Assembly (NCBI RefSeq): GCF_003258595.1 | Contig: NZ_QHHQ01000001.1 | Span: 1,550,001 to 1,614,000, forward strand | Length of the DNA stretch: 64,000 nucleotides | Reading direction: 5' to 3' | Source of the DNA: Acuticoccus sediminis | Lineage (GTDB): Bacteria > Pseudomonadota > Alphaproteobacteria > Rhizobiales > Amorphaceae | Shown: piece after piece, positions 1-64,000 of the stretch | Layout of the letters: the number at the start of each line of letters is the position of its first letter | Position numbering within the stretch: the stretch's first letter is position 1 | The notes under the pieces: generated by a model | Seen by the model: only the letters and a program-made list of their open reading frames with translations | What the model was told of the DNA's origin: nothing | The model's database searches: none | Position numbers and translations under genes: made by a program

Positions 1-49
1 TTTTGGAGCGGCAACGCGGGCGGTGCCGTGCGGTTCCGTCCCCGCGGTC

Positions 50-2398
50 TCAGACCGCGAGGTGGAAGCGGCGGCGCGGGGCGAGCTCGTCGGCAGCCGC
101 GGCGATGCCCTCTGCGTCGATACCGTAGTGGCGGTAGAGGTCGGCGATGGTGCCGGTCTGGCCGAACGTCTCGACGCCCAGCGCCACGACGCGGTGTCCG
201 GAAACGCCGCCGAGCCAGGACAGCGTCGTCGGATGGCCGTCCAGCACGGTGACGAGGCCGCAGTGGTGCGGCAGCTCCTCCATGATCGTCTCGACATGGG
301 AGATGCTGGGCTCGCCCTTGCGGCGCGCGGCGCGGGCGGCCTGCCAGCCGGTGTGCAGCCGGTCCGCGGACGTGACCGCGAGGATGCCGACGTCGCGCCG
401 GCCGTCGGCGATCATCGCGGCGGAGCGGATCGCCTCGTTGGTGACGACGCCCTGTACGCAGACGACGATCTCCGCGCTCGGTCCCGGTTCGCGCAGCCAG
501 TAGGCGCCGGCGAGGATGTCGTCGCGCAGCTTGTCCGTCATCGTGCGGATCGGCTGCTCCAGCGGGCGGGTGGTGAGGCGCAGGTAGGTGGCGCGCTCAC
601 GCCCGGGGCCGCCGGGACCGGACATGCGGTCGAAGGCGTCCGCCATCATCACCGCCAGCTCGTCGGCGAAGGCCGGCTCGTAGGAGGCGAGGCCGGGCTG
701 CGACATGCCGATGAGGGGCGTGCCGATGGACTGGTGCGCGCCGCCTTCAGGCGCCAGCGAGATGCCGGACGGGGTCGCGACCAGAAGGAAGGCCGCGTCC
801 TGGTAGCAGGCGTAGTTCAGAGCATCGAGCCCGCGCGCGATGAACGGGTCGTAGAGCGTGCCGACGGGATAGAGCTTCTCGCCGAAGTGCTCGTAGGCGA
901 GGCCGGCGGCGCCGAGTGCCAGGAAGTGGTTCATCTCGGCGATGCCGAGCTCGATGTGCTGCCCGTCCGGCGAGAACTGCCACTTCTGCGCCGAGGGGAC
1001 GCGCTCCTGGCGGAACGAGTCGGCGATCGCCTCGCGCGCGAAGAGGCCGCGCCGGTTCACCCAGGGGCCGAGGTTGGTGGAGACGGTGACGTCCGGGCTC
1101 ATCGTGACGATGCGGTCGGCGAAGGCGCCGCCGCCGCGGGCGAGCTCGTCGAGCACCTTGCCGAAGGCGGCCTGGGTGGAGATCACCTTGTCGGCCGGGG
1201 TGGTGAGCTGCGGCCGCTCGTTCGCGGTCCGGGCCGGCGCCTTGCCGCGGGCGCCGAAGTACGGCGTGCCGGCGATGAAGTCGCGCACCTCCGCCGCGGT
1301 GAGGTCGAGGCCGGCGTCGACCTCCCACTCCTCGCCTTCGGGGACACCCATCGTCGCCTGGAAGGCGGCCATCTGCGCCGGGGTCATCAGGCCGGCGTGG
1401 TTGTCCTTGTGGCCTGCGAGGGGCGTGCCCCAGCCCTTCACCGTGTAGGCGATGAAGACGACCGGTCGGTCGTGGTCGATGGACTGGAACGCGTCGATGA
1501 CGGTTTCCATGCAGTGGCCGCCGAGGTTGGCCATCAGCCGGCCGAGCTCGTCGTCGTTGCGGCGGGAGAGGAGGTCGGCGATGCCCGGCTTGTCGCCGAT
1601 CTCGGCCGTCAGCCGCTTGCGCCATGCGGCGCCGCCCTGGAAGGAGAGCGCGGAGTAGATCGGGTTGGGGCAGGCGTCGATCCACTGCCGCAGCGTCTCG
1701 CCGCCGGGCTCGGCGAAGGCGGCCCGCTGCAGCGCGCCATACTTGATGGTGACGATGTCCCACCCGAACGCCCTGAAGACCTCGGCGATGCGCGCGTAAA
1801 GCCCTTCGCGCACCACGCCGTCGAGGCTCTGGCGGTTGTAGTCGATCACCCACCAGGTGTTGCGCAGACCGTGCTTCCAGCCTTCCTGGAGGCATTCGTA
1901 GACGTTGCCCTCGTCGATCTCCGCGTCGCCCACGAGGGCGATCATGCGGCCGAGCGGGCGGTCCGCCGACCAGCCCTTGGCGGCAATGTAGTCCTGGACG
2001 AGCGAGGAGAAGGCCGTCGCCGCGACGCCGAGCCCGACGGACCCGGTCGAGAAGTCGACGATCGGCGCGCCTTCGGTGCCGCGGTCCTTGGTGCGGGACG
2101 GGTAGGACTGCGCGCCGCCGTAGCCGCGGAAGGCCTTCAGACGGTCGAGCGGCTCACGCCCGGCGAGGTACTGGATGGCGTGGAAGACCGGCGATGCATG
2201 CGGCTTCACCGCCACCTTGTCCTCGGGTCTGAGGACGTGGAAGTAGAGCGCCGACATGATCTGCACCATCGAGGCCGAGGAGGCCTGATGGCCGCCCACC
2301 TTGATGGCATCCGATTCGCGCACGTGGTTCGCGGCGTGGATCATCCACTGCGACAGCCACAGTACCTTGCGCTCGATTTCCGCCAACCGTGCGTCCAT
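50..2398 (-). CDS. AceE/transketolase-like thiamine diphosphate enzyme (2-oxo acid dehydrogenase E1-like)
   Basis: A 782-residue cytoplasmic enzyme of the transketolase superfamily, with the single-chain layout of homodimeric pyruvate dehydrogenase E1 (AceE). Seen: a substrate/cofactor region with GGHQASSASM near residue 36 and VKPHASPVFHA near 64, the ThDP/Mg segment GDAEIDEGNVYE followed by an Asn-containing stretch (VIDYNRQSLDG), and a C-terminal pyrimidine-binding half with HIELGIAEMNHF. AceE itself is nearer 890 residues; this shorter form is often annotated simply as transketolase. No E2 or E3 gene is adjacent, so the acceptor and substrate (pyruvate, 2-oxobutyrate or a sugar phosphate) cannot be fixed. 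It lies 79 bp downstream of the NicO permease on the same strand. Confident on superfamily, not on reaction. Confidence 0.8.
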   Translation of the reverse strand: MDARLAEIERKVLWLSQWMIHAANHVRESDAIKVGGHQASSASMVQIMSALYFHVLRPEDKVAVKPHASPVFHAIQYLAGREPLDRLKAFRGYGGAQSYPSRTKDRGTEGAPIVDFSTGSVGLGVAATAFSSLVQDYIAAKGWSADRPLGRMIALVGDAEIDEGNVYECLQEGWKHGLRNTWWVIDYNRQSLDGVVREGLYARIAEVFRAFGWDIVTIKYGALQRAAFAEPGGETLRQWIDACPNPIYSALSFQGGAAWRKRLTAEIGDKPGIADLLSRRNDDELGRLMANLGGHCMETVIDAFQSIDHDRPVVFIAYTVKGWGTPLAGHKDNHAGLMTPAQMAAFQATMGVPEGEEWEVDAGLDLTAAEVRDFIAGTPYFGARGKAPARTANERPQLTTPADKVISTQAAFGKVLDELARGGGAFADRIVTMSPDVTVSTNLGPWVNRRGLFAREAIADSFRQERVPSAQKWQFSPDGQHIELGIAEMNHFLALGAAGLAYEHFGEKLYPVGTLYDPFIARGLDALNYACYQDAAFLLVATPSGISLAPEGGAHQSIGTPLIGMSQPGLASYEPAFADELAVMMADAFDRMSGPGGPGRERATYLRLTTRPLEQPIRTMTDKLRDDILAGAYWLREPGPSAEIVVCVQGVVTNEAIRSAAMIADGRRDVGILAVTSADRLHTGWQAARAARRKGEPSISHVETIMEELPHHCGLVTVLDGHPTTLSWLGGVSGHRVVALGVETFGQTGTIADLYRHYGIDAEGIAAAADELAPRRRFHLAV

Positions 2399-2477
2399 GA
2401 GCGGGGCCCTCCAATTTTTCGGGCCAGTGTACCGCTGTTCGTGCGTCTCGCGCCAGCGGGCGCGTCAGACGAAGTGA

Positions 2478-3470
2478 CTATAGATTGCTGACGAGCGGGG
2501 CGAGCAGGAACGCCGAGGAAATCAGTGCGATGGCGACGCCGGCGGCGAGCTGGAGGAGCGGCACCGCGATCCCCGCGTGCTTGACGCCGGCGGCGAACAG
2601 TGTCGCGCCCCGCGCCGTCGCGGCCGAGATGGCGACGAGGCTGATGAAGGCGCCGGTGCCGATCGCCATCGCCACCGCCGAGGCGACGCCGACGGCGAGG
2701 ATGTTCATGCGCCACGCCACGGCGAGGACGAACACCGCGCCGGTGCACGGACGCAGGCCGATGCCCGCGATCAGCATCGCGACGTCGCGCCAGGAGGAGA
2801 GCGCGTCGGTCTCCTCGATGGTCGGGGCGTGGCGGTGGCCGCAGCCGCACATGCCGTCATCGTCGTGGTGGTGCACGTGGCGGCCCGTGCGCATGGCGTC
2901 GAGGCGGTCCGCCTGTCGCTCCCACACGTCGTTGAGGCCCCGCAGCGCGCGGCGGATGAGGATGACGGCGATGAAGAGGATCGCGACATAACTGAGCGGG
3001 GCGAGCACCTTGTCGGTGGCGTCGACCGCCCAGCCCGCGGTGATCGAGAGCGCGGCGAAGCTGCCGTAGACGAGCACGACGGCCGTCACGGCCTGCGCGA
3101 GGCTCGCGGCGAGGGAGATCGCGACGAGGCGCGCCGCGCTGGACCGGCTCGCGACGCCCGCGCCGGCGATGAGGAACTTGCCGTGCCCCGGGATCGCGGC
3201 GTGGCCGAACCCGTAGGCGAGGCTCGCTCCGATCAGCCCGACGGAGGCGAAGGTGCTGCCGCGCGCCTCCATCATGTGGCGCATCATCTCGTAGTAGGCG
3301 CGCTGCTGCGCGGTCGCCCACCTGGCCGCCTCCACGAGGCCGAGCCCGGAGGAGAGCATCAGCGCCGTCGCCGCGAAGAAGGCGATGGCGAGGACGGCCG
3401 CGACCGCCGTTCGCCAGGGCCGGCGCGGACCCGCCGAGATGCGAGTGCCGATGATGGGAACCGAACGCAT
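2478..3470 (-). CDS. NicO/RcnA-family metal permease with His-rich loop
   Basis: A 330-residue polytopic membrane protein of the NicO (RcnA-like nickel/cobalt) family. Seen: an N-terminal membrane anchor (about residues 22-48), the family motif GFGHAAIPGHGKF after an extramembrane segment, a cytoplasmic loop rich in His, Asp and Cys (HVHHHDDDGMCGCGHRH), and a second conserved motif GLRPCTGAVFVLA. The family moves Ni/Co or other divalent metals across the inner membrane. It follows znuA on the same strand after 113 bp, so a role in zinc handling, either efflux or delivery, is an inference from context. The gap is large enough for its own promoter. Confidence 0.82.
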   Translation of the reverse strand: MRSVPIIGTRISAGPRRPWRTAVAAVLAIAFFAATALMLSSGLGLVEAARWATAQQRAYYEMMRHMMEARGSTFASVGLIGASLAYGFGHAAIPGHGKFLIAGAGVASRSSAARLVAISLAASLAQAVTAVVLVYGSFAALSITAGWAVDATDKVLAPLSYVAILFIAVILIRRALRGLNDVWERQADRLDAMRTGRHVHHHDDDGMCGCGHRHAPTIEETDALSSWRDVAMLIAGIGLRPCTGAVFVLAVAWRMNILAVGVASAVAMAIGTGAFISLVAISAATARGATLFAAGVKHAGIAVPLLQLAAGVAIALISSAFLLAPLVSNL

Positions 3471-3583
3471 GAACTCACCCTCTCGCGGACCGATCGAGTT
3501 GTTGGCCGATGGCCGTCCCGGGTGGACGGGACGGCGGATGTCGCGAAGTGCCGGACGAGCCGACCCGGCCCGTCCTGCCGAGT

Positions 3584-4510
3584 CTAGACGCCTTTGCCCA
3601 GCGCCTTGACCAGAACCCCGAGGTTGTGGCGCATCATCGACAGGTATGTCGAGCCGTCGCCGTCCGGGCCGGACAGCGCGTCGGAGTAGAGCTCGCCGCC
3701 GATGGTGACGCCGGTTTCCGCCGCGATCTGCTCGACGAGGCGGTTGTCGGCGACGCTTTCCAGGAAGAGGGCGTCGACCCCGTCCTCGCGGATCTGCCGC
3801 ACGAGGGCTGCGACATCCTGCGCCGAGGGTTCGGCCTCGGTGGAGATGCCCTGCGGCGCGATGAAGGTCACGCCGTAGGCCTTGCCGAAGTAGGCGAAGG
3901 CGTCGTGATTCGTCAGCACCGTGCGGCCGTCCTCGGGGATGGTCGCCATGTCTGCCTTGGCCTCGGCGTCGAGTGCCGTGAGCTTCGCGATGTAGGCGTC
4001 GGCGTTGGCGCGATAGGTTTCGGCGCCTTCCGGGTCGGCTGCGGACAGCCCCTCCGCGATGGCGTCGACGTAGAGGACGGCGTTGGAAAGGTCCTGCCAG
4101 GCGTGCGGATCGTAGACGCCGTGGTGATGGTGGTGGGCCGCCTCCTGGTGGCCGCCGTCGGCGTCTTCGTCGTCGTCGCCCGCGGGGAGCGGGGTCACGT
4201 CGTGCGCGGCGGCGATGACGGGGCCGTCGTAGCCGGTCGCCTCGACGAGGCGTTCCAGCCAGCCCTCGAGGGCGAGGCCGTTCATGACGACGGCGTCGGC
4301 CTCGGCGAGCACCCCGGCCTGACGGGGCGTCGGGTTGAAGACGTGGAGGTCGCCGCCCGGCCCGACGAGGGTGGTGACGTGGACGCGGTCTCCGCCGACG
4401 TTCTGGGTCATGTCGCCGAGGATGGAGAACGTGGCGACGACGTTGAGCGGTTCGGCGGCATGTGCGGACTGGGCCGCGACGAGGCCGATGGCCAGTGCAA
4501 GGGTGCGCAT
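3584..4510 (-). CDS. znuA: Zinc ABC transporter periplasmic binding protein ZnuA
   Basis: Cluster A-I metal-binding protein, 308 residues, delivering Zn(II) to the ZnuB permease. Seen: a Sec signal peptide ending AQSAHA (about residue 18), the ligand His in LHVFNP (H56), an acidic/His-rich loop at about 112-130 ending in five consecutive His (typical of ZnuA rather than the Mn-binding relatives), DPHAWQD with H136, TNHDAF and a late Asp ligand region. The ATG at 4510 is chosen because it begins the signal peptide; upstream in-frame sequence is a shadow of znuB. It starts 2 nt after the znuB stop, so it is co-translated with znuCB, and is probably Zur-repressed. Confidence 0.93.
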   Translation of the reverse strand: MRTLALAIGLVAAQSAHAAEPLNVVATFSILGDMTQNVGGDRVHVTTLVGPGGDLHVFNPTPRQAGVLAEADAVVMNGLALEGWLERLVEATGYDGPVIAAAHDVTPLPAGDDDEDADGGHQEAAHHHHHGVYDPHAWQDLSNAVLYVDAIAEGLSAADPEGAETYRANADAYIAKLTALDAEAKADMATIPEDGRTVLTNHDAFAYFGKAYGVTFIAPQGISTEAEPSAQDVAALVRQIREDGVDALFLESVADNRLVEQIAAETGVTIGGELYSDALSGPDGDGSTYLSMMRHNLGVLVKALGKGV

Positions 4511-4512
4511 GG

Positions 4513-5376
4513 CTAAGCTTCCCGGTGAGAGCGTGGAGTATGGCGCGCGAGGAGGCTGCCCTCGGCGCCGAAGACGAGTGAGAGGCCGTAGAAGCCGCCG
4601 AGCGCGAGGACGATCGCGGGGCCCGACGGCAGGCCGTACTGGTAGGAGAGCCAGAGACCGGCGATGCTGCCGGTCACGGCGACGGCGAAGGCGATGCCGA
4701 TCATGGCCCCGACGCCGCGCGTCCAGAACCTGGCGGTAGCGGCGGGGAGGATCATGATGCCCACCGCCATCAGCGTGCCGAGGGCGTGGAACCCGCCGAC
4801 GAGGTTGAGGACGGCGAGCGCGAGGAAGGCGAAGTGCGCGACCGCCGACAGGCCGCTGACGCCGCGCAGATAGGCGGGGTCCAGGCACTCCAGCACCAGC
4901 GGGCGATAAAGGAGTGCGAGGGCGATCATCGTGATGGTGGCGATGGCGCACAGGAGGATCAGCGCGTCGTTGCCGAGCGCCAGCACCGAGCCGAAGAGGA
5001 CGTGCATCAGGTCGACGTTGCTGCCGTGCATGGAGACGACGGCGACGCCGGCCGCGAGCGAGACGAGATAGAAGGCGGCGAGGCTGGCGTCCTCCCGCAG
5101 TACGGTGGAGCGGGAGACGGCGCCGGCCGCGACCGCGACGGTCATCCCCGCGACGAGGCCGCCGATGGTCATCGCCGTCAGCGAGAGGCCGGCGAACAGG
5201 AAGCCTATGGCCGCGCCCGGGAGGATGGCGTGCGCCATCGCGTCGCCCGTGAGGCTCATGCGGCGCAGGAGGAGGAACACGCCGACGGGCGTCGCGCCCA
5301 TCGACACGGCGATGCAGCCGACGAGCGCGCGACGCATGAACGCGAACTCGCCGAAGGGGCCGAGAAGCTGATCCAT
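4513..5376 (-). CDS. znuB: Zinc ABC transporter permease ZnuB
   Basis: ABC-3 family integral membrane permease, 287 residues, with about eight hydrophobic segments. Seen: an N-terminal FMRRALVGC-type segment and the cytoplasmic coupling region SLTGDAMAHAILPGAAIGF, which matches the conserved SHA/AHA-P-G segment of ZnuB/MntB permeases. The start ATG at 5376 overlaps the stop of the ATPase gene by one base (TGATG), and znuA follows 2 nt after its stop, so the three transport genes form one translationally coupled unit. It forms the inner-membrane channel for zinc captured by ZnuA. Confidence 0.93.
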   Translation of the reverse strand: MDQLLGPFGEFAFMRRALVGCIAVSMGATPVGVFLLLRRMSLTGDAMAHAILPGAAIGFLFAGLSLTAMTIGGLVAGMTVAVAAGAVSRSTVLREDASLAAFYLVSLAAGVAVVSMHGSNVDLMHVLFGSVLALGNDALILLCAIATITMIALALLYRPLVLECLDPAYLRGVSGLSAVAHFAFLALAVLNLVGGFHALGTLMAVGIMILPAATARFWTRGVGAMIGIAFAVAVTGSIAGLWLSYQYGLPSGPAIVLALGGFYGLSLVFGAEGSLLARHTPRSHREA

Positions 5377-6107
5377 CAGGCGGCGCGCTGGCAGAGCGGG
5401 GCGGTTTCGTCGAGCGCCTCGCCGACAGCGCGGGCCTTCGTCAGCTGCGCGGCGGTGAGCACGGTCTCCGTCGGGCCGTGGGCGATGAGGTCGCGGGCGA
5501 GCAGCATCGCCTCGGGGAAGCGGCGGCGCACCTCGTCGAGGTCGTGCAGCACGGCGAGCACGGTGCGGCCGTCCCTGTGCCATCCGTCGATGACGTCGAG
5601 GAGATCCTCGACCGTGCGGCTGTCGACCCCGGTGAACGGCTCGTCGAGCAGGATGAGCGAGGCGTCCTGCAGGGCGAGCCGGGCGAAGAGCACGCGCTGC
5701 ATCTGCCCGCCGGACAGCGTCGAGATCGGCCGCGCCTCGAGCCCGGTGAGGCCGACGCCGGCGATGGCGTCCGCCACCGCCTGCCGTTCGGCCTCGCCGA
5801 GGCGTCGAAAAGGGCCGATCCGCCGCCACAGGCCCATCGCGACGACCTCGCGCACGCTGATCGGGAAGGAGCGGTCGATCTCGGCGATCTGCGGCATGTA
5901 GGCGGTGCCGGAGCGGCCGGCGGAATTGGTGATGCGGCCGGTGATCGGACGCAGCTCGCCGGCGATGGCCTTCAGCAGCGTCGACTTGCCGGCACCGTTC
6001 GGCCCGACGATCGCCATGAGCGACCCGTCGGGGATCGTCGCGGTGATGTGGTGCACGGCCGGATGGCGGTTGTAGCCGAGCGTGACGTCTTCAAGCACGA
6101 GACTCAT
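5376..6107 (-). CDS. znuC: Zinc ABC transporter ATPase ZnuC
   Basis: ABC ATPase of 243 residues powering ZnuB. Seen: Walker A GPNGAGKST (about residues 36-44), signature LSGGQMQRV, Walker B LILLDEPFTGVD and the switch His in LAVLHDLDEV. The family is shared by zinc, manganese and iron chelate transporters; the zinc assignment rests on ZnuA's His-rich loop and the adjacent Fur-family gene zur. The ATG at 6107 overlaps the stop of the upstream 33-codon ORF by 4 nt (ATGA), indicating translational coupling through that small ORF. Confidence 0.93.
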   Translation of the reverse strand: MSLVLEDVTLGYNRHPAVHHITATIPDGSLMAIVGPNGAGKSTLLKAIAGELRPITGRITNSAGRSGTAYMPQIAEIDRSFPISVREVVAMGLWRRIGPFRRLGEAERQAVADAIAGVGLTGLEARPISTLSGGQMQRVLFARLALQDASLILLDEPFTGVDSRTVEDLLDVIDGWHRDGRTVLAVLHDLDEVRRRFPEAMLLARDLIAHGPTETVLTAAQLTKARAVGEALDETAPLCQRAA

Positions 6108-6205
6108 AGGATGGCCCAGGCGAACAGCGACCAGAGGACGGCGGCGGCAACGGCCGCGACGGCAAGGCGCGCGGACGCGCCGGCGAGGAGTGGCGAACCC
6201 ATCAT
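6104..6205 (-). CDS. 33-residue single-span membrane peptide inside the zur-znu operon
   Basis: A short ORF joined by 4-nt ATGA overlaps at both ends: its start overlaps the zur stop and its stop overlaps the znuC start. It begins Met-Met (an alternative ATG is one codon in) and continues GSPLLAGASARL, then a continuous hydrophobic stretch rich in Ala, Val and Leu with two Trp near its end, ending WAIL. This predicts one transmembrane helix with a short N-terminal tail carrying one Arg. I recognise no family. It could be a true small membrane protein associated with the transporter, or a coupling ORF that only carries ribosomes from zur to znuC. Confidence 0.5.
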   Translation of the reverse strand: MMGSPLLAGASARLAVAAVAAAVLWSLFAWAIL

Positions 6206-6591
6206 GCGGACCGGCAGGATGCGCAGCGGCCGTGCAGCTCGATGACCTGCTTCTCCGCCTCGAACCCCTCGCGCTGGACGGCGGCGGCGAGGTGGGAGGC
6301 GACCGCCGGGTCGGCGAGTTCGCCGACCACGCCGCAGTCGTCGCAGATGGAGAAGAGGGGCGCGGTGCCGCCGTGTTCGGCGCAGCACGCGACGTAGGCG
6401 TTGAGCGACTCGAGCCGGTGGGCGAGGCCCTTGTCGATGAGTTTGGCGAGGGTCCGGTAGGCGGTCGGCGCGGCGGCGGTCGGGCGCACGGTCTTCAGCG
6501 CCTCGAGCACGTCGTAGGCCCCGACGGGGCCGGGCGCGCCTCGCAGGACCTTGAGCGCGATCCGCTCAAGCTCGGTTGTCGTTTCTGTCAC
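6202..6591 (-). CDS. zur: Fur-family zinc uptake regulator Zur
   Basis: A 129-residue Fur-superfamily repressor. Seen: an N-terminal winged helix including the recognition region AAPTAYRTLAKLIDKGLAHRL style segment, a metal-binding C-terminal half with the CXXC pair CDDC (structural zinc), His residues in CCAEHGG, and a second CXXC near the C-terminus (GRCASC). The position as first gene of the znu operon identifies it as Zur rather than Fur. Zur with bound zinc represses znuABC and usually itself; a palindrome over the likely -10 box at 6612-6626 is a candidate operator. Confidence 0.9.
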   Translation of the reverse strand: MTETTTELERIALKVLRGAPGPVGAYDVLEALKTVRPTAAAPTAYRTLAKLIDKGLAHRLESLNAYVACCAEHGGTAPLFSICDDCGVVGELADPAVASHLAAAVQREGFEAEKQVIELHGRCASCRSA

Positions 6592-6611
6592 GGTGTCCCC
6601 CGTTCGTTGGG

Positions 6612-6626
6612 GCGTACATTATACGC
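6612..6626 (-). promoter_or_regulatory. Candidate Zur operator overlapping the zur -10 box
   Basis: On the minus strand the sequence GCGTATAATGTACGC contains TATAAT (6618-6623) flanked by GCGTA and its complement TACGC, an imperfect 15-bp dyad. It lies 21-35 bp upstream of the zur ATG, where a repressor would block RNA polymerase. The -35 is unclear. It does not exactly match the longer Zur boxes described in other alphaproteobacteria, so the Zur assignment is inference. Confidence 0.4.
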
Positions 6627-6908
6627 TTCGAGCGCCGCCGCAAGGCCCTTCCTTGGTCGGATAGGCGACGAGCCGGCGTGCCGGGGTCACGTTTTCGCGC
6701 GGATTGCGAGCGCTCCCGGCGGCGCGAATCGACGGCGGTCGACGCTGCATGGCTGCCGTGCAGGCGGGGGCTGCGAAGGGCGAGCGCTATACCAGAACGT
6801 GTGACGGCGGCGCGCTGTCGGTGCCGCTCTCATGCGGCCCGCGCGAATCCCGGCGTTTTGCCCCGGGGCTGCGGACGACAAGCGGAGGTTGCTGCAATGG
6901 GGGGCGAT

Positions 6909-6936
6909 GTGACCGAACTTTGGTCACGCCGTTGCA
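6909..6936 (+). promoter_or_regulatory. Sigma-54-like promoter and inverted repeat upstream of nasT
   Basis: The element TGGTCACGCCGTTGCA (6921-6936) has GG and GC separated by exactly 10 bases and a perfect TTGCA at the -12 side, as sigma-54 promoters require; the -24 side deviates from TGGCAC. It lies about 48 bp before the nasT ATG. GTGACC (6909-6914) and GGTCAC (6922-6927) form a perfect 6-bp inverted repeat overlapping it. Nitrogen control by RpoN/NtrC would fit the genes downstream. Confidence 0.45.
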
Positions 6937-6983
6937 CACCATTTGTCATCCCGATTTGGACGAATTCGTGCCAACCAAGGGCC

Positions 6984-7580
6984 ATGCGCGACGCCAGTCT
7001 CAAGATTCTGGTCATCGACGAAAATGCCATTCGGGCGGCCATCCTGGAGGAGGGACTCCGCGAGGGCGGCTTTACCAATGTCACGATCGTGCGCAACATG
7101 GCCAATCTCCTGCGCTCCATCGTCAATGCCGACCCCGACGTCATCATCATCGATCTCGAAAACCCCAATCGTGACGTGCTGGAACAGATGTTCCAGGTCT
7201 CGCAGACGGTCCGTCGGCCGGTGGCGATGTTCGTCGGCGAGTCGGGGGCGGAGATGATCGAGCGCGCCGTGGAGGCGGGCGTCTCCACCTATATCGTGGA
7301 CGGCCTCAAGAAGGAGCGGGTGAAGCCGATCCTCGACATGACGCTGTCACGCTTCAACGCGTTCAACCGCCTGCAGCGCGAACTCGAGGACACGCGCCGG
7401 GCGCTGGAGGACCGGAAGGTCGTGGACCGCGCGAAGGCGCTGCTGATGGAGCGGCGAGGCCTTTCGGAGAGCGACGCCTACCATCTCCTCCGGCGCACGG
7501 CGATGAACGAGCATCGCACCATCGGCGAGGTCGCCCGGTCGATCGTGACGGCCGCCAACCTGCTGGAGGGCAGCCTGTGA
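6984..7580 (+). CDS. nasT: NasT-type ANTAR transcription antiterminator
   Basis: A 198-residue response-regulator-like RNA-binding protein. Seen: an N-terminal receiver-like domain (KILVIDENA, then VIIIDLENPNRD) followed by a C-terminal ANTAR domain at about 135-195 with AKALLMERRGL and the conserved AYHLLRRTAM segment. Members of this group bind paired hexaloop hairpins in nitrate-assimilation leaders and prevent termination. The ATG at 6984 begins the receiver fold; longer frames upstream have no support. The next gene, nasS, overlaps it by 4 nt (GTGA), the usual sensor-antiterminator pair. The probable target is the leader at 8954-9043. Confidence 0.92.
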   Translation: MRDASLKILVIDENAIRAAILEEGLREGGFTNVTIVRNMANLLRSIVNADPDVIIIDLENPNRDVLEQMFQVSQTVRRPVAMFVGESGAEMIERAVEAGVSTYIVDGLKKERVKPILDMTLSRFNAFNRLQRELEDTRRALEDRKVVDRAKALLMERRGLSESDAYHLLRRTAMNEHRTIGEVARSIVTAANLLEGSL

Positions 7581-8836
7581 GGACCCTGCGCGTGGGCTTC
7601 CTTCCGCTCGTCGACAGCGCCGTCCTCGTCGCCGCCGCGAGGGCCGGCTTCGCGGACGAGGTCGGGATCACGCTGGAGCTCGAACGGGAGAACTCCTGGG
7701 CGACCGTGCGCGACAAGCTGACGATCGGCCATATCGACTGCGCGCACATGCTGGCGCCGGTCCCGGTCGCCTCGCAGCTTCAGATCGGCAACCCCAAGGC
7801 GCGCATGGTGGCCCCGTTCACGCTGTCGACGAACGGGAACGCGATCTCCGTCTCCAACGCGCTCTTCGACGCCATGGCGGACACCGGCCTCATGGGCGAG
7901 CGGCGCGACGCGGCCGCGAAGGCGGCGGCGCTGAAGGCGGTGATCGACGCGCGGGAGCGGCGCGGCGAGGAGCGCCTGACGCTCGGCACCGTGCACCCCT
8001 TCTCGCCCCACAACTACGAGCTTCGCTACTGGCTCGCCTCCGCCGGGATCCACCCGGACCGGGACGTGACGCTGGTGGTCATCCCGCCGCCCTTCGTCGT
8101 CGACTACCTGCGCGACGGGCACATCGACGGCTTCTGCGTCGGTGCGCCGTGGAACAGTGTCGGGCTGAAGGAGGGAGTCGCGAAGCCGGTGGTGGCGATC
8201 ACCGACCTGTGGCGCCGCGCCCCGGAGAAGGTGCTCGGCGTGCGCGAGGTCTGGGCGGACGCCGAGCCGGACACGCTCGACGCGCTGCTGCGGGCGCTGA
8301 AGAAGGCGGCCGAATGGGCCGACGATCCGGCCAACGTCGACGCGCTGGTCGAAATGCTCGCCGCACCGGACGTCATCGACATGGACGAGGCGCCGATCCG
8401 CGCCGCGCTGACCGGGCGCGTGGCGATCTGCGGCGAGCCGGACGAGCCGATCCCCGACTATCTCCTCTTCGACCGCAACGGCGCGACCTTCCCGTGGCGC
8501 TCGCATGCGCTCTGGTTCTACTCGCAGATGGTGCGGTGGGATCAGGTGCCCCTCAGCGCGGAGGGGACCGAGCTCGCCGGCGGCGCCTTCCGGCCGGACA
8601 TCTACCGCCGCGCCTTCAGGGGGACGTCGGTGACGCTGCCGTCGGCGAACGCGAAGGTGGAGGGGAGCCTCACGGCCGAGCAGCCGGTCGGCTCCACCAC
8701 CGGGCGCCTCGTTCTGGCGAAGGACGGATTCTTCGACGGGCGAGTGTTCGATCCGGCGGACCTCGGCGGATACATCGATTCGTTCGCGATCCACTCTCGC
8801 GGTCTGCACGAGGTCTGGGCGCGCGCGGCGCGCTAA
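7577..8836 (+). CDS. nasS: Nitrate/nitrite sensor NasS (NrtA-like, cytoplasmic)
   Basis: A 419-residue protein of the NrtA/CmpA ligand-binding family that starts directly with the mature fold (RTLRVGFLPLVDSAVL) and has no signal peptide, unlike the NrtA gene that follows. Shared family segments include [27 protein letters not shown] and GAPWNSVG. In known NasS/NasT systems this cytoplasmic form binds NasT and releases it when nitrate or nitrite is bound. The GTG start at 7577 overlaps the nasT stop. A 253-bp gap containing the antitermination leader separates it from nrtA. Confidence 0.9.
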   Translation: MRTLRVGFLPLVDSAVLVAAARAGFADEVGITLELERENSWATVRDKLTIGHIDCAHMLAPVPVASQLQIGNPKARMVAPFTLSTNGNAISVSNALFDAMADTGLMGERRDAAAKAAALKAVIDARERRGEERLTLGTVHPFSPHNYELRYWLASAGIHPDRDVTLVVIPPPFVVDYLRDGHIDGFCVGAPWNSVGLKEGVAKPVVAITDLWRRAPEKVLGVREVWADAEPDTLDALLRALKKAAEWADDPANVDALVEMLAAPDVIDMDEAPIRAALTGRVAICGEPDEPIPDYLLFDRNGATFPWRSHALWFYSQMVRWDQVPLSAEGTELAGGAFRPDIYRRAFRGTSVTLPSANAKVEGSLTAEQPVGSTTGRLVLAKDGFFDGRVFDPADLGGYIDSFAIHSRGLHEVWARAAR

Positions 8837-8888
8837 CCCGTGACGATTTAATGGGCAATTGCACACTCGAATTGTTCGAAATTTGGAC

Positions 8889-8918
8889 TTCACATCGTCC
8901 AGGCTTCATCGGTATATG
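8889..8918 (+). promoter_or_regulatory. Possible promoter for the nrtA operon
   Basis: TTCACA (8889-8894) and TATATG (8913-8918) are 18 bp apart in a locally AT-rich patch and would start transcription just upstream of the structured leader. The same patch has GG-N10-GC spacing (GG 8911-8912, GC 8923-8924), so a weak sigma-54 promoter is the alternative. Neither match is strong. Confidence 0.3.
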
Positions 8919-8953
8919 ACTGGCATCGGCATGCGCCGATACTGACATTTGCC

Positions 8954-9043
8954 CCGCCTCTACGGTGAGGGGCCTACGGCAACGCTGCCGGCTCTCGCGC
9001 AAAGCTTTTGGCTTATCTGCGCGTCCAGCCGGCGGCGTTTTTT
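8954..9043 (+). promoter_or_regulatory. NasT-responsive antitermination leader of nrtA
   Basis: Two short hairpins precede a terminator. P1 (8954-8972) has stem CCTC/GAGG extended by two C-G pairs past a bulged G, with hexaloop TACGGT. P2 (8977-8990) has stem CGGC/GCCG with hexaloop AACGCT, carrying the A at position 1 and G at position 4 that ANTAR proteins recognise. The 5' arm of the terminator (8982-8993) uses the P2 loop and 3' arm, so P2 and the terminator exclude each other. P1 has U rather than A at loop position 1. The arrangement matches the known mechanism for NasT/NasR-type proteins. Confidence 0.75.
8982..9043 (+). terminator. Intrinsic terminator in the nrtA leader
   Basis: ACGCTGCCGGCT (8982-8993) pairs with AGCCGGCGGCGT (9027-9038) over 12 bp with one G-T wobble, and six T follow (9038-9043). 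A nested CGCGCA/TGCGCG stem lies in the loop. It sits 46 bp before the nrtA ATG, so without antitermination the transport and reductase genes would not be read. Confidence 0.8.
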
Positions 9044-9089
9044 GTTTTCCGGACGCGCCAACGAGGGCCGCCGGCTACGGGGACATCCT

Positions 9090-10487
9090 ATGACCATTGC
9101 CGCGTTCACGCGCAGAACCGTCACGGCTCTGCTCCTTGCATCCACCAGCCTGGTCTCCTCGGTCGCACTGGCGCAGGAGACGAAATGGCTCGACGTCGAG
9201 AAGGATGAGCTGAAGTTCGGCTTCATCAAACTGACCGACATGGCCCCGCTCGCGGTCGCCTACGAGAAGGGATTCTTCGAGGACGAGGGCCTGTTCGTGA
9301 CCCTGGAAGCCCAGGCGAACTGGAAGGTCCTGCTCGACGGCGTCATCACCGGCCAGCTCGACGGCGCGCACATGCTGGCCGGCCAGCCGCTCGCCGCCAC
9401 CATCGGCTACGGCACCGAGGCGCACATCGTCACCCCGTTCTCCATGGACCTCAACGGCAACGGCATCACCGTATCCAACGAGGTCTGGGAGGCGATGAAG
9501 CCGAATATCCCGACCGACGCCGACGGCAAGCCGCAGCATCCGATCTCCGCGGCCGCGATGAAGCCGGTCGTCGAGCAGTACAAGGCGGCGGGAAAGCCCT
9601 TCAACATGGGTATGGTCTTCCCGGTCTCGACCCATAACTACGAGCTGCGCTACTGGCTCGCCGCCGGCGGCATTCATCCGGGCTTCTACGCGCCGGACGA
9701 CATCTCCGGTCAGATCCTGGCCGAGGCCTACCTCTCCGTGACGCCGCCGCCGCAGATGCCGGCGACGCTCGAGGCCGGCACCATCTACGGCTACTGCGTC
9801 GGCGAGCCCTGGAACCAGCAGGCCGTCTTCCGCGGCATCGGCGTCCCGGTGATCACCGACTACGAGATCTGGAAGAACAACCCGGAGAAGGTCTTCGGGA
9901 TGACCAAGGAGTTCGTGGACGAGAACCCGAACACCACGCTCGCCATCGTCAAGGCCCTCATCAAGGCCGCCAAGTGGCTCGATGAGAACGACAACGCCAA
10001 CCGCATGGAGGCGGTCGAGATCCTGTCCCAGCCGCAATACGTCGGCGCGGACGCCGAAGTCATCGCCAATTCGATGACCGGCACGTTCGAATACGAGAAG
10101 GGCGACAAGCGGGACGTGCCGGACTTCAATGTCTTCTTCCGCTACTACGCCACGTACCCGTATTACTCGGACGCCACCTGGTACCTCAGCCAGATGCGCC
10201 GCTGGGGCCAGATCGCGGAGCCGAAGTCGAACTCCTGGTTCGAGGATGTCGCGAAATCGGTCTACCGGCCGGACATCTACGAGGAGGCCGCCCGCCTGCT
10301 CGTCGAGGAAGGTTTCCTCACCGAGGACGAGGTGCCCTTCGGCACCGACGGCTACAAGGCGCCGCAGACCGAGTTCATCGACGGCGTCACCTTCGACGGC
10401 CGCGATCCCAACGGCTACCTCGAGAAGTTCCCGATCGGCCTGAAGGGCGACCAGAAGGTCGAAGGCAGCGCCGTCGTCGGCGGCTGA
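9090..10487 (+). CDS. nrtA: Nitrate ABC transporter substrate-binding protein NrtA
   Basis: A 465-residue exported nitrate/nitrite-binding protein of the NrtA/CmpA family. Seen: a signal peptide with two Arg ([11 protein letters not shown]) ending near SVALAQ (residue 29), consistent with Tat or Sec export; then family segments [35 protein letters not shown] and [13 protein letters not shown]. It is clearly paralogous to NasS but carries the leader peptide and is longer. The ATG at 9090 is the only start that gives an intact signal peptide. It captures substrate in the periplasm for NrtB/NrtCD. A GC hairpin follows before nrtB. Confidence 0.92.
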
Positions 10488-10508
10488 TCCCGCCCCTCCT
10501 TCCCGAAC

Positions 10509-10532
10509 CGCGGCCGCTCCGGGGCGGCCGCG
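10509..10532 (+). other. GC-rich intercistronic hairpin between nrtA and nrtB
   Basis: CGCGGCCG (10509-10516) and CGGCCGCG (10525-10532) form a perfect 8-bp stem with an 8-nt loop, 22 nt after the nrtA stop. No T-run follows, so it is more likely an mRNA 3'-end stabiliser or partial attenuator that lets the binding protein be made in excess of the membrane components. Confidence 0.5.
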
Positions 10533-10591
10533 CCGTCAGCGGCGAGGCTCGCGCCCGCCTTCCGATCATCCGCGTTTTGGAGCTAGACCCC

Positions 10592-11680
10592 ATGGCAATG
10601 TCGACGACGGGAGTGGATCCGGAGACGATCCGCGCGAAGGAAGCCCGGCGCGAGCGGCGCTTCACCCTGATCAACAAATCCGCCGGCTGGCTGTCCGTGT
10701 TCGGCCTCGGCTTCGTCGTCCCGCTGCTGCGGATGGCGGCCGGCGACAGCGCGAAGTCGCAGATGGGCGAGCTCGTCCAGAGCCTCGTCGTCCCGCTCAC
10801 CGGCATCTTCATCTTCATCGCCGCTTGGGCGGTCCTGGCGCCGCAGGTGAACACCTCGCTGGGCGCGATCCCCGGCCCCGTCGCCGTCGCCCGGGAGGCC
10901 GCGAGCCTCTGGGACGCGCACGTCGCCGAGCGGGAGAAGGCGGCCGACTTCTACGCCCGCCAGGAGGACCGCAACGCCAAGCTCGAGGCGCAGGGCAAGG
11001 CCGACCGGGTCAAGTGGCGCGACTACACCGGCTCGCCGACCTACATCGACCAGATCGTCACGTCGCTGAAGACGGTCGCGCTCGGCTTCATCTTCGCCAC
11101 CATCGTCGCCGTGCCGCTCGGCATCGCGTCGGGCCTGTCGCGAGCCGTGAACGGGGCGCTCAACCCGCTCATCCAGATCTTCAAGCCGGTCTCGCCGCTC
11201 GCCTGGCTTCCGATCGTCACGATGGTGGTCTCCGCCACCTACGTCGACGCGTCCGAGGCGCTCCCCAAGTCGATGCTGATCTCGGCCATCGTGGTGACGC
11301 TCTGTTCGCTTTGGCCGACGCTCATCAACACCGCGCTCGGCGTCGCCTCGGTCGACAAGGACCTCACCAACGTCAGCCGCGTGCTGCAGCTGCCCACCTG
11401 GAAGTTCGTCTCCAAGGTGATCCTGCCCTCGTCGCTGCCGCTCATCTTCACCGGGCTGCGCCTCTCGCTGGGCGTGGGCTGGATGGTGCTGATCGCCGCC
11501 GAGATGCTGTCGCAGAATCCCGGGCTCGGAAAGTTCGTGTGGGACGAGTTCCAGAACGGATCGTCGTCCTCGCTCGCCAAGATCATCGTCGCGGTGCTGA
11601 CCATCGGTGTCATCGGCTTCCTGCTCGACAGGCTGATGTACGCCCTCCAGGCCGCATTCACCTTCTCCAACCAGCGCTGA
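10592..11680 (+). CDS. nrtB: Nitrate ABC transporter permease NrtB
   Basis: A 362-residue binding-protein-dependent permease of the SsuC/TauC/NrtB group. Seen: hydrophobic segments near residues 30-45 and 65-85, an Ala/Glu-rich polar insertion (about 95-150), then the permease core with [23 protein letters not shown] and the cytoplasmic EAA-like loop around [19 protein letters not shown]. The ATG at 10592 is preceded at 9 nt by GGAG. The ATPase gene starts 10 nt after the stop. The polar insertion makes it longer than sulfonate permeases and fits the nitrate subgroup. Confidence 0.9.
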
Positions 11681-11690
11681 GGAGGGACCC

Positions 11691-13460
11691 ATGGCGATCC
11701 TCGAGCTGACCAACGTCTCCAAGAGCTTCGGCGAAGGCCCCGAGCGTACCGACGTCCTCCACGACGTGAACCTCTCGGTGGAGGAGGGCGAGTTCATCGC
11801 GATCGTCGGCTTCTCCGGGTCCGGCAAGTCGACGCTCATCTCCACCATCGCCGGCCTCGTCATGCCGGACGAGGGTACCGCCGCCCTGCGCGGCGCACCG
11901 ATCGCCGGCCCCGGTCCCGACCGCGGCGTGGTGTTCCAGAACTACTCGCTGATGCCGTGGCTGTCGGTGACCCAGAACATCGCCCTCGCGGTGGACCAGG
12001 TGTTCCCGAAGGAAAGCCGCAAGGCGCGCGCCAGGCGCGTGGCCGACGCGGTCGCGATGGTGGGCCTGTCGCACGCCAGGGACCGCAAGCCCGCCGAGCT
12101 CTCCGGCGGCATGCGCCAGCGCGTGTCGGTCGCCCGGGCGCTCGCGATGAGCCCCTCCATGCTGCTCCTCGACGAGCCGCTGTCCGCGCTCGACGCGCTG
12201 ACCCGCGCCAAGCTGCAGGACGAGATCGAGGAGATCTGGTCCCGCGACAAGAAGACGGTGATCCTCATCACCAATGACGTCGACGAGGCGATCCTCCTCG
12301 CCGACCGGATCATTCCGCTCACCCCGGCGCCAAGGGCGACGCTCGGCCAGGAGTTCAAGGTCGACATCCCCCGCCCGCGGGACCGCACGGCGATGAACTC
12401 GGACCCCGAGTTCATCCGCCTGCGCGGCGAGGTGACGAACTACCTCATGAAGGTCGGCATGGAGCGCGGCGCGGCGATGGACGAGAGCCTGGCGCTCCCG
12501 AACATCACGCCGATCGACAAGTCCCCGCCGCCGAAGGCGTACCTCGACGCGGCGGCCTCGCCGCTCGACCGGCGCTACCTCGAGTTCTCCGGCGTGAAGA
12601 AGATCTACCCGACGCCGAAGGGGCCGCTCACCGTCGTCGACGGGTTCGACCTGATGATGGACAGGGGCGAGTTCATCACCCTGATCGGCCACTCCGGCTG
12701 CGGCAAGTCCACCGTCCTGTCGATGACGGCGGGGCTGAACTCGATCTCCGCCGGCGGCATCGTGCTCGACAACCGCGAGGTGTCGGGCGCGGGACCGGAC
12801 CGTGCCGTGGTCTTCCAGGCGCCCTCGCTGATGCCCTGGATGACGGCGCGCGAGAACGTCGCCATCGGCGTCGACGAGGTCTACCCGAAGGCCTCCCGCA
12901 AGGAACGCCGCGAGATCGTCGACTACTACCTCGCCCGCGTCGGCCTCTGGGATGCGGCGGACAAGACGGCGGCGGAGCTCTCCAACGGGATGAAGCAGCG
13001 CGTCGGCATCGCCCGCGCCTTCGCCCTGTCGCCGAAGCTCCTGCTGCTCGACGAGCCGTTCGGCATGCTCGACAGCCTGACCCGCTGGGAGCTCCAGGAG
13101 GTCCTGATGGACGTCTGGAAGCGCACCCAGGTGACGGCGATCTGCGTGACCCACGACGTCGACGAGGCGATCCTGCTCGCCGACAAGGTGGTCATGATGA
13201 CGAACGGTCCGAACGCCCGGATCGGCCACGTCATGCACGTCGACCTGCCGCGCCCGCGCTCGCGCAAGGAGCTGCTCGAGCACCCGGACTACTACCGCTA
13301 CCGCCAGACCCTCCTCGACTTCCTCGAGGCCTACGAGGGCGGCGCGACGCCCGACCCCGAGCGCCTGCAGCAGATGGTTGCGACGGCGGCCGGGGAGGTC
13401 ACGCCCATTGTGCTGGGCTCCGACGAGGCCGCCGAGGCGCGGCCCGGCATGGCCGCCTAG
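11691..13460 (+). CDS. Fused tandem nitrate ABC transporter ATPase (NrtC/NrtD-type halves in one chain)
   Basis: A 589-residue cytoplasmic protein with two complete ABC ATPase domains. Domain 1 (about 1-265): Walker [10 protein letters not shown] at 40-48, signature LSGGMRQRV, Walker [12 protein letters not shown], but the switch-loop position is Asn ([10 protein letters not shown]195) instead of His. Domain 2 (about 296-565): Walker [10 protein letters not shown] at 333-341, signature LSNGMKQRV, Walker [12 protein letters not shown] and a normal switch His ([10 protein letters not shown]488). In cyanobacteria these are separate NrtC and NrtD, and NrtC carries an NrtA-like tail; that tail is absent. 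The Asn suggests one weak and one strong ATP site. Confidence 0.9.
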
Positions 13461-13483
13461 GCAGACGCGGGGAGGAGGGCAAC

Positions 13484-14455
13484 ATGGAACTTCTCGTCGA
13501 ACATTCGCAGGACACGGCGGTGGAAAAGCAGCCCTTCGTGCGCGCCATCGAGGTCTGGGTCCCCAACGAGGACGGCTCGCACCTGGAGCTCGAGGACGGC
13601 ATCTACGGCGGGCTCGGCGACTTCGAGAAGGTCGCCAGGGAGACGCGCTTCGCCTTTGGCGAGGGGCTGCCCGGCAGGGCCTGGGCGGAGGCCGCGCCCA
13701 TCATCCTGAAGGACCTCCAGGGGTCGTACTTCATGCGGGGCGAGGCGGCCATGGCGGCCGGTCTCACCTGCGGCGTGGCGCTGCCGGTCCTCGCCGGCCG
13801 CGTGCTCAAGGGCGTCGTCGTCTTCTTCTGCGGCGGCGACGAGGAGCACGTCGGCGCGCTCGAGATCTGGCGCGCCGCGGGCCGCTCGCCGGAGATGGGC
13901 CTCGTCGAGGGCTACTTCGGCACGGCGGAAGTGTTCGAGTGGGTCGCCCGGCGCATCCACTTCATGAAGGGCATCGGCCTGCCGGGGCTCACCTGGGAGA
14001 GCGCCAACCCGGTGGTGTTCGAGACGCTGTCGGCCCCGCGCTTCCTGCGCTGGGAGAAGGCGGCGGAGGTCGGCATCACCCGCGGCGTCGGCATCCCGGT
14101 GCGGATCGACGCGGACGGCGCCTGGGTCATGACCTTCCTGTCGGCGCTCCACACCCCGATCGCGGTCCGATTCGAGGTCTGGGTTCCGAACGCGAAGGGG
14201 ACGCTCTCGTTCGCCTCCGGCTACTGCGAGCGCCACCCGGACCACGCCGCCGCCATGGCGAACGTCACGGCCGGCATCGGCGACGGCGCCATCGCCCGGG
14301 CCTTCCGGTCCGGCGTCCCGACGATCGCGACGAACACCGCTCTCGAGGCGCCGGGGATCGCGGCGAGCATGCTCGCCGCGGGCCTGGGCAGCCTCGTCGC
14401 CATCCCGGTCTTCCGGGGCACCGGCCTCAGCGCCGTCGTCGCCTGGTACCTCTAG
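13484..14455 (+). CDS. Triple GAF-like repeat protein of the nitrate-assimilation operon
   Basis: A 323-residue soluble protein with no signal peptide or membrane segment. Three copies of a GAF-like module can be traced at about 20-118, 125-221 and 229-323. Each opens with an E[VI]W strand (EVWVPN in copies 1 and 3, EIWRAA in copy 2), then a GY/GIYG turn, a GxGLPG-type turn (61-64, 165-168; degenerate GIGDGAI in copy 3), and closes with a GVALPV/GVGIPV/LVAIPV strand. No catalytic, DNA-binding or kinase domain follows. The gene starts 23 nt after the ATPase gene and ends 62 nt before nirB, so a sensory or regulatory role in nitrate/nitrite use is inferred. I know of no characterised function. 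Confidence 0.75.
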   Translation: MELLVEHSQDTAVEKQPFVRAIEVWVPNEDGSHLELEDGIYGGLGDFEKVARETRFAFGEGLPGRAWAEAAPIILKDLQGSYFMRGEAAMAAGLTCGVALPVLAGRVLKGVVVFFCGGDEEHVGALEIWRAAGRSPEMGLVEGYFGTAEVFEWVARRIHFMKGIGLPGLTWESANPVVFETLSAPRFLRWEKAAEVGITRGVGIPVRIDADGAWVMTFLSALHTPIAVRFEVWVPNAKGTLSFASGYCERHPDHAAAMANVTAGIGDGAIARAFRSGVPTIATNTALEAPGIAASMLAAGLGSLVAIPVFRGTGLSAVVAWYL

Positions 14456-14517
14456 GGGCACCTCGCACCGCAGCATTCGCGTCCCTCCGGGCGCCGACCG
14501 TTCGAGGAGTTACGACA

Positions 14518-16992
14518 ATGAAAAAGCGTCTCGTTGTCATCGGCAACGGCATGGCGCCGGGACGGGCCCTGGAGCGCCTGTTCGAGGCCGCGCCCGACGC
14601 CTATGACGTCACGATCTTCAACGCCGAGCCGCGCGTCAATTACGACCGCATCATGCTCTCCCCGGTGCTGTCGGGCGAAAAGGCGTACGAGGACATCATC
14701 ATCCATGACGAGGCCTGGTACGCCGAGCGCGGCGTGACGCTCCTGCAGGGGCGGCGCGTCACCGCGATCGACCGCGAGGCCAGGACCGTCACCGCCGCGG
14801 ACGGGACGACCGCGGCGTACGACAAGCTGATCATCGCGACGGGGTCCAGCCCGTTCATCATCCCGGTGCCGGGCCACGACCTGCCGGGCGTCCTCGCCTA
14901 CCGCGACCTCGACGACGTCGAGAAGATGCTGGAGGGGGCGAAGACCGGCGGGCGCGCCGTCGTCATCGGCGGTGGCCTTCTCGGTCTGGAAGCGGCGGCC
15001 GGCCTCAGGATGCAGGGCATGGACGTCACCGTCCTGCACCTGATGCCGACCCTGATGGAACGCCAGCTCGACCCGTCCGCCGGCTACCTCCTCGAGAAGG
15101 CGGTGGCGGAGCGGGGCATCGAGGTGGTCTGCAAGGCCAACACCAAGGAGATCCTCGGCATCGACAAGGTCGAGGGCGTGAAGCTGGAGGACGGGCGCAT
15201 CATCGACTGCTCGATGGTGGTGATGGCCGTCGGCATCCGCCCCTCCACCCAGCTCGCCAAGGACGCGGGCCTCGAGGTGAACCGCGGCATCGTCGTCGAC
15301 GACCGGATGCGGACCTCGGACCCCGACGTCTACGCCGTCGGCGAGTGCGTCGAGCATCGCGGCATGATCTACGGCCTCGTCGCGCCGCTCTACGAGATGG
15401 CGGCGGTGCTGGCCGACCAGCTCGTGGCGGGTGCGAAGGAGTACAGGGGCTCGCACACCTCCACCAAGCTGAAGGTCACCGGCATCGACCTCTTCTCCGC
15501 CGGCGACTTCGCCGACGGGGAGGACCGCGAGGAGATCGTCCTGCGCGACGCGGCGTCCGGCATCTACAAGCGTCTCGTCATCAGGGAGGACCGGCTCCTC
15601 GGCGTCGTCCTCTACGGCGATACCGCCGACGGCGCCTGGTACTTCCAGATGCTGAAGGACGGCGCCGACGTCTCCGAGCTGCGCGAGACCCTCATTTTCG
15701 GCCAGGCGTTCGCGGGGGCCACCCCCCTGGACCCTACGGTGGCCGTTGCAGCCTTGCCGGCTGACGCAGAGATCTGCGGTTGCAACGGCGTTTGTAAGGG
15801 ACGGATCGAGTCGGCGATCCACGAAAAGAACCTCAGGTCCATCGACGACGTGCGGGCGCACACGAAGGCGTCCGCGTCGTGCGGCTCGTGCTCGGGCCTC
15901 GTCGAGCACCTCCTCAGGATCGCGCTGGGGGAGGCCTACAACCCCGCCGCCGTCCAGCCGATGTGCGGCTGCACGGAGCTCGGCCATGCGGACGTGCGCC
16001 GCCTGATCAAGGCGAAGGGCCTGAAGACCATTCCGGCCGTCATGCAGGAGCTGGAGTGGACGTCGGCGAACGGGTGCGCGAAGTGCCGCCCGGCGCTCAA
16101 CTACTACCTCGTGGCCGACTGGCCGGGCGAGTATGAGGACGACGAGCAGTCGCGCTTCATCAACGAGCGCGTCCACGCCAACATCCAGAAGGACGGCACC
16201 TATTCGGTGGTGCCGCGGATGTGGGGCGGCGTCACCACCTCGGACGAGCTGCGCGCCATCGCCGACGTGGTGGACAAGTTCGCGATCCCGACGGTGAAGG
16301 TCACCGGCGGCCAGCGGATCGACATGCTGGGCGTCAGGAAGGAGGACCTTCCCGCCGTGTGGGCCGACCTCGGCAAGGCCGGGTTCGTCTCCGGCCACGC
16401 CTACGCCAAGGGCCTGCGCACGGTGAAGACCTGCGTCGGCTCCACCTGGTGCCGCTTCGGCACGCAGGATTCGGCCGGCCTCGGCATCCGGCTGGAGCGC
16501 TTCCTGTGGGGCGCGTGGACGCCGGCGAAGGTGAAGCTCGCCGTGTCGGGCTGCCCGCGCAACTGCGCCGAGGCGACGTGCAAGGACGTCGGCGTGGTGT
16601 GTGTCGACAGCGGCTACGAGATCCACTTCGCCGGAGCCGCCGGCCTCGACATCAAGGGCACCGAGGTCCTCTGCTCGGTTCCGACCGAGGACGAGGCGAT
16701 CGAGACCATCGCCGCCCTCGTCCAGATGTACCGCGAGAGCGGGCACTACCTGGAGCGCATCTACAAGTGGGCCAAGCGGATCGGCTACGACACCGTGCGA
16801 GCCCATATCGCCGAGGACGCCGGGCGCCGCGCCGAGTACCTCGCCCGCTTCGTCCACGCCCAGAGCTTCGCCCAGGACGACCCCTGGGCGGCGCGGGCGG
16901 CCTCCGCCGCCGGCCATGCCACCGAGTTCCGACCCCTCGCCGAGATCGGCACGGCGTTTCCGCCGCCCAACGTCATGGAGCCCGCAGAGTGA
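14518..16992 (+). CDS. nirB: Assimilatory nitrite reductase large subunit NirB
   Basis: An 824-residue NAD(P)H-dependent nitrite reductase converting nitrite to ammonium in the cytoplasm. Seen: N-terminal FAD/NAD(P)H oxidoreductase region (VVIGNGMAPG; second nucleotide fold VVIGGGLLGLEAA), two BFD-type Fe-S Cys clusters beginning CGCNGVCKG (C420) and MCGCTELGH, and a C-terminal sulfite/nitrite reductase domain with the siroheme-4Fe4S ligands CVGSTWC (C639, C645) and SGCPRNC (C679, C683). GAGGAG lies 8 nt before the ATG at 14518. nirD overlaps the stop by 4 nt. Confidence 0.95.
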   Translation: MKKRLVVIGNGMAPGRALERLFEAAPDAYDVTIFNAEPRVNYDRIMLSPVLSGEKAYEDIIIHDEAWYAERGVTLLQGRRVTAIDREARTVTAADGTTAAYDKLIIATGSSPFIIPVPGHDLPGVLAYRDLDDVEKMLEGAKTGGRAVVIGGGLLGLEAAAGLRMQGMDVTVLHLMPTLMERQLDPSAGYLLEKAVAERGIEVVCKANTKEILGIDKVEGVKLEDGRIIDCSMVVMAVGIRPSTQLAKDAGLEVNRGIVVDDRMRTSDPDVYAVGECVEHRGMIYGLVAPLYEMAAVLADQLVAGAKEYRGSHTSTKLKVTGIDLFSAGDFADGEDREEIVLRDAASGIYKRLVIREDRLLGVVLYGDTADGAWYFQMLKDGADVSELRETLIFGQAFAGATPLDPTVAVAALPADAEICGCNGVCKGRIESAIHEKNLRSIDDVRAHTKASASCGSCSGLVEHLLRIALGEAYNPAAVQPMCGCTELGHADVRRLIKAKGLKTIPAVMQELEWTSANGCAKCRPALNYYLVADWPGEYEDDEQSRFINERVHANIQKDGTYSVVPRMWGGVTTSDELRAIADVVDKFAIPTVKVTGGQRIDMLGVRKEDLPAVWADLGKAGFVSGHAYAKGLRTVKTCVGSTWCRFGTQDSAGLGIRLERFLWGAWTPAKVKLAVSGCPRNCAEATCKDVGVVCVDSGYEIHFAGAAGLDIKGTEVLCSVPTEDEAIETIAALVQMYRESGHYLERIYKWAKRIGYDTVRAHIAEDAGRRAEYLARFVHAQSFAQDDPWAARAASAAGHATEFRPLAEIGTAFPPPNVMEPAE

Positions 16993-17315
16993 GCACGTTC
17001 GTCAAGATCGGACGCGTGAGCGACATTCCTCCGCTCGGCGCGCGCTGCGTGAAGACGCTGGGGACCAGCATCGGCGTGTTCCGCACCGCCGACGACCGCA
17101 TCTACGCGATCGAGAACCGCTGCCCGCACCGGGGCGGCCCTCTGTCGGAGGGCATCGTCCACGGCACGTCCGTGACCTGCCCGCTGCACAACACGGTCGT
17201 CTCCCTCGTCACCGGCGAGGTCGAGGGGCCGGACGGCGGGTCCGTCATGACCGTCGCGGTCGACGTCGTCGACGGTGTGATCTTCGTCGACCTCCCGAAC
17301 GCCAGGGCCGCGTGA
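16989..17315 (+). CDS. nirD: Nitrite reductase small subunit NirD (Rieske type)
   Basis: A 108-residue Rieske-like protein that partners NirB. Seen: the two [2Fe-2S] ligand boxes CPHRGG and CPLHN with usual spacing, followed by the beta-rich end of the fold. Some NirD proteins lack the ligands; this one keeps them. The GTG start at 16989 overlaps the nirB stop (GTGA), and its stop overlaps the nasA start by one base, so the three reductase genes are translated as a coupled series. Confidence 0.93.
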   Translation: MSTFVKIGRVSDIPPLGARCVKTLGTSIGVFRTADDRIYAIENRCPHRGGPLSEGIVHGTSVTCPLHNTVVSLVTGEVEGPDGGSVMTVAVDVVDGVIFVDLPNARAA

Positions 17316-19993
17316 TGGCGACCGTGCCCGCCGCCGCGAACGCCGTTGCCACGACGTGTGCCTATTGCGGCGTCGGGTGCGGCGTGCTCGCGACCGCCCA
17401 TCGGGACGGCACCGTCTCGATCGCCGGCGATCCGACCCATCCCTCCAACTTCGGGCGCCTCTGCTCCAAGGGCTCGGCGCTCGGCGAGACGGTGGGCCTG
17501 GAAGACCGTCTCCTCCACCCCGAGATCGGCGGCAGGCGGGTCTCCTGGGACGCCGCGCTGGACGCGGTCGCCGACGCGTTCGGCCGGACGGTCGCCGAGC
17601 ACGGGCCGGACTCGGTCGCCCTCTACGTCTCCGGCCAGCTGCTGACGGAGGACTACTACGTCGCCAACAAGCTGATGAAGGGCTTCATCGGCACGGCGAA
17701 CATCGACACGAACTCGCGCCTGTGCATGGCCTCGTCCGTCGCCGGCCACCGCCGCGCGTTCGGCACCGACACGGTCCCGGGCACCTACGAGGACCTCGAG
17801 GCGGCCGACCTCCTGGTGCTGGTCGGCTCCAACATGGCCTGGTGCCACCCGGTGATCTTCCAGCGGATCGCGGCGGCGAAGGCCGCCCGGCCGGAGGTCA
17901 GGATCGTCGTCGTCGACCCGCGCGCGACCGCGACCACCGTCGCCGCCGACCTGCACCTGAAGCTCAAGCCCGACACCGACGTCGCGCTCTTCACCGGCCT
18001 TCTGAAGCACCTCGCGGACGCGGCCCTCACCGACACCGGCTACGTCGAGGCACACACCGAGGGCTGGCACGCCGCGCTCGCCAACGTCGCCGGCTGGACC
18101 GTCGACCGGGTCGCCGAGGAGACCGGCCTCGCGCCGTCCGACGTCGCCGCCTTCTTCGCGATGGTGGCGGCGACGGAGCGGACTGTCACCGTCTACAGCC
18201 AGGGCGTGAACCAGTCCGCGTGCGGCACCGACAAGGTGAACGCGATCATCAACACGCACCTGCTGACGGGCCGGATCGGCCGCGTCGGAACGGGGCCGTT
18301 CTCCATCACCGGCCAGCCGAACGCGATGGGCGGACGCGAGGTCGGCGGCCTCGCCAACATGCTCGCCTGCCACATGGACATCGAGGACGCCGCCCACCGC
18401 CGGATCGTGAAGTCCTTCTGGAACGCCCCGGTGATCGCCGACAAGGCGGGCCTCAAGGCGGTCGAGCTGTTCGACGCGGTCCACGACGGGCGCATCAAGG
18501 CGCTGTGGGTGATGGCGACCAACCCGGCCGACTCGCTCCCTGACGCCGGCCGCGTGGAGGAGGCGCTGAAGCGCGTTCCCTTCCTCGCCGTCTCCGACGT
18601 CGTCGCCGCCACCGACACGCTCCGGCACGCCCACGTGAAGCTCCCGGCCGCCGGGTGGGGCGAGAAGGACGGCACGGTGACCAACTCGGAGCGGCGCATC
18701 TCCCGGCAGCGGGCCTTCCTGCCGCTCCCGGGCGAGGCCCGGCCGGACTGGCAGATCGTCGCCGACGTCGCGCAGCGGATGGGCTTCGGCGAGGCGTTCG
18801 CCTGGAGCGGCCCGCACGAGGTGTTCGACGAGTACGCCCGCCTCTCCGGGGCACAGAACGACGACAGCCGCGACTTCGACATCTCCGGCCTCGCCGGCAA
18901 GGGCGAGGCCGCGTACGCGGACATGGCTCCGGTCCAGTGGCCTGTGCGCGCCGGCGGGGCTCCGGCCACGCGCTTCTTCGCCAAGGGTGGCTTCTACACC
19001 CCGTCCCGCCGTGGCCGGTTCGTCGTCACCGTACCGCAGACGCCGGCCGCCAAGCCGCGCCGCTTCCCGTTCACCCTCAACACCGGGCGCGTGCGCGACC
19101 ACTGGCACACGATGACCCGCACCGGCCGCTCGCAGCGCCTGTCGGCGCACATGGGCGAGCCGTTCGTCGAGATCCACCCGTCCGACGCGGCGGCGCACGG
19201 CATCGGCGCGGCCGACCTCGTTGCCGTGTCGAGCCCGCGCGGGGCGGTCGTGGTGCGGGCGCTGGTGACGGACCGCGTCGACGAGGGGGCGCTCTTCGTC
19301 CCGATGCACTGGACCGACCAGACGAGCGCCAACGCGCGCGTCGACCGCCTCGTCGAGGCGAAGGTGGACCCGGTGTCCGGCCAGCCTGCGCTGAAGTTCT
19401 CGGTCGCCCGCGTCGAGCGGTTCGAGGCCGGCGTGTTCGGCTACGCCGTCTCCACCCGGCCCATCCGGACGGGCGAGCTCGCCTACTGGGCGAAGGCTCG
19501 TGTCGCCGGCGGCACCGCGATGGAGTTCGCCGACGCCGACACGGCCGACGCCCGCGCCCTCGCCGAGGAGCTTCTGGGCACGAAGGACCTCGTCGGCGTC
19601 ATCGACGCCGCCGCCGGCGCCGCCCGCTTCGCCGCGATCGCGGACGGGCGGCTCACGGGCGCGGTGTTTCTCGCAAGGCAGCCCGTCGCGGTGTCGCGCT
19701 CCTTCGTCTCGGGGCTCCTGGGCGAACCGGTTCCCGGTGTTTCGGTCGTCCTCGCGGGACGTCCGGGCGCGGATCAGCCCGACCCGGGGCCGACGATCTG
19801 CTCTTGTTTCAGGGTCGGCGCCAACCAGATTGTGGCGGCGGCCGGGTGCGGCGCGCGCACCGTCGCCGACATCGGCGAAAGGTTGCAGGCCGGCACGAAT
19901 TGTGGATCGTGCCGGAACGAGATCGCAAGGATCCTGTTGAGCGTAGGTGAGAAGACCGATGAAGCAGCACGACAGCTCGCGCCAACCGGCTGA
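17315..19993 (+). CDS. nasA: Assimilatory nitrate reductase catalytic subunit NasA
   Basis: An 892-residue cytoplasmic molybdenum enzyme reducing nitrate to nitrite. Seen: N-terminal 4Fe-4S site C15-x2-C18-x3-C22 with C50, molybdopterin-binding segments (NSRLCMASSVAG contains the likely Mo-ligating Cys; GSNMAWCHP; NTGRVRDHWHTMTR), and a C-terminal BFD-like [2Fe-2S] domain at about 828-872 with CSC and CGSC pairs. That C-terminal module is typical of NasA/NarB forms fed by NADH-linked electron carriers. No signal peptide. The ATG overlaps the nirD stop (TGATG). It depends on the moa/moe genes for cofactor. Confidence 0.94.
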   Translation: MATVPAAANAVATTCAYCGVGCGVLATAHRDGTVSIAGDPTHPSNFGRLCSKGSALGETVGLEDRLLHPEIGGRRVSWDAALDAVADAFGRTVAEHGPDSVALYVSGQLLTEDYYVANKLMKGFIGTANIDTNSRLCMASSVAGHRRAFGTDTVPGTYEDLEAADLLVLVGSNMAWCHPVIFQRIAAAKAARPEVRIVVVDPRATATTVAADLHLKLKPDTDVALFTGLLKHLADAALTDTGYVEAHTEGWHAALANVAGWTVDRVAEETGLAPSDVAAFFAMVAATERTVTVYSQGVNQSACGTDKVNAIINTHLLTGRIGRVGTGPFSITGQPNAMGGREVGGLANMLACHMDIEDAAHRRIVKSFWNAPVIADKAGLKAVELFDAVHDGRIKALWVMATNPADSLPDAGRVEEALKRVPFLAVSDVVAATDTLRHAHVKLPAAGWGEKDGTVTNSERRISRQRAFLPLPGEARPDWQIVADVAQRMGFGEAFAWSGPHEVFDEYARLSGAQNDDSRDFDISGLAGKGEAAYADMAPVQWPVRAGGAPATRFFAKGGFYTPSRRGRFVVTVPQTPAAKPRRFPFTLNTGRVRDHWHTMTRTGRSQRLSAHMGEPFVEIHPSDAAAHGIGAADLVAVSSPRGAVVVRALVTDRVDEGALFVPMHWTDQTSANARVDRLVEAKVDPVSGQPALKFSVARVERFEAGVFGYAVSTRPIRTGELAYWAKARVAGGTAMEFADADTADARALAEELLGTKDLVGVIDAAAGAARFAAIADGRLTGAVFLARQPVAVSRSFVSGLLGEPVPGVSVVLAGRPGADQPDPGPTICSCFRVGANQIVAAAGCGARTVADIGERLQAGTNCGSCRNEIARILLSVGEKTDEAARQLAPTG

Positions 19994-21425
19994 GGCTCAG
20001 CCGCAGCGACTGGGAGAGCTTGCCGTTCTTCCGGTCTTTCTGGGGCTGAAGGGCCGCCGCGCGGTGCTCGCAGGCGGCACGGAGGCCGCGGCCTGGAAGG
20101 CGGAAGTCCTCGCCGCCGCCGGGGCGGACGTCCACATCTTCGCGGCCGACCCGTCCGAGGACATGCTGTCGCTGATTGCGCGCGGCGCGGCCGACGGCAG
20201 CCTCACGCTGGAGCCCCGCACCTGGACGCGCGCCGACTTCGACGACGCGGCGATCGCCGTCTGCGACGCGCAGGACGACGCGGAGGCCGAGGCCTTCTAC
20301 AACGCCGCCCGCGAGGCGGGTGTCCCCGTCAACATCGTGGACAAGCCGGCCTTCTGCCAGTTCCAGTTCGGTTCGATCGTCAACCGCTCGCCGGTGGTGG
20401 TCGGGATCTCGACGGACGGTGCCGCGCCGATCGTCGGACAGGCTGTGCGGCGGCGGGTCGAGACGCTGCTTCCGCCGGGCCTCGCCGCCTGGGGCAAGCT
20501 CGCCGCGAAGGTGCGCGCGCGGGTGATGGAGCGGCTGGAGATGGGCCGCCCGCGCCGGGTCTTCTGGGAGCGCTTCGCCGACCACGCGTTCGGCGACGCC
20601 GCGCCGCCGGAGGACGTCGACGACCTGATCGACGCGGCGAGCACCGAGTCGATGGCGGGCCGCGTCACGCTGGTCGGCGCGGGTCCCGGCGATGCCGAGC
20701 TGATGACCCTCAAGGCGCTGCGCGCCCTGCAGGCCTGCGACGTGATCCTGTTCGACGACCTCGTCTCCGACGACGTGCTTGAGCTTGCCCGGCGGGAGGC
20801 GAAGCGCATCTGCGTCGGCAAGCGGGGCGGCCGCGTCTCCTGCAAGCAGGAGGACATCACGGCGCTGATGATCCGCCTCGCCAGGCAGGGCCGCTCGGTG
20901 GTGCGCCTGAAGTCGGGCGACCCTATGATCTTCGGGCGCGCCGGGGAGGAGATCGCGGCGGTGCGGGCGGCGGGCATCGAGGTGTCGGTGGTGCCGGGGG
21001 TGACCGCGGCGTCGGCGATGGCGTCGATCCTGCAGACCTCGCTGACCCACCGCGACCATGCCCAGACGGTGAGCTTCACCACGGGCCACTCGCGCCACGG
21101 CAAGCTGCCGGACGGGCTCGACGTCGCGACCATCGTCGGCGAGGGGCGGACAGCGGTCGTCTACATGGGCGGACGGACGAGCGAGGCCTTCGTCGACCGG
21201 GCGCGTGCGGCGGGCGTTCCGGACGATACCCCGGCGGTCGCGATGTGGAATGTGGCGCGGCCGAACCAGCGCGTCTGGCGTGGCCGCCTGGCGAACCTCC
21301 CGGCGGCGGTGCAGGAGGCGAACGACGACGGTCCGCTGCTGATCGCCATCGGCGGCGTCTTCGGTGCGGAGGCGGATGTGGCCGACATGCCGGCGATCGT
21401 CCAGGAGGCGATCGCCGCCCGGTAA
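19959..21425 (+). CDS. cysG: Siroheme synthase CysG (SirC/CobA fusion)
   Basis: A 488-residue multifunctional enzyme making siroheme for NirB: C-terminal uroporphyrinogen-III methyltransferase (about 230-470; LVGAGPGDAELMTLKAL, KSGDPMIFGRAGEE, VVPGVTAASA) and N-terminal precorrin-2 dehydrogenase/ferrochelatase (about 20-200). In the N-terminal half the NAD-binding glycine run is AGGTEAAAWK rather than the usual GGG(D/E)VAxRK. The ATG at 19959 has AGGTGAG 7 nt upstream; a GTG at 19947 is the alternative. It overlaps the end of nasA by 35 nt and closes the nitrate block. Confidence 0.92.
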   Translation: MKQHDSSRQPAEAQPQRLGELAVLPVFLGLKGRRAVLAGGTEAAAWKAEVLAAAGADVHIFAADPSEDMLSLIARGAADGSLTLEPRTWTRADFDDAAIAVCDAQDDAEAEAFYNAAREAGVPVNIVDKPAFCQFQFGSIVNRSPVVVGISTDGAAPIVGQAVRRRVETLLPPGLAAWGKLAAKVRARVMERLEMGRPRRVFWERFADHAFGDAAPPEDVDDLIDAASTESMAGRVTLVGAGPGDAELMTLKALRALQACDVILFDDLVSDDVLELARREAKRICVGKRGGRVSCKQEDITALMIRLARQGRSVVRLKSGDPMIFGRAGEEIAAVRAAGIEVSVVPGVTAASAMASILQTSLTHRDHAQTVSFTTGHSRHGKLPDGLDVATIVGEGRTAVVYMGGRTSEAFVDRARAAGVPDDTPAVAMWNVARPNQRVWRGRLANLPAAVQEANDDGPLLIAIGGVFGAEADVADMPAIVQEAIAAR

Positions 21426-21843
21426 CCCCGTCGTCCGCCCGGCTCGCGTACGGCGCCCGGACAAGCCGCCGGACTGTCCTCCGGATGGCATCCCCCGCGG
21501 CTCAGCCCCCTTCGGCTCCGCTCCCCGCGGCTCAGCCCTGTCCGGCGGGACGCCCGCGCAACGCCCCCGGCACCGGACGTATCCTCCTCGCCAGAGGCAC
21601 GGCGCCGAGGGATGCGGCCGGGTCAAGGGCGCGCGCAGCGCGGGCGAAGCCTTCACCCTTGACGCGGCCGCAGCCCGACCGAGGCTGGATCAGGTGTTCA
21701 GAGCGGATGGCCGCTTCTTCAGCGGGCGTCCGACCTGAACGCCTGCCCGTCGGCGAGACGGAGGGAGCGCGAGGGGGGAACCCCCCTCGCATTTCGCGGC
21801 ACGGCCCGCGGGACGGCAGGGCGGTGCTTCGCGCCGCGGCCTG
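21426..21843. other. Intergenic region after cysG with a short 15-bp tandem repeat
   Basis: This 418-bp stretch lies between the convergent cysG and FAH-hydrolase genes. It contains three 15-bp units at 21494-21538; units one and three are identical (CCCGCGGCTCAGCCC) and the middle one is degenerate. No ribosome site, recognisable protein or clear terminator is visible. Confidence 0.5.
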
Positions 21844-22683
21844 TCAGGCGTTGCCGACCTTCTGGGTCTGGGTGCCGAGGCCCTCGATCCCGAGCGACAT
21901 GCTCTCGCCGCCCTTGAGGTAGACCGGCGGCTTCTGGCCCATGCCGACGCCGGGGGGCGTGCCGGTGGAGATGATGTCACCCGGCTGCAGGGACATGAAC
22001 TGCGACAGGTAGCTGACGAGGTGGGCGACGCCGAACACCATCGTCCTGGTCGAGCCGTCCTGGTAGCGGTGGCCGTCGACCTCGAGCCACATGGCGAGGT
22101 TCTGCGGGTCGGGGACCTCGTCGGCGGTGACGAGCCACGGCCCGATCGGACCGAAGGTGTCGGCGGACTTGCCCTTCACCCACTGGCCGCCGCGCTCGAT
22201 CTGGAAGGCGCGCTCGGAGACGTCGTTGACGACGCAGTAGCCGGCGACGTGGGTCATTGCGTCATCGGGTGCGATGTAGGCGCCGGGCTTGCCGATGACG
22301 ACGCCGAGCTCGACTTCCCAGTCGCACTTGGTGGAGTTGCGCGGGACGAGCACGGTGTCGTTCGGGCCGCAGATTGCCGAGTTGGCCTTCATGAACATGA
22401 TCGGCTCTTTCGGCACCTCCATGCCGCTTTCGGCGGCATGGTCGGCGTAGTTGAGGCCGATGCAGATGAACTTGCCGACGCCTGCGACGCACGGGCCGAT
22501 ACGGCCCTCGGGGAGGGCGGGCAGCGAGTCCGTGTCGACCGCGCGGAGGCGGTCGAGGCCGGCCGGGGTGAGGGCGTCGCCCGCGATGTCGTCGACGATG
22601 CCGGTGAGGTCGCGTGCGGTTCCGTCGGGGGCGAGGACGGCGGGGCGCTCTTTGCCCGGTTCGCCGATGCGCAGGAGTTTCAT
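21844..22683 (-). CDS. FAH-family 2,4-diketo-3-deoxy-L-sugar acid hydrolase (LRA6-like)
   Basis: A 279-residue fumarylacetoacetate hydrolase-family enzyme. Seen: GLNYADHAAE, the metal-ligand region DWEVELGVVIG, NDVSERAFQIERGGQW and TGTPPGVGMG. Enzymes with this pattern split 2,4-diketo-3-deoxy-L-rhamnonate or -fuconate to pyruvate and L-lactate. The neighbouring rhmD supports the rhamnonate reading: RhmD dehydrates, the SDR oxidises C4, this enzyme hydrolyses. It is the last gene of the operon, 13 nt after the SDR. Older annotations call such proteins ureidoglycolate lyase, for which there is no context here. Confidence 0.85.
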   Translation of the reverse strand: MKLLRIGEPGKERPAVLAPDGTARDLTGIVDDIAGDALTPAGLDRLRAVDTDSLPALPEGRIGPCVAGVGKFICIGLNYADHAAESGMEVPKEPIMFMKANSAICGPNDTVLVPRNSTKCDWEVELGVVIGKPGAYIAPDDAMTHVAGYCVVNDVSERAFQIERGGQWVKGKSADTFGPIGPWLVTADEVPDPQNLAMWLEVDGHRYQDGSTRTMVFGVAHLVSYLSQFMSLQPGDIISTGTPPGVGMGQKPPVYLKGGESMSLGIEGLGTQTQKVGNA

Positions 22684-22696
22684 GAAGTGGTCCGTC

Positions 22697-23437
22697 TTAG
22701 TAGGTGGCGCGGCCGCCCGAGAGGTCGAACACCGCGCCGGTGGTGAAGGAGTTATCCGCCGAGGCGAGCCAGGCGATCATAGCAGCCGCTTCGTCGACTT
22801 CCAGAAAGCGGTTCCGCGGGATCTTCGAGAGCATGTAGTCGATGTGCTCCTGGCTCATCTGGTCGAAGATGCGGGTGCGGGCGGCGGCGGGCGTGACGCA
22901 GTTCACGCCGATGTCGTAGCCGGCGCACTCCTTGCCGAGTGACTTCGTCAGCGCGATCACGCCCGCCTTGGAGGCGGAGTAGGCGCAGGCGTTCGGGTTG
23001 CCCTCCTTGCCCGCGATCGAGGCGACGTTGACGATGCGTCCGTAGCCGCGCGCGATCATCCCCGGCACGACGGCGCGGTTGAGGTAGAAGACGCCGTTGA
23101 GGTTGATGTCGATGATGCGGCGCCACTCGGCCGGGTCGTAGTCCTTCACCGGCGCGTTGGCGCCGGCGATGCCGGCGCAGGCGACGAGGACGTCGACCGC
23201 GCCGAAGTCGGACTCGACGCTCTTCACCACGGAGGAGACGGCGAGCTCGTCGGTCTGCTCCAGGACGCGGAAGTCGGCGCCGAGCTCGGCGGCCGCGGTG
23301 CGGCCCAGCTTCTCGTCACGGTCCCAGATGGTGACCTTCGCGCCGCCGGCCTTGAGGCGCTTGGCGACGGCGAGGCCGATCCCCTGCGCGCCGCCGGTGA
23401 CGGCGGCGACGCGGCCTGCGAGATCGATGTGGTTCAT
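22697..23437 (-). CDS. SDR 2-keto-3-deoxy-L-rhamnonate 4-dehydrogenase (LRA5-like)
   Basis: A 246-residue short-chain dehydrogenase. Seen: the nucleotide motif TGGAQGIG, an Asp at the end of the second strand (IWDRD) favouring NAD+, NAG-equivalent CAGIAG, catalytic Ser in VASIAG and Y-x3-K in YSASK. In L-rhamnonate/L-fuconate pathways an SDR of this type oxidises the 2-keto-3-deoxy acid at C4 before hydrolysis. The start at 23437 follows AGGAGA and comes 17 nt after dctM. The family alone would not fix substrate; the operon does. Confidence 0.82.
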   Translation of the reverse strand: MNHIDLAGRVAAVTGGAQGIGLAVAKRLKAGGAKVTIWDRDEKLGRTAAAELGADFRVLEQTDELAVSSVVKSVESDFGAVDVLVACAGIAGANAPVKDYDPAEWRRIIDINLNGVFYLNRAVVPGMIARGYGRIVNVASIAGKEGNPNACAYSASKAGVIALTKSLGKECAGYDIGVNCVTPAAARTRIFDQMSQEHIDYMLSKIPRNRFLEVDEAAAMIAWLASADNSFTTGAVFDLSGGRATY

Positions 23438-23454
23438 GCGGGGTCTCCTTGGGG

Positions 23455-24741
23455 TCAGCCGCCGTAGCCTGCGAACAGGCGCGGGACTGCGAGCGTGACG
23501 GCCGGCACGTAGGTGATGACGACGAGGCCGGCGAGGATGATGAGGAAATACGGGATGAAGGGGCGGATCACCTTGGCATAGTCCACCCCGCCGATACGGC
23601 AGGCAAGGATCAGGATGATCGCCACCGGCGGCGTGATCGAGCCGAGCAGCACCGAGATGATCGTCACGATCGCGAAGTGGATCGGGTCGATCCCGTAGGC
23701 GGCGCCGATGGGTGCGAGCATCGGCGTCACCAGGATGAGGGCCGAGATCGTCTCGACGAACATGCCGAGGATCAGGAGCGCCACGACGATGAGCCCGAGC
23801 GCGAGGTACGGGTTCGAGGTGAGCGTCGTCAGCGCCTCGGCGATCTGTGCCGGGAAGCCCTCGCGGGCGATGATCCAGGAGAACAGCGCCGCGCCGCCGA
23901 GGATGATGAGGATCGACGAGGTGGCGATGGCCGCGTCGCGCAGGTGGTGCCAGGCGAGGCCCGGGCCGAGCTTGCCGGTCACGAACCCGTAGAGGAGGGC
24001 GTAAACGACCGCGAGGACGCCGGCCTCCGTGGCGGTGAAGACGCCGGACTGGATGCCGCCGATGATGAGGACCGGCAGCACCAGCGCCGGCAGCGCGGCG
24101 AGGAAGGCGCGGCCGATCTCGGCCTTCGTGGCGCGCGAATGTTTCTGGCCGCCGATGGTGTCGGCCTTCCACCAGGTGAGGGCCATCAGGAAGAGGGCGA
24201 TGACAAGGCCCGGCAGGATTCCCGCGAGGAAGAGGGTACCGATCGACTGCCCGGTCATCGCGCCGTAGAGCACCATGAGGAGCGACGGCGGCAGGATGGG
24301 GCCGAGGATCGCCGACGCCGCGGTGATCACCGCGGACCACTCCGGCTTGTAGCCCTCCTTCTTCATGGCCGGCAGCAGCATGGAGCCGACCGCCGCGACG
24401 TCCGCCGCCGCCGAGCCCGAGATCCCGGAGAACATCAGCGATGTGGCGATGTTCACCTGTGCGAGGCCGCCGCGGATGTGGCCGATGAGGGCGGAGGCGA
24501 AGCGCACGATCGCCGCGGTGATCCCGGAGACGTTCATGAGGTTGCCCGCCAGGATGAAGAGCGGGATCGCCATCAGCGGGAAGGAGTCGAGGGAGGAAAA
24601 GAAGCGCTGCGGCAGGAGGACGAGCGGCACGTTCATGAACATCAGCACGACCGTGACCGCCGAGAGGCCCATGGCGAAGGCGATGGGCACGCCGACGATC
24701 AGGAGCACCGTGAAGAGCGCGAAGAGGACGGCGACGGTCAT
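23455..24741 (-). CDS. dctM: TRAP transporter large membrane subunit DctM
   Basis: A 428-residue ion-coupled membrane transporter subunit with about 12 hydrophobic segments. Seen: N-terminal FALFTVLLIVGVPIAFAMG, IPLFILAGNLM, SGISGSAAADVAAVGSML and GSITPPVAIILI, all typical of DctM/SiaM. It overlaps dctQ by 4 nt (ATGA). With DctQ and DctP it forms the uptake system for the sugar acid degraded by the rest of the operon, probably L-rhamnonate. Confidence 0.93.
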   Translation of the reverse strand: MTVAVLFALFTVLLIVGVPIAFAMGLSAVTVVLMFMNVPLVLLPQRFFSSLDSFPLMAIPLFILAGNLMNVSGITAAIVRFASALIGHIRGGLAQVNIATSLMFSGISGSAAADVAAVGSMLLPAMKKEGYKPEWSAVITAASAILGPILPPSLLMVLYGAMTGQSIGTLFLAGILPGLVIALFLMALTWWKADTIGGQKHSRATKAEIGRAFLAALPALVLPVLIIGGIQSGVFTATEAGVLAVVYALLYGFVTGKLGPGLAWHHLRDAAIATSSILIILGGAALFSWIIAREGFPAQIAEALTTLTSNPYLALGLIVVALLILGMFVETISALILVTPMLAPIGAAYGIDPIHFAIVTIISVLLGSITPPVAIILILACRIGGVDYAKVIRPFIPYFLIILAGLVVITYVPAVTLAVPRLFAGYGG

Positions 24742-25274
24742 GTGGGAAGCACCGGGTTGTCGTCGCCCATCTGGGTCGGATAGGCGTCCGCCCCGCTTTC
24801 GCGGCGGAACAGGAGGGCGATGATCCCGAGCGCCGCGCCGAGCGGGATGGGCGCGTAGACCCAGGCGCGGGAGATGCCGAGCGTCGGGAGCATGAAGTTC
24901 ACGGAGCGCGCCGCGTAGGCGTAGCCGTACCAGGCGAGGAAGCCGAGGAAGATCGCGCCGAGGAGCGTCGCGAGGCGCAGGCGCCAGATGGTCGCCTTCG
25001 GGGGCAGCGGCAGGATGTCCACGATGATCTCACCGTGGATGTAGAGCACGACCGGCAGGCCCATCATGACGGACCAGACGAGGAGGATGCGCACCACCTC
25101 TTCGGTCCAGAAGTAGGAGAACCAGGGGACGAAGCGGTCGACCACCTGGAGGAAAACCAGGGCGATCATGACCGCGAAGACGACCGTAAGGACCGCCGCC
25201 ATACCGGCAGCGGTCCAGTCCGCCATGCGACGGAGCGTGCTCCGTCGCTGGGCGTCGCCCGGGTTCAGGGTCAC
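24738..25274 (-). CDS. dctQ: TRAP transporter small membrane subunit DctQ
   Basis: A 178-residue protein with four hydrophobic segments, the pattern of the small TRAP subunit. Seen: FLQVVDRF in the first helix region, the conserved WTEEVVRILLVW segment, and a late pair of membrane segments. It overlaps both neighbours by 4 nt (ATGA with dctP upstream and dctM downstream), so P, Q and M are coupled. It bridges the binding protein and DctM. Confidence 0.9.
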   Translation of the reverse strand: MTLNPGDAQRRSTLRRMADWTAAGMAAVLTVVFAVMIALVFLQVVDRFVPWFSYFWTEEVVRILLVWSVMMGLPVVLYIHGEIIVDILPLPPKATIWRLRLATLLGAIFLGFLAWYGYAYAARSVNFMLPTLGISRAWVYAPIPLGAALGIIALLFRRESGADAYPTQMGDDNPVLPT

Positions 25275-26263
25275 TCTCCGCCGAGTTCGCGGATCTGGGC
25301 GAGCGCGTCGGTGGCGCCGGCCTTCTCGGCGAAGGTGTCCTGCAGCGGGGTCAGCGCCTCACGGAACGGCTCCGGATCGACCTCGTGGATCTCGATGCCG
25401 GTCTCGGCGAGCTTGGTGAACCAGTCCTTCTCGCGGCCGAGGTGGGCCTCACGCTGCTCGTCGGCGACCTGGGCGGCCGATTCCAGCAGGATCTTCTGGC
25501 TCTCCTCGGAGAGGCCGTCGAGGAACATCCGCGAGGTGACGAACGAGCCGTCGAACAGGATGTGGCGCGTCTTGTTGAGGTGCTTGGTCACCTCGTAGAT
25601 GCGCTGCGTGAAGCCGGCCTCGGGGGTGCCTTCCATCGCCTGGACGACGTTCGACTGGAGCGCGGTGTAGATCTCCGGGGCCGGGATCGGCGTCGGCTGG
25701 GCGCTGAGGGCCTTGAAGGTCTCGATGAAGACCGGGCTCTCCGGCACGCGGATCTTGAGGTCGGCGAAGTCGGCCGGCGTCTCGATCACGCGGTCGGTGG
25801 TGTAGGTGTCGCGGTAGCCCGACAGCATCCAGTTGGCGATGACGAGGCCGGTGGCGTCCTCGAGCTGGCTCGCCATCGTCTGACCGATGTCACCGTCGAC
25901 GACCGCCGCCCAGTGCTCCGGGCCGGTGTAGAGGTAGGGAAGGGTCAGGATGCCGAAGGCGGGCACGTAGTTGGAGTACAGGCCGCTCTCGCCGAAGCCC
26001 ATCTCGATGGTTCCGAGCTGGACGCCCTCGATGATCTCGCGCTGGCCGCCGAGCTGGCCGCCGGGGAGGATCTCCATCTGGAGCTCGCCGCCCGAGCGCT
26101 CCTCGACCAGTTCCTTCAGGCGCAGCGCGGCGACGTGCTGCTCGGAGCTTTCCGGCAGGTGGTGGGCGAGACGGATCGTCGTCTGCGCGAACGCCGGACC
26201 GGCGAGCATCGCCGTGCCCAGGAGCGCCGCCACGGTCATCCGTGCGGATTTCAGGATCGTCAT
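25271..26263 (-). CDS. dctP: TRAP transporter solute-binding protein DctP
   Basis: A 330-residue periplasmic DctP-family protein. Seen: signal peptide ending GPAFAQ (about residue 26), LAHHLPESSEQHVAA, LPGGQLGGQREIIEGVQLG, and the carboxylate-binding Arg in LKIRVPESPVF. The ATG at 26263 has an excellent ribosome site (AGGAGGA, 7 nt spacing). Family members bind carboxylated compounds; with rhmD next door the likely ligand is L-rhamnonate or a stereochemically close aldonate. Confidence 0.92.
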   Translation of the reverse strand: MTILKSARMTVAALLGTAMLAGPAFAQTTIRLAHHLPESSEQHVAALRLKELVEERSGGELQMEILPGGQLGGQREIIEGVQLGTIEMGFGESGLYSNYVPAFGILTLPYLYTGPEHWAAVVDGDIGQTMASQLEDATGLVIANWMLSGYRDTYTTDRVIETPADFADLKIRVPESPVFIETFKALSAQPTPIPAPEIYTALQSNVVQAMEGTPEAGFTQRIYEVTKHLNKTRHILFDGSFVTSRMFLDGLSEESQKILLESAAQVADEQREAHLGREKDWFTKLAETGIEIHEVDPEPFREALTPLQDTFAEKAGATDALAQIRELGGE

Positions 26264-26300
26264 CGGGTCTTCCTCCTAGAAGATTTTTGTGGGCAGGGGC

Positions 26301-26335
26301 GCGGGGCGGCCTCGCGGGTCGCCGCAGCGCCCCGC
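26301..26335 (-). other. GC hairpin between rhmD and dctP
   Basis: GCGGGGCG (26301-26308) and CGCCCCGC (26328-26335) form a perfect 8-bp stem with a 19-nt loop in the 95-bp gap between rhmD and dctP. No T-run follows on the transcribed strand. It may stabilise the two mRNA segments separately; a separate dctP promoter cannot be excluded. Confidence 0.35.
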
Positions 26336-26358
26336 GGGTGAGCCGCCGCCGCGGCCGG

Positions 26359-27543
26359 TCAGTGCGTGTAGGGACGTTCGAGCGTCAGCCCCTCGGCGAG
26401 GGTCACGCCGAAGCCGGGCTTGTCGAGCTCCGACATCTTGATCTTGCCGTTCACGGGCACCGGCTCGCCCTCGAGCATGGGCGAGAACATCGGGACGACC
26501 TTGTCGGCCTTCGGTGCCATCATGAGGAACTCCGCGAACGGGCTGTTCTGCCGGGTGCAGACGAAGTGGTACGAGTAGACGCTCGATCCGTGCGGGACGA
26601 CGAGCTTGCCGTGTGCGTCGGCCAGCGCCGAAATCTTAATTAATTCAGTGAGTCCGCCGCACCAGTTCACGTCCGGCTGCACGATGTCGCAGCAGTCCAT
26701 TTCCATCAGCATGCGGAAGCCCCAGCGGGTGGCCTCGTGCTCGCCGGTGGTGACCAGCATGCCGCGCGGGACGTTCTTGCGGAGTTCGGCGTAGCCCCAG
26801 TAGTCGTCGGGCGAGAGGCACTCCTCGATCCACTTGAAGCCGATCGGGTCGAGCCGATTGGCAAGGCGCGTCGCGTACTCGACCGTGAGGCTCATCCAGC
26901 AGTCGTACATGAGCCAGAAGTCGGGGCCGACCTTCTCGCGCATCCGGGCGACGTGCTCGACCGCCTCGTTGAGGCCTTCCTCGCCCTGTGCCGGGCCGAA
27001 GCGCAGCGGCATCTTGCCACCGATGAAGCCCATCTCCTTGGCGAGGTCCGGGCGCGCGCCGGTGGCGTAGAAGGTGATCTCGTCGCGGACGGGTCCGCCG
27101 ATCATCGCGTGGACCGGCTCCTGGCGCACCTGGCCGAGCAGGTCCCACAGGGCGAGGTCGACGCCGGAAATCACGTTGAGGACGAGGCCGCGGCGACCGT
27201 AGTAGATGGTCGCGTTGTACATCTGGTCCCACATCAGCTCGATGTCGGTGACCTTGCGGCCCTCGAGGAAGCGGGCGAGGTGCTTCTCGACGATGTAGGC
27301 GCCGGGCTCGCCCGCGGTGGTCACGGCGAAGCCGCGATGCCCGGTGTCGGTCTCGATTTCGACGAGGAGGGTGCCGAGCACGTTGATGCCGAAGGACTGA
27401 CGGCTCGCGCGGTACTGCGGATATTTCGACATCGGGGTCGAAATGTTGTCGTCGATCCAGTGGTCGGCGCCCTGGTCGTGGTAGTCCGCTCCGCCGCCGC
27501 GAACGACGCTGGCCCGGACGTGCCGGATCACTGGTACGGCCAT
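26359..27543 (-). CDS. rhmD: L-rhamnonate dehydratase RhmD
   Basis: A 394-residue enolase-superfamily dehydratase converting L-rhamnonate to 2-keto-3-deoxy-L-rhamnonate. Long stretches read as I remember E. coli RhmD (405 residues): [45 protein letters not shown], the metal ligands in [13 protein letters not shown] and TTGEHE, and the catalytic-His region [11 protein letters not shown]. The ATG at 27543 gives the [10 protein letters not shown]-terminus and has GGGAG 9 nt upstream. It heads the operon and is divergent from the LysR gene. RhmD enzymes can also take L-lyxonate or L-mannonate. A short AT-rich codon run occurs at 26633-26650. Confidence 0.93.
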
Positions 27544-27591
27544 GAATTGTGGCTCCCTGAATTGCCTGATCTCTGTCGGATCGATGGCGCA

Positions 27592-27643
27592 ATTGACCGA
27601 AAGGACTGGTGCCAATCCAATGAGATTGTGCCATGCTGCAATC
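27592..27643. promoter_or_regulatory. Candidate LysR operator between rhmD and the regulator
   Basis: The 89-bp divergent gap and the first codons beyond it contain repeated 5-bp half-sites: CAATC at 27613-27617, GATTG at 27624-27628 and CAATC at 27639-27643. The last two form GATTG-N10-CAATC, a dyad of LysR-type size (T-N11-A class). It overlaps the first possible regulator start (27633), which would favour the start at 27672. Confidence 0.4.
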
Positions 27644-28613
27644 GCAAATCACGATCGGTGCGCCTGCTCTGATGAGCAACTTCATCCAAACGTTGCGCTT
27701 TCGGCATCTTGCGCTGGTGGAGGCTCTGGCGGCACACGGGACCATGCATCGCGCCACCGAGGCGCTGAACATGACCCAGTCCACCGGCTCCAAGATGCTG
27801 ATGGACGTGGAGGCGATGGTCGGATGCCCGCTCTTCGTGCGCGAGCCGCGCGGCATGCGCGTGACCGAGATGGGCGAGCTCTTCGTCGCCCACGCCCGTG
27901 AGCAGCTCGGCCGGCTGAAGCGGTTCGAGGAGGGGTTCCTGGCGATGCGTCAGGGCGGCTACGGCACGCTCGTCGTCGGCGCCATCATGGGTTCCGCGCC
28001 CGATCTTGTGGCGACGACGGTGGCGGACGTGAAGCGCGCGCGCCCGCACCTGACGGTCCGCCTCGTCGGCGAGACCAGCGACCAGATCCTGCGGCTCCTG
28101 GAGCGCGGCGACCTCGACCTCGCGGTCGGCCGCGTCAGCGACCCGCGCCACCGGACGATGTTCGCGTTCGAGCCGCTGTCGAACGAGCCGCTCGCCATCG
28201 TGGTGCGGGCGGGGCATGCGCTGCTCTCGTCCGGCGGACCGTTCTCGCCGGCGGACCTCATCGACCAGCCTTGGGTGCTGCAACCGACCGCGACGCCCGC
28301 CCGCCGCACGCTGGATGCGACGTTCGATCGCGTCGGGCGGCGGCCGACGAACGTGGTGGAGGCGGAGTCGATCTTCGGCATCCTCCACCTCGTGCAGCAG
28401 TCGGACGCCATCGCGCTGCTGCCGATCGCCGTGGCGCGGGACCACATCAGGGCCGGCCTCCTCGCGGAGCTCGCCTGCACGGAGGTGCTGACGATCGCGG
28501 GGTTCGGCCTCATCACCCGCCGGGACGCGCCGCTCAGTGACGCCGCGGTGATGTTCGCCGCGGGACTGAGGCGGTGCGTGGCCGCCGGACTGCCGGCGGC
28601 GAGCGCCGCCTGA
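27633..28613 (+). CDS. LysR-family regulator of the rhamnonate operon
   Basis: A 326-residue LysR-type regulator (313 residues if the ATG at 27672 is used). Seen: N-terminal winged helix-turn-helix with [20 protein letters not shown] then [19 protein letters not shown], followed by a periplasmic-binding-like effector domain ([13 protein letters not shown] onward). Neither ATG has a strong ribosome site. It is transcribed divergently from rhmD, the standard layout for a LysR activator responding to a pathway intermediate. The effector is unknown; L-rhamnonate or its keto-deoxy product is the simplest guess. Confidence 0.87.
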
Positions 28614-28628
28614 ACCGCCCGGCGGGCA

Positions 28629-29402
28629 TCAGTACATGAACTGCTCGGCGAGGATGCGCTCGTCCCACGAGTGATCCGGGTCGAACATGATGACGCAGCT
28701 CGCGTCGCGGTCCTCGCGCACTTCGACGCGGGCGACCTGGCGGATCTCCACGTGGTCCGCGGCGGCGGCGATGGGCCGCTTGTTCTGCTCCAGCGCCTCG
28801 ATCGTCACCGTGACGTGGGCGGGGAGGAGCGCGCCGCGCCAGCGCCGGGGCCGGAATGCCGAAATGGGCGTCAACGCGAGGAGCTGCGCGTTGATCGGCA
28901 GGATCGGGCCGTGGGCGGAGAGGTTGTAGGCGGTCGATCCCGCCGGCGTCGCGACGAGGATGCCGTCGCAGATGAGCTCGCGCAGGCGCGGGCGCTCGTC
29001 GATGTGGATCGCGAGCTTGGCGGCCTGGTAGGTCTGGCGCAGGATCGAGACCTCGTTGATCGCCCGTGCCTCGAACACCTCGTCGCGCACGTTGGTGGCG
29101 CGCATGTGGAGGGGGCGGATCGTCGTCATCTCGGCGGCGGCGATGCGCTCGTGCAGGCGGTCGAGCGCGAAGTCGTTCATCAGGAAGCCGACCGAGCCAC
29201 GGTTCATCCCGAAGGTGGGCTTGCCGGTGGACATGAAACGGTGCAGGCACGACAGCATCAGCCCGTCGCCGCCGAGGGCGACGATGACGTCCGCATCATC
29301 AGGCTCGTAAGAGCCGTAGCGGTCGGTGAGCGTCTGGGCTGCGGTCCGGGCCTCGGCGGTTTCCGCGGCCACGAAGGCCATGCGCTCAAGGCTGCGGGTC
29401 AC
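28629..29402 (-). CDS. nadK: NAD kinase
   Basis: A 257-residue NAD kinase making NADP+ in the cytoplasm. Seen: the catalytic glycine motif ALGGDGLML, the NE motif in RAINEVSI, and the GD/Ser-rich substrate loop [16 protein letters not shown]. Length is typical of alphaproteobacterial PpnK. It ends 15 nt from the LysR gene, convergent, and is divergent from mrp across 212 bp. Confidence 0.93.
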
Positions 29403-29614
29403 GGGCGGGACAACGGTTTGGACATCACGGCAATCGTTCCGGGGGCTGCATCTTCACGGCTTGAGACGGCGCGTCAACCGCGTTGACGTACCGGACGGCA
29501 CGAAAGAAGAGGGGATGCGACCGGCAAACCCCGCTATGCCGGCGTTGAATGCGAACGAAACGCCCGGCTGCGCCGCCCGAAGCGGCGAGCCCGCGGCGAG
29601 GAGGAGAACGGCCC

Positions 29615-30856
29615 ATGGTCTCACGCGAATCGGTGCTGGCGGTGCTCGCCACCGTGCCGGACCCCGACGGGGGCGACCTCGTCTCGCGGGAGCGGATCCG
29701 CTCGCTGGTGGTGAAGGACGGACGCGTCGGCTTCGCGCTCGCCTCCCACGACCCCGTCGCCATGGAGGGTGCGCGCAGCGCCGCCGAGGCGGCCATCCGG
29801 GCGCTGGAGGGCGTGACGGACGTCCTCGCCGCGGTGGTGGACGAGCGCGACGGCACGTCCGAGCCCGCGCCCGCCTCGCGCCCCGGCCTGCTCGACAAGG
29901 CCCGGCGCCTCGTCGGCGGCGCGCGGTCGGCACCCACGGGAGCTACCGCACCCACGGCGCCGCCGCCGGCAGCCCCGGCCGCGCGCCCCGCCACCGCGCA
30001 CCGCGCCGCACCTCCGTCCGGCCGTCCGGCGGCGAGCGGCACGGCGGGGGCCGGGGAAGGGCCGGACAACCTCGCCGGCGTGAAGCGCATCATCGCCGTC
30101 GGGTCCGGCAAGGGCGGGGTGGGCAAGTCGACCGTCTCGGCCAACCTCGCGGTCTCGCTGGCGGCCCTCGGCTGGCGCGTCGGGCTCGTCGACGCCGACA
30201 TCTTCGGCCCGTCCATCCCTCTCCTCTTCGGCGCGGAGGGGTACCGGCCCAAGGGCGCCTTCATCCCGCTGGAGGCGCATGGGGTCAAGGTCATGTCCAT
30301 CGGCTTTCTGGTGGATCCGGCCAAGGCCGTGGTGTGGCGCGGGCCGATGGTGACCGGCGCGCTCATGCAGCTCGTGCGCGACACGCAGTGGGGGCCGCTC
30401 GACGCGCTGCTGATCGACCTGCCACCCGGGACCGGCGACATCCAGCTCTCCCTCTCCCAGCGCGTCGCGCTGACGGGCGCGGTGGTGGTGACGACGCCGC
30501 AGGACCTCGCCCTCATCGACGTGCGCAAGGCGACCAACATGTTCGAGGCGGTGAAGGTGCCGGTCCTCGGCATGGTGGAGAACATGGCGACCTTCGTGTG
30601 CCCGAACTGCGGTACCGAGACCGACATCTTCGGCCACGGCGGCGGCGAGCGGGAGGCCGAGGCGGAAGGGGTCCCGTTCCTCGGCCGCATCCCGCTGACC
30701 CGCGCGATCCGCGATGCGTCCGACAACGGTCGCCCGATCGCCACCGATCCGGCGAGCCCGGAGGGCAAGGCCTACGCGGCGATCGCGGCCGAGCTGGTCG
30801 CGACCCTCGCCGGCGCGCAGGAGAAGCCGTTCCCGGAGATCGTGTTCGAGAGCTGA
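29615..30856 (+). CDS. mrp: Mrp/ApbC-type Fe-S carrier ATPase
   Basis: A 413-residue P-loop ATPase involved in iron-sulfur cluster transfer. Seen: an N-terminal MIP18/DUF59 domain (about 1-80), an Ala/Pro-rich linker (about 100-150), the deviant Walker A SGKGGVGKST (about 164-173), VDADIFGPSIP, LIDLPPGTGD, and the cluster-binding pair CPNC near residue 330. The ATG at 29615 has a GAGGAG site 8 nt upstream. Client enzymes cannot be named from sequence; NirB, NasA and MoaA nearby all need Fe-S clusters. Confidence 0.92.
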   Translation: MVSRESVLAVLATVPDPDGGDLVSRERIRSLVVKDGRVGFALASHDPVAMEGARSAAEAAIRALEGVTDVLAAVVDERDGTSEPAPASRPGLLDKARRLVGGARSAPTGATAPTAPPPAAPAARPATAHRAAPPSGRPAASGTAGAGEGPDNLAGVKRIIAVGSGKGGVGKSTVSANLAVSLAALGWRVGLVDADIFGPSIPLLFGAEGYRPKGAFIPLEAHGVKVMSIGFLVDPAKAVVWRGPMVTGALMQLVRDTQWGPLDALLIDLPPGTGDIQLSLSQRVALTGAVVVTTPQDLALIDVRKATNMFEAVKVPVLGMVENMATFVCPNCGTETDIFGHGGGEREAEAEGVPFLGRIPLTRAIRDASDNGRPIATDPASPEGKAYAAIAAELVATLAGAQEKPFPEIVFES

Positions 30857-30869
30857 GAGCTGCCCCGGA

Positions 30870-30897
30870 GCGCCGGACCGCGACGGCGGGCCGGCGC
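30870..30897. terminator. Possible hairpin between convergent mrp and the MFS gene
   Basis: GCGCCGG (30870-30876) and CCGGCGC (30891-30897) form a perfect 7-bp stem with a 14-nt loop between two convergent genes. No T-run on either strand, so factor-independent termination is uncertain. Confidence 0.35.
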
Positions 30898-30905
30898 CGA
30901 GCGGC

Positions 30906-32270
30906 TCAGCTCACCATGCCGCGCCGCAGGGTGAAGCTGAAGAACAGCGCGATCGTGCCGCCGATCAGCATCGGCCCCATGACGGGCCACATCGTGTCCG
31001 GCCACGGGTTGAAGTCGCACAGGAGGCCCACGACGAGGCTCGCCACGGCGCCGGCGCCGAGCTGGAAGGAGCCGGCAAGGCCGGAGGCGGTGCCGGCAAG
31101 GTGCGGACGCACGCTGACTGCGCCGGCGATCGCGTTGGGAAGCGCGAAGCCGTTGCCGAGGCCGACCAGCGTCATCGGCCCGAAGAAGGCGAGGGGGTGG
31201 ATGATCCCCGCGACCGGCGCGAGCGCCGCCAGCACGATCCCCGCCAGCGTGACGACCGTGCCGGTGCGGATCATCATCACGAGCCCGAGCCGCTCGACGA
31301 AGCGCCCCGTGCAGAAGTTGCCGACGATGTACCCGGCCGCGACGCACATGAAGTAGAGGCCGTAGACCGCCGGGGGCAGGCCGAGGATCGTTTCGGCGAC
31401 GAAGGCGCTGCCGGCGATGAACGCAAAGAAGCTCGTGCAGATGAACGCGAGCGCGGCCACGAAATGCCAGAAGGCGCGGATGCCGAAGAGCTCGCGCGCC
31501 TCGTCCTTCATGCGCTGGAAGCCGCCGCGCCCGGGTGCCGGCGGGTGCGTCTCGCCGAGGCGGGCGACCGTCGCCACCGTGGTGGCGACGCCGACGATGG
31601 CCATGAACAGGAAGATGCTGCGCCAGCCGAGAGCCTGGGACATGACGCCGCCGAGGCTGGGCGCCAGCATCGGCGCCACGGCCATGCCCATGGTGACGTA
31701 GGCGATGGCGGAGGCGGAGGAGCGCGCGCCGTAGATGTCGCGCACCACCGCCCGCGACAGCGCCAGCCCCACGCTGCTGCCGATCGCCTGGACGATGCGC
31801 CCGACGATCAGCACCGTGATGGTGGGCGCCGCAGCGCACATCGCCGAGCCCACGGCGAACAGCGCCAGCCCGCCGATCAGCACCGGCCGCCGTCCGCGCA
31901 GGTCCGACAGGGCGCCGACCACCAGCGTCGCGAGCGCGGTGGCGACGAGGAAGGCGGAGAGCGTGGCCGAGATGAGCGCGCGCGTCGTGCTCAGGTCGCT
32001 CTGCATGGTGCCCATGGCGGGCACGTACATGTTGAGCGCGATGGGCTGGACCGTGGAGACGGAAATCAGGAGCCACAGCGGTGCCGGGCTGCGGGTCGGG
32101 GTCGGGTCGGTCGTCTGCGCGGCGGCGGCAGGGGCGGTCGGCGCGGTGATGGTGTTCGGCTTCGCGGGGGCCGCCGGGGTCCGAGGGGCGTCGGGTGCGT
32201 CTGGCTCTGTCGACGGCGCATAGCGTTGCGCCGGCTCGAACTCGGCCGACGGGCACTCTGGTGGAGTCAC
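30906..32270 (-). CDS. Bcr/CflA-type MFS multidrug exporter
   Basis: A 454-residue 12-span MFS transporter of the Bcr/CflA (DHA1) group. Seen: an unusually long disordered N-terminus rich in Pro, Ala and Thr (about 1-62), first-helix segment LNMYVPAMGTM, motif A GALSDLRGRRPVLI, and motif C-like region AVAPMLAPSLGG in helix 5. Members export drugs or small metabolites using the proton gradient. The extended tail might include a false start; a downstream start near residue 64 (LWLL) lacks a Met. It is 56 nt downstream of moaA on the same strand. Confidence 0.88.
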   Translation of the reverse strand: MTPPECPSAEFEPAQRYAPSTEPDAPDAPRTPAAPAKPNTITAPTAPAAAAQTTDPTPTRSPAPLWLLISVSTVQPIALNMYVPAMGTMQSDLSTTRALISATLSAFLVATALATLVVGALSDLRGRRPVLIGGLALFAVGSAMCAAAPTITVLIVGRIVQAIGSSVGLALSRAVVRDIYGARSSASAIAYVTMGMAVAPMLAPSLGGVMSQALGWRSIFLFMAIVGVATTVATVARLGETHPPAPGRGGFQRMKDEARELFGIRAFWHFVAALAFICTSFFAFIAGSAFVAETILGLPPAVYGLYFMCVAAGYIVGNFCTGRFVERLGLVMMIRTGTVVTLAGIVLAALAPVAGIIHPLAFFGPMTLVGLGNGFALPNAIAGAVSVRPHLAGTASGLAGSFQLGAGAVASLVVGLLCDFNPWPDTMWPVMGPMLIGGTIALFFSFTLRRGMVS

Positions 32271-32326
32271 AAACTTTCCTTTTCGGAGGCCCGCCCGCGC
32301 GCTTCAGGGAGAGCCTCTTGCGGGTG

Positions 32327-33340
32327 TCAGCCCCCGGTCGTGGACATGTGCCGCGCGACCGCCGGCCGTTCGTTTCGGCGTTCGATGACGAAGTCGTGGC
32401 CCTTGGGCTTGATGCCCATGCCATGGTCGATGGCCCGGTGCAGCGCCTCGTTGCCCTCCGACTGGCGCATCGGCGCGCGCAGGTCGACGGCGTGGTCCTG
32501 GCCGAGGCACAGGAAGAGTGTGCCGGTGCAGGTCAGGCGCACCCGGTTGCAGCTTTCGCAGAAATTGTGCGTCAGCGGCGTGATGAAGCCGACGCGCCCG
32601 CCGGTCTCCTCCACCCGCACGTAGCGGGCCGGACCGCCGGTGCGATCGGTGAGGTCCGTGAGGGTGAACTCCTCGGCGAGGCGCTGGCGCACGGTGGAGA
32701 GCGGCAGGTACTGGTCGGTCCGGTCCGCCTCGATCTCGCCCAGCGGCATCGTCTCGATCAGGGTGAGGTCATGGCCGCGCTCGTGACAGTAGCGCAGCAT
32801 CGGCACGATCTCGTCCTCGTTGGCGTCCTTGAGGGCGACCATGTTGATCTTGACCTTGAGGCCGGCGGCCTGCGCGGCGTCGATCCCCTCGAGCACCTTG
32901 TCGAGGTTGCCCCAGCGGGTGATCGCGCGGAAATTGTCCGGGTCCAGCGTGTCGAGCGAGACGTTGACGCGGCGCACCCCGCAGTCGGCGAGCTCGGTCG
33001 CGTACTTGCCGAGCTGCGAGCCGTTGGTGGTGAGGGTCAGCTCCTCGAGCGCGCCGCTCTTGAGGTGGCGGGAGAGGTCGCGGAAGAGGCTCATCACGTT
33101 GCGTCGCACCAGCGGCTCGCCGCCTGTGATCCTCAGCTTGGTGACACCGCGCTCGACGAACGCCGTCGACACGCGGTCGAGCTCCTCCAGCGTGAGGAGG
33201 TCGCGCTTGGGAAGGAACGACATGTTCTCGGACATGCAGTAGACGCACCGGAAGTCGCACCGGTCGGTGACCGAGATGCGCAGGTACGTGACCCGCCGAC
33301 CGAATGTGTCCTCCAGGACTGACGTCATGCGTTGCCTCAT
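32327..33340 (-). CDS. moaA: GTP 3',8-cyclase MoaA
   Basis: A 337-residue radical SAM enzyme for the first step of molybdenum cofactor synthesis. Seen: the SAM cluster motif CDFRCVYC, the SAM-binding ITGGEPL, the second cluster with three Cys (CESCNRV ... LFLC), and the C-terminal Gly-Gly needed for the reaction with MoaC. An internal ATG at 33328 (MTSVLED) is an alternative start. It is divergent from a DUF971 gene over 67 bp. MoaC, the next enzyme in the pathway, is fused to TrpC elsewhere in the window. Confidence 0.95.
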
Positions 33341-33407
33341 CTGTGTCGGACTTGTTTATATCGGCTTATCGCCCCTTCATCCAAGCCCATCCGAAAGGAT
33401 GCGTGTC

Positions 33408-33788
33408 ATGCAACCTATCCCATGGCCCACTCGCCTCACCGTCAACCGCGACCATTCGGTGTTGACGGTGGACTACGACGACGGAACCCGGCACGCCGTG
33501 AGCGCGGAGCTGCTCCGTGTGATGACGCCGTCGGCGGAGCGAACCGGGCATGGAGCGCGGCAGGTGATCGGCGGCAAGCGGGGCGTGACGATCCGCTCCA
33601 TCGACCCGGTGGGCCGCTACGCGGTGCGGATCGGCTTCGACGACGGGCACGACACGGGCCTCTACACCTTCGAAACCCTGCACAATCTGGGGACGTCGCC
33701 GGACGAGCTCTTCGCCGCCTACGAGGCGGAACTCGCCAAGGTCGCCCTGTCGCGGGACAGGCCCGGCATCGCCCCGGCCCCGTCGTAG
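33408..33788 (+). CDS. DUF971 (GBBH-like N-terminal domain) protein
   Basis: A 126-residue protein of the DUF971/GBBH-like N-terminal domain family. Seen: WPTRLTVNRD, LTVDYDDGTRHAVSAELLRV, and YAVRIGFDDGHDTGLYTFETLHNL, the conserved body. The domain is the small zinc-binding module found in gamma-butyrobetaine hydroxylase and in stand-alone proteins often near Mrp or moa genes; its role is unsettled. The ATG at 33408 is preferred because AAAGGA lies 9 nt upstream; one at 33399 is also in frame. Divergent from moaA. Confidence 0.85.
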   Translation: MQPIPWPTRLTVNRDHSVLTVDYDDGTRHAVSAELLRVMTPSAERTGHGARQVIGGKRGVTIRSIDPVGRYAVRIGFDDGHDTGLYTFETLHNLGTSPDELFAAYEAELAKVALSRDRPGIAPAPS

Positions 33789-34128
33789 CCCTCCGCCACG
33801 TGCTCGCCATCCGCACGGAGGCGACGGTCGAGCCATATCCTGAACCGATAGCGTTGCGAGCCTGAGAGCGCCGCAATTCGGCCCACTGTCCGGTGATCGA
33901 CTGCGCATGACGTCCGTGGGTTTCGCTCGCGACCAGATGTCGTGGCGCCGGTTCCGGTCCCGGATTGAGGTATAGGAAGACCCAATGGAGTCCGGAATGA
34001 ACTCCGGTCTGTGCGGGTCTCGATTTCGGGGCATGTAAAATGCCGGGATCAATGGTGCGGGGCTCGCGCCGGCCGGGACGGTCGCCGAGGCCGCGCGTCT
34101 TCGGACGGATCGACCACAGGGAGACATG
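33789..34128. other. Intergenic region, no gene seen
   Basis: These 340 bp hold the upstream region of the alpha/beta hydrolase gene. A minor GGCAT/ATGCC hairpin (34030-34044) and a repeated GGAGT/ACTCC pair near 33987-34005 are visible, neither convincing. No RNA gene or small coding frame could be supported. Confidence 0.4.
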
Positions 34129-35061
34129 ATGTCGGACGATGCAAAGTCCTCCGCCGCGGCGCTGTCGCGCGCGGCGGCGCTCTTGGATGACGGAGTTAGC
34201 GAACCGGCGGAGGTCGTCGCGGCCTTCGAGGCTGCGGCCACCGTGCTGAAGACGCCGTGCGGCGGCGGTGAGATGGTGTGGCACGCCTTCGGCGACGGCC
34301 CGCCGCTCGCGCTCCTCCACGGCGGCCACGGCTCCTGGCTGCACTGGCTGCGGATGATCGCGCCGCTCGCCGAGGCGAACCGCATCCTCGTCGCCGACAT
34401 GCCGGGATACGGCGCGTCCGGCGACCTCCCCGACATTCCGAACGAGGGGACCGCGTTCGCCGACGCCATGGCCGAACCCATCGTCGCCGGCCTGAAGATC
34501 CTGTGCGGGTCCGAGCCGGTCGCGCTGGCGGGGTTCTCGTTCGGCGGCGTGGTCGCGACGCGCGCGGCGCGGATGCTGGGAACGCAGTGCCGCGAACTCG
34601 TCATCGTCGGCTCGATGGGCTTCGGCTTCGCCCTTTCCGATCCGCCGCCGCTGCGCAAGGTGCGCACTGTGAGCTCCGACGCGCTGGCCGAGGTCCACCG
34701 GGCGAACCTCGCCTCGATGATGTTCGCGAACGCGGACCGGATCGACGACCTCGCGGTCCACATCCAGACGCTGAACGTGCCGCGCGCGCGGGCACCGAGC
34801 CGCCTCGCCTCGCGCAGCGCCGCCTTGCTGGAGGCGCTGCCGGACGTGACCGCGCCGATCACCGCGATCTACGGTGAGCGCGACGCCGTCGCCTTCCAGC
34901 ACGACGAGCGCTGGGAGATCCTGAAGGCCCACCCCGCCGGCGCGCGGCAGCACGTCATCGACGGGATGGGCCACTGGGTCCAGTACGAGGCCGCCGGTGC
35001 CGTGGCGCCACTGATGCGCGACGCGCTCGCCGCCCGTCTCGTCCCCGATGCCGCGTCCTGA
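34129..35061 (+). CDS. Alpha/beta-fold hydrolase
   Basis: A 310-residue alpha/beta hydrolase. Seen: oxyanion segment HGGHGSWLHW, the nucleophile elbow GFSFGG, an acid-residue region YGERDAV and the catalytic His in GMGHWVQYE. The first about 45 residues precede the hydrolase core and look helical. The start at 34129 is chosen because AGGGAG is 5 nt upstream; the ATG three bases earlier is too close. The hotdog thioesterase gene follows after 93 bp on the same strand. Substrate unknown; meta-cleavage hydrolases and esterases share this pattern. Confidence 0.83.
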   Translation: MSDDAKSSAAALSRAAALLDDGVSEPAEVVAAFEAAATVLKTPCGGGEMVWHAFGDGPPLALLHGGHGSWLHWLRMIAPLAEANRILVADMPGYGASGDLPDIPNEGTAFADAMAEPIVAGLKILCGSEPVALAGFSFGGVVATRAARMLGTQCRELVIVGSMGFGFALSDPPPLRKVRTVSSDALAEVHRANLASMMFANADRIDDLAVHIQTLNVPRARAPSRLASRSAALLEALPDVTAPITAIYGERDAVAFQHDERWEILKAHPAGARQHVIDGMGHWVQYEAAGAVAPLMRDALAARLVPDAAS

Positions 35062-35154
35062 GCGCGGCCTTTCGCCGGCCCCGGCGGGCCGCGAGGTTGG
35101 TCTGCGGACCGCCGCCGTGCTAGGCGGCCGCAACCGGAACGGAGGGGTCGACGC

Positions 35155-35574
35155 GTGGACGCGGGCAAGGTGATGGACGACGGTTGGACGGCGCTGTCCG
35201 GCCAGGGCTACATGGACTGGGTCGGTCCGCTCCTGATGCGCACGCTTCCCGACGGCGACGTCCGCTACGCGATGCGCGTCGAGGAACGTCACCTCAACGG
35301 GTTCGGGATCGTGCACGGCGGCGCGATCATGACCTTCCTGGACCACGCCATCGGCGTCTACGGCTCCCGCACGCACGACGCGCCCGGGCAGGCGACGATC
35401 AACCTCAACGTCTCCTTCGTCGAGGGGGTGATGGCCGGCTCGCTGCTCGAGGCGGAGATCGAGGTGGTGCGCACGACACGCTCGGTGATCTTCCTGCGCG
35501 GGACCGCGAGGGTCGGCGACACGGTCGTCGCGACGGCCGACGGCGTGTGGAAGATCCGCCGCCCGCGCAGCTAG
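35155..35574 (+). CDS. PaaI-type hotdog thioesterase
   Basis: A 139-residue hotdog-fold protein of the PaaI/YbgC-like acyl-CoA thioesterase family. Seen: the segment HLNGFGIVHGGAIMTFLDHA carrying the HGG motif and the active-site Asp, then LNVSFVEGV and a central strand. The GTG start at 35155 is supported by GGAGGGG 7 nt upstream. Substrate is not predictable. Confidence 0.85.
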   Translation: MDAGKVMDDGWTALSGQGYMDWVGPLLMRTLPDGDVRYAMRVEERHLNGFGIVHGGAIMTFLDHAIGVYGSRTHDAPGQATINLNVSFVEGVMAGSLLEAEIEVVRTTRSVIFLRGTARVGDTVVATADGVWKIRRPRS

Positions 35575-35949
35575 GTCGGCTTCGCGCTACGGCGACTGGT
35601 CCGTCCGGCGCGAGTGTCCGGTCAGGCCCAGGCAGTTAGGCTCGCCCGGTGCCGCACGGTTATGGCGGCGCCGTTCGGGGCGCGACTGGCCCGGACGGGC
35701 ACCCTGGCGGCATCCCGGGAATGGTCGGCCCGCACGGCAGGGCCTGTCCCGGTGGGAACCCTGCCGTACCTGTTCCATACTTCCCCGACATGCCCTGCGA
35801 GGCGTGTAGCGTCAGACGGGATCGTCTGACAAAATGATGGCGATGGGTCGTGCGACGGGGTAGAGCGGAGCGGGTCGGGTGTCCGGTCCGGGGCACGCTC
35901 CGGTGACGCGGCATCGCAGCCGGGCGGCGTAGAAACGAGGAGACACGGG
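35575..35949. other. Intergenic region upstream of an SDR gene
   Basis: A 375-bp stretch without a supportable gene. Its main feature is a perfect 8-bp inverted repeat at 35811-35830. Short plus-strand frames around 35614-35837 have no ribosome site and a biased composition. Confidence 0.5.
35811..35830. promoter_or_regulatory. Perfect palindrome, candidate operator
   Basis: GTCAGACG (35811-35818) and CGTCTGAC (35823-35830) form an 8-bp inverted repeat around GGAT, followed by AAAA. The 20-bp size suits a TetR or GntR-type operator, 120 bp before the SDR start. No regulator of either family is adjacent, and a terminator hairpin is a weaker alternative because the A-run is on the wrong strand for the upstream gene. 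Confidence 0.45.
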
Positions 35950-36711
35950 ATGGAACTGTCGCTGGAGGGGAAGGTCGCGCTGGTCACCGGCGCTTCGAGC
36001 GGCCTCGGCGCGAACTTCGCGAAGGCGCTCGCGCGGTCGGGGGCCTCGCTGGTGCTGGCCGCCCGCCGGCTCGACCGGCTCGAGGCGCTCCGGGACGAGC
36101 TCGCCACCCTCGGCACCACCGTCGGCGTGGTCGCGATGGACGTCACCGACACGGCCTCGATCGCGGCCGGGCTCGACGCCGCCGCTAGTGAGCTGGGGAC
36201 GATCGACGTCGTGGTGAACAACGCCGGCGTGTCGACCGCGCAGCCGGCGCTGGACGTCTCCGACGAGGACTGGAGCTTCGTCATCGACACCAACCTCACC
36301 GGCTGCTTCACCGTCGCGCGCGAGGCGGCGCAGCGGCTGAAGACGGCCCAGCACGGCGGGTCGATCATTAACATCGCCTCGATCACCGGGCTGCGGCCGG
36401 CAGGCGCTCTGGTGCACTACGCCTCGGCGAAGGCCGGCCTCATCCACATGACGAAGGTGCTGGCGCTCGAGTGGGCGCGCTACGGCATCCGCGTCAACGC
36501 GATCTGCCCCGGCTACATCGAGACCGACATCAACCGCGAATTCTTTGCCACCGACGCGGGCGCGGCGCTGGTCCGGCGCATTCCGCAGCGCCGGCTCGGA
36601 CAGCCGGACGACCTCTCCGGCGCGCTCTGCCTCCTGGCGAGCGATGCGTCGGCGTACATGACCGGCAGCGTCATCTCCATCGACGGCGGCCACCTCTGCA
36701 GCTCGCTCTAA
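35950..36711 (+). CDS. SDR-family NAD(P)-dependent oxidoreductase
   Basis: A 253-residue classical short-chain dehydrogenase. Seen: TGASSGLG near residue 14, an Arg-Arg pair after strand 2 (LAARRLDRL) favouring NADP(H), NNAGVS, catalytic Ser in IASITG, Y-x3-K in YASAK and a C-terminal GSVISIDGGHL. Members include 3-oxoacyl reductases and many alcohol dehydrogenases; no neighbour fixes the substrate. The start has GGAGACACGGG just upstream. Confidence 0.87.
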   Translation: MELSLEGKVALVTGASSGLGANFAKALARSGASLVLAARRLDRLEALRDELATLGTTVGVVAMDVTDTASIAAGLDAAASELGTIDVVVNNAGVSTAQPALDVSDEDWSFVIDTNLTGCFTVAREAAQRLKTAQHGGSIINIASITGLRPAGALVHYASAKAGLIHMTKVLALEWARYGIRVNAICPGYIETDINREFFATDAGAALVRRIPQRRLGQPDDLSGALCLLASDASAYMTGSVISIDGGHLCSSL

Positions 36712-36750
36712 CGCCCCGCACCGGCCGCCCCCGCCGGCATGGCGGGCCGC

Positions 36751-37175
36751 GATGGACGTCGGGGAGAGGCAGCTCGCCCCGGGAAATGCTGATCGACTGG
36801 CCTCGCCCACGGGCGTAGCGGTCCAGGCAGGCCGGCGGGGACAGGCGGTCCCTCGGGAAATGCCGATCGATTGTCCGTGCCCATGGACGTGGAGGTCCGG
36901 GCAGACCGTCGGGGAGAGGCACGTCGCCCGGGAGATGCCGATCGATTGGCCACTCCCATGGGCGTGCTGGTCAGGGCCGGCCGTCGGGGAAGGCAGGGCC
37001 CTCGGGAAATGCCGATCGATTGGCCGCGCCGATGGGCGTGGAGGTCCGGGCTCGCCGGCGGGGAGAGGCAGGTCGCCGGGAAATGCCGATCGATGGGCCG
37101 CGCCCGCGGGCGTGGAGGTCCGGGCAGGAGGTCGGGGAGAGGCAGGTCGTTCAGGGAAAGCCGACGGATCCGCCG
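36751..37175. repeat. Intergenic array of 74-76 bp tandem repeats
   Basis: A repeated core (GGGAAATGCCGATCGATTGG in the best copies) starts at 36781, 36855, 36930, 37004, 37078 and, degenerate, 37154, giving periods of 74, 75, 74, 74 and 76 bp. Each unit also carries a GCCCATGGGC-like dyad (variants with CA, TG or CG centres), a GTGGAGGTCCGGGC segment, and CGTCGGGGAGAGGCAGGTCG. A partial unit precedes the first core. The period is not a multiple of three, so the array is not coding despite long open frames. It fills most of the 639-bp gap between the convergent SDR and lexA genes. Confidence 0.85.
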
Positions 37176-37350
37176 CGCCGAACGAGGCGGGCCGAATGGT
37201 GGCCGTCGCGGGGACCGCGTGATTGGCGCGGACTGAACGAGTCCGGGCGGCAGGTCGCGTCGGTTCCGGGTCCGGAGGCTGCGGTCTCGCGGGTCGGCTG
37301 CTGCGGCCCGGCACCGTGTGGTGCCGGAGCGGCAGTTGCGGTCCTGCGCG

Positions 37351-38082
37351 TCAGTAGTGACGGAGGAGGGCGGCGAGCCTGCCCTGGATCTGGACGCGGT
37401 CGGCGCCGAAGATGCGCGTCTCGTACGCCGGGTTCGCAGCCTCGAGCGCGATGGTGTTGCCACGCTTGCGCAGACGCTTGAGGGTCGCTTCCTCGCCGTC
37501 GATCAGGGCGACCACGATGTCGCCGTTCTCGGCGTGGTCCGTCCGCCGCACGACGACGGTGTCACCGTCGTGGATGCCGGCATCGATCATCGAATCGCCC
37601 GTGATCTCCAGCGCGAAGTGCTCGCCGGGGCCGAGCATGTCGGACGGGAGGTGGACGGCGGAGCTCTGCTGCTGGATCGCCTCGATCGGCACGCCGGCGG
37701 CGATGCGGCCCATCATCGGCACGTCGACGATGTCGTAGGCGGTCGTGACAGGGCGCAGCGAAGGGCCCCGCTTCGGCGGGATGGCCGGATCGCGCGGGGC
37801 CGACCCCTCGATGACGGACGGGGAGAAGCCGCGCGGGCGTTGCGGCGGGCTCGACTTCGCGAGCGCGACGTCCGGCAGGCGCAGGACTTCCAGCGCGCGG
37901 GCGCGGTTGGGGAGGCGGCGGATGAAGCCACGCTCCTCCAGCGCGGTTATCAGGCGATGGATGCCGGATTTGGATTTAAGATCGAGCGCATCCTTCATTT
38001 CCTCGAAGGACGGCGGCACACCGGTCGAGCTCATACGCTCATGAATGAACATGAGGAGATCGTACTGCTTCTTCGTCAGCAT
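37351..38082 (-). CDS. lexA: SOS repressor LexA
   Basis: A 243-residue self-cleaving repressor of the SOS response. Seen: N-terminal winged helix (about 1-65; [18 protein letters not shown]), a long linker (about 70-118), the cleavage site Ala129-Gly130 in RIAAGVP, catalytic Ser164 in TGDSMID and Lys202 in EATLKRL. The extended N-terminal domain and linker are usual for alphaproteobacteria. It is autoregulated by the SOS box at 38152-38166. The moeA stop is 122 bp upstream, so it has its own promoter. Confidence 0.95.
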
Positions 38083-38142
38083 AGTTCGTCGTCGTCCTGA
38101 CGCTGTATGACCAGCATTGGTACCCGAATCATTCCGCCATCA

Positions 38143-38166
38143 TCTATACACGTTCGTCGTGTGTTC
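38143..38166 (-). promoter_or_regulatory. SOS box and -10 element of lexA
   Basis: GTTC-N7-GTTC at 38152-38166 (read GAAC-N7-GAAC on the lexA strand) is an exact match to the alphaproteobacterial LexA box. Immediately downstream on the minus strand is TATAGA (38143-38148), a plausible -10. The box would lie in the promoter spacer, so LexA binding blocks its own transcription. Confidence 0.88.
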
Positions 38167-38204
38167 CGCAATGCGGAGCCCGCAGAACGTCACGAGTCAA
38201 GCAA

Positions 38205-39383
38205 TCAGAGCGCGATATACCGACATGGACTCCCCGCCGGCACGGGACCTTCATGCGGTTGACGCACGAGCAGAACATCCGAAGCCGCGAGCACGGCTAG
38301 CATCGATGAATCCTGCCGCGATGCTGGCGTAATCGTCGATCCCGATCGCACCGCGCGCATGTGATCGCGGCGAGGGCCGTTCGCCGGGAGGTCGCGGCCG
38401 AGAATCCCCTCGCGCACCTCCGGCAGCGGTGCCGTCACCCCCTGCATCGCCTTCACCAGCGGAACGAGGAACAGGACCGCGCAGACCGCGCCCGATACCG
38501 GGTTGCCCGGCAGGCCGAGAACGAGCGGCCTGGAGGAGAACATCAGCGGCTTGCCCGGCCGCACCGCGACCTTCCAGAAGTCCGGCTCGATGCCGAGGTC
38601 CGAGAGGGCGGGCTTGACCAGGTCGTGGTCGCCGACCGAGGCGCCGCCGAGCGTGACGAGGATGTCCGCCTCGGCGATCCCGGCGGCACAGCGCCGGGCG
38701 ATCTCGGCCCGGTCGTCCGGCGCGATGCCGAGGTCGATCGGGTCCGCGCCGGCCGCGCGCACCGTCGCGGCGAGCGCGGGTGTGATCGAGGCGACGATCT
38801 GGTCGGGACCGGTGGGCGAGCCGGGCGGCACGAGTTCGTCGCCGGTGGCGAGGAAGGCGACGCGGGGCCTGCGGGCGACCGTCAGTTCCGCATGGCCGCC
38901 GGCGCCGGCGAGTGCGATGTGGCGCGGCGCGAGGACGGTGCCGGCCGCCACCAGTGTGTCGCCGGCGGCGAAGTCGAGGCCGAGCGCGCGGATGTGGTCG
39001 TTCGGCTTGACCGTGTCGGTGGCCGTGAGCGCATCGCCGTCGCGCGCTGCGTCCTCCTGGATGAGGATCGCGTCTGCCCCCTCCGGCACCGGGGCGCCGG
39101 TGAAGATGCGGACCGCCTCGCCGTGACCCAGCGGACGCGGGTAGCGCCGCCCGGCCGCGGATTCGCCCACCACCCGGACCGGGCCGGGCATGTCGGCGGT
39201 GCGGACCGCGTAGCCGTCCATCGCGGACGAGGCGAAGGGGGGCTGCGTGCGCATCGAGACGACGTCGACCGTCACGACGCGGCCGGCGGCCTCGGCGAGC
39301 GGTACGGTCTCGGACGGGAGGTGGGGAGCGGCGGCGATCAGGCGGGCCTGCGCCTCGTCGACGTCAATCAAGAGGTGCGCCAC
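38205..39383 (-). CDS. moeA: Molybdopterin molybdenumtransferase MoeA
   Basis: A 392-residue enzyme inserting molybdate into adenylylated molybdopterin. Seen: [12 protein letters not shown] (the conserved MDGYA active-site loop), [31 protein letters not shown] and LPGNPVSG. The GTG at 39383 gives [15 protein letters not shown] and overlaps the end of the trpC-moaC gene by 16 nt, so it is translationally coupled to it. It serves NasA and the CoxL-like protein encoded in this window. Confidence 0.94.
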
Positions 39384-40636
39384 TCGCCCGAGCGGCCGCC
39401 GGACTTTTCCAGGAGCCGCACGCCGCCGATCACCATGCCCCGGTCCATGGCCTTGGCCATGTCGTAGAGCGTCAGGCAGGCGGCGGAGACGGCGGTGAGG
39501 GCCTCCATCTCGACGCCGGTGCGCCCCGTGGTCTTCGCCCGCGCGGTGACGCGGTAGCCGGGCAGCGACGGGTCCGGCTCGAGGTCCACGGACACCGACG
39601 AGAGCGGCAGCGGGTGGCAGAGGGGGATCAGCTCCGAGGTCTTCTTGGCGGCCATGATGCCGGCGATCCGCGCCACGCCGACGACGTCGCCCTTCTTCAC
39701 GTTGCCGGCCTGGATGGCGGCGAGCGTGTCGGGCGCCATCGTGACGGTCCCCTCGGCGACGGCCGTGCGGGTCGTCTCGGCCTTGGCGGAGACGTCCACC
39801 ATCCGGGCCGCGCCGGTGGCGTCGATGTGGGTCAGCGGGTTGCCGAGCAGCGCGCGCGTCGCGGCGGTCACGTCCGCGTGGCGCATGAGGCTCTCGCCGA
39901 TGAGGAAGGCGCTTGCGCCGACGGCCTGCAGGCGCGTGACGTCGGCGTGGGTGGCGATGCCGGATTCGGCGATGAGCAGGCGGTCGGGCGGGACCATCGC
40001 CGCCAGCCGCTCGGTGACGGCGAGGTCGGTCTTGAAGGTCCTGAGGTCGCGGTTGTTGACGCCCATCAGCGGGGAGGGGAGCGCGAGCGCGCGCTCCATG
40101 TCCCGCTCGTCGTGCACCTCGAGGAGCGCGCCCATGCCGAGGGCATGCGCCGCGTCGACGAGGTCGCGCGCTACCGCGTCGTCGACGCCGGTCATGATGA
40201 CGAGGATGCAGTCCGCGCCCCACACGCGCGCCTCGAACACCTGCTCGGGCACGTACATGAAGTCCTTGCGCAGGACCGGCAGGCAGCAGGCCTCCCGCGC
40301 GGCGCTGAGGAACTCAGGCGCGCCCTGGAAGGACGGAGCATCGGTGAGGACCGAGAGGCAGGTCGCGCCGCCGTCGGCGTAGGCGCGGGCGAGGGCGGGC
40401 GGGTCGAAGTCGGGCCGGATCAGGCCCTTGGACGGGCTCGCCTTCTTGATCTCGGCGATGAGGCCCGGACGGCCCGCGGCGGCTGCGGCCCTGAGGGCGC
40501 CGACGAAGTCGCGCGGCGGAGCGGCCGCCTCGGCACGGGCGCGCCAGGAGGCCGAGTCCTCGACGAGGCGCGCGGCGGCGATCTCCTCGCGCTTGTAGGC
40601 CTCGATGCGCGCCAGAATGTCGGGTGCGGCGTCCAT
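39368..40636 (-). CDS. TrpC-MoaC fusion: indole-3-glycerol phosphate synthase / cyclic pyranopterin monophosphate synthase
   Basis: One uninterrupted 422-residue frame joins two enzymes of unrelated pathways. Residues 1 to about 264 are TrpC (tryptophan synthesis): catalytic [11 protein letters not shown] at 61-71, VLRKDF, NNRDL, ESGI, IGESLM. Residues about 268-422 are MoaC (molybdenum cofactor): [58 protein letters not shown]. In related bacteria these are adjacent separate genes; here TrpC's last helix (ATRALLGNP) runs into THID without stop or new ATG. Internal GTG or ATG codons near residues 251-256 could still start a separate MoaC. Motifs of both halves look intact. moeA overlaps its 3' end. 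Confidence 0.9.
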
Positions 40637-40652
40637 GACGTCGGGGAAACTC

Positions 40653-41681
40653 CTATTTCGCGGTCGCGGCGGCGTTCGAGACCGACACCAGCGCGTCGAG
40701 CCGCGCCGCGGCCGAGCCGTCGTCCAGGAGGTTCTGGGCCAGCTTCACGCCCTCCGCAAGCGTTTCCACCTTCTGCGCGACGACGAGCGCGCCGGCCGCG
40801 TTGAGGCAGGCGATGTCACGGTAGGCGCTCGGCTTGCCGGCGAGCACGTCGCGCAGCGCGGCCGCATTGTACGCACCGTCGCCGCCGATGAGGTCGGCCG
40901 GGGCCGCGCGGGGCAGGCCGGCGTCCTCGGGCGTGACGGTGAAGGTGGTGACCTTGCCGTTCTCGACGGCGGCCACCTCGGTCTCGGCCGTGGTCGTCAT
41001 CTCGTCGAGGCCGTCGGTCCCGTGGACCACCCACACGCGCTCGGCGCCCAGGGTGGCGAGCGCCTCGGCGAGCGGGCGCACCCACTCGGACGAGTAGACG
41101 CCGAGGAGCTGGCGCTTGACGCCCGCCGGGTTCGACATCGGGCCGAGGAGGTTGAAGATCGTGCGCGTGCCGAGCTCCACGCGGGCCGGGCCGACGTGCT
41201 TCATGGCCGCATGGTGCGCCGGGGCGAACATGAAGCCGATGCCGGCGGTGCGGATGCAGGCGGCGATCCCCTCCGGCGAGAGGTCGAGCGTGATGCCGAG
41301 CGCGGAGAGGCAGTCGGCCGCACCCGACCTGGAGGAGAGCGCCCGGTTGCCGTGCTTGGCGACCGGCACCCCCGCCGCCGCGACGATGAACGCGGCGCAG
41401 GTGGAGACGTTGTAGGTTCCCGATGCGTCGCCGCCGGTGCCGACGATGTCGATCGCGTCGGCCGGGGCTTGCACCGGCAGCATGCGGGCGCGCATCACGT
41501 CGACGGCGCCGGCGATCTCGTCCACCGTCTCGCCCCGGACGCGCAGCGCCATGAGGAGGCCGCCGATCTGGGCCGGCGTCGCCTCGCCCGACATCAGGAC
41601 GTCGAACGCGGCGGACGCTTCGGCGCGCGTCAGGGGCTCCCCCGACGCGGCCTTCGCGATGAACGTCTTGAGGTTAGCCAC
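40653..41681 (-). CDS. trpD: Anthranilate phosphoribosyltransferase TrpD
   Basis: A 342-residue enzyme of tryptophan synthesis. Seen: [17 protein letters not shown] (the PRPP-binding GTGGD motif), [40 protein letters not shown] and [10 protein letters not shown]. It starts with GTG at 41681, with GGGGGGAT upstream, and is followed after 16 nt by the trpC-moaC fusion. trpG, often upstream in related genomes, is absent here. Confidence 0.95.
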
Positions 41682-41718
41682 CGAAGCGGATCCCCCCGGT
41701 CTCGAGCAGGTCGGTCAT
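41674..41718 (-). other. 14-codon ORF coupling ppiD to trpD
   Basis: An ATG at 41718 overlaps the ppiD stop (ATGA) and opens a 14-codon frame ending TAA at 41674, inside the first codons of trpD. It encodes no Trp, so it is not a classical trp attenuator leader. It may be a chance frame or may carry ribosomes into the GTG-started trpD. Confidence 0.25.
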
Positions 41719-43601
41719 CAGCCCTGTCCCTGGCCCACGCCGGTGAGCTGGTTGAGGATCTGCTGGTTCACCGTCGCGCCGACGTCGGACTGCCAAGCGT
41801 TGAGGAAGTCGAACAGCACCGCGTTGGCCATGCCCTCGTCGAGCTGCTGGCGCACGCGCGACAGCCCCTGATCCTCCACGAAGAAGGCCGGCTCGGTGAC
41901 GTCGGTCACCTGGAAGACGATCCGCGTGTTGCCGTCCGGCACCGATGCGCCGTGGCCGCGCGGCCCCTCGAACGCCGCCGCGGCGACCGCGCGGGGCATG
42001 CCTTCGGGAGCGGCGCTGAAGGTGAACGGCGCGGACTGGGCGACCTCCGCCCCGTACTGCGCGGCGACGTCGGCGATCGGCGTGCCGGAGTTGACGGCCT
42101 CGACCGCGGCGGTCGCCATCTCGTCGAGCTGCTTGGAGCGCTGGGCTTCGGTCCAGGCGAGGAGCACGTCGCCCTGCGCTTCCTCGAAGGGCAGGATGTC
42201 GGCCTCGATGATCGTATCGGTCTGGACCCAGATGGTGGCGTCGCCATCCTCGACGGGCGCGGGGTCGGCACCGGCCTCGGCGGCGAAGGCCGCGTTCAGC
42301 ACGGCTTCGCGGCCGGGGATGTCGACGGTCTCGCCGTTCTCGTCGCGACCGTTGCGGTCGACGGCCTCGACGGTCTGCGTCGGCAGGTCGAACCGGTCGG
42401 CGATCTCGGCGACGGGCGCGCCGCCGGCGACCGCGTCGGTCACGTCGGTCTGCAGCGCGCGGGCCTGGTCGATGGCCTCGTCGAGGGCGAGAGAGGCGCG
42501 GATCTCGTCCTTCACCTCGTCGTACGGCTGCTTGGCGGCGGCCTCGATGTCGTCGACACGGACGAGGGTCGGGCCGAAGCGGCCGTCGACCACGGTCGCC
42601 TTGCGCGCGTCGAGCGAGAAAGCCGCCTCGGCGATGGCCGGGTCGAAGATCGCCGACTTGGCGACGAGGCCGAGGTCGACGTCGGAGCGCTTCTTGCCGA
42701 GCTCGCGCAGGATCGCCGAGAAGGCGGTGCCGCCGTTGATCGCGTCGGCGGCCTTCTGCGCCACGTCCGGATCGTCGAGCACCACCTGCTGCACCTCGCG
42801 CCGTTCGGGCGTGCCGTAGGCGCCGTCCGCGTCGTAGGCGCGGCGCACCGCGTCCTCGCTGACGACCTCGGGTTCGGCCAGCGCGTCGGGCGACAGGGTC
42901 ACGATGGAGAAGGACCGGCGCTCGGGAGCGCGGAACTCGTCCTTGTGCTCGTCGTAGAAGGCGCGCAGCTCCTCCTCCGTCGGATCGGGGATCGTCGACA
43001 GGCTGTCGTTGTCGAGGCGGAAGCTCGCGATCTCGCGGGTCTGGTTCGTGAACCGGTTGACGGCCTCGAGGTAGGGGGTCGGCACCGTGAGGCCGCCCAC
43101 GAGGCTGTTGGTCCACATCTCCTGCACCGCCGCCTCGCGCTCGACCTTGAAGAACTCGTTCTCGCTGTAGTTGAAGTTCGCGAGGTAACGGTTGAAGGCG
43201 TTGCGGTCGAAGTTGCCGCCCTCGGGCACGAAGCGCGGGTCGCTGCGGAGCCGCTCGGCGAGCGTGTCGTCGCTGACGTCGATGCCGAGATCGTGCGCCG
43301 CGTCGACCTGCAGCGCGCCCGTCACGAGCGACTGGAGGACGCTGTTGGCGATCCCGAAGGACTGGATCTCCTGCGGGGTGAGGCTTCGGCCGAGCTGCTG
43401 CGTGATCCGCATGGACTGCACGCGCCAGGCCCGCTCGAACTCGCGAGCGGAGACGGGAGTATCGCCGGCACGCGCAACCTCGGTCGGGTTGACCGTGTTT
43501 ACGAAGCCGGAGACACCCCAGACGGCGAAGGAGAGGACAAGGAGCGCGATGAGGAGTTTTGCGAGGGTCCCCTTCGCCCCGCGTCGCATTTCATTCAACA
43601 T
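41718..43601 (-). CDS. ppiD: PpiD/SurA-type periplasmic peptidyl-prolyl isomerase
   Basis: A 627-residue membrane-anchored periplasmic chaperone. Seen: a short N-terminal basic region then one transmembrane segment (about 14-34, [17 protein letters not shown]), a SurA_N-like helical region with [13 protein letters not shown], and a central/late parvulin-like region. The parvulin active-site residues are not obvious, as in many PpiD proteins where that domain is inactive. It assists folding of exported proteins. It is divergent from tpiA over 126 bp and heads the minus-strand run into trpD. Confidence 0.88.
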
Positions 43602-43727
43602 GAGAGAGCCGTTTGTTTACGCCGACCGGGTTGTTTACGCGCATTGGGGCATACGCACCATGGACCGCAGCGGCAAGAGGCCCATTCGGCGCGCCCCGGC
43701 GCAGGTCTTAGGAAAAAAGGACACGCA

Positions 43728-44468
43728 ATGCTGATCGCAGGCAACTGGAAAATGAACGGCACACCGGACTCGATGGACGAGTTCGGCCGGATGATCGCCC
43801 GCGCGCCGGAAGCGACGGCACGCGGAATCGATCTCCTGGTGTGCCCTCCGGCCATTCTGATTTCCAAGTTTGCCGACCGCGCAACCGTGTCCAAGATCGC
43901 CATCGGCGGGCAGGACTGCCACCCGGAGGAGAAGGGCGCCCACACCGGTGACATCTCCGCCGAAATGCTGGCGTCGTGCGGTGCTTCGGCCGTGATCGTC
44001 GGCCATTCCGAGCGCCGCGCCGACCATGGGGAGACGGACGAACTCGTGGCCGCGAAGGCCGCCGCGGCCCAGCGCGCGGGGCTGACCGCGATCGTGTGCG
44101 TCGGCGAGACGGAGGCGCAGCGCGACGCCGGGGAGACCGAGGCGGTCGTCGGCGGCCAGCTCGACGGCTCGGTCCCGGCCTCGCTCGATCCGTCCAGGCT
44201 GGTGGTCGCCTATGAGCCCGTCTGGGCCATCGGCACCGGGCGGACGCCGTCGGTCGAGGACGTCGCGGCTGTGCATAAGGCGATCCGTGACAGGCTCGAG
44301 GCGCGCTTTTCGACGCACGTGCCGATTCTCTACGGCGGTTCGGTGAAGCCCTCGAACGCGGCCGAGCTCCTCGCGGTGGAGAACGTCGACGGCGCGCTGG
44401 TCGGCGGCGCGAGCCTCAAGGCGGACGATTTCATCGGCATCGCCCTCGCCGCGCCGAAGGCCGCGTAG
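43728..44468 (+). CDS. tpiA: Triosephosphate isomerase
   Basis: A 246-residue glycolytic/gluconeogenic enzyme interconverting dihydroxyacetone phosphate and glyceraldehyde 3-phosphate. Seen: GNWKMNG with the catalytic Lys, [13 protein letters not shown] with the catalytic His, [12 protein letters not shown] with the catalytic Glu and the flexible loop, and [21 protein letters not shown] precedes the ATG. Its divergence from ppiD is common in Rhizobiales. Confidence 0.96.
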
Positions 44469-44478
44469 CCCCTGCCGG

Positions 44479-44500
44479 CCGGACGGCTCAGGCCGTCCGG
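44479..44500. terminator. Hairpin after tpiA
   Basis: CCGGACGGC (44479-44487) and GCCGTCCGG (44492-44500) form a perfect 9-bp stem with a TCAG loop, 10 nt after the tpiA stop. It overlaps the last codons of the convergent ceramidase-like gene. No T-run follows, so strength is uncertain. Confidence 0.5.
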
Positions 44501-45168
44501 TCCGCCGCGGCCGTCCGGACGCCGCCGTATCGGATCAGCGCCACGATGAGGTGGCCGAGCAGGACGGCGTTGAGGACGTGCCACATGAAGTGCGTCCCGA
44601 GCGGCGCGGCGCCGCAGACGTCCCGGTCCAGCGTGCGGAAGGTGAGCGAGACGGCGAAGATCGCCGCGCCGGTCACCAGCGCGCGCCCCGCGTCGCGCCG
44701 TCCCGCCACCCACAACGCCAGCCCCACGACGAGAAGGCCGAGGAGGGGCGGGACGTACCCTTCCGAGCCGTTGAGGTCGACGACGCCGGGCAGCGCGCTC
44801 GACCCCGCCGCCGACAGGACGGCGAAGAGGGCCGTGGCGAGGATCGCGCCCCACCACGCCATCCCGGCGAAGCGGCGCATCGCCAGCGCGAAATAGACGA
44901 GGATGAAGATCTGGATCGGGATGACGTCCGCCATCACCGACCAGCGGTTGGCGAACGTGTGGAACAGGAACGAGCCGACGCCGATCGCGCAGAGCACGGC
45001 GATGAGGAGGGCGATGCCGGCGTCCGGCCCGCCCCTCCGCCGCGCCGCGACGAAGGCGACGAGCGCCGCGATCAGGAAAGCTGCATTGGTGACGGCGTTC
45101 CACGGCTCGGCCCAGAACTCCGGCCCGAGGCGTTCGCAGTAGGCGTCGATCGGCTGGGTCCAGTCCAT
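44488..45168 (-). CDS. Ceramidase-family membrane hydrolase
   Basis: A 226-residue seven-span membrane protein of the alkaline ceramidase (CREST) family. Seen: AEPWNAVTNAAFLIAA in the first helix, the Ser/His/Asp cluster SFLFHTFANRWSVMADVIP, and the two late His in GTHFMWHVLNAV, matching the zinc-binding catalytic residues of the family. Bacterial members are largely uncharacterised; hydrolysis of an amide-linked lipid is inferred. Confidence 0.83.
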   Translation of the reverse strand: MDWTQPIDAYCERLGPEFWAEPWNAVTNAAFLIAALVAFVAARRRGGPDAGIALLIAVLCAIGVGSFLFHTFANRWSVMADVIPIQIFILVYFALAMRRFAGMAWWGAILATALFAVLSAAGSSALPGVVDLNGSEGYVPPLLGLLVVGLALWVAGRRDAGRALVTGAAIFAVSLTFRTLDRDVCGAAPLGTHFMWHVLNAVLLGHLIVALIRYGGVRTAAADRTA

Positions 45169-45325
45169 GGGGGTGTCCGGGAGGCGGGGGCGGGAGGCGC
45201 GAACCTAGCCGATGGGCGCCGGCACCGTCCCCGGCGGCCGGCGCGTCATTGTGTCGGCCCCGATCCGGCCGGCCCCGATCGTCGGGCCCGCGTCGCGATC
45301 GAGTGGGACCGGGGGGCGGCCCGGC

Positions 45326-45925
45326 TCAGTCCGGACGGTACTCCAGCAAGGACGTCAGGTGCCGCTTCACCGTCGGCCACTCGTGCGGCAGGACAGAGTA
45401 GACGACCGTGTCGCGCAGCGTGCCGTCGGCGAGGACCTGATGGTTGCGCAGGACGCCGTCGAGCTTGGCCCCGAGCCGCTCGATCGCGCGGCGGCTCTGG
45501 CGGTTGAAGAAGTGCGTGCGGAACTCGACAGCGATGCAGTCCAGCACCTCGAACGCATGCCCCAGAAGGAGGCGCTTGGCCTGGGTGTTGAGCGGCGTGC
45601 GGTGCACCCGCGAGGCGTACCAGGTCGACCCGATCTCGACGCGCTGGTTGGCGCGGTCGACGTTCATGTAGGTCGTCATCCCCTCGATCCGGCCGTCCGC
45701 GCCGAACACCGTGAAGGGGACCATGGACCCCGCCTCCTGCAGCTTCAGGCGGCGGTCGATCTCGGCCGTCATCCCCTCCGGCGAAGGGACCGTCGTGTAC
45801 CAGAGGCGCCAGAGCTCGCCGGTCTGGGCGGCCTCGACGAGGCCGTCGTGGTGGGCGTGCTCGAGCGGGGCGAGGGTGACGTGCGTGTCGCTGAGCGTCA
45901 CCGGGCCGATGGTGGGCTTGGTCAT
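45326..45925 (-). CDS. GNAT-family acetyltransferase (RimJ-like)
   Basis: A 199-residue acetyltransferase of the ribosomal-protein N-acetyltransferase-like GNAT group. Seen: N-terminal VTLAPLEHAHHDGL, GMTTYMNVDRANQRVEIGSTW, and the acetyl-CoA region NTQAKRLLLGHAFEVLDCIAVEF, then NRQSRRAIERLG. It overlaps the end of the GST gene by 4 nt, so the two are translated together. Substrate unknown. Confidence 0.85.
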   Translation of the reverse strand: MTKPTIGPVTLSDTHVTLAPLEHAHHDGLVEAAQTGELWRLWYTTVPSPEGMTAEIDRRLKLQEAGSMVPFTVFGADGRIEGMTTYMNVDRANQRVEIGSTWYASRVHRTPLNTQAKRLLLGHAFEVLDCIAVEFRTHFFNRQSRRAIERLGAKLDGVLRNHQVLADGTLRDTVVYSVLPHEWPTVKRHLTSLLEYRPD

Positions 45926-46548
45926 TCTGCGGAGGAGGCTTTCATGGCGGCATCGTCGAGGGCGGAGGCGCGCTTGTACGCGTCGCGCGCGGTGAGGCGC
46001 CCGGCATAGTCCTTGAAGACGGGCCGGGGCTCAATGATGTTGAAACCCATGCCCCAGTTGAGCTGCGCGCCGACGTAGAGGTCCGCCGCCGTGAACTTGT
46101 CCCCGGCGAGGTAGGGGCCGGCCGAGAGCGCGGCCTCCAGAGTGTCGAAGGTGCGCTGAAAGGAGCCGAAGCCGGCGGCGGCCTCACGCTCCGGCGGCAC
46201 CTGGAAGTCCAGCGCCTTGGCGATCACCGCCGGGTCGATGCAGCCGGCGCCGAAGAAGAGCCAGCGGTAGAAGGCGCCGCGGTGCCCCGGCTCCGGGGCG
46301 AGGCCCGCCTCCGGGAAGGCGTCGGCGAGGTAGGCGCAGATGGCCGCCGTCTCGGTGACGGTCTCGCCGTTGTGGCGGATCGCCGGGACCTTGCCCATCG
46401 GGTTGATGGCGCGGTACTCGGCGCCGCCCATCCCGGCCTCACCGTACGTGAGGTAGACGACGTCGTAGGGAACGCCGACCTCCTCGAGCATCCAGCGCGC
46501 CACGCGGCCGCGCGACATGGGGTTGGTGTAAAGGACGATGTCTGCCAA
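45922..46548 (-). CDS. Glutathione S-transferase family protein
   Basis: A 208-residue cytosolic GST. Seen: the thioredoxin-like N-terminal domain with YTNPMSRGRVARWMLEE (probable Ser/Arg active-site region), the cis-Pro NPMGKVPAI, TETAAICAYLAD for glutathione binding, then an all-helical C-terminal domain containing FTAADLYVGAQL. GSTs of this type conjugate or isomerise small electrophiles. Overlaps the GNAT gene. Confidence 0.87.
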   Translation of the reverse strand: MADIVLYTNPMSRGRVARWMLEEVGVPYDVVYLTYGEAGMGGAEYRAINPMGKVPAIRHNGETVTETAAICAYLADAFPEAGLAPEPGHRGAFYRWLFFGAGCIDPAVIAKALDFQVPPEREAAAGFGSFQRTFDTLEAALSAGPYLAGDKFTAADLYVGAQLNWGMGFNIIEPRPVFKDYAGRLTARDAYKRASALDDAAMKASSAE

Positions 46549-47009
46549 GGCCGCCTCCCGAGCGTCGCCCGATCCGTGGGGAACGCGCAGGCCTCGCCTG
46601 CCGGATCGTCCCCTTCGGGCCGACCGGTCCTATCCCTCCGCATCCCGCTCCGCAACGCACCAATGGTTCGGACGAATGCCACTCGCATCGCCGCCGCCGC
46701 AAAGCGCGCCGCATCGTCGGTGAGGACCCAAGGCCCGGATTCGGCGCGTGCGGGCGTCGCGACGGCGACCGGGAGGTCGCGCCGGATCCGCTTCCGGCCC
46801 GAATGAAAGGCGCGCGAAGCCGTCGACCGCGATGGCGGACGGGAAGAGTTCGATGCGGGCGGGCGCGCCCCGGCTGCTCGGCGGTCGCAAGGCCTCGTTG
46901 CGCTCCCGTGCGATGCGGGGAGCGTTCGTCGGACGGCCGGCGTTGGGCGCGGGCGGCGTGTCGCCGCGCCAATATCCCTGCGACTATCGCATCCGCGCGA
47001 GGCGGCCGC
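46549..47009. other. Intergenic region, no gene seen
   Basis: This 461-bp stretch upstream of the GST gene is G+C rich. Frames cross it in several directions, but all have low-complexity Arg/Gly/Ala composition typical of shadows. I found no promoter, repeat or RNA gene that stands out. Confidence 0.4.
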
Positions 47010-47504
47010 TCAGGCCTCGCGTTCGAGATATTGGCGGGTGATCCAGGTGGCGGCGAGGACGGGCTTCAGTCCGCCTTCGATCTCGACGGTCACCGACCAG
47101 GTCAGCGTCAGCTCCGACGGTGTCTGGTCGTCGAGGTGGACCAGCGAGAAACGGCCGCGGACGCGCGAATTGCAGCGCACCGGGGCCAGGAAGCGCACCC
47201 GGTCGAAACCATAGTCGAGCGTCATGCGGACGCCCTTGCGGGGCGGCAGCGCGTCGTTCGACATCGCCGGCAGGAGCGACAGGGTCAGGAACCCGTGCGC
47301 GATCGTGCCGCCGAACGGCGACTCGGCCTTCGCCCGCACCGGATCGACGTGAATGAACTGCCGGTCTCCACTCGACTCGGCATGCCGGTCGATCAGAGCC
47401 TGATCCACCGTGAACCAGCGGGAAACCCACATTTCCCGGCCAACGGTCTTGCGCAGGTCACTCAGAGTGAGTGCGTCTCGGTCCAGCGCTTGCGGGTCCA
47501 TCAA
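47010..47504 (-). CDS. MaoC-like hotdog dehydratase
   Basis: A 164-residue MaoC/R-specific enoyl-CoA hydratase-like protein. Seen: FTVDQALIDRHAESSGDRQFIHVDPVRA (the D-x4-H hydratase motif in DRQFIH) and SPFGGTIAHGFLTLSLLP. Cytoplasmic; hydrates trans-2-enoyl-CoA or a related thioester. It stands alone on the minus strand, divergent from ppc over about 297 bp of upstream sequence with AT-rich patches suited to promoters. Confidence 0.86.
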   Translation of the reverse strand: MMDPQALDRDALTLSDLRKTVGREMWVSRWFTVDQALIDRHAESSGDRQFIHVDPVRAKAESPFGGTIAHGFLTLSLLPAMSNDALPPRKGVRMTLDYGFDRVRFLAPVRCNSRVRGRFSLVHLDDQTPSELTLTWSVTVEIEGGLKPVLAATWITRQYLEREA

Positions 47505-47801
47505 ACCTCCCCGTGTGTTCGCGACCTATACATTCTCGAACGCTCCTAAGTATGAGGCATTCTCTGCCCAAGTTGTGACTTTTAGTTATGCACTGGCGGG
47601 GTAGGCGGACTGCTCGCTATGCATCGGCCCCGTGGTTCCGGCACAACAGTGCCGCATCCATCGTGCTAGGCTGCTGTGCATTTCCGCGCCCGGAGGTGGC
47701 GCCGGAGTTGCATCGTGCGGCAGCACCGGCATGTCCCGGACGCCGGCCGACACTGTTTCGGACATCCCGATCGCGCCGCGACAGGACCGATGGAGACCGC
47801 C

Positions 47802-50528
47802 ATGAATACCAGCGACGACAAGGACGCGCCGCTCCGCGAGGACATCCGCCTCGTGGGCCGTCTCCTCGGCGAGGTCGTGCGTACCCAGGAAGGCGGCGAG
47901 ATCTTCGCGCTGATCGAGCAGGTGCGGAAGCTGGGCCTGCGCTTCCATCGCGACGAGGATCCGACCGCGCGCGAGGAGCTGGAGGACATCCTCTCCCATC
48001 TCTCCCGCGGGGGAGCGATCCAGACCATCCGTGCATTCAGCTACTTCTCTCACCTTGCCAACATCTGCGAGGACCAGCACCACATCCGGCGCAACCGCGC
48101 GCACCAGATCGCCAAGTCCGATCCGAGGGACGGCAGCCTGGCGCTGACCCTGTCGCGTCTCGCCGAAGGCGGCTTCACGCCGGACGACATTCGCGCCGCC
48201 CTCGAGCACGCCCTGATCAGCCCGGTACTGACGGCCCATCCGACCGAGGTGCGCCGCAAGTCGGCCCTCGACCGCGAGCGCGAGATCGCAGCGCTCCTTA
48301 CCCAGCGCGACAGGGGCAACCTCACCCCGCAGGAGGAGGCCGACATCGAGGCCGCGATGGAGCGCGCGATCCTCACACTGTGGCAGACGAGCATCCTGCG
48401 CCGCAACCGCCTCGGCGTGCCGGACGAGGTCGCCAACGCGCTCGCCTACTATGACTACACCTTCCTTGAGGAACTGCCGAAGCTCTACAACATGCTGGAG
48501 GACGCGCTCGGCGCGGACCCCGCCAGCGAGCCGCTGCCGGCCTTCTTCCGGATGGGCTCCTGGATCGGCGGCGACCGGGACGGCCACCCCTTCGTCAACG
48601 CGGAGATCCTGCGGACGGCGACGCGCCTCAACAGCGAGAAGATCTTCGACTACTACGAGCGCGAGCTCTTCACCCTCGCGGGCGAGCTGTCGCTCGACGA
48701 GCGCCTCGTGAAGGTGAGCGCCGAGGTGGCCGAGCTCGCCCAGATGTCGGACGATTCGCCCCACCAGCACTCCGAGCCCTATCGCCGGGCGCTGACCGGG
48801 ATCCGCAAGCGCCTCGCCGCGACGCGCAACGCGCTCGAGGCGGCCAACGGGCACGGTGTTCCCGAGCCCTATGCCGGCCCGGACGAGTTCCGCCAGGACC
48901 TCGCCGCCATCCACCGCTCGCTGTCGTCCAACGGCTCCACCGGACTCGCCGGCGGCCGGCTCCGGCACCTGCGCCGCGCGGCGGACGTCTTCGGCTTCCA
49001 CCTCGCGACCATCGACCTGCGCCAGAACTCGGACGTTCACGAGCGCGTCCTCGCCGAGCTCTTCTCCAAGGCGAGCGTCCACGAGAACTATGCCTCGCTG
49101 AGCGAGGACGAGAAGATCGCGGTCCTCTCCGCCGAGCTGTCGACGCCGCGCATCCTCGTCTCGCCGTTCCTCGAATATTCCGAGGAGACCAACAAGGAGC
49201 TCGGCATCCTGAGGGAGGCGGCCGAGGCGCGCCGCCGCTACGGCGACCGCGTGGTCGAGAACGCCATCATCTCCAAGGCCGACTCGGCGAGCGACGTCCT
49301 CGAGGTCGCCGTCCTCCTCAAGGAGGTCGGCCTCATGCGCCCGACGGATCAGACGCTGGCGCTCAACATCGTGCCGCTGTTCGAGACCATCGGCGACCTC
49401 CGCGCCGCGCCCGGCATCATGGACCAGCTCTTTGGCCTTCCCGCATACGCGCCGCTCCTCGCGAGCCGCGGCATGATGCAGGAGGTGATGCTCGGCTACT
49501 CGGACTCCAACAAGGACGGCGGCTTCCTCACCTCCCGCTGGGAGGTCTTCAAGTCCGAGCACCAGCTCGTCGACGTCTTCGGGAAGTACGGCGTGACGAT
49601 CCGCCTGTTCCATGGCCGCGGCGGCTCCGTCGGCCGTGGTGGCGGTCCGAGCTACGAGGCCATCGTCGCCCAGCCGGCCGGCGCGGTCCCGGGGGCGATC
49701 CGCATCACCGAGCAGGGCGAGGTGATCACCGGCAAGTACTCCAACGCCGAGCTCGGGCGGCGCAATCTGGAGGCGATCCTCGCCGCGACGCTCGAGGCGA
49801 CCCTCGTGCCCGAGGCGGCCGGTTCCTCCCCGCCCGAGTTCATGGCGGTGATGGACGACCTCTCCGAGCGCGCCTTCAGGACCTACCGCGCGCTGGTCTA
49901 CGAGACGGAGGGGTTCGAGGACTATTTCTGGTCCTCCACCGTGATCGGCGAGATCGCCAACCTCAACATCGGCTCGCGCCCCGCCTCGCGGAAGAACTCC
50001 CGCGCGATCGAGGACCTGCGGGCGATCCCCTGGGTGTTCGGCTGGGCGCAGTGCCGGCTGATGCTGCCGGGCTGGTACGGCTTCGGCTCCGCCGTCGAGG
50101 GCTACCTCGCCGACAACGAGGACGGCCTCGCGACGCTCCAGCGCCTCGCCGAGGAGTGGCCCTTCTTCCAGACGCTCCTGTCCTCGCTCGACATGGTGCT
50201 GTCGAAGACGGACATCGCCATCGCCTCGCGCTATGCCGAGCTGGTGAAGAACGAGGCGCTGCGCAACGCCATCTTCCCGCGCCTCAGGACCGAGCACGAC
50301 CTGACGCGGCGCATGCTGCTGACGATCACCAACCAGACCGAGCTGCTCGCCGGCAACCCGCTGCTGGCCCGCTCGATCCGCAACCGCTTCCCCTACCTCG
50401 ACCCGCTGAACCACCTGCAGGTCGAGCTGATGAAGCGCCACCGCGCCGGCGACGAGGACGACCGCGTGCCGCACGGGATCAACCTGACCATCAACGGAAT
50501 CGCCGCGGGCCTGCGCAACTCGGGCTGA
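47802..50528 (+). CDS. ppc: Phosphoenolpyruvate carboxylase
   Basis: A 908-residue enzyme fixing bicarbonate onto PEP to make oxaloacetate. Seen: the catalytic His motif LTAHPTEVRRKS, SWIGGDRDGHPFV, LGYSDSNKDGGFLTSRW and FHGRGGSVGRGGGP. The C-terminus is RNSG, close to the usual QNTG. The ATG at 47802 is preferred because GGAG sits 6 nt upstream; an in-frame ATG 12 bases earlier has a poorly spaced site. It replenishes the TCA cycle. Confidence 0.95.
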   Translation: MNTSDDKDAPLREDIRLVGRLLGEVVRTQEGGEIFALIEQVRKLGLRFHRDEDPTAREELEDILSHLSRGGAIQTIRAFSYFSHLANICEDQHHIRRNRAHQIAKSDPRDGSLALTLSRLAEGGFTPDDIRAALEHALISPVLTAHPTEVRRKSALDREREIAALLTQRDRGNLTPQEEADIEAAMERAILTLWQTSILRRNRLGVPDEVANALAYYDYTFLEELPKLYNMLEDALGADPASEPLPAFFRMGSWIGGDRDGHPFVNAEILRTATRLNSEKIFDYYERELFTLAGELSLDERLVKVSAEVAELAQMSDDSPHQHSEPYRRALTGIRKRLAATRNALEAANGHGVPEPYAGPDEFRQDLAAIHRSLSSNGSTGLAGGRLRHLRRAADVFGFHLATIDLRQNSDVHERVLAELFSKASVHENYASLSEDEKIAVLSAELSTPRILVSPFLEYSEETNKELGILREAAEARRRYGDRVVENAIISKADSASDVLEVAVLLKEVGLMRPTDQTLALNIVPLFETIGDLRAAPGIMDQLFGLPAYAPLLASRGMMQEVMLGYSDSNKDGGFLTSRWEVFKSEHQLVDVFGKYGVTIRLFHGRGGSVGRGGGPSYEAIVAQPAGAVPGAIRITEQGEVITGKYSNAELGRRNLEAILAATLEATLVPEAAGSSPPEFMAVMDDLSERAFRTYRALVYETEGFEDYFWSSTVIGEIANLNIGSRPASRKNSRAIEDLRAIPWVFGWAQCRLMLPGWYGFGSAVEGYLADNEDGLATLQRLAEEWPFFQTLLSSLDMVLSKTDIAIASRYAELVKNEALRNAIFPRLRTEHDLTRRMLLTITNQTELLAGNPLLARSIRNRFPYLDPLNHLQVELMKRHRAGDEDDRVPHGINLTINGIAAGLRNSG

Positions 50529-50561
50529 GGGGGGAACTGGCGGCCGGTGCGTCCCTGCCGG

Positions 50562-50575
50562 GGCGCCCGGGCGCC
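50562..50575. terminator. GC palindrome between convergent ppc and RTX gene
   Basis: GGCGCCCGGGCGCC is a 14-bp perfect palindrome in the 60-bp gap between two convergent genes. Without a loop or T-run it is a weak terminator candidate. Confidence 0.25.
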
Positions 50576-50588
50576 GGTGTGGGCCGGG

Positions 50589-51923
50589 CTACAGGATGAC
50601 GAAGTCGGCTTCCGTCAGCGTCGTCGTGTCGAAGCCGACGACCACGGCGAGGACGGCATCGCCGGCCATGATCTTGTGGCCGTCGAAGCTGATGTCGTCG
50701 AAGGTCAGGCCGTTGTCGAGCCCGAACACGTCGACGTGCGCCGTGAAGTCGAGGACGCGCGACTGGCCCGGACCGGGAGTGAGGACGAACGTGTCCTCGC
50801 CGCCGCCGCCCGCAACCACGTCGCGGCCGCCGCCGCCGACGATCAGGTCGTCGCCACGCCCGCCGCGCAGGACGTCGTTGCCGTCCCGGCCGAATAGGAA
50901 GTCGTTGTCCGACCCGCCGTTGATGGTGTCGTCGCCCTCCGCGCCGACAAGGCGGTCCGCCCCGCCATGGCCGAACAGCTTGTCGTCGCCGTCGCCGCCG
51001 TCGAGCGCGTCCCGGCCGGCTCCGCCCTTCAGGACGTCGTCGCCGTCGCGGCCGAAGAGGGTGTCGCCGCCCGCCGCTCCGATCAGGCTGTCGTTGCCGC
51101 GGCCGCCGACGAGGCTGTCCTCGCCCCGGTCGCCGACGAGGCGGACGCCCTCGTGGACGACGGGTTCGATGATGCCCCGGCCGCCGGCCGGCTCGTCGTC
51201 CTCGCCCGGCTCCCCGGGTTCACCCGGGTCCACCGGCTCGCCCGGGTCGATCACGACGCCGTTGCGCACATGGTAGACGACCTCGCCGGCCACCGGCGAG
51301 CCGAGCCCCGGCGAGTCGGGCAGCTCCAGCAGCGCGCCGCGGTCGCCGGACACGTCGAGTTCCGAATGGTTGCGCTGGTCGCCCGCCGAGTAGCCGATCC
51401 GCGCGTCCGCGTCTGACACCTCGCCACGGGTCCACTGGATGTCCTCGTAGCGGAAGACGATGTCGAAATCGCCGTCGCCCTTGTCGATCAGCTCCAGCTG
51501 GAAGGCGTTCCGCTCCGACAGGTTCGCCGCATAGAAGCCGACGTCGTCCCAGGTCACGGTCAGCTTGCCGGACGCCGGATCGAGGTCGTACCAGACCGTG
51601 TCGGTGCCCTGGCTGGTGCCGCCGCGGGTCGGGCCGAGGCCGGTCTCGTCGCCGAGCGTGTCGACGTCGGCGAAGAAGGCGGCGATGATCGGAATGTCCG
51701 AGTTCGTAATGCCGAACGGCGTGTAGGTCGCGAGCGGCGCCTCGAACGTCACATTGCCGTTGTTGTTGATGTAGAGCGAATTGTAAGTCGTGCCGAAGAA
51801 ATTCAGCCCGTCCTCGAATACTCTCGTAATATTGATGGCGTCTGAACTCTGGTCGTCATTGGCCGGAAGCTGACGTTCGCCGAAGCCGGCCGGGCCGCCC
51901 AGCCCGCGCACGAGATCTGCCAT
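50589..51923 (-). CDS. Secreted NIDO-domain RTX calcium-binding protein
   Basis: A 444-residue protein without a Sec signal. Residues about 35-215 resemble a nidogen (NIDO) extracellular domain: FGTTYNSLYINNNGNVTFE, PIIAAFFADVDT, VTWDDVGFY and a later FRYEDIQW. A Pro/Gly/Glu linker follows (about 225-255), then roughly a dozen RTX nonapeptides (GGxGxDxLx) from about 265 to 385, and a C-terminal region ending DFVIL typical of type I secretion substrates. Secretion genes are not in the window. Similar two-part proteins are found at cell surfaces; adhesion or matrix function is an inference. Confidence 0.85.
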   Translation of the reverse strand: MADLVRGLGGPAGFGERQLPANDDQSSDAINITRVFEDGLNFFGTTYNSLYINNNGNVTFEAPLATYTPFGITNSDIPIIAAFFADVDTLGDETGLGPTRGGTSQGTDTVWYDLDPASGKLTVTWDDVGFYAANLSERNAFQLELIDKGDGDFDIVFRYEDIQWTRGEVSDADARIGYSAGDQRNHSELDVSGDRGALLELPDSPGLGSPVAGEVVYHVRNGVVIDPGEPVDPGEPGEPGEDDEPAGGRGIIEPVVHEGVRLVGDRGEDSLVGGRGNDSLIGAAGGDTLFGRDGDDVLKGGAGRDALDGGDGDDKLFGHGGADRLVGAEGDDTINGGSDNDFLFGRDGNDVLRGGRGDDLIVGGGGRDVVAGGGGEDTFVLTPGPGQSRVLDFTAHVDVFGLDNGLTFDDISFDGHKIMAGDAVLAVVVGFDTTTLTEADFVIL

Positions 51924-52288
51924 AGTTATACCTTAAGTAAACGTGCAAACTCTCTAGCATCGCGGCGAACGGGCGGCAATGGTTTCGCCCGGCGGCTCCG
52001 CCCCGCTGCGGCACGATTGCCGGCGGTTCGTCGCATCCCCGAGACTCCGAACTCGAACCTCTGCGGTGCGGACAAATCAACAAACGCGGAAGTTAAGGAA
52101 CACCAGTTCTATTTTTGGGTTGGCTCCATGAGCGTTCCCTGTCCGATCAGGGGCTTACGGACGCTCGTGGCCGAGGGATGGGACGGTCAATAGGATGTCT
52201 CTATAGCGAGACGCCAAAAAACCGATTGGACTATAGAGATCGCCTCACCCTAGATAGGCTTAACGAGAACAATTCGAGGAGCTCGACG
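51924..52288. promoter_or_regulatory. Divergent control region between the RTX gene and catalase
   Basis: A 365-bp gap with lower G+C than its neighbours. The half next to the catalase gene contains an ATAG-N7-CTAT dyad and a 9-bp inverted repeat (52190-52239). The half next to the RTX gene has AT-rich stretches (51923-51945) that could hold its promoter. No small gene is supported. Confidence 0.5.
52190..52239 (+). promoter_or_regulatory. Candidate OxyR-type site and inverted repeat upstream of katA
   Basis: ATAG-N7-CTAT occurs exactly at 52190-52204, the half-site pattern bound by OxyR. Overlapping it, TCTCTATAG (52198-52206) is repeated inverted as CTATAGAGA (52231-52239) with a 24-bp spacer. 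The second OxyR half-site expected 7 bp further on is not matched. It ends 49 bp before the catalase ATG. No oxyR gene is in the window. Confidence 0.4.
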
Positions 52289-53845
52289 ATGACGGATCGA
52301 CCCAAACTCACGACGTCCGCCGGCGCCCCCTGGCCCAACAACCAGGACTCGCTGTCGGCCGGAAAGCGTGGCCCCGTCCTGATGCAGGACTATCAGCTCA
52401 TCGAGAAGCTGGCCCACCAGAACCGTGAGCGCATTCCCGAGCGGACCGTGCACGCCAAGGGCTGGGGGGCCCACGGCAAGCTCGTCATCACCGGCGATAT
52501 CTCGAAGTACACCAAGGCCAAGGCGCTGCAGCCCGGCGCCGAAACGCCGATGATCGCGCGGTTCTCCACGGTCGCCGGCGAGCAGGGCGCGGCCGATCAC
52601 GAGCGCGACGTCCGCGGCTTCGCCCTCAAGTTCTATACCGAGGACGGCAACTGGGACATGGTCGGCAACAACACGCCGGTCTTCTTCGTGCGCGACCCGT
52701 ACAAGTTCCCGGACTTCATCCACACGCAGAAGCGCCACCCGAAGACCAACATGCGCTCGCCGACCGCGATGTGGGACTTCTGGTCGCTGTCGCCCGAGGC
52801 GCTGCACCAGGTCACCATCCTCATGTCCGACCGCGGCCTGCCGCAGTCGCCGATGCACATGAACGGCTACGGCTCGCACACCTACTCGTTCTGGAACGAC
52901 GCGGGTGAGCGTTACTGGGTGAAGTTCCACTTCAAGACCCAGCAGGGCCACACGTTCTACACGAACGCCGAGGCCGAGCAGGTCATCGGCAAGACTCGCG
53001 AGGGCTACCAGGAGCGCCTCTTCAACACGATCGAGGGTGGCGACTATCCGCGCTGGAAATTCCAGGTGCAGATCATGCCCGAAGCCGACGCGGAGAAGAC
53101 CGCCTACAACCCGTTCGACCTCACCAAGGTGTGGCCGCACTCGGAGTACCCGCCGATCGACGTCGGCTATTTCGAGCTGAACCGCAACGCCGACAACTAC
53201 TTCACCGAGATCGAGAACGCGGCCTTCTCGCCGTCGAACATCGTCCCGGGCATCTCCTGGTCGCCGGACAAGATGCTGCAGGCCCGCATCTTCTCCTACG
53301 CGGACGCGCACCGCCACCGCCTCGGCACGCACTACGAGACGATCCCCGTCAACCGTCCCCGCTGCCCGGTGCACCACTACCACCGCGACGGCGAGATGAA
53401 CATGTACGGCGGCCTCGCCTCCGGCAACGAGAACGCCTACTACGAGCCCAACTCGTACAACGGCGCGCTCGAGGATCGCTCCGCCACGGAGCCGCCGCTG
53501 CGCATCGACGGTGACGCCGCCCGCTACGACCACACCGAGTACGACGACTACCTCCAGGTCCGCGAGCTCTACGCCAAGGTCATGAACGACGACGAACGCG
53601 CCCGCCTGCACGGCAACATGGGCGGCGCGATGGTCGGCGTGCCGACCGAGATCGTCGAGCGCTGGTTCGGCCACCTGAAGCAGGTGGACCCGCGCTACGA
53701 GGCGGGTGTGCGCGCCGAGTGGGAGAAGCAGAGCCGCGACGCGGGCTACGACCCGAACGCCCTGCCGATCACCGGCGCCACGCCGCAGACGACCAAGGGC
53801 GACTCCGCCCACGGCCTGCCGGGCATGTCCCACGCCGCCGAATAG
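52289..53845 (+). CDS. katA: Monofunctional heme catalase
   Basis: A 518-residue small-subunit type catalase that removes hydrogen peroxide. Seen: the distal His in [31 protein letters not shown], the Asn region [11 protein letters not shown], and the proximal heme ligand Tyr in [21 protein letters not shown] lies 7 nt before the ATG at 52289; frames upstream are unsupported. Cytoplasmic. A strong terminator follows. Confidence 0.95.
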
Positions 53846-53887
53846 GCCGACCTCGCCGCGCCGACCGGCACACGGCCCTGAAAACGC

Positions 53888-53915
53888 AAAGCCCGCGGCA
53901 ATCGCCGCGGGCTTT
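53888..53915. terminator. Bidirectional intrinsic terminator between katA and the RraA-like gene
   Basis: AAAGCCCGCGGC (53888-53899) and GCCGCGGGCTTT (53904-53915) form a perfect 12-bp stem with an AATC loop. The flanking A and T tracts serve both strands of these convergent genes. Confidence 0.9.
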
Positions 53916-53962
53916 GTCGTTTGTCGCCGGGTTTTCGCTGCAACCCGGTCCGGGACGGCCAG

Positions 53963-54658
53963 TCAGTCCTTGTAAGCCGTCCTGTCGCTTTCCAGCAGCT
54001 CCTCGACCCAGGCGGGGATGCGCAGGCCCGCGGCGACGCGCGCGTCCTGCGCCGTCTCCGCCGCCTTCACCCGGTCGAGCTCGACGATCACCTCGTCGAT
54101 GCGCTCGAAGGGGACGACGACGACACCGTCCTGATCGGCGACGATCATGTCGCCGGTCGCAATCTGGTGGCCGCCGATCTGAACCGGGAAGCCGACCGTG
54201 CCGGGGCCGGACGAATGGGGCGATGCGGGCGTGATCCCGGCGCACCAGACCGGCAGCCCGACGGCCATGACGCCCGGATAGTCCCGCACGGGCCCGTCGG
54301 TCACGAAGCCGGCGGCGCCGCAGTTCTTCATCATGCCGACGAGACGGTCGCCCGCCGCCGCGCACCCGGTGTGACCGGCGAACGCGGTGACGATGATGTC
54401 GCCCGGTTCAAGGAACCTCAGCGCGGCGAACGTCGCCAGCACGTCCGCCGCCCCGGCGTCGGCCGTCAGCGCGGGCCCGGCCGCGGCCCGGTCGAGGTCG
54501 CGTCCGCCGCACGGCTGGATCGCCGCCGAGAGCGCGCCGCCGCCGTAGAGGGCGTCGACGACATAGCCGGTCGGGACGCCCTGGAAGGCCGCGATCTGGG
54601 CCGCCGTCGGCCGCCGCAGCGTGGATTTGATGGTCAGCGTCGGAGGGGCTTCGATCAC
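53963..54658 (-). CDS. RraA-fold protein, HMG/CHA aldolase-like
   Basis: A 231-residue protein of the RraA/4-hydroxy-4-methyl-2-oxoglutarate aldolase family. Seen: GDRLVGMMKNCGAAGFVTDG followed by VRDYPGV, which keeps the Arg-Asp pair that binds substrate and metal in the aldolases; this argues for an enzyme (aldolase or oxaloacetate decarboxylase) rather than a pure RNase E inhibitor. It ends a minus-strand group with the beta-keto acid cleavage enzyme and a dehydrogenase, 138 bp downstream of the former. Confidence 0.85.
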   Translation of the reverse strand: MIEAPPTLTIKSTLRRPTAAQIAAFQGVPTGYVVDALYGGGALSAAIQPCGGRDLDRAAAGPALTADAGAADVLATFAALRFLEPGDIIVTAFAGHTGCAAAGDRLVGMMKNCGAAGFVTDGPVRDYPGVMAVGLPVWCAGITPASPHSSGPGTVGFPVQIGGHQIATGDMIVADQDGVVVVPFERIDEVIVELDRVKAAETAQDARVAAGLRIPAWVEELLESDRTAYKD

Positions 54659-54796
54659 GAGGCTTTCATCCTTCTTGTTATGGGGTCACGGGCCGAGGGG
54701 AGGGGCTGTGAGCGTTGGAGCGCGGCCCCGATGCTCCCGCCGTCCGAGAGGGGCGGATGCGTCCGCCCCCCGAGCGGTTTCGATCGGGCCGGGGCG

Positions 54797-55723
54797 TCAG
54801 AACTCGACCCGGTCGCCGCCCTTCAGCGAGAGGATCTCGCGCGCGTCGTCCGGGGTCGCGATCTCGAGGCCGAGGCCCTCCAGGATGCCGCGCACGATCG
54901 TCACCTGCTCGGCGTTCGACGTCGCCAGGCGCCCCTTGCCGGCCCACAGGTTGTCTTCGAGGCCGACGCGCACGTTGCCGCCCATCGCCGCCGCGATCGC
55001 GGCGATCCGCATCTGGTTGCGCCCCGCGCCAAGCACCGACCAGCGATAGTCCGTGCCGAACAGGCGATCGGCCGTGCGCTTCATGTGCGCCACGTCCTCC
55101 GGGTGGCCGCCGATGCCGCCCAGGATGCCGAACACCGACTGGACGAAGAAGGGCGGCTTCACCAGACCCCGGTCGACGAAGTGGGCGAGGGTGTAGAGGT
55201 GGCCGATGTCGTAGCACTCGATTTCGAATCGCGTGCCGTTCTCGGCGCACGCGGTGAGGATGTGCTCGATATCGGCGAACGTGTTCTTGAAGATCCGCTC
55301 CTTGGAGCCTTCCAGGTACGGCTTCTCCCAGTCGTTCTTGAACTCCTTGAACCGGTTCAGCATCGGGAAGAGGCCGAAGTTCATCGAGCCCATGTTCAGC
55401 GAGGCGACCTCCGGCTTGAACACCGCCGCCGGCTTCATGCGCTCTTCCACCGACATCGTCGGCGCGCCGCCGGTGGTGATGTTCACCACGCAGTTGGAGC
55501 GCTGCTTGATGACGCCGAGGAAGCGGCCGAACGCTTCCGGCGACTGGTCGGGAAGGCCCGTCTCGGGATTGCGTGCATGAAGGTGCACGATCGCCGCGCC
55601 CGCCTCCGCCGCACCGATGGCCGCGTCCGCGATCTCCTCCGGCGTGATCGGCAGGTGCGGGGACATGGACGGGGTGTGGATCGACCCCGTGACGGCGCAG
55701 GTGATGATGACCTTGTTGGCCAT
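54797..55723 (-). CDS. Beta-keto acid cleavage enzyme (BKACE, DUF849)
   Basis: A 308-residue zinc TIM-barrel enzyme that condenses a beta-keto acid with acetyl-CoA, giving acetoacetate and a new CoA thioester. Seen: N-terminal KVIITCAVTGSIHTP, the zinc ligands in VHLHARNP, NITTGGAPTMSVEERM, and LGAGRNQMRIAA; the remaining zinc Glu lies in the GLEDNL region. The adjacent lambda-crystallin-like dehydrogenase (8 nt apart) would supply the beta-keto acid from a beta-hydroxy acid, as in carnitine breakdown. No betainyl-CoA thioesterase is present, so the substrate is open. Confidence 0.9.
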   Translation of the reverse strand: MANKVIITCAVTGSIHTPSMSPHLPITPEEIADAAIGAAEAGAAIVHLHARNPETGLPDQSPEAFGRFLGVIKQRSNCVVNITTGGAPTMSVEERMKPAAVFKPEVASLNMGSMNFGLFPMLNRFKEFKNDWEKPYLEGSKERIFKNTFADIEHILTACAENGTRFEIECYDIGHLYTLAHFVDRGLVKPPFFVQSVFGILGGIGGHPEDVAHMKRTADRLFGTDYRWSVLGAGRNQMRIAAIAAAMGGNVRVGLEDNLWAGKGRLATSNAEQVTIVRGILEGLGLEIATPDDAREILSLKGGDRVEF

Positions 55724-55731
55724 GGACGCTC

Positions 55732-56655
55732 CTATTGCTGCGTTTTCTTGTGGGCCGCGAGGGCGGCGAGGCGCTGGTCACGCCAGCGGCTCATCTCGGC
55801 GATACCGGCCGGGGAGGGAGCCGACCCCCACGCCTCGATGCAGCGGGCGATATTCTCCTCGCTGAGTGCGGCGTCCGGGTCGCTCGACTCGGCGACGCGG
55901 CGGAAGAACGGGCTGTACCGCCCGATATAGTCGGCGAGGCCCGCCGGGGCGTTCAGCTCGCCCACCTGGAACGGGCCGATGAAGGACCAGCGCAGGCCGA
56001 GGCCGTCGGACACCGTCTTGTCGAGGTCTTCCGGCGAGACGTAGCCCTCTCCCACCAGCCGGAAGGCTTCGACCAGCAGGGCGGCCTGGAGGCGGTTGAG
56101 GATGAAGCCGTCCACCTCCTTCTTCACCGTGATCGGCTTCTGCCCCAGCGCCTCGAACATCGCGCGGGTCTTCGCGATCGCCGCGTCGTCGGTCCACGGC
56201 GCGCCGGAGAGCTCGACCACCGGCACGAGGTGCGGCGGGTTGACGGGATGCGCGACGAGACAGCGGGCGCGCCCGGCGAGACCTTCGGTGAAGAGGGAGC
56301 ACTGGAGCGCGGAGGTGGACGAGGCGAGCACCGTGTCCGGCGCGGCGAGGCGGTCGAGCTCGGCGAAGATTTCAAGCTTGGCGTCGAGCCGTTCGGGACC
56401 GTTCTCCTGGACGTGGGCCGCGCCCTCCAGCGCGGCCGCGACCGAGGGGGCGGCGGACAGGCGGGCGTGCGCGGCATCGGGGTCGTCGCAGAGGCCGTGC
56501 GCTGCGAGGGTCCCGAGGGCTCCGGCGCACTCGGCGACCGCTGCCTCGGCGGCGCCGTCGACCACGTCGTAGAGGCTGACGGTCCATCCCCCGCGCGCGA
56601 ACACCATCGCCCAGGCTCGTCCGATGAGCCCTGCCCCGATGATAGCGGCCTTCAT
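55732..56655 (-). CDS. Lambda-crystallin/carnitine dehydrogenase-like 3-hydroxy acid dehydrogenase
   Basis: A 307-residue 3-hydroxyacyl-CoA dehydrogenase-fold enzyme. Seen: NAD-binding AAIIGAGLIGRAWA at the N-terminus with an Asp ending strand 2 (SLYDVV), ASSTSALQCSLF, the catalytic His in AHPVNPPHLVPVVEL, and FILNRLQAALLVEAFRLV of the C-terminal domain. This pattern fits L-gulonate 3-dehydrogenase, L-carnitine dehydrogenase and related free-acid dehydrogenases. The ATG at 56655 begins the Rossmann fold; a longer frame upstream is not needed. Divergent from gntR and 8 nt before the BKACE gene. Confidence 0.88.
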   Translation of the reverse strand: MKAAIIGAGLIGRAWAMVFARGGWTVSLYDVVDGAAEAAVAECAGALGTLAAHGLCDDPDAAHARLSAAPSVAAALEGAAHVQENGPERLDAKLEIFAELDRLAAPDTVLASSTSALQCSLFTEGLAGRARCLVAHPVNPPHLVPVVELSGAPWTDDAAIAKTRAMFEALGQKPITVKKEVDGFILNRLQAALLVEAFRLVGEGYVSPEDLDKTVSDGLGLRWSFIGPFQVGELNAPAGLADYIGRYSPFFRRVAESSDPDAALSEENIARCIEAWGSAPSPAGIAEMSRWRDQRLAALAAHKKTQQ

Positions 56656-56715
56656 AGTGTCTCCCTCGCCGGCACCTCGACGTGCGGAGCCGGGTGCATG
56701 CCGCTTGCTGCGGTC

Positions 56716-56725
56716 TGTGATCACA
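56716..56725. promoter_or_regulatory. Candidate GntR operator
   Basis: TGTGATCACA is a perfect 10-bp palindrome in the 111-bp divergent gap, 41 bp before the GntR start and 60 bp before the dehydrogenase start. Size and position suit an FCD-type GntR repressor that controls both directions. Confidence 0.5.
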
Positions 56726-56766
56726 CTTACGCTGGACGAGACAGTCCCATTTGTCGAGAGCGTTCA

Positions 56767-57468
56767 ATGACCGAAAGCGACGCCGAAGTTCGTAGCCCAG
56801 CGGCTTGCCGCAAGGTCACGCTCGGCACCCAGGTCTACGAGGCGCTCTGCGACCGTCTGGTCGGTGGCGAGCTTGCTCCGGGCGAGAAGCTGTCGCTCCG
56901 GAACCTGGCGGATTCGCTCGGCACGTCGGTGATGCCGGTGCGCGAGGCGGTGTCCCGCCTCGTCGCCGACGAGGCGCTCGAGGTATCGCCGAGCCGGGCG
57001 ATCTCCGTCCCCGTCATGACGCGCGCGATGTTCTGCGAGCTGACCACGGTGCGGGTCGCCATCGAGGGCTTCGCGGTGGAGCAGGCGGCCTACAACCACC
57101 GGGCCCGCGACCTCGCGATCCTGAGCGCTCACGACGCCGCCTTCCGGCACGAGTGCAACGCGATGATCCCCGACCGCGTGGCGGCGCTCCGCGCGAACCG
57201 CGACTTCCACTTCGCCCTCTACGCCGCCGCCGACCTGGCGACACTGATGCCGATCATCACCGGGCTGTGGCTGAAGATCGGTCCGGTCCTCAACCTCGAC
57301 ATGCGCCTCTCCTCGCAGCGCCTCGCGATCGGCGGTGCGGAGGCGCAGCACGCCCGCATCATCGAGGCCCTCAGGCGGCGGGACGGGGCCGAGGCGCGCG
57401 CCGCCATCACCCGGGACATCGAGACCACCGCCGGCCTGATCGCATCCACTGGGCGGCTGACCCCGTAA
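56767..57468 (+). CDS. GntR-family regulator (FCD domain)
   Basis: A 233-residue FadR-subfamily regulator. Seen: N-terminal winged helix (about 17-85; LAPGEKLSLRNLADSLGTS then VMPVREAVSRLVADEALE) and an all-helical FCD effector domain (about 95-225) with RANRDFHFALYAAA and AQHARIIEALRRRD, whose Asp/His residues commonly bind a metal and a carboxylate ligand. It is divergent from the dehydrogenase-BKACE genes and upstream of an SDR, so it probably controls this catabolic cluster in response to a small acid. Confidence 0.88.
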   Translation: MTESDAEVRSPAACRKVTLGTQVYEALCDRLVGGELAPGEKLSLRNLADSLGTSVMPVREAVSRLVADEALEVSPSRAISVPVMTRAMFCELTTVRVAIEGFAVEQAAYNHRARDLAILSAHDAAFRHECNAMIPDRVAALRANRDFHFALYAAADLATLMPIITGLWLKIGPVLNLDMRLSSQRLAIGGAEAQHARIIEALRRRDGAEARAAITRDIETTAGLIASTGRLTP

Positions 57469-57508
57469 TCCAATAAGAAGAACCAAACATAATGAGCGGG
57501 AGGACACC

Positions 57509-58285
57509 ATGGAACTTGGGTTGAAGGACTTGCGGGTCCTGGTCACGGCGGGCGCGGCCGGCATCGGCCGCGAGACGGCGCGCGCCTTCGCGGAGGAGGG
57601 CGCGCGCGTCCACGTCTGCGACGTCGACGAGGACGCGCTGGAGGAGCTCGCGGAGTCCGACCCGGGCCTCACCCGGAGCATCTGCGATGTCGCGGACCGG
57701 GGTGCGGTGGACCGTCTCTTCGCCGATGCGCTCGGCGCGCTCGGCGGCCTCGACGTCCTCATCAACAACGCCGGCATCGCGGGGCCGACCGCCTACGTCG
57801 ACGAGATCGACCCGCTCGACTGGGACCGCACCGTCCAGGTCTGCCTGACCGGCCAGTTCAACTGCGCGCGGCTCGCGGTGCCGCACCTGAAGCAGTCCGC
57901 CAACCCGTCGATCGTCAATCTTTCCTCGGCGGCGGGCAAGTTCGGGTTCGGGCTGCGCTCGCCCTACGCGGCGGCAAAGTGGGGCGTCGTCGGGTTCACC
58001 AAGTCGCTGGCGATCGAGCTCGGGCCGTTCGGCATCCGCTGCAACGCGATCCTGCCGGGGCTCGTGGCGGGCGACCGCATCCAGCGGGTGTTCGAGGGCA
58101 AGGCGCGGGCGCGCAACGTCACGGCCAAGGAAATCGAGGCGCATGCGTTGGCGATGAACTCCATGCGCACGTTCGTCACAGCAAGGCAGATGGCCGACCA
58201 GATGCTGTTCCTCGCCTCCGAGCGCGGCCGTACCATTTCAGGACAGGCCATTTCCATCGACGGCGACACCCAGTCGCTGATGTAA
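57509..58285 (+). CDS. SDR-family oxidoreductase of the GntR cluster
   Basis: A 258-residue short-chain dehydrogenase. Seen: TAGAAGIGRE nucleotide motif, Asp after strand 2 (HVCDVDED) favouring NAD+, NNAGIAG, catalytic Ser in LSSAAG, Y-x3-K in YAAAK, and a C-terminal SGQAISIDGD. GGGAGGACACC precedes the ATG. The Glu/Asp-rich start and position after gntR suggest a catabolic dehydrogenase; the substrate is not evident. Confidence 0.86.
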   Translation: MELGLKDLRVLVTAGAAGIGRETARAFAEEGARVHVCDVDEDALEELAESDPGLTRSICDVADRGAVDRLFADALGALGGLDVLINNAGIAGPTAYVDEIDPLDWDRTVQVCLTGQFNCARLAVPHLKQSANPSIVNLSSAAGKFGFGLRSPYAAAKWGVVGFTKSLAIELGPFGIRCNAILPGLVAGDRIQRVFEGKARARNVTAKEIEAHALAMNSMRTFVTARQMADQMLFLASERGRTISGQAISIDGDTQSLM

Positions 58286-58342
58286 CAGTCGGCGACGACG
58301 AGACCGGGGCGGGGCCACCCGTCCATCAGACGAGGCACTCCC

Positions 58343-60640
58343 ATGGCACAGCGTTCCGGGCGTATCGAAGACGCCCGCTTCATCACCGGCCACGGCCGAT
58401 ACACCGCGGACGTCGCCGACCCGTCGGCTCTGACGGCCGTCTTCGTCCGTTCGCCGGTCGCGGCCGGACGCATCGAGGCGATCGACACGGAGGCGGCCGC
58501 GGCGATGCCGGGCGTGCGCGCCATCGTCACCGCGGCGGCGCTCGCCGAGGCGGGCGTCGGCCCGGTCCAGGCGCCGCTGAACCTGACGGGACCGGACGGC
58601 ACGGTCTGGACCGCGGTGAACCGTCCGCTCCTGGCGAGCGACGTGGTGCGCTATGTCGGCGAGCCGGTGGCGCTGGTCGTCGCCGAGACGCGCGCCGCGG
58701 CGCTCGACGCGGTCGAGGCGGTCGACGTCACCTACGCGGACGCTTCGGCCGTGACGACCGTGACGGACGCGCTCGCGCCCGGCGCGCCGCTCGTCTCGGC
58801 CGACCGGCCGGGCAACGTCGGGTTCGCATGGGCGCACGGCGACCGGACGGCGGCGGACGCGGCGGTCGCGGCCGCCGCGCATCAGGTGCGGCTCACCACC
58901 AACGTCAGCCGCGTCAACGCCGGGGCGATGGAGCCGCGCAACGTCCTCGTCCGGCCGGACGGCGAGCGCTGGGAGGTCTACGTCAGCCATCAGGCGCCGC
59001 AGGCCTTCCGCGGCGCGCTCTCCGGCGCCTTCGGGCTGCCGGCGGAGGCGATCCGGGTCGTCGCCGGCGACGTCGGCGGCTCGTTCGGCATGAAGATGGG
59101 GCCGCTGCGCGAGGAGATGGTGACGTTCTTCGCCGCCCGCTCCCTCGGCGCGGCGGTGCGGTGGATCTCCGACCGGACGGAGGACTTCCTCTCCGACGAG
59201 GCCGGGCGCGACATGCTCATGCACATCGCGCTGGGCGTCGACGCGGACGGGACCTTCACCGGTCTCACCGTGGACATCGAGGCCAACCTCGGCGCCTACG
59301 CCACCGGCCGCTCGCAGCCGCCGATCTTCAATGTCGGCGGGATCGCCGGCGTCTACCGCACGCCGGTGATCGCGGCGACGGTGACCGGCGTCCTCACCAA
59401 CACGGCGCCGGTCTCTGCCTACCGCGGCGCCGGCCGGCCGGAGGCGACGCTCGCGATCGAACGCACCGTGGACAAGGCGGCGCGCGATCTCGGCTTCGAC
59501 CCGGTGGAGCTGCGCCGGCGCAACCTCATCCCGGCCGATCAGATGCCCTGGGAGTCGCCGTTCATCTTCAACTACGACTGCGGCGACTTCCCCAAGGTGC
59601 TCGCCGAGGGCGCGGCCTTCGCCGACGTCGCCGGATTCCCGGAGCGCCGGCGACAGTCCGAGGCGAACGGGAAGCTGCGCGGGCTCGGCATCGCCATGTG
59701 CGTCGAGGCGGCGGGCGGCCCCTACAAGCGCACGTCGATGGACTATTCCGACATCATCGTCGGCGAGGACGGGCGCATCGTCCTCACCGGCGGCGCCTTC
59801 AGCGCGGGCCAGGGGCTCGAGACGGCGATGATCGACCTCGTCTCCGACGCGCTCGGCCTCTCGCCCGAGCAGTTCCGCTACGTCCAGGGCGACACCGACG
59901 AGGTGCCGCAGGGCAAGGGCATGGGCGGCTCGTCGGCGATGATCTCCTGCGGCTCGGCGGCGATGGAGGCCGCGCGCGACCTCATCGCCAAGGCGACCGC
60001 AAAGGCGGCGGACAGGATGGAGGTCTCGGAGGCCGACGTCGAGTACAGCGAGGGCACCTTCCGCGTCGTCGGCACCGACCGCGTGGTCGGCCTCGCCGAG
60101 CTCGGCGCCGACGCGGCCGCCTCGGGCGAGCGCCTCGCCGGCAACGGCGCCTTCAAGCCGGAGGAGGCGACGTTCCCCAACGGCTTCCACGTCTGCGAGG
60201 TGGAGATCGACCCGGACACCGGCGCGACCACCGTCGCCAGCTATGCGGCGGTGGAGGACATCGGCCGCGTCCTCAACGAGCAGCTCGCCTCCGGGCAGAT
60301 CCATGGCGGCGTGGTGCAGGGCCTCGGCCAGATCCTGCAGGAGGACGTGGTCTACTCCCCCGGCGACGGCCAGCTCCTGTCGGCGAGCTTCATGGACTAC
60401 TCGATGCCGCGCGCGGACGACATGCCGACGATCCGCACCGCCTTCTCCAACGTAGAGACGCTCCTCAACCCGCTGCGGGTGAAGGGCGTCGGCGAGGCGG
60501 GTTCGGTGGGCGCCGTCGCGGCGGGGCTCAATGCGGTCAACGACGCGCTCGCCACGCGCGGCGTCGCCTCGTTCGACATGCCGGCGACGCCCGTCCGCGT
60601 GTGGGAGGCGCTCCGCAAGGCATCGCCCGAAGCGGTGTGA
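58343..60640 (+). CDS. Xanthine oxidase-family molybdenum-binding subunit (CoxL-like), orphan
   Basis: A 765-residue large subunit of a molybdenum hydroxylase. Seen: N-terminal GRIEDARFITGHGRYTADV, the Mo-cofactor segments AGDVGGSFGMK, SAYRGAGRPEA (AYRGAGR as in form II CoxL-like enzymes, not the Cys-containing loop of true CO dehydrogenases) and the catalytic Glu in GVGEAGSVGA. The usual medium (FAD) and small ([2Fe-2S]) subunit genes are not adjacent; the SDR lies 57 nt upstream and a secreted protein gene downstream. It must borrow its partners from elsewhere or work differently. It hydroxylates an aldehyde or N-heterocycle. Confidence 0.9.
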   Translation: MAQRSGRIEDARFITGHGRYTADVADPSALTAVFVRSPVAAGRIEAIDTEAAAAMPGVRAIVTAAALAEAGVGPVQAPLNLTGPDGTVWTAVNRPLLASDVVRYVGEPVALVVAETRAAALDAVEAVDVTYADASAVTTVTDALAPGAPLVSADRPGNVGFAWAHGDRTAADAAVAAAAHQVRLTTNVSRVNAGAMEPRNVLVRPDGERWEVYVSHQAPQAFRGALSGAFGLPAEAIRVVAGDVGGSFGMKMGPLREEMVTFFAARSLGAAVRWISDRTEDFLSDEAGRDMLMHIALGVDADGTFTGLTVDIEANLGAYATGRSQPPIFNVGGIAGVYRTPVIAATVTGVLTNTAPVSAYRGAGRPEATLAIERTVDKAARDLGFDPVELRRRNLIPADQMPWESPFIFNYDCGDFPKVLAEGAAFADVAGFPERRRQSEANGKLRGLGIAMCVEAAGGPYKRTSMDYSDIIVGEDGRIVLTGGAFSAGQGLETAMIDLVSDALGLSPEQFRYVQGDTDEVPQGKGMGGSSAMISCGSAAMEAARDLIAKATAKAADRMEVSEADVEYSEGTFRVVGTDRVVGLAELGADAAASGERLAGNGAFKPEEATFPNGFHVCEVEIDPDTGATTVASYAAVEDIGRVLNEQLASGQIHGGVVQGLGQILQEDVVYSPGDGQLLSASFMDYSMPRADDMPTIRTAFSNVETLLNPLRVKGVGEAGSVGAVAAGLNAVNDALATRGVASFDMPATPVRVWEALRKASPEAV

Positions 60641-60814
60641 CGGACCCGGAGGAAACCACCCTCGCACCAATCGCACGGTCGGCAGCCGCGGACCGTGCGC
60701 CGGGCGTTGTGACCGGAATGGCCGCTATCGTGACCCCGCTGGAACCGGGCCCACGTTGTGGGCAATATCGCCGTGTGTTACCCGGCAGCTCTGGACAGGG
60801 GGTGGAGACCGCAC

Positions 60815-61225
60815 ATGGTCACGCGGATGGTGTTCGGGTTCCTCGTCGCAGCGTTCGGCCTGGTGTCGGTTGCGTCGGCCGCCGACCAACTCAGCGCTCA
60901 GGAGATCCGCGACTTCATGCTGGGCTCGACCATGTCGGGCATCCTGGTGGAGACCAACGAGCGCTGGTACGAGTGCGTCGCCCCGTCGGGCGACACGGTC
61001 TACAACATCGAGGGCCACATCTCGACGGGCTTCGTCGAGATCTCCGAGTCGGGCGAGACGTGCTTCACCTACCCGCGCCCGCAGACGACCTCGCAGTCCT
61101 GCTTCTTCGTGGAGATGAAGGACGGCAAGAAGGTGTTCGTCGCGGTGGACAGCAAGCTCCAGTTCCGGGTCGACAGCGTGTCCCCGGGCTTCGAGCAGTG
61201 CCCCACGTCCGCGCCGGTCAGCTAG
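60815..61225 (+). CDS. Small secreted four-cysteine protein of unknown function
   Basis: A 136-residue protein with a clear signal peptide (MVTRMVFGFLVAAFGLVS..., cleavage after ASA near residue 22). The mature part has four Cys (in WYECV, GETCF, QSCFF and EQCPT), enough for two disulfides, and is rich in short beta-type stretches; I recognise no family. The ATG at 60815 is backed by GGTGGAG 7 nt upstream. It stands between the CoxL-like gene and a TSUP permease, both on the same strand, with gaps of 174 and 99 bp. Confidence 0.75.
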   Translation: MVTRMVFGFLVAAFGLVSVASAADQLSAQEIRDFMLGSTMSGILVETNERWYECVAPSGDTVYNIEGHISTGFVEISESGETCFTYPRPQTTSQSCFFVEMKDGKKVFVAVDSKLQFRVDSVSPGFEQCPTSAPVS

Positions 61226-61324
61226 ACCGCTCCACGCTCCCGCAATGCTCCGCCTCGCCGCCCGCGTCCTCGCGGGCGCCGGCGGAGCAGTCTTTCATTC
61301 TCTGCGCTGGCCGGTGACCGTCCC

Positions 61325-62077
61325 ATGGAAGCTACGGTGATCACCGTCCTTCTCGTTCTCAGCACGATCTTCGTCGGCTCGGTGATGAAGGGGGCCATCG
61401 GGATCGGCCTGCCGCTGCTGGCGACGCCGGTCCTTTCCATGTACCTCGGCGTGCCGGCGGCGGTGTCGATCGTCTCGATCCCCATCGTCGCGACGAACTT
61501 CGGGCAGGTGGTGAAGTTCCGCCGCGAGCTGCCCCGGCAGCGCTACCTGGCGCCCTTCCTCGCGGCGGGGGCGGTCGGCGTGGTGGTGGGGACGGTCGTC
61601 CTCGTCAACGCGCCGGTGGCGCTGCTGGAGATCGGTCTCGGCGGCGCGGTGCTGACCTACCTCGCCATCCAGACCTTCCTGCCCCCGCTCGTGATCCCGG
61701 ATCGCCTGAGCCGGACGCTCGGCGGGCCGGTGGGGTTCCTGACCGGCCTGCTGCAGGGCGCTGTCGGGATCTCCAGCGTCGTCAGCATCACCTTCCTTCA
61801 GGCGCTGAAGCTCGAGCGGCCGGCCTTCGTCGGCTCGATCTCCGCGATGTTCCTGATGTTCTCGGCGATCCAGATCGTCGCGCTGATGGTGGAGGGGACG
61901 ATGACGCTCGAACGGGCAGGGCTCGGGATCCTCTCCCTGCTCGCCGCCGCAGTGGGGATGGCGGTCGGCGACCGCTTCGCCTCGCGCATGACGGTGACGA
62001 TCTTCCGCCGCGCGATCTTCGCCATGCTGGCGTTCCTGGCGGCGATGCTGGTGGCGAACGGCATCACCCTCCTGTAG
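61325..62077 (+). CDS. TSUP (TauE/SafE) family permease
   Basis: A 250-residue membrane protein with about eight hydrophobic segments. Seen: the first TSUP half motif GSVMKGAIGIGLPLLATPVLS and the second-half counterpart GPVGFLTGLLQGAVGISSVV, the internal duplication characteristic of the family. Members export or import sulfite, sulfoacetate and other organic anions. No substrate clue in the surroundings. Confidence 0.88.
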   Translation: MEATVITVLLVLSTIFVGSVMKGAIGIGLPLLATPVLSMYLGVPAAVSIVSIPIVATNFGQVVKFRRELPRQRYLAPFLAAGAVGVVVGTVVLVNAPVALLEIGLGGAVLTYLAIQTFLPPLVIPDRLSRTLGGPVGFLTGLLQGAVGISSVVSITFLQALKLERPAFVGSISAMFLMFSAIQIVALMVEGTMTLERAGLGILSLLAAAVGMAVGDRFASRMTVTIFRRAIFAMLAFLAAMLVANGITLL

Positions 62078-62090
62078 CGGGGCCGCCGCC

Positions 62091-63203
62091 TCAGGCCGTG
62101 GGCTGCCCGTCGTCCGGCGGGCTGCTCGCGAGCCAGACGGCGAGGAGCTCCCACGCGACGGCGAACACCATGGGGCCGATGAAGAGCCCCGGCAGACCGA
62201 AGGTCACCGTGCCGCCGACGAGCCCCGCGAAGGTCACCGCCATGGGCGATTCCAGCCCCTGCCGCAGCGCGATCGGCTTCAGCGGGATCTCGAGCGCGGT
62301 GATCACCACAAGCAGGGTGCAGACGACGATCGAATAGACCGTGCCGTGGCTGAACCAGACCCAGACCATGATCGGCACCGTCACGAAGCCGGCCGACATC
62401 TGGGCCAGCAGCACGATGAGGACCGCCATCGCGAGGAGGCCCGCGTGCGGCACCTCGCCGGCGATCAGCACCACCCCGACCAGCAGCGACTGCAGCAGGG
62501 CGATGCCGATGACGCCCCGCGCGACGCTGCGGACGGCCGCGCTTGCGGTCGCGACGAAGTGCGTCCCGCGGGGACCGGCGATGCGCCGCGCGATCTCCTC
62601 CACCGCGTGGCTGATCTTCGGCGCCGGCTTGAAGAGGAGGCCCGCCACGACGACGGCGATGGCGAAGGCGATCACGCTCCCGGCGAGCCCGGCGATGATG
62701 TGCAGGAGCACCTTGCCCGGGCCGATGAGCGCGGTGCCGTATTCATTGGCGAAACGCTCGATGCCGCCGGTGCCGCTCTCCCAAAGGGCGGTGACCTTCG
62801 GGCCGAGGACGGGGACGTCCTTCACGGTCTCCGGCAGGGCGGGCACCGAGAGGGTGCCGCTGGCGGCCGCCTCGGCGATGTGTTCCAGCGAGATGACGAG
62901 GCTGGTGATGAGGTAGGCCGCCGGGCCGAACACCGCGGCGAGCGCGGCCAGCATCACGAGCCCGGAGGCGAGCGTCTCGCGTCCGCCGAGGTGTCGGGCG
63001 AGCCAGGCGTAGATCGGGTAGAGCGCGACCGCGAGGATGCCCGACCACATGATGATGCCGAGCAGCGGCCGGAGGAGAGCGCCGAGCAGCGCGAGGAAGG
63101 CCGCCAGCGCCGCGAGGCGGATGGCGACCGTCATGGCGGTGCGTTCGCGGCCGGGGAGGGAGTCGGCGTGGGGCGGCGCCGGGATCCCGTCCGGCTCAGG
63201 CAT
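62091..63203 (-). CDS. AI-2E family transporter
   Basis: A 370-residue membrane protein of the AI-2E (TqsA/YdiK) family with about eight spans. Seen: paired N-terminal spans around GALLRPLLGIIMWSGILAV, a soluble segment (about 110-150), and late membrane motifs GTVTFGLPGLFIGPMVFAV, the conserved GxxGLxxGP signature. Substrates are mostly unknown despite the name. An internal ATG at 63134 (MTVAIRL) is a possible start; the one at 63203 overlaps the upstream gene by 8 nt. Confidence 0.86.
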   Translation of the reverse strand: MPEPDGIPAPPHADSLPGRERTAMTVAIRLAALAAFLALLGALLRPLLGIIMWSGILAVALYPIYAWLARHLGGRETLASGLVMLAALAAVFGPAAYLITSLVISLEHIAEAAASGTLSVPALPETVKDVPVLGPKVTALWESGTGGIERFANEYGTALIGPGKVLLHIIAGLAGSVIAFAIAVVVAGLLFKPAPKISHAVEEIARRIAGPRGTHFVATASAAVRSVARGVIGIALLQSLLVGVVLIAGEVPHAGLLAMAVLIVLLAQMSAGFVTVPIMVWVWFSHGTVYSIVVCTLLVVITALEIPLKPIALRQGLESPMAVTFAGLVGGTVTFGLPGLFIGPMVFAVAWELLAVWLASSPPDDGQPTA

Positions 63204-63726
63204 GGGCGCGGTGTCGTCTGCGCAGGCGCTCCACCAGGATCATCAGCACGATGGCCGCGACCGCCAGCACGAACAGCACCCACATGTACTCTTCGAGGAC
63301 CGCCACCGCCGCCGTCGCGAGGCCGAGCGCGGTGCCGATGAAAGTCATGCGCCAATTGCCGTGGACGCCGGCCGTGAACGCGCCCAGCGCCAGCGCGAGA
63401 CCGCAGCCGAGGCCGGTCTCGACGTTGTCGAAGCGGCCGGCCGACTCGTAGACGTGCACCAGGACGACGGCGCCCAGGACGCCGATCCAGTGGAAGGCGA
63501 TCGGCAGCGCCGAGCTCCAGTTGGTGAGCGAGTAGCCGCCGTGCAGGCGGTCGAAGACGAACGCGGCGAGTGCGTAGGCGCCGACGAGGAAGAACCAGGC
63601 ACTGTCCGTCGAGCCGGGGGACACGTCGGCGGCCGCGATGGCCGCGAACGCCAGGCCGATCAGGATGATGGAGACGACGATCTCGACGATTGCCAGACGG
63701 CGAGGCTTGCCTGCTTGCTCGGCCAT
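63196..63726 (-). CDS. Small polytopic membrane protein, unknown function
   Basis: A 176-residue protein with five or so hydrophobic segments (about 13-33, 43-60, 74-93, 105-125, 132-165), a basic C-terminus (RLRRRHRAHA) and no motif I recognise. It overlaps the AI-2E gene by 8 nt and is upstream of it, so they are one operon. A role linked to that transporter is a guess. Confidence 0.7.
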   Translation of the reverse strand: MAEQAGKPRRLAIVEIVVSIILIGLAFAAIAAADVSPGSTDSAWFFLVGAYALAAFVFDRLHGGYSLTNWSSALPIAFHWIGVLGAVVLVHVYESAGRFDNVETGLGCGLALALGAFTAGVHGNWRMTFIGTALGLATAAVAVLEEYMWVLFVLAVAAIVLMILVERLRRRHRAHA

Positions 63727-63974
63727 AGGTGTCGCGAACCCTTTTTTCCATCGACCGGTGCGGCCGCCCGATCCAGTGTGTCTAACTGATCGTTAAAGCA
63801 GATTTGGCGGCGCGGCCACCCGCCGACTGTCCGCTTTGTTGCCGGAAAATGGTCGATTCGATGCCACCGTACCGCGCCCGCGGCGACCCTGTCGCACGCT
63901 GGACCTCCTCCAGATGGCTTGACAGATGCGACTGGTTCTCAATATCAACTAAGGGCTTCGCAAGGGATGGGACC
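63727..63974. promoter_or_regulatory. Intergenic region with a possible promoter for a gene leaving the window
   Basis: The region separates the small membrane gene from an ORF at the window edge. TTGACA at 63919-63924 is followed 17-18 bp later by ATATCA/TATCAA (63942-63948). The spacer and -10 carry GGTTCTCAATATCA, which resembles Fur-type iron boxes. Nothing else stands out. Confidence 0.4.
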
Positions 63975-64000
63975 ATGAGGGCGTGTGTGCGCTGGGCGGC
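63975..64000 (+). CDS. Start of a gene cut by the window edge
   Basis: ATG at 63975 preceded by AAGGGATGGG opens MRACVRWA and runs off the end. The -35/-10-like elements upstream support it. Nothing can be said about the product. Confidence 0.35.

Follow-up and report, generated by a model that had tools for sequence, protein, structure and literature searches.

Does a single open frame of Acuticoccus sediminis encode two complete enzymes, indole-3-glycerol phosphate synthase (IGPS, TrpC) and cyclic pyranopterin monophosphate synthase (MoaC), whose pathways share to our knowledge no metabolite, and how could the two genes have become one? The frame lies on the minus strand of the 64,000-nucleotide stretch of contig NZ_QHHQ01000001.1 that was analysed (hereafter the window). 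It starts with ATG, codes for 422 amino acids and ends with a TGA at 39368-39370. Its parts are:

39368..40636, minus strand: trpC-moaC fusion gene, 422 codons plus TGA, stop-free in 8/8 genomes of the genus
39848..40615, minus strand: TrpC (IGPS) domain, residues 8-263, from PF00218, an IGPS-like model and catalytic positions
39836..39847, minus strand: junction residues 264-267 (L-G-N-P), without stop and without ATG, GTG or TTG
39371..39835, minus strand: MoaC domain, residues 268-422, from TIGR00581 and the alignment to 4pyd

Residues 8-263 cover the Pfam IGPS profile PF00218 from end to end (1-254 of 254; 289.9 bits, E 1.8e-86) and residues 279-414 do the same for the MoaC profile PF01967 (1-136 of 136; E 5.7e-58), which bears out the sequence-only reading that one frame holds a complete TrpC and a complete MoaC. 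In NCBIfam the TrpC equivalog NF001370 matches residues 6-266 above its curated cut-off, and the moaC model TIGR00581 is matched over its whole length (1-148 of 148) by residues 268-416. The TrpC half (residues 4-265) can be aligned with the solved structure 3tsm, and E. coli MoaC (4pyd) matches residues 267-420 through its own residues 3-156. At E <= 0.001 the whole genome (7.76 Mb, 97.25% complete) has a single match for TrpC and a single match for MoaC.

The two halves meet without punctuation. No stop, ATG, GTG or TTG is found between residues 257 and 278 of the fusion gene, and the claim that the join has neither a stop nor a new ATG stands for residues 264-267. The in-frame ATGs at residues 251 and 279 code methionines conserved across the family: among the 178 rows of separate genes in the set compiled for trees, ATG is present at the first position in 177 and at the second in all 178. 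The AlphaFold2 model of the fusion monomer features two confident domains (mean pLDDT 94.2, pTM 0.72). Its last TrpC helix spans residues 256-263 and the next element is a strand starting at 288, with no helix in between; the blocks 261-270 and 271-280, with mean pLDDT of 78 and 69, have the lowest interior confidence. The last TrpC helix had been proposed to run on into MoaC, a continuity that the model contradicts: because the helix ends at 263, the strand begins at 288 and confidence is low across 261-280, the two domains are probably connected by a short flexible piece and not by a continuous helix. A Foldseek search with the model matches IGPS structures and MoaC structures separately, and the match to MoaC 4pyd_C reaches a TM of 0.93 by target length.

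Judging from its sequence, the fused product very likely performs both enzymatic jobs, since it provides the sole TrpC and MoaC matches, keeps the catalytic residues of the two families and has dN below dS in both halves. The seven positions that we take to be catalytic in IGPS (E51, K53, K110, E159, N180, E210 and S211) are all kept in the window protein and in 20/21 fused rows, the exception being L246 of genome G469 with A at one of them. For MoaC (K51, H77, D128, K131 and others, presumed active-site residues), eight of the nine positions tried are identical in 21/21 fused rows. The ninth, R39, falls in a column that varies among separate MoaC proteins too, which indicates that this position had been mislabelled. 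Against each of seven relatives, dN is 0.08-0.22 and dS 0.49-1.16 for the TrpC half, and 0.05-0.28 and 0.44-1.20 for the MoaC half. Averaged over all pairs, dN is 0.26 in the 21 residues around the join, compared to 0.17 in TrpC and 0.22 in MoaC. The cell very likely needs molybdenum cofactor because the genome codes for one MoaE match and 20 MoCoBD_1 (molybdopterin-binding) matches. One of these 20 is the frame at window positions 58343-60640, presumably of the xanthine-dehydrogenase type.

The fusion gene is embedded in a series of genes on the same strand, given here in the order in which they are read on either side of it:

41718..43601, minus strand: gene of a SurA/PpiD-type peptidyl-prolyl isomerase, upstream of trpD (PF13624, PF13145, PF13623)
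40653..41681, minus strand: upstream neighbour, taken to be trpD (anthranilate phosphoribosyltransferase; PF00591 and PF02885)
38205..39371, minus strand: moeA, the next gene after the fusion (MoeA_N, MoCF_biosynth, MoeA_C)
37351..38082, minus strand: open reading frame downstream of moeA, taken to be lexA-like

The minus-strand order is thus isomerase, trpD, trpC-moaC, moeA and lexA-like frame, the name trpD being assumed from the two domains and the context and the name lexA-like from the sequence of that frame. An AGGAG upstream of the fusion frame overlaps the trpD stop codon. At its other end the MoaC stop overlaps the NTG start of moeA as NTGA (TTGA in the window, 39368-39371), an arrangement present in 8/8 genomes of the genus with TTG, GTG or ATG as moeA start. 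Elsewhere in the window, positions 36723-37159, with an SDR-like frame on one side and the lexA-like gene on the other, carry an array of imperfect direct repeats, with five 64-nt copies at spacings of 76, 74, 149 and 74 nt that are 61-80% identical to the first.

Where the two genes are separate they lie remarkably close to each other. In the tree set they are on one strand within 1500 nt in 178/178 separate rows, largely by construction because the rows were required to have both genes on the fetched stretch. A moaC ATG was found in 161 of the 178 rows and the median gap from the trpC stop to this ATG is 3 nt; the genes overlap in 15 of the 161 and are spaced by 0-30 nt in 127. They are in frame in 135/178 separate rows, a proportion raised by searches that favour in-frame pairs. 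The 20 loci from the close-relative search include three in-frame pairs and eight with genes overlapping by 4 nt.

The join is common to the genus. All eight Acuticoccus genomes compared, the window genome counted, have the same stop-free join in one frame, with a single stop-free match covering at least residues 5-421; they include A. yangtzensis, A. mangrovi, A. kalidii and a metagenome-assembled genome labelled Rhodobacteraceae. The proteins of the seven other members are 71-91% identical to the window protein. Alignment of the eight shows gaps only at the extreme amino terminus (L009) and within MoaC (L010), together with carboxyl termini of variable length; there is no gap near the join, where residues 266-267 vary most. 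The window genome (7.76 Mb) is larger than the seven others (4.4-5.6 Mb, rounded).

In most of the relatives compared the two genes are distinct neighbours, as the sequence-only reading had supposed for relatives: only four of 80 named loci of relatives are fused, all four belonging to the genus set, and 76 are not. Both genomes of genus g2 from the same family (G008 and G009) also have separate genes, with a TrpC tail of ~12 residues, a TAG stop and a new MoaC ATG. Between the TrpC and MoaC parts G008 has 19 and G009 17 codons more than the fusion, and tail, stop codon and start of MoaC are all absent in Acuticoccus.

The search for further fusions took in relatives (61 genomes, 60 of which gave a match), the order (397 genomes, 388 matching), the class (385, 291 matching) and the phylum (398, 380 matching). 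These sets overlap, and the numbers of fusions are at least those given here, above all for long linkers. In genus g34 (family f33) 7/8 genomes have both parts fused in one frame, joined by an acidic linker of 95-139 residues, and in the eighth (G216) the frame is open past the linker to the contig end. Genus g221 has the fusion in 3/3 genomes. Genome G160 is fused and the other genome compared in its genus, G276, has separate genes. Genome G787 (L222) is fused while a stop is present in 7/7 of the remaining genomes of genus g362. It has TGG at the position where the six congeners compared read TGA (five) or TAA (one); the sequence around this codon is identical in two of the six, and G787 retains the ATG of MoaC. 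Such a junction may be a snapshot of how fusions of this type begin. Genome G469 (L246), which is 67% complete, is fused as well and has likewise retained an ATG where MoaC begins. The single-genome cases G787 and G469 could be errors, or their MoaC could still be started separately. The proposal that the fusion originated by loss of a stop between packed neighbours is supported, with G787 as the illustration; in Acuticoccus more than a stop has gone, the TrpC tail and the MoaC start being absent also.

Among the phylum-search matches listed, a stop-free match spanning both parts is found in the window genome only, and none of them is a fusion outside Alphaproteobacteria. Long open frames were also considered as candidates for further fusions. 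From three such regions in one set only G041 is fused; 18 others, not counting G160 and a G037 repeat, are all unfused, and so are 19 besides G469, five of which (L203, L209, L210, L213 and L214) have no MoaC match and are uninformative. L150, which had been flagged as a fusion, is unfused: its frame extends from stop to stop, contains ~350 residues without homology and has a separate ATG for MoaC. In L150/L168 (genome G374) TrpC apparently leaves the frame near its end and the stop-to-stop frame reaches MoaC. Plasmids gave 125 records with a match, and in eight of them a single place covers >=80% of the query. In three of the eight, trpC and moaC are annotated there as two genes; in the others the matched place carries no annotation.

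How many times the fusion arose was estimated from trees of the TrpC and MoaC parts. In a quick tree of 199 rows, calculated with the join columns removed, the 21 fused rows need six changes, all six forced by starred branches; this tree gave long-branch warnings. Its rows leave aside repeat loci, L150, L168, L169 and the later loci L247-L260, as well as ten loci with too little of both genes (L018, L020, L109, L164, L203, L209, L210, L213, L214 and L235). In a careful tree of 49 rows the 14 fused rows need five changes, four of them forced, and five to six across bootstraps. There G160, g221 and G787 each group with unfused relatives from the same genus or family, and L246 is a long branch whose placement is unsure. 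The linkers are wholly different, with two residues or so in Acuticoccus versus about 95-139 in g34. Going by these sequences, joins of this kind appear to have formed on several occasions among related bacteria.

The reading that we prefer, with a probability of roughly 0.8, is that a deletion between operon neighbours gave a two-domain enzyme with independent halves, in which the join is tolerated, and that comparable events recurred elsewhere. trpC and moaC are neighbours in an operon and often nearly touch in Alphaproteobacteria. In the Acuticoccus ancestor, provided that it shared the layout of G008 and G009, a small deletion would have removed what these two have between the parts (TrpC tail, stop codon and start of MoaC), leaving one frame. 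Its product would be a two-domain protein whose TrpC barrel and MoaC fold independently, with their flexible ends joined, each acting in its own pathway. MoaC assembles as a hexamer, and the fused MoaC would presumably still assemble and carry TrpC along; the hexamer bearing six TrpC domains that the sequence-only reading put forward may be the form it takes. The fusion would be kept since the cell needs both activities and neither gene was found a second time, while the join itself would probably be near-neutral and have become fixed since both ends tolerate extension. Similar accidents would have happened several more times, most likely by stop losses or deletions recurring where genes of the operon almost touch, and would be tolerated because the joined ends are flexible.

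It is unlikely that the join was instead selected, either because the MoaC oligomer serves as scaffold or stabiliser of TrpC or because supply of the two enzymes at a 1:1 ratio matters. The persistence of the fusion across Acuticoccus, g221 and g34 (the last with one genome cut by the contig end), together with the five to six changes counted in the tree, is what such selection could produce. So is a feature of the g34 linker, which is gap-rich and divergent save for one stretch of ~14 residues, [DN][DN]F[EQ].A[IV].ELGA[LM]I, kept in 8/8 loci (L158-L165). A looser form of this motif is present in none of the other loci compared, nor in the window, and its conservation exceeds that in 300/300 shuffles, which ignore shared ancestry. 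In the predicted structure of L163, built from a 21-row alignment (mean pLDDT 77.9, pTM 0.53), the motif forms a helix at 320-331, the only one in the linker, which elsewhere is mostly below pLDDT 50. The linker has no match in the PDB or NCBIfam (both up to E 1), and none in Pfam lies over it. Against selection, the two pathways are not known to have a metabolite in common. Recurrence alone is no proof of selection because the clades are few, their linkers are unlike in length and sequence, and genes that nearly touch are easily fused. A tolerated join is favoured over a selected one, with the qualification that near-neutrality is itself deduced and that recurrence could equally mean selection. 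The more elaborate idea of a convergent selected trait, in which the MoaC oligomer would be a carrier that concentrates or stabilises TrpC, the g34 linker helix would dock a further partner and the two pathways would be physically tied, is doubtful.

A separate MoaC might also be produced from the fused gene if translation started internally at ATG251, which precedes the last TrpC helix, or at ATG279, giving a mixture of fused and free MoaC. Both codons occur in 8/8 Acuticoccus genes, and the predicted pairing of the ribosome site at M279, with averages of -4.38 in the genus and of -5.78 for 13 other fused rows, is near to or stronger than the average of -4.66 at the 161 apparent MoaC starts of separate rows; the retained MoaC ATG of G787 and G469 points in the same direction. 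These methionines are, however, those conserved across the family in separate genes, and pairing in the genus does not stand out from that in separate rows at either position (M251, -3.80 versus -3.55, p 0.18; M279, -4.38 versus -4.10, p 0.86), with a score that barely separates known starts from the M251 and M279 sites. A start at ATG279 would moreover lose the first residues of MoaC. Internal initiation is quite improbable; cleavage of the fused product may be another way by which the two enzymes come apart. The forced 1:1 expression of the two enzymes advanced in the sequence-only reading agrees with the lack of a visible start at the join, and holds only if no internal start is used, a point on which the start score discriminates poorly.

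Spread of one old fusion by horizontal transfer of the joined gene is very improbable. A single origin for Acuticoccus and the long-linker genus g34 is not rejected by the AU test (p-AU 0.104), nor is a grouping of Acuticoccus with its family member g2, which the TrpC and MoaC tree does not recover (p-AU 0.407). Against transfer, a single clade for all 14 fused rows is rejected (p-AU 1.1e-6, in a set that includes the long branch L246), as is a group of Acuticoccus with G160 (p-AU 5e-4), and both the position of G160, g221 and G787 beside unfused kin and the differences between linkers point to separate events. Finally, a sequencing or assembly error that joined two frames, or hid a TrpC stop in the way the sequence-only reading had allowed for, is ruled out for the genus by the presence of the join in 8/8 assemblies with diverged proteins, nothing having been found in its favour in Acuticoccus while the single-genome cases G787 and G469 could still be errors.

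Fusions of either enzyme with other partners are known. Bifunctional TrpC/TrpF (NF006945; structures 1pii and 7ety) and IGPS/TrpB (NF010375) resemble the Acuticoccus protein in having IGPS as the amino-terminal half of a two-enzyme protein, but there the partner performs another step of tryptophan synthesis while here it is an enzyme of molybdenum-cofactor synthesis. MoaC is likewise fused to another protein in MoaC/MoaB (NF002947), MoaC/MOSC (NF011069) and MoaC/MobA (NF011070); in these three NCBIfam models MoaC is amino-terminal and its partner belongs to molybdenum-cofactor biology, whereas in Acuticoccus MoaC is carboxyl-terminal and the partner is unrelated. The window protein falls short of the TrpC/TrpF model (243.1 versus a cut-off of 380 bits) and of the MoaC/MoaB model (191.6 versus 285 bits), and lies below the cut-offs of the IGPS/TrpB, MoaC/MOSC and MoaC/MobA models too. 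A TrpC/MoaC fusion model is not found among its NCBIfam matches.

In archaea, the accessible part of one report describes MoaC-MoaE, MoaC-MoaB and MoaC-MoaC fusions, where MoaC is joined to another protein as in Acuticoccus, and proposes that frameshifts within conserved syntenic blocks may account for them (PMC11237513). A further parallel comes from the Sargasso Sea metagenome, for which the accessible text reports TrpF-TruA and TrpE-PLPDE_IV fusions, with one accession each, and states that moaC always follows trpC (PMC2395257). These two fusions combine a tryptophan enzyme with a frequent neighbour from outside the pathway, as in Acuticoccus, with different genes; the TrpC-MoaC join is not among the fusions described in that text (PMC2395257). 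In the portions of open-access articles covered, no description of the TrpC-MoaC pair as a fusion was found. TrpC-MoaC appears to add to the known fusions of operon neighbours, and its recurrence raises its interest.

Annotation may name the fusion by one of its halves and call the other pathway incomplete, an outcome to be expected for genomes carrying it. Fusion of domains is usually taken to suggest that their functions are linked (the 'Rosetta stone' argument). Two unrelated enzymes joined repeatedly where their genes nearly touch would offer a good test of fusion that results from operon packing alone.
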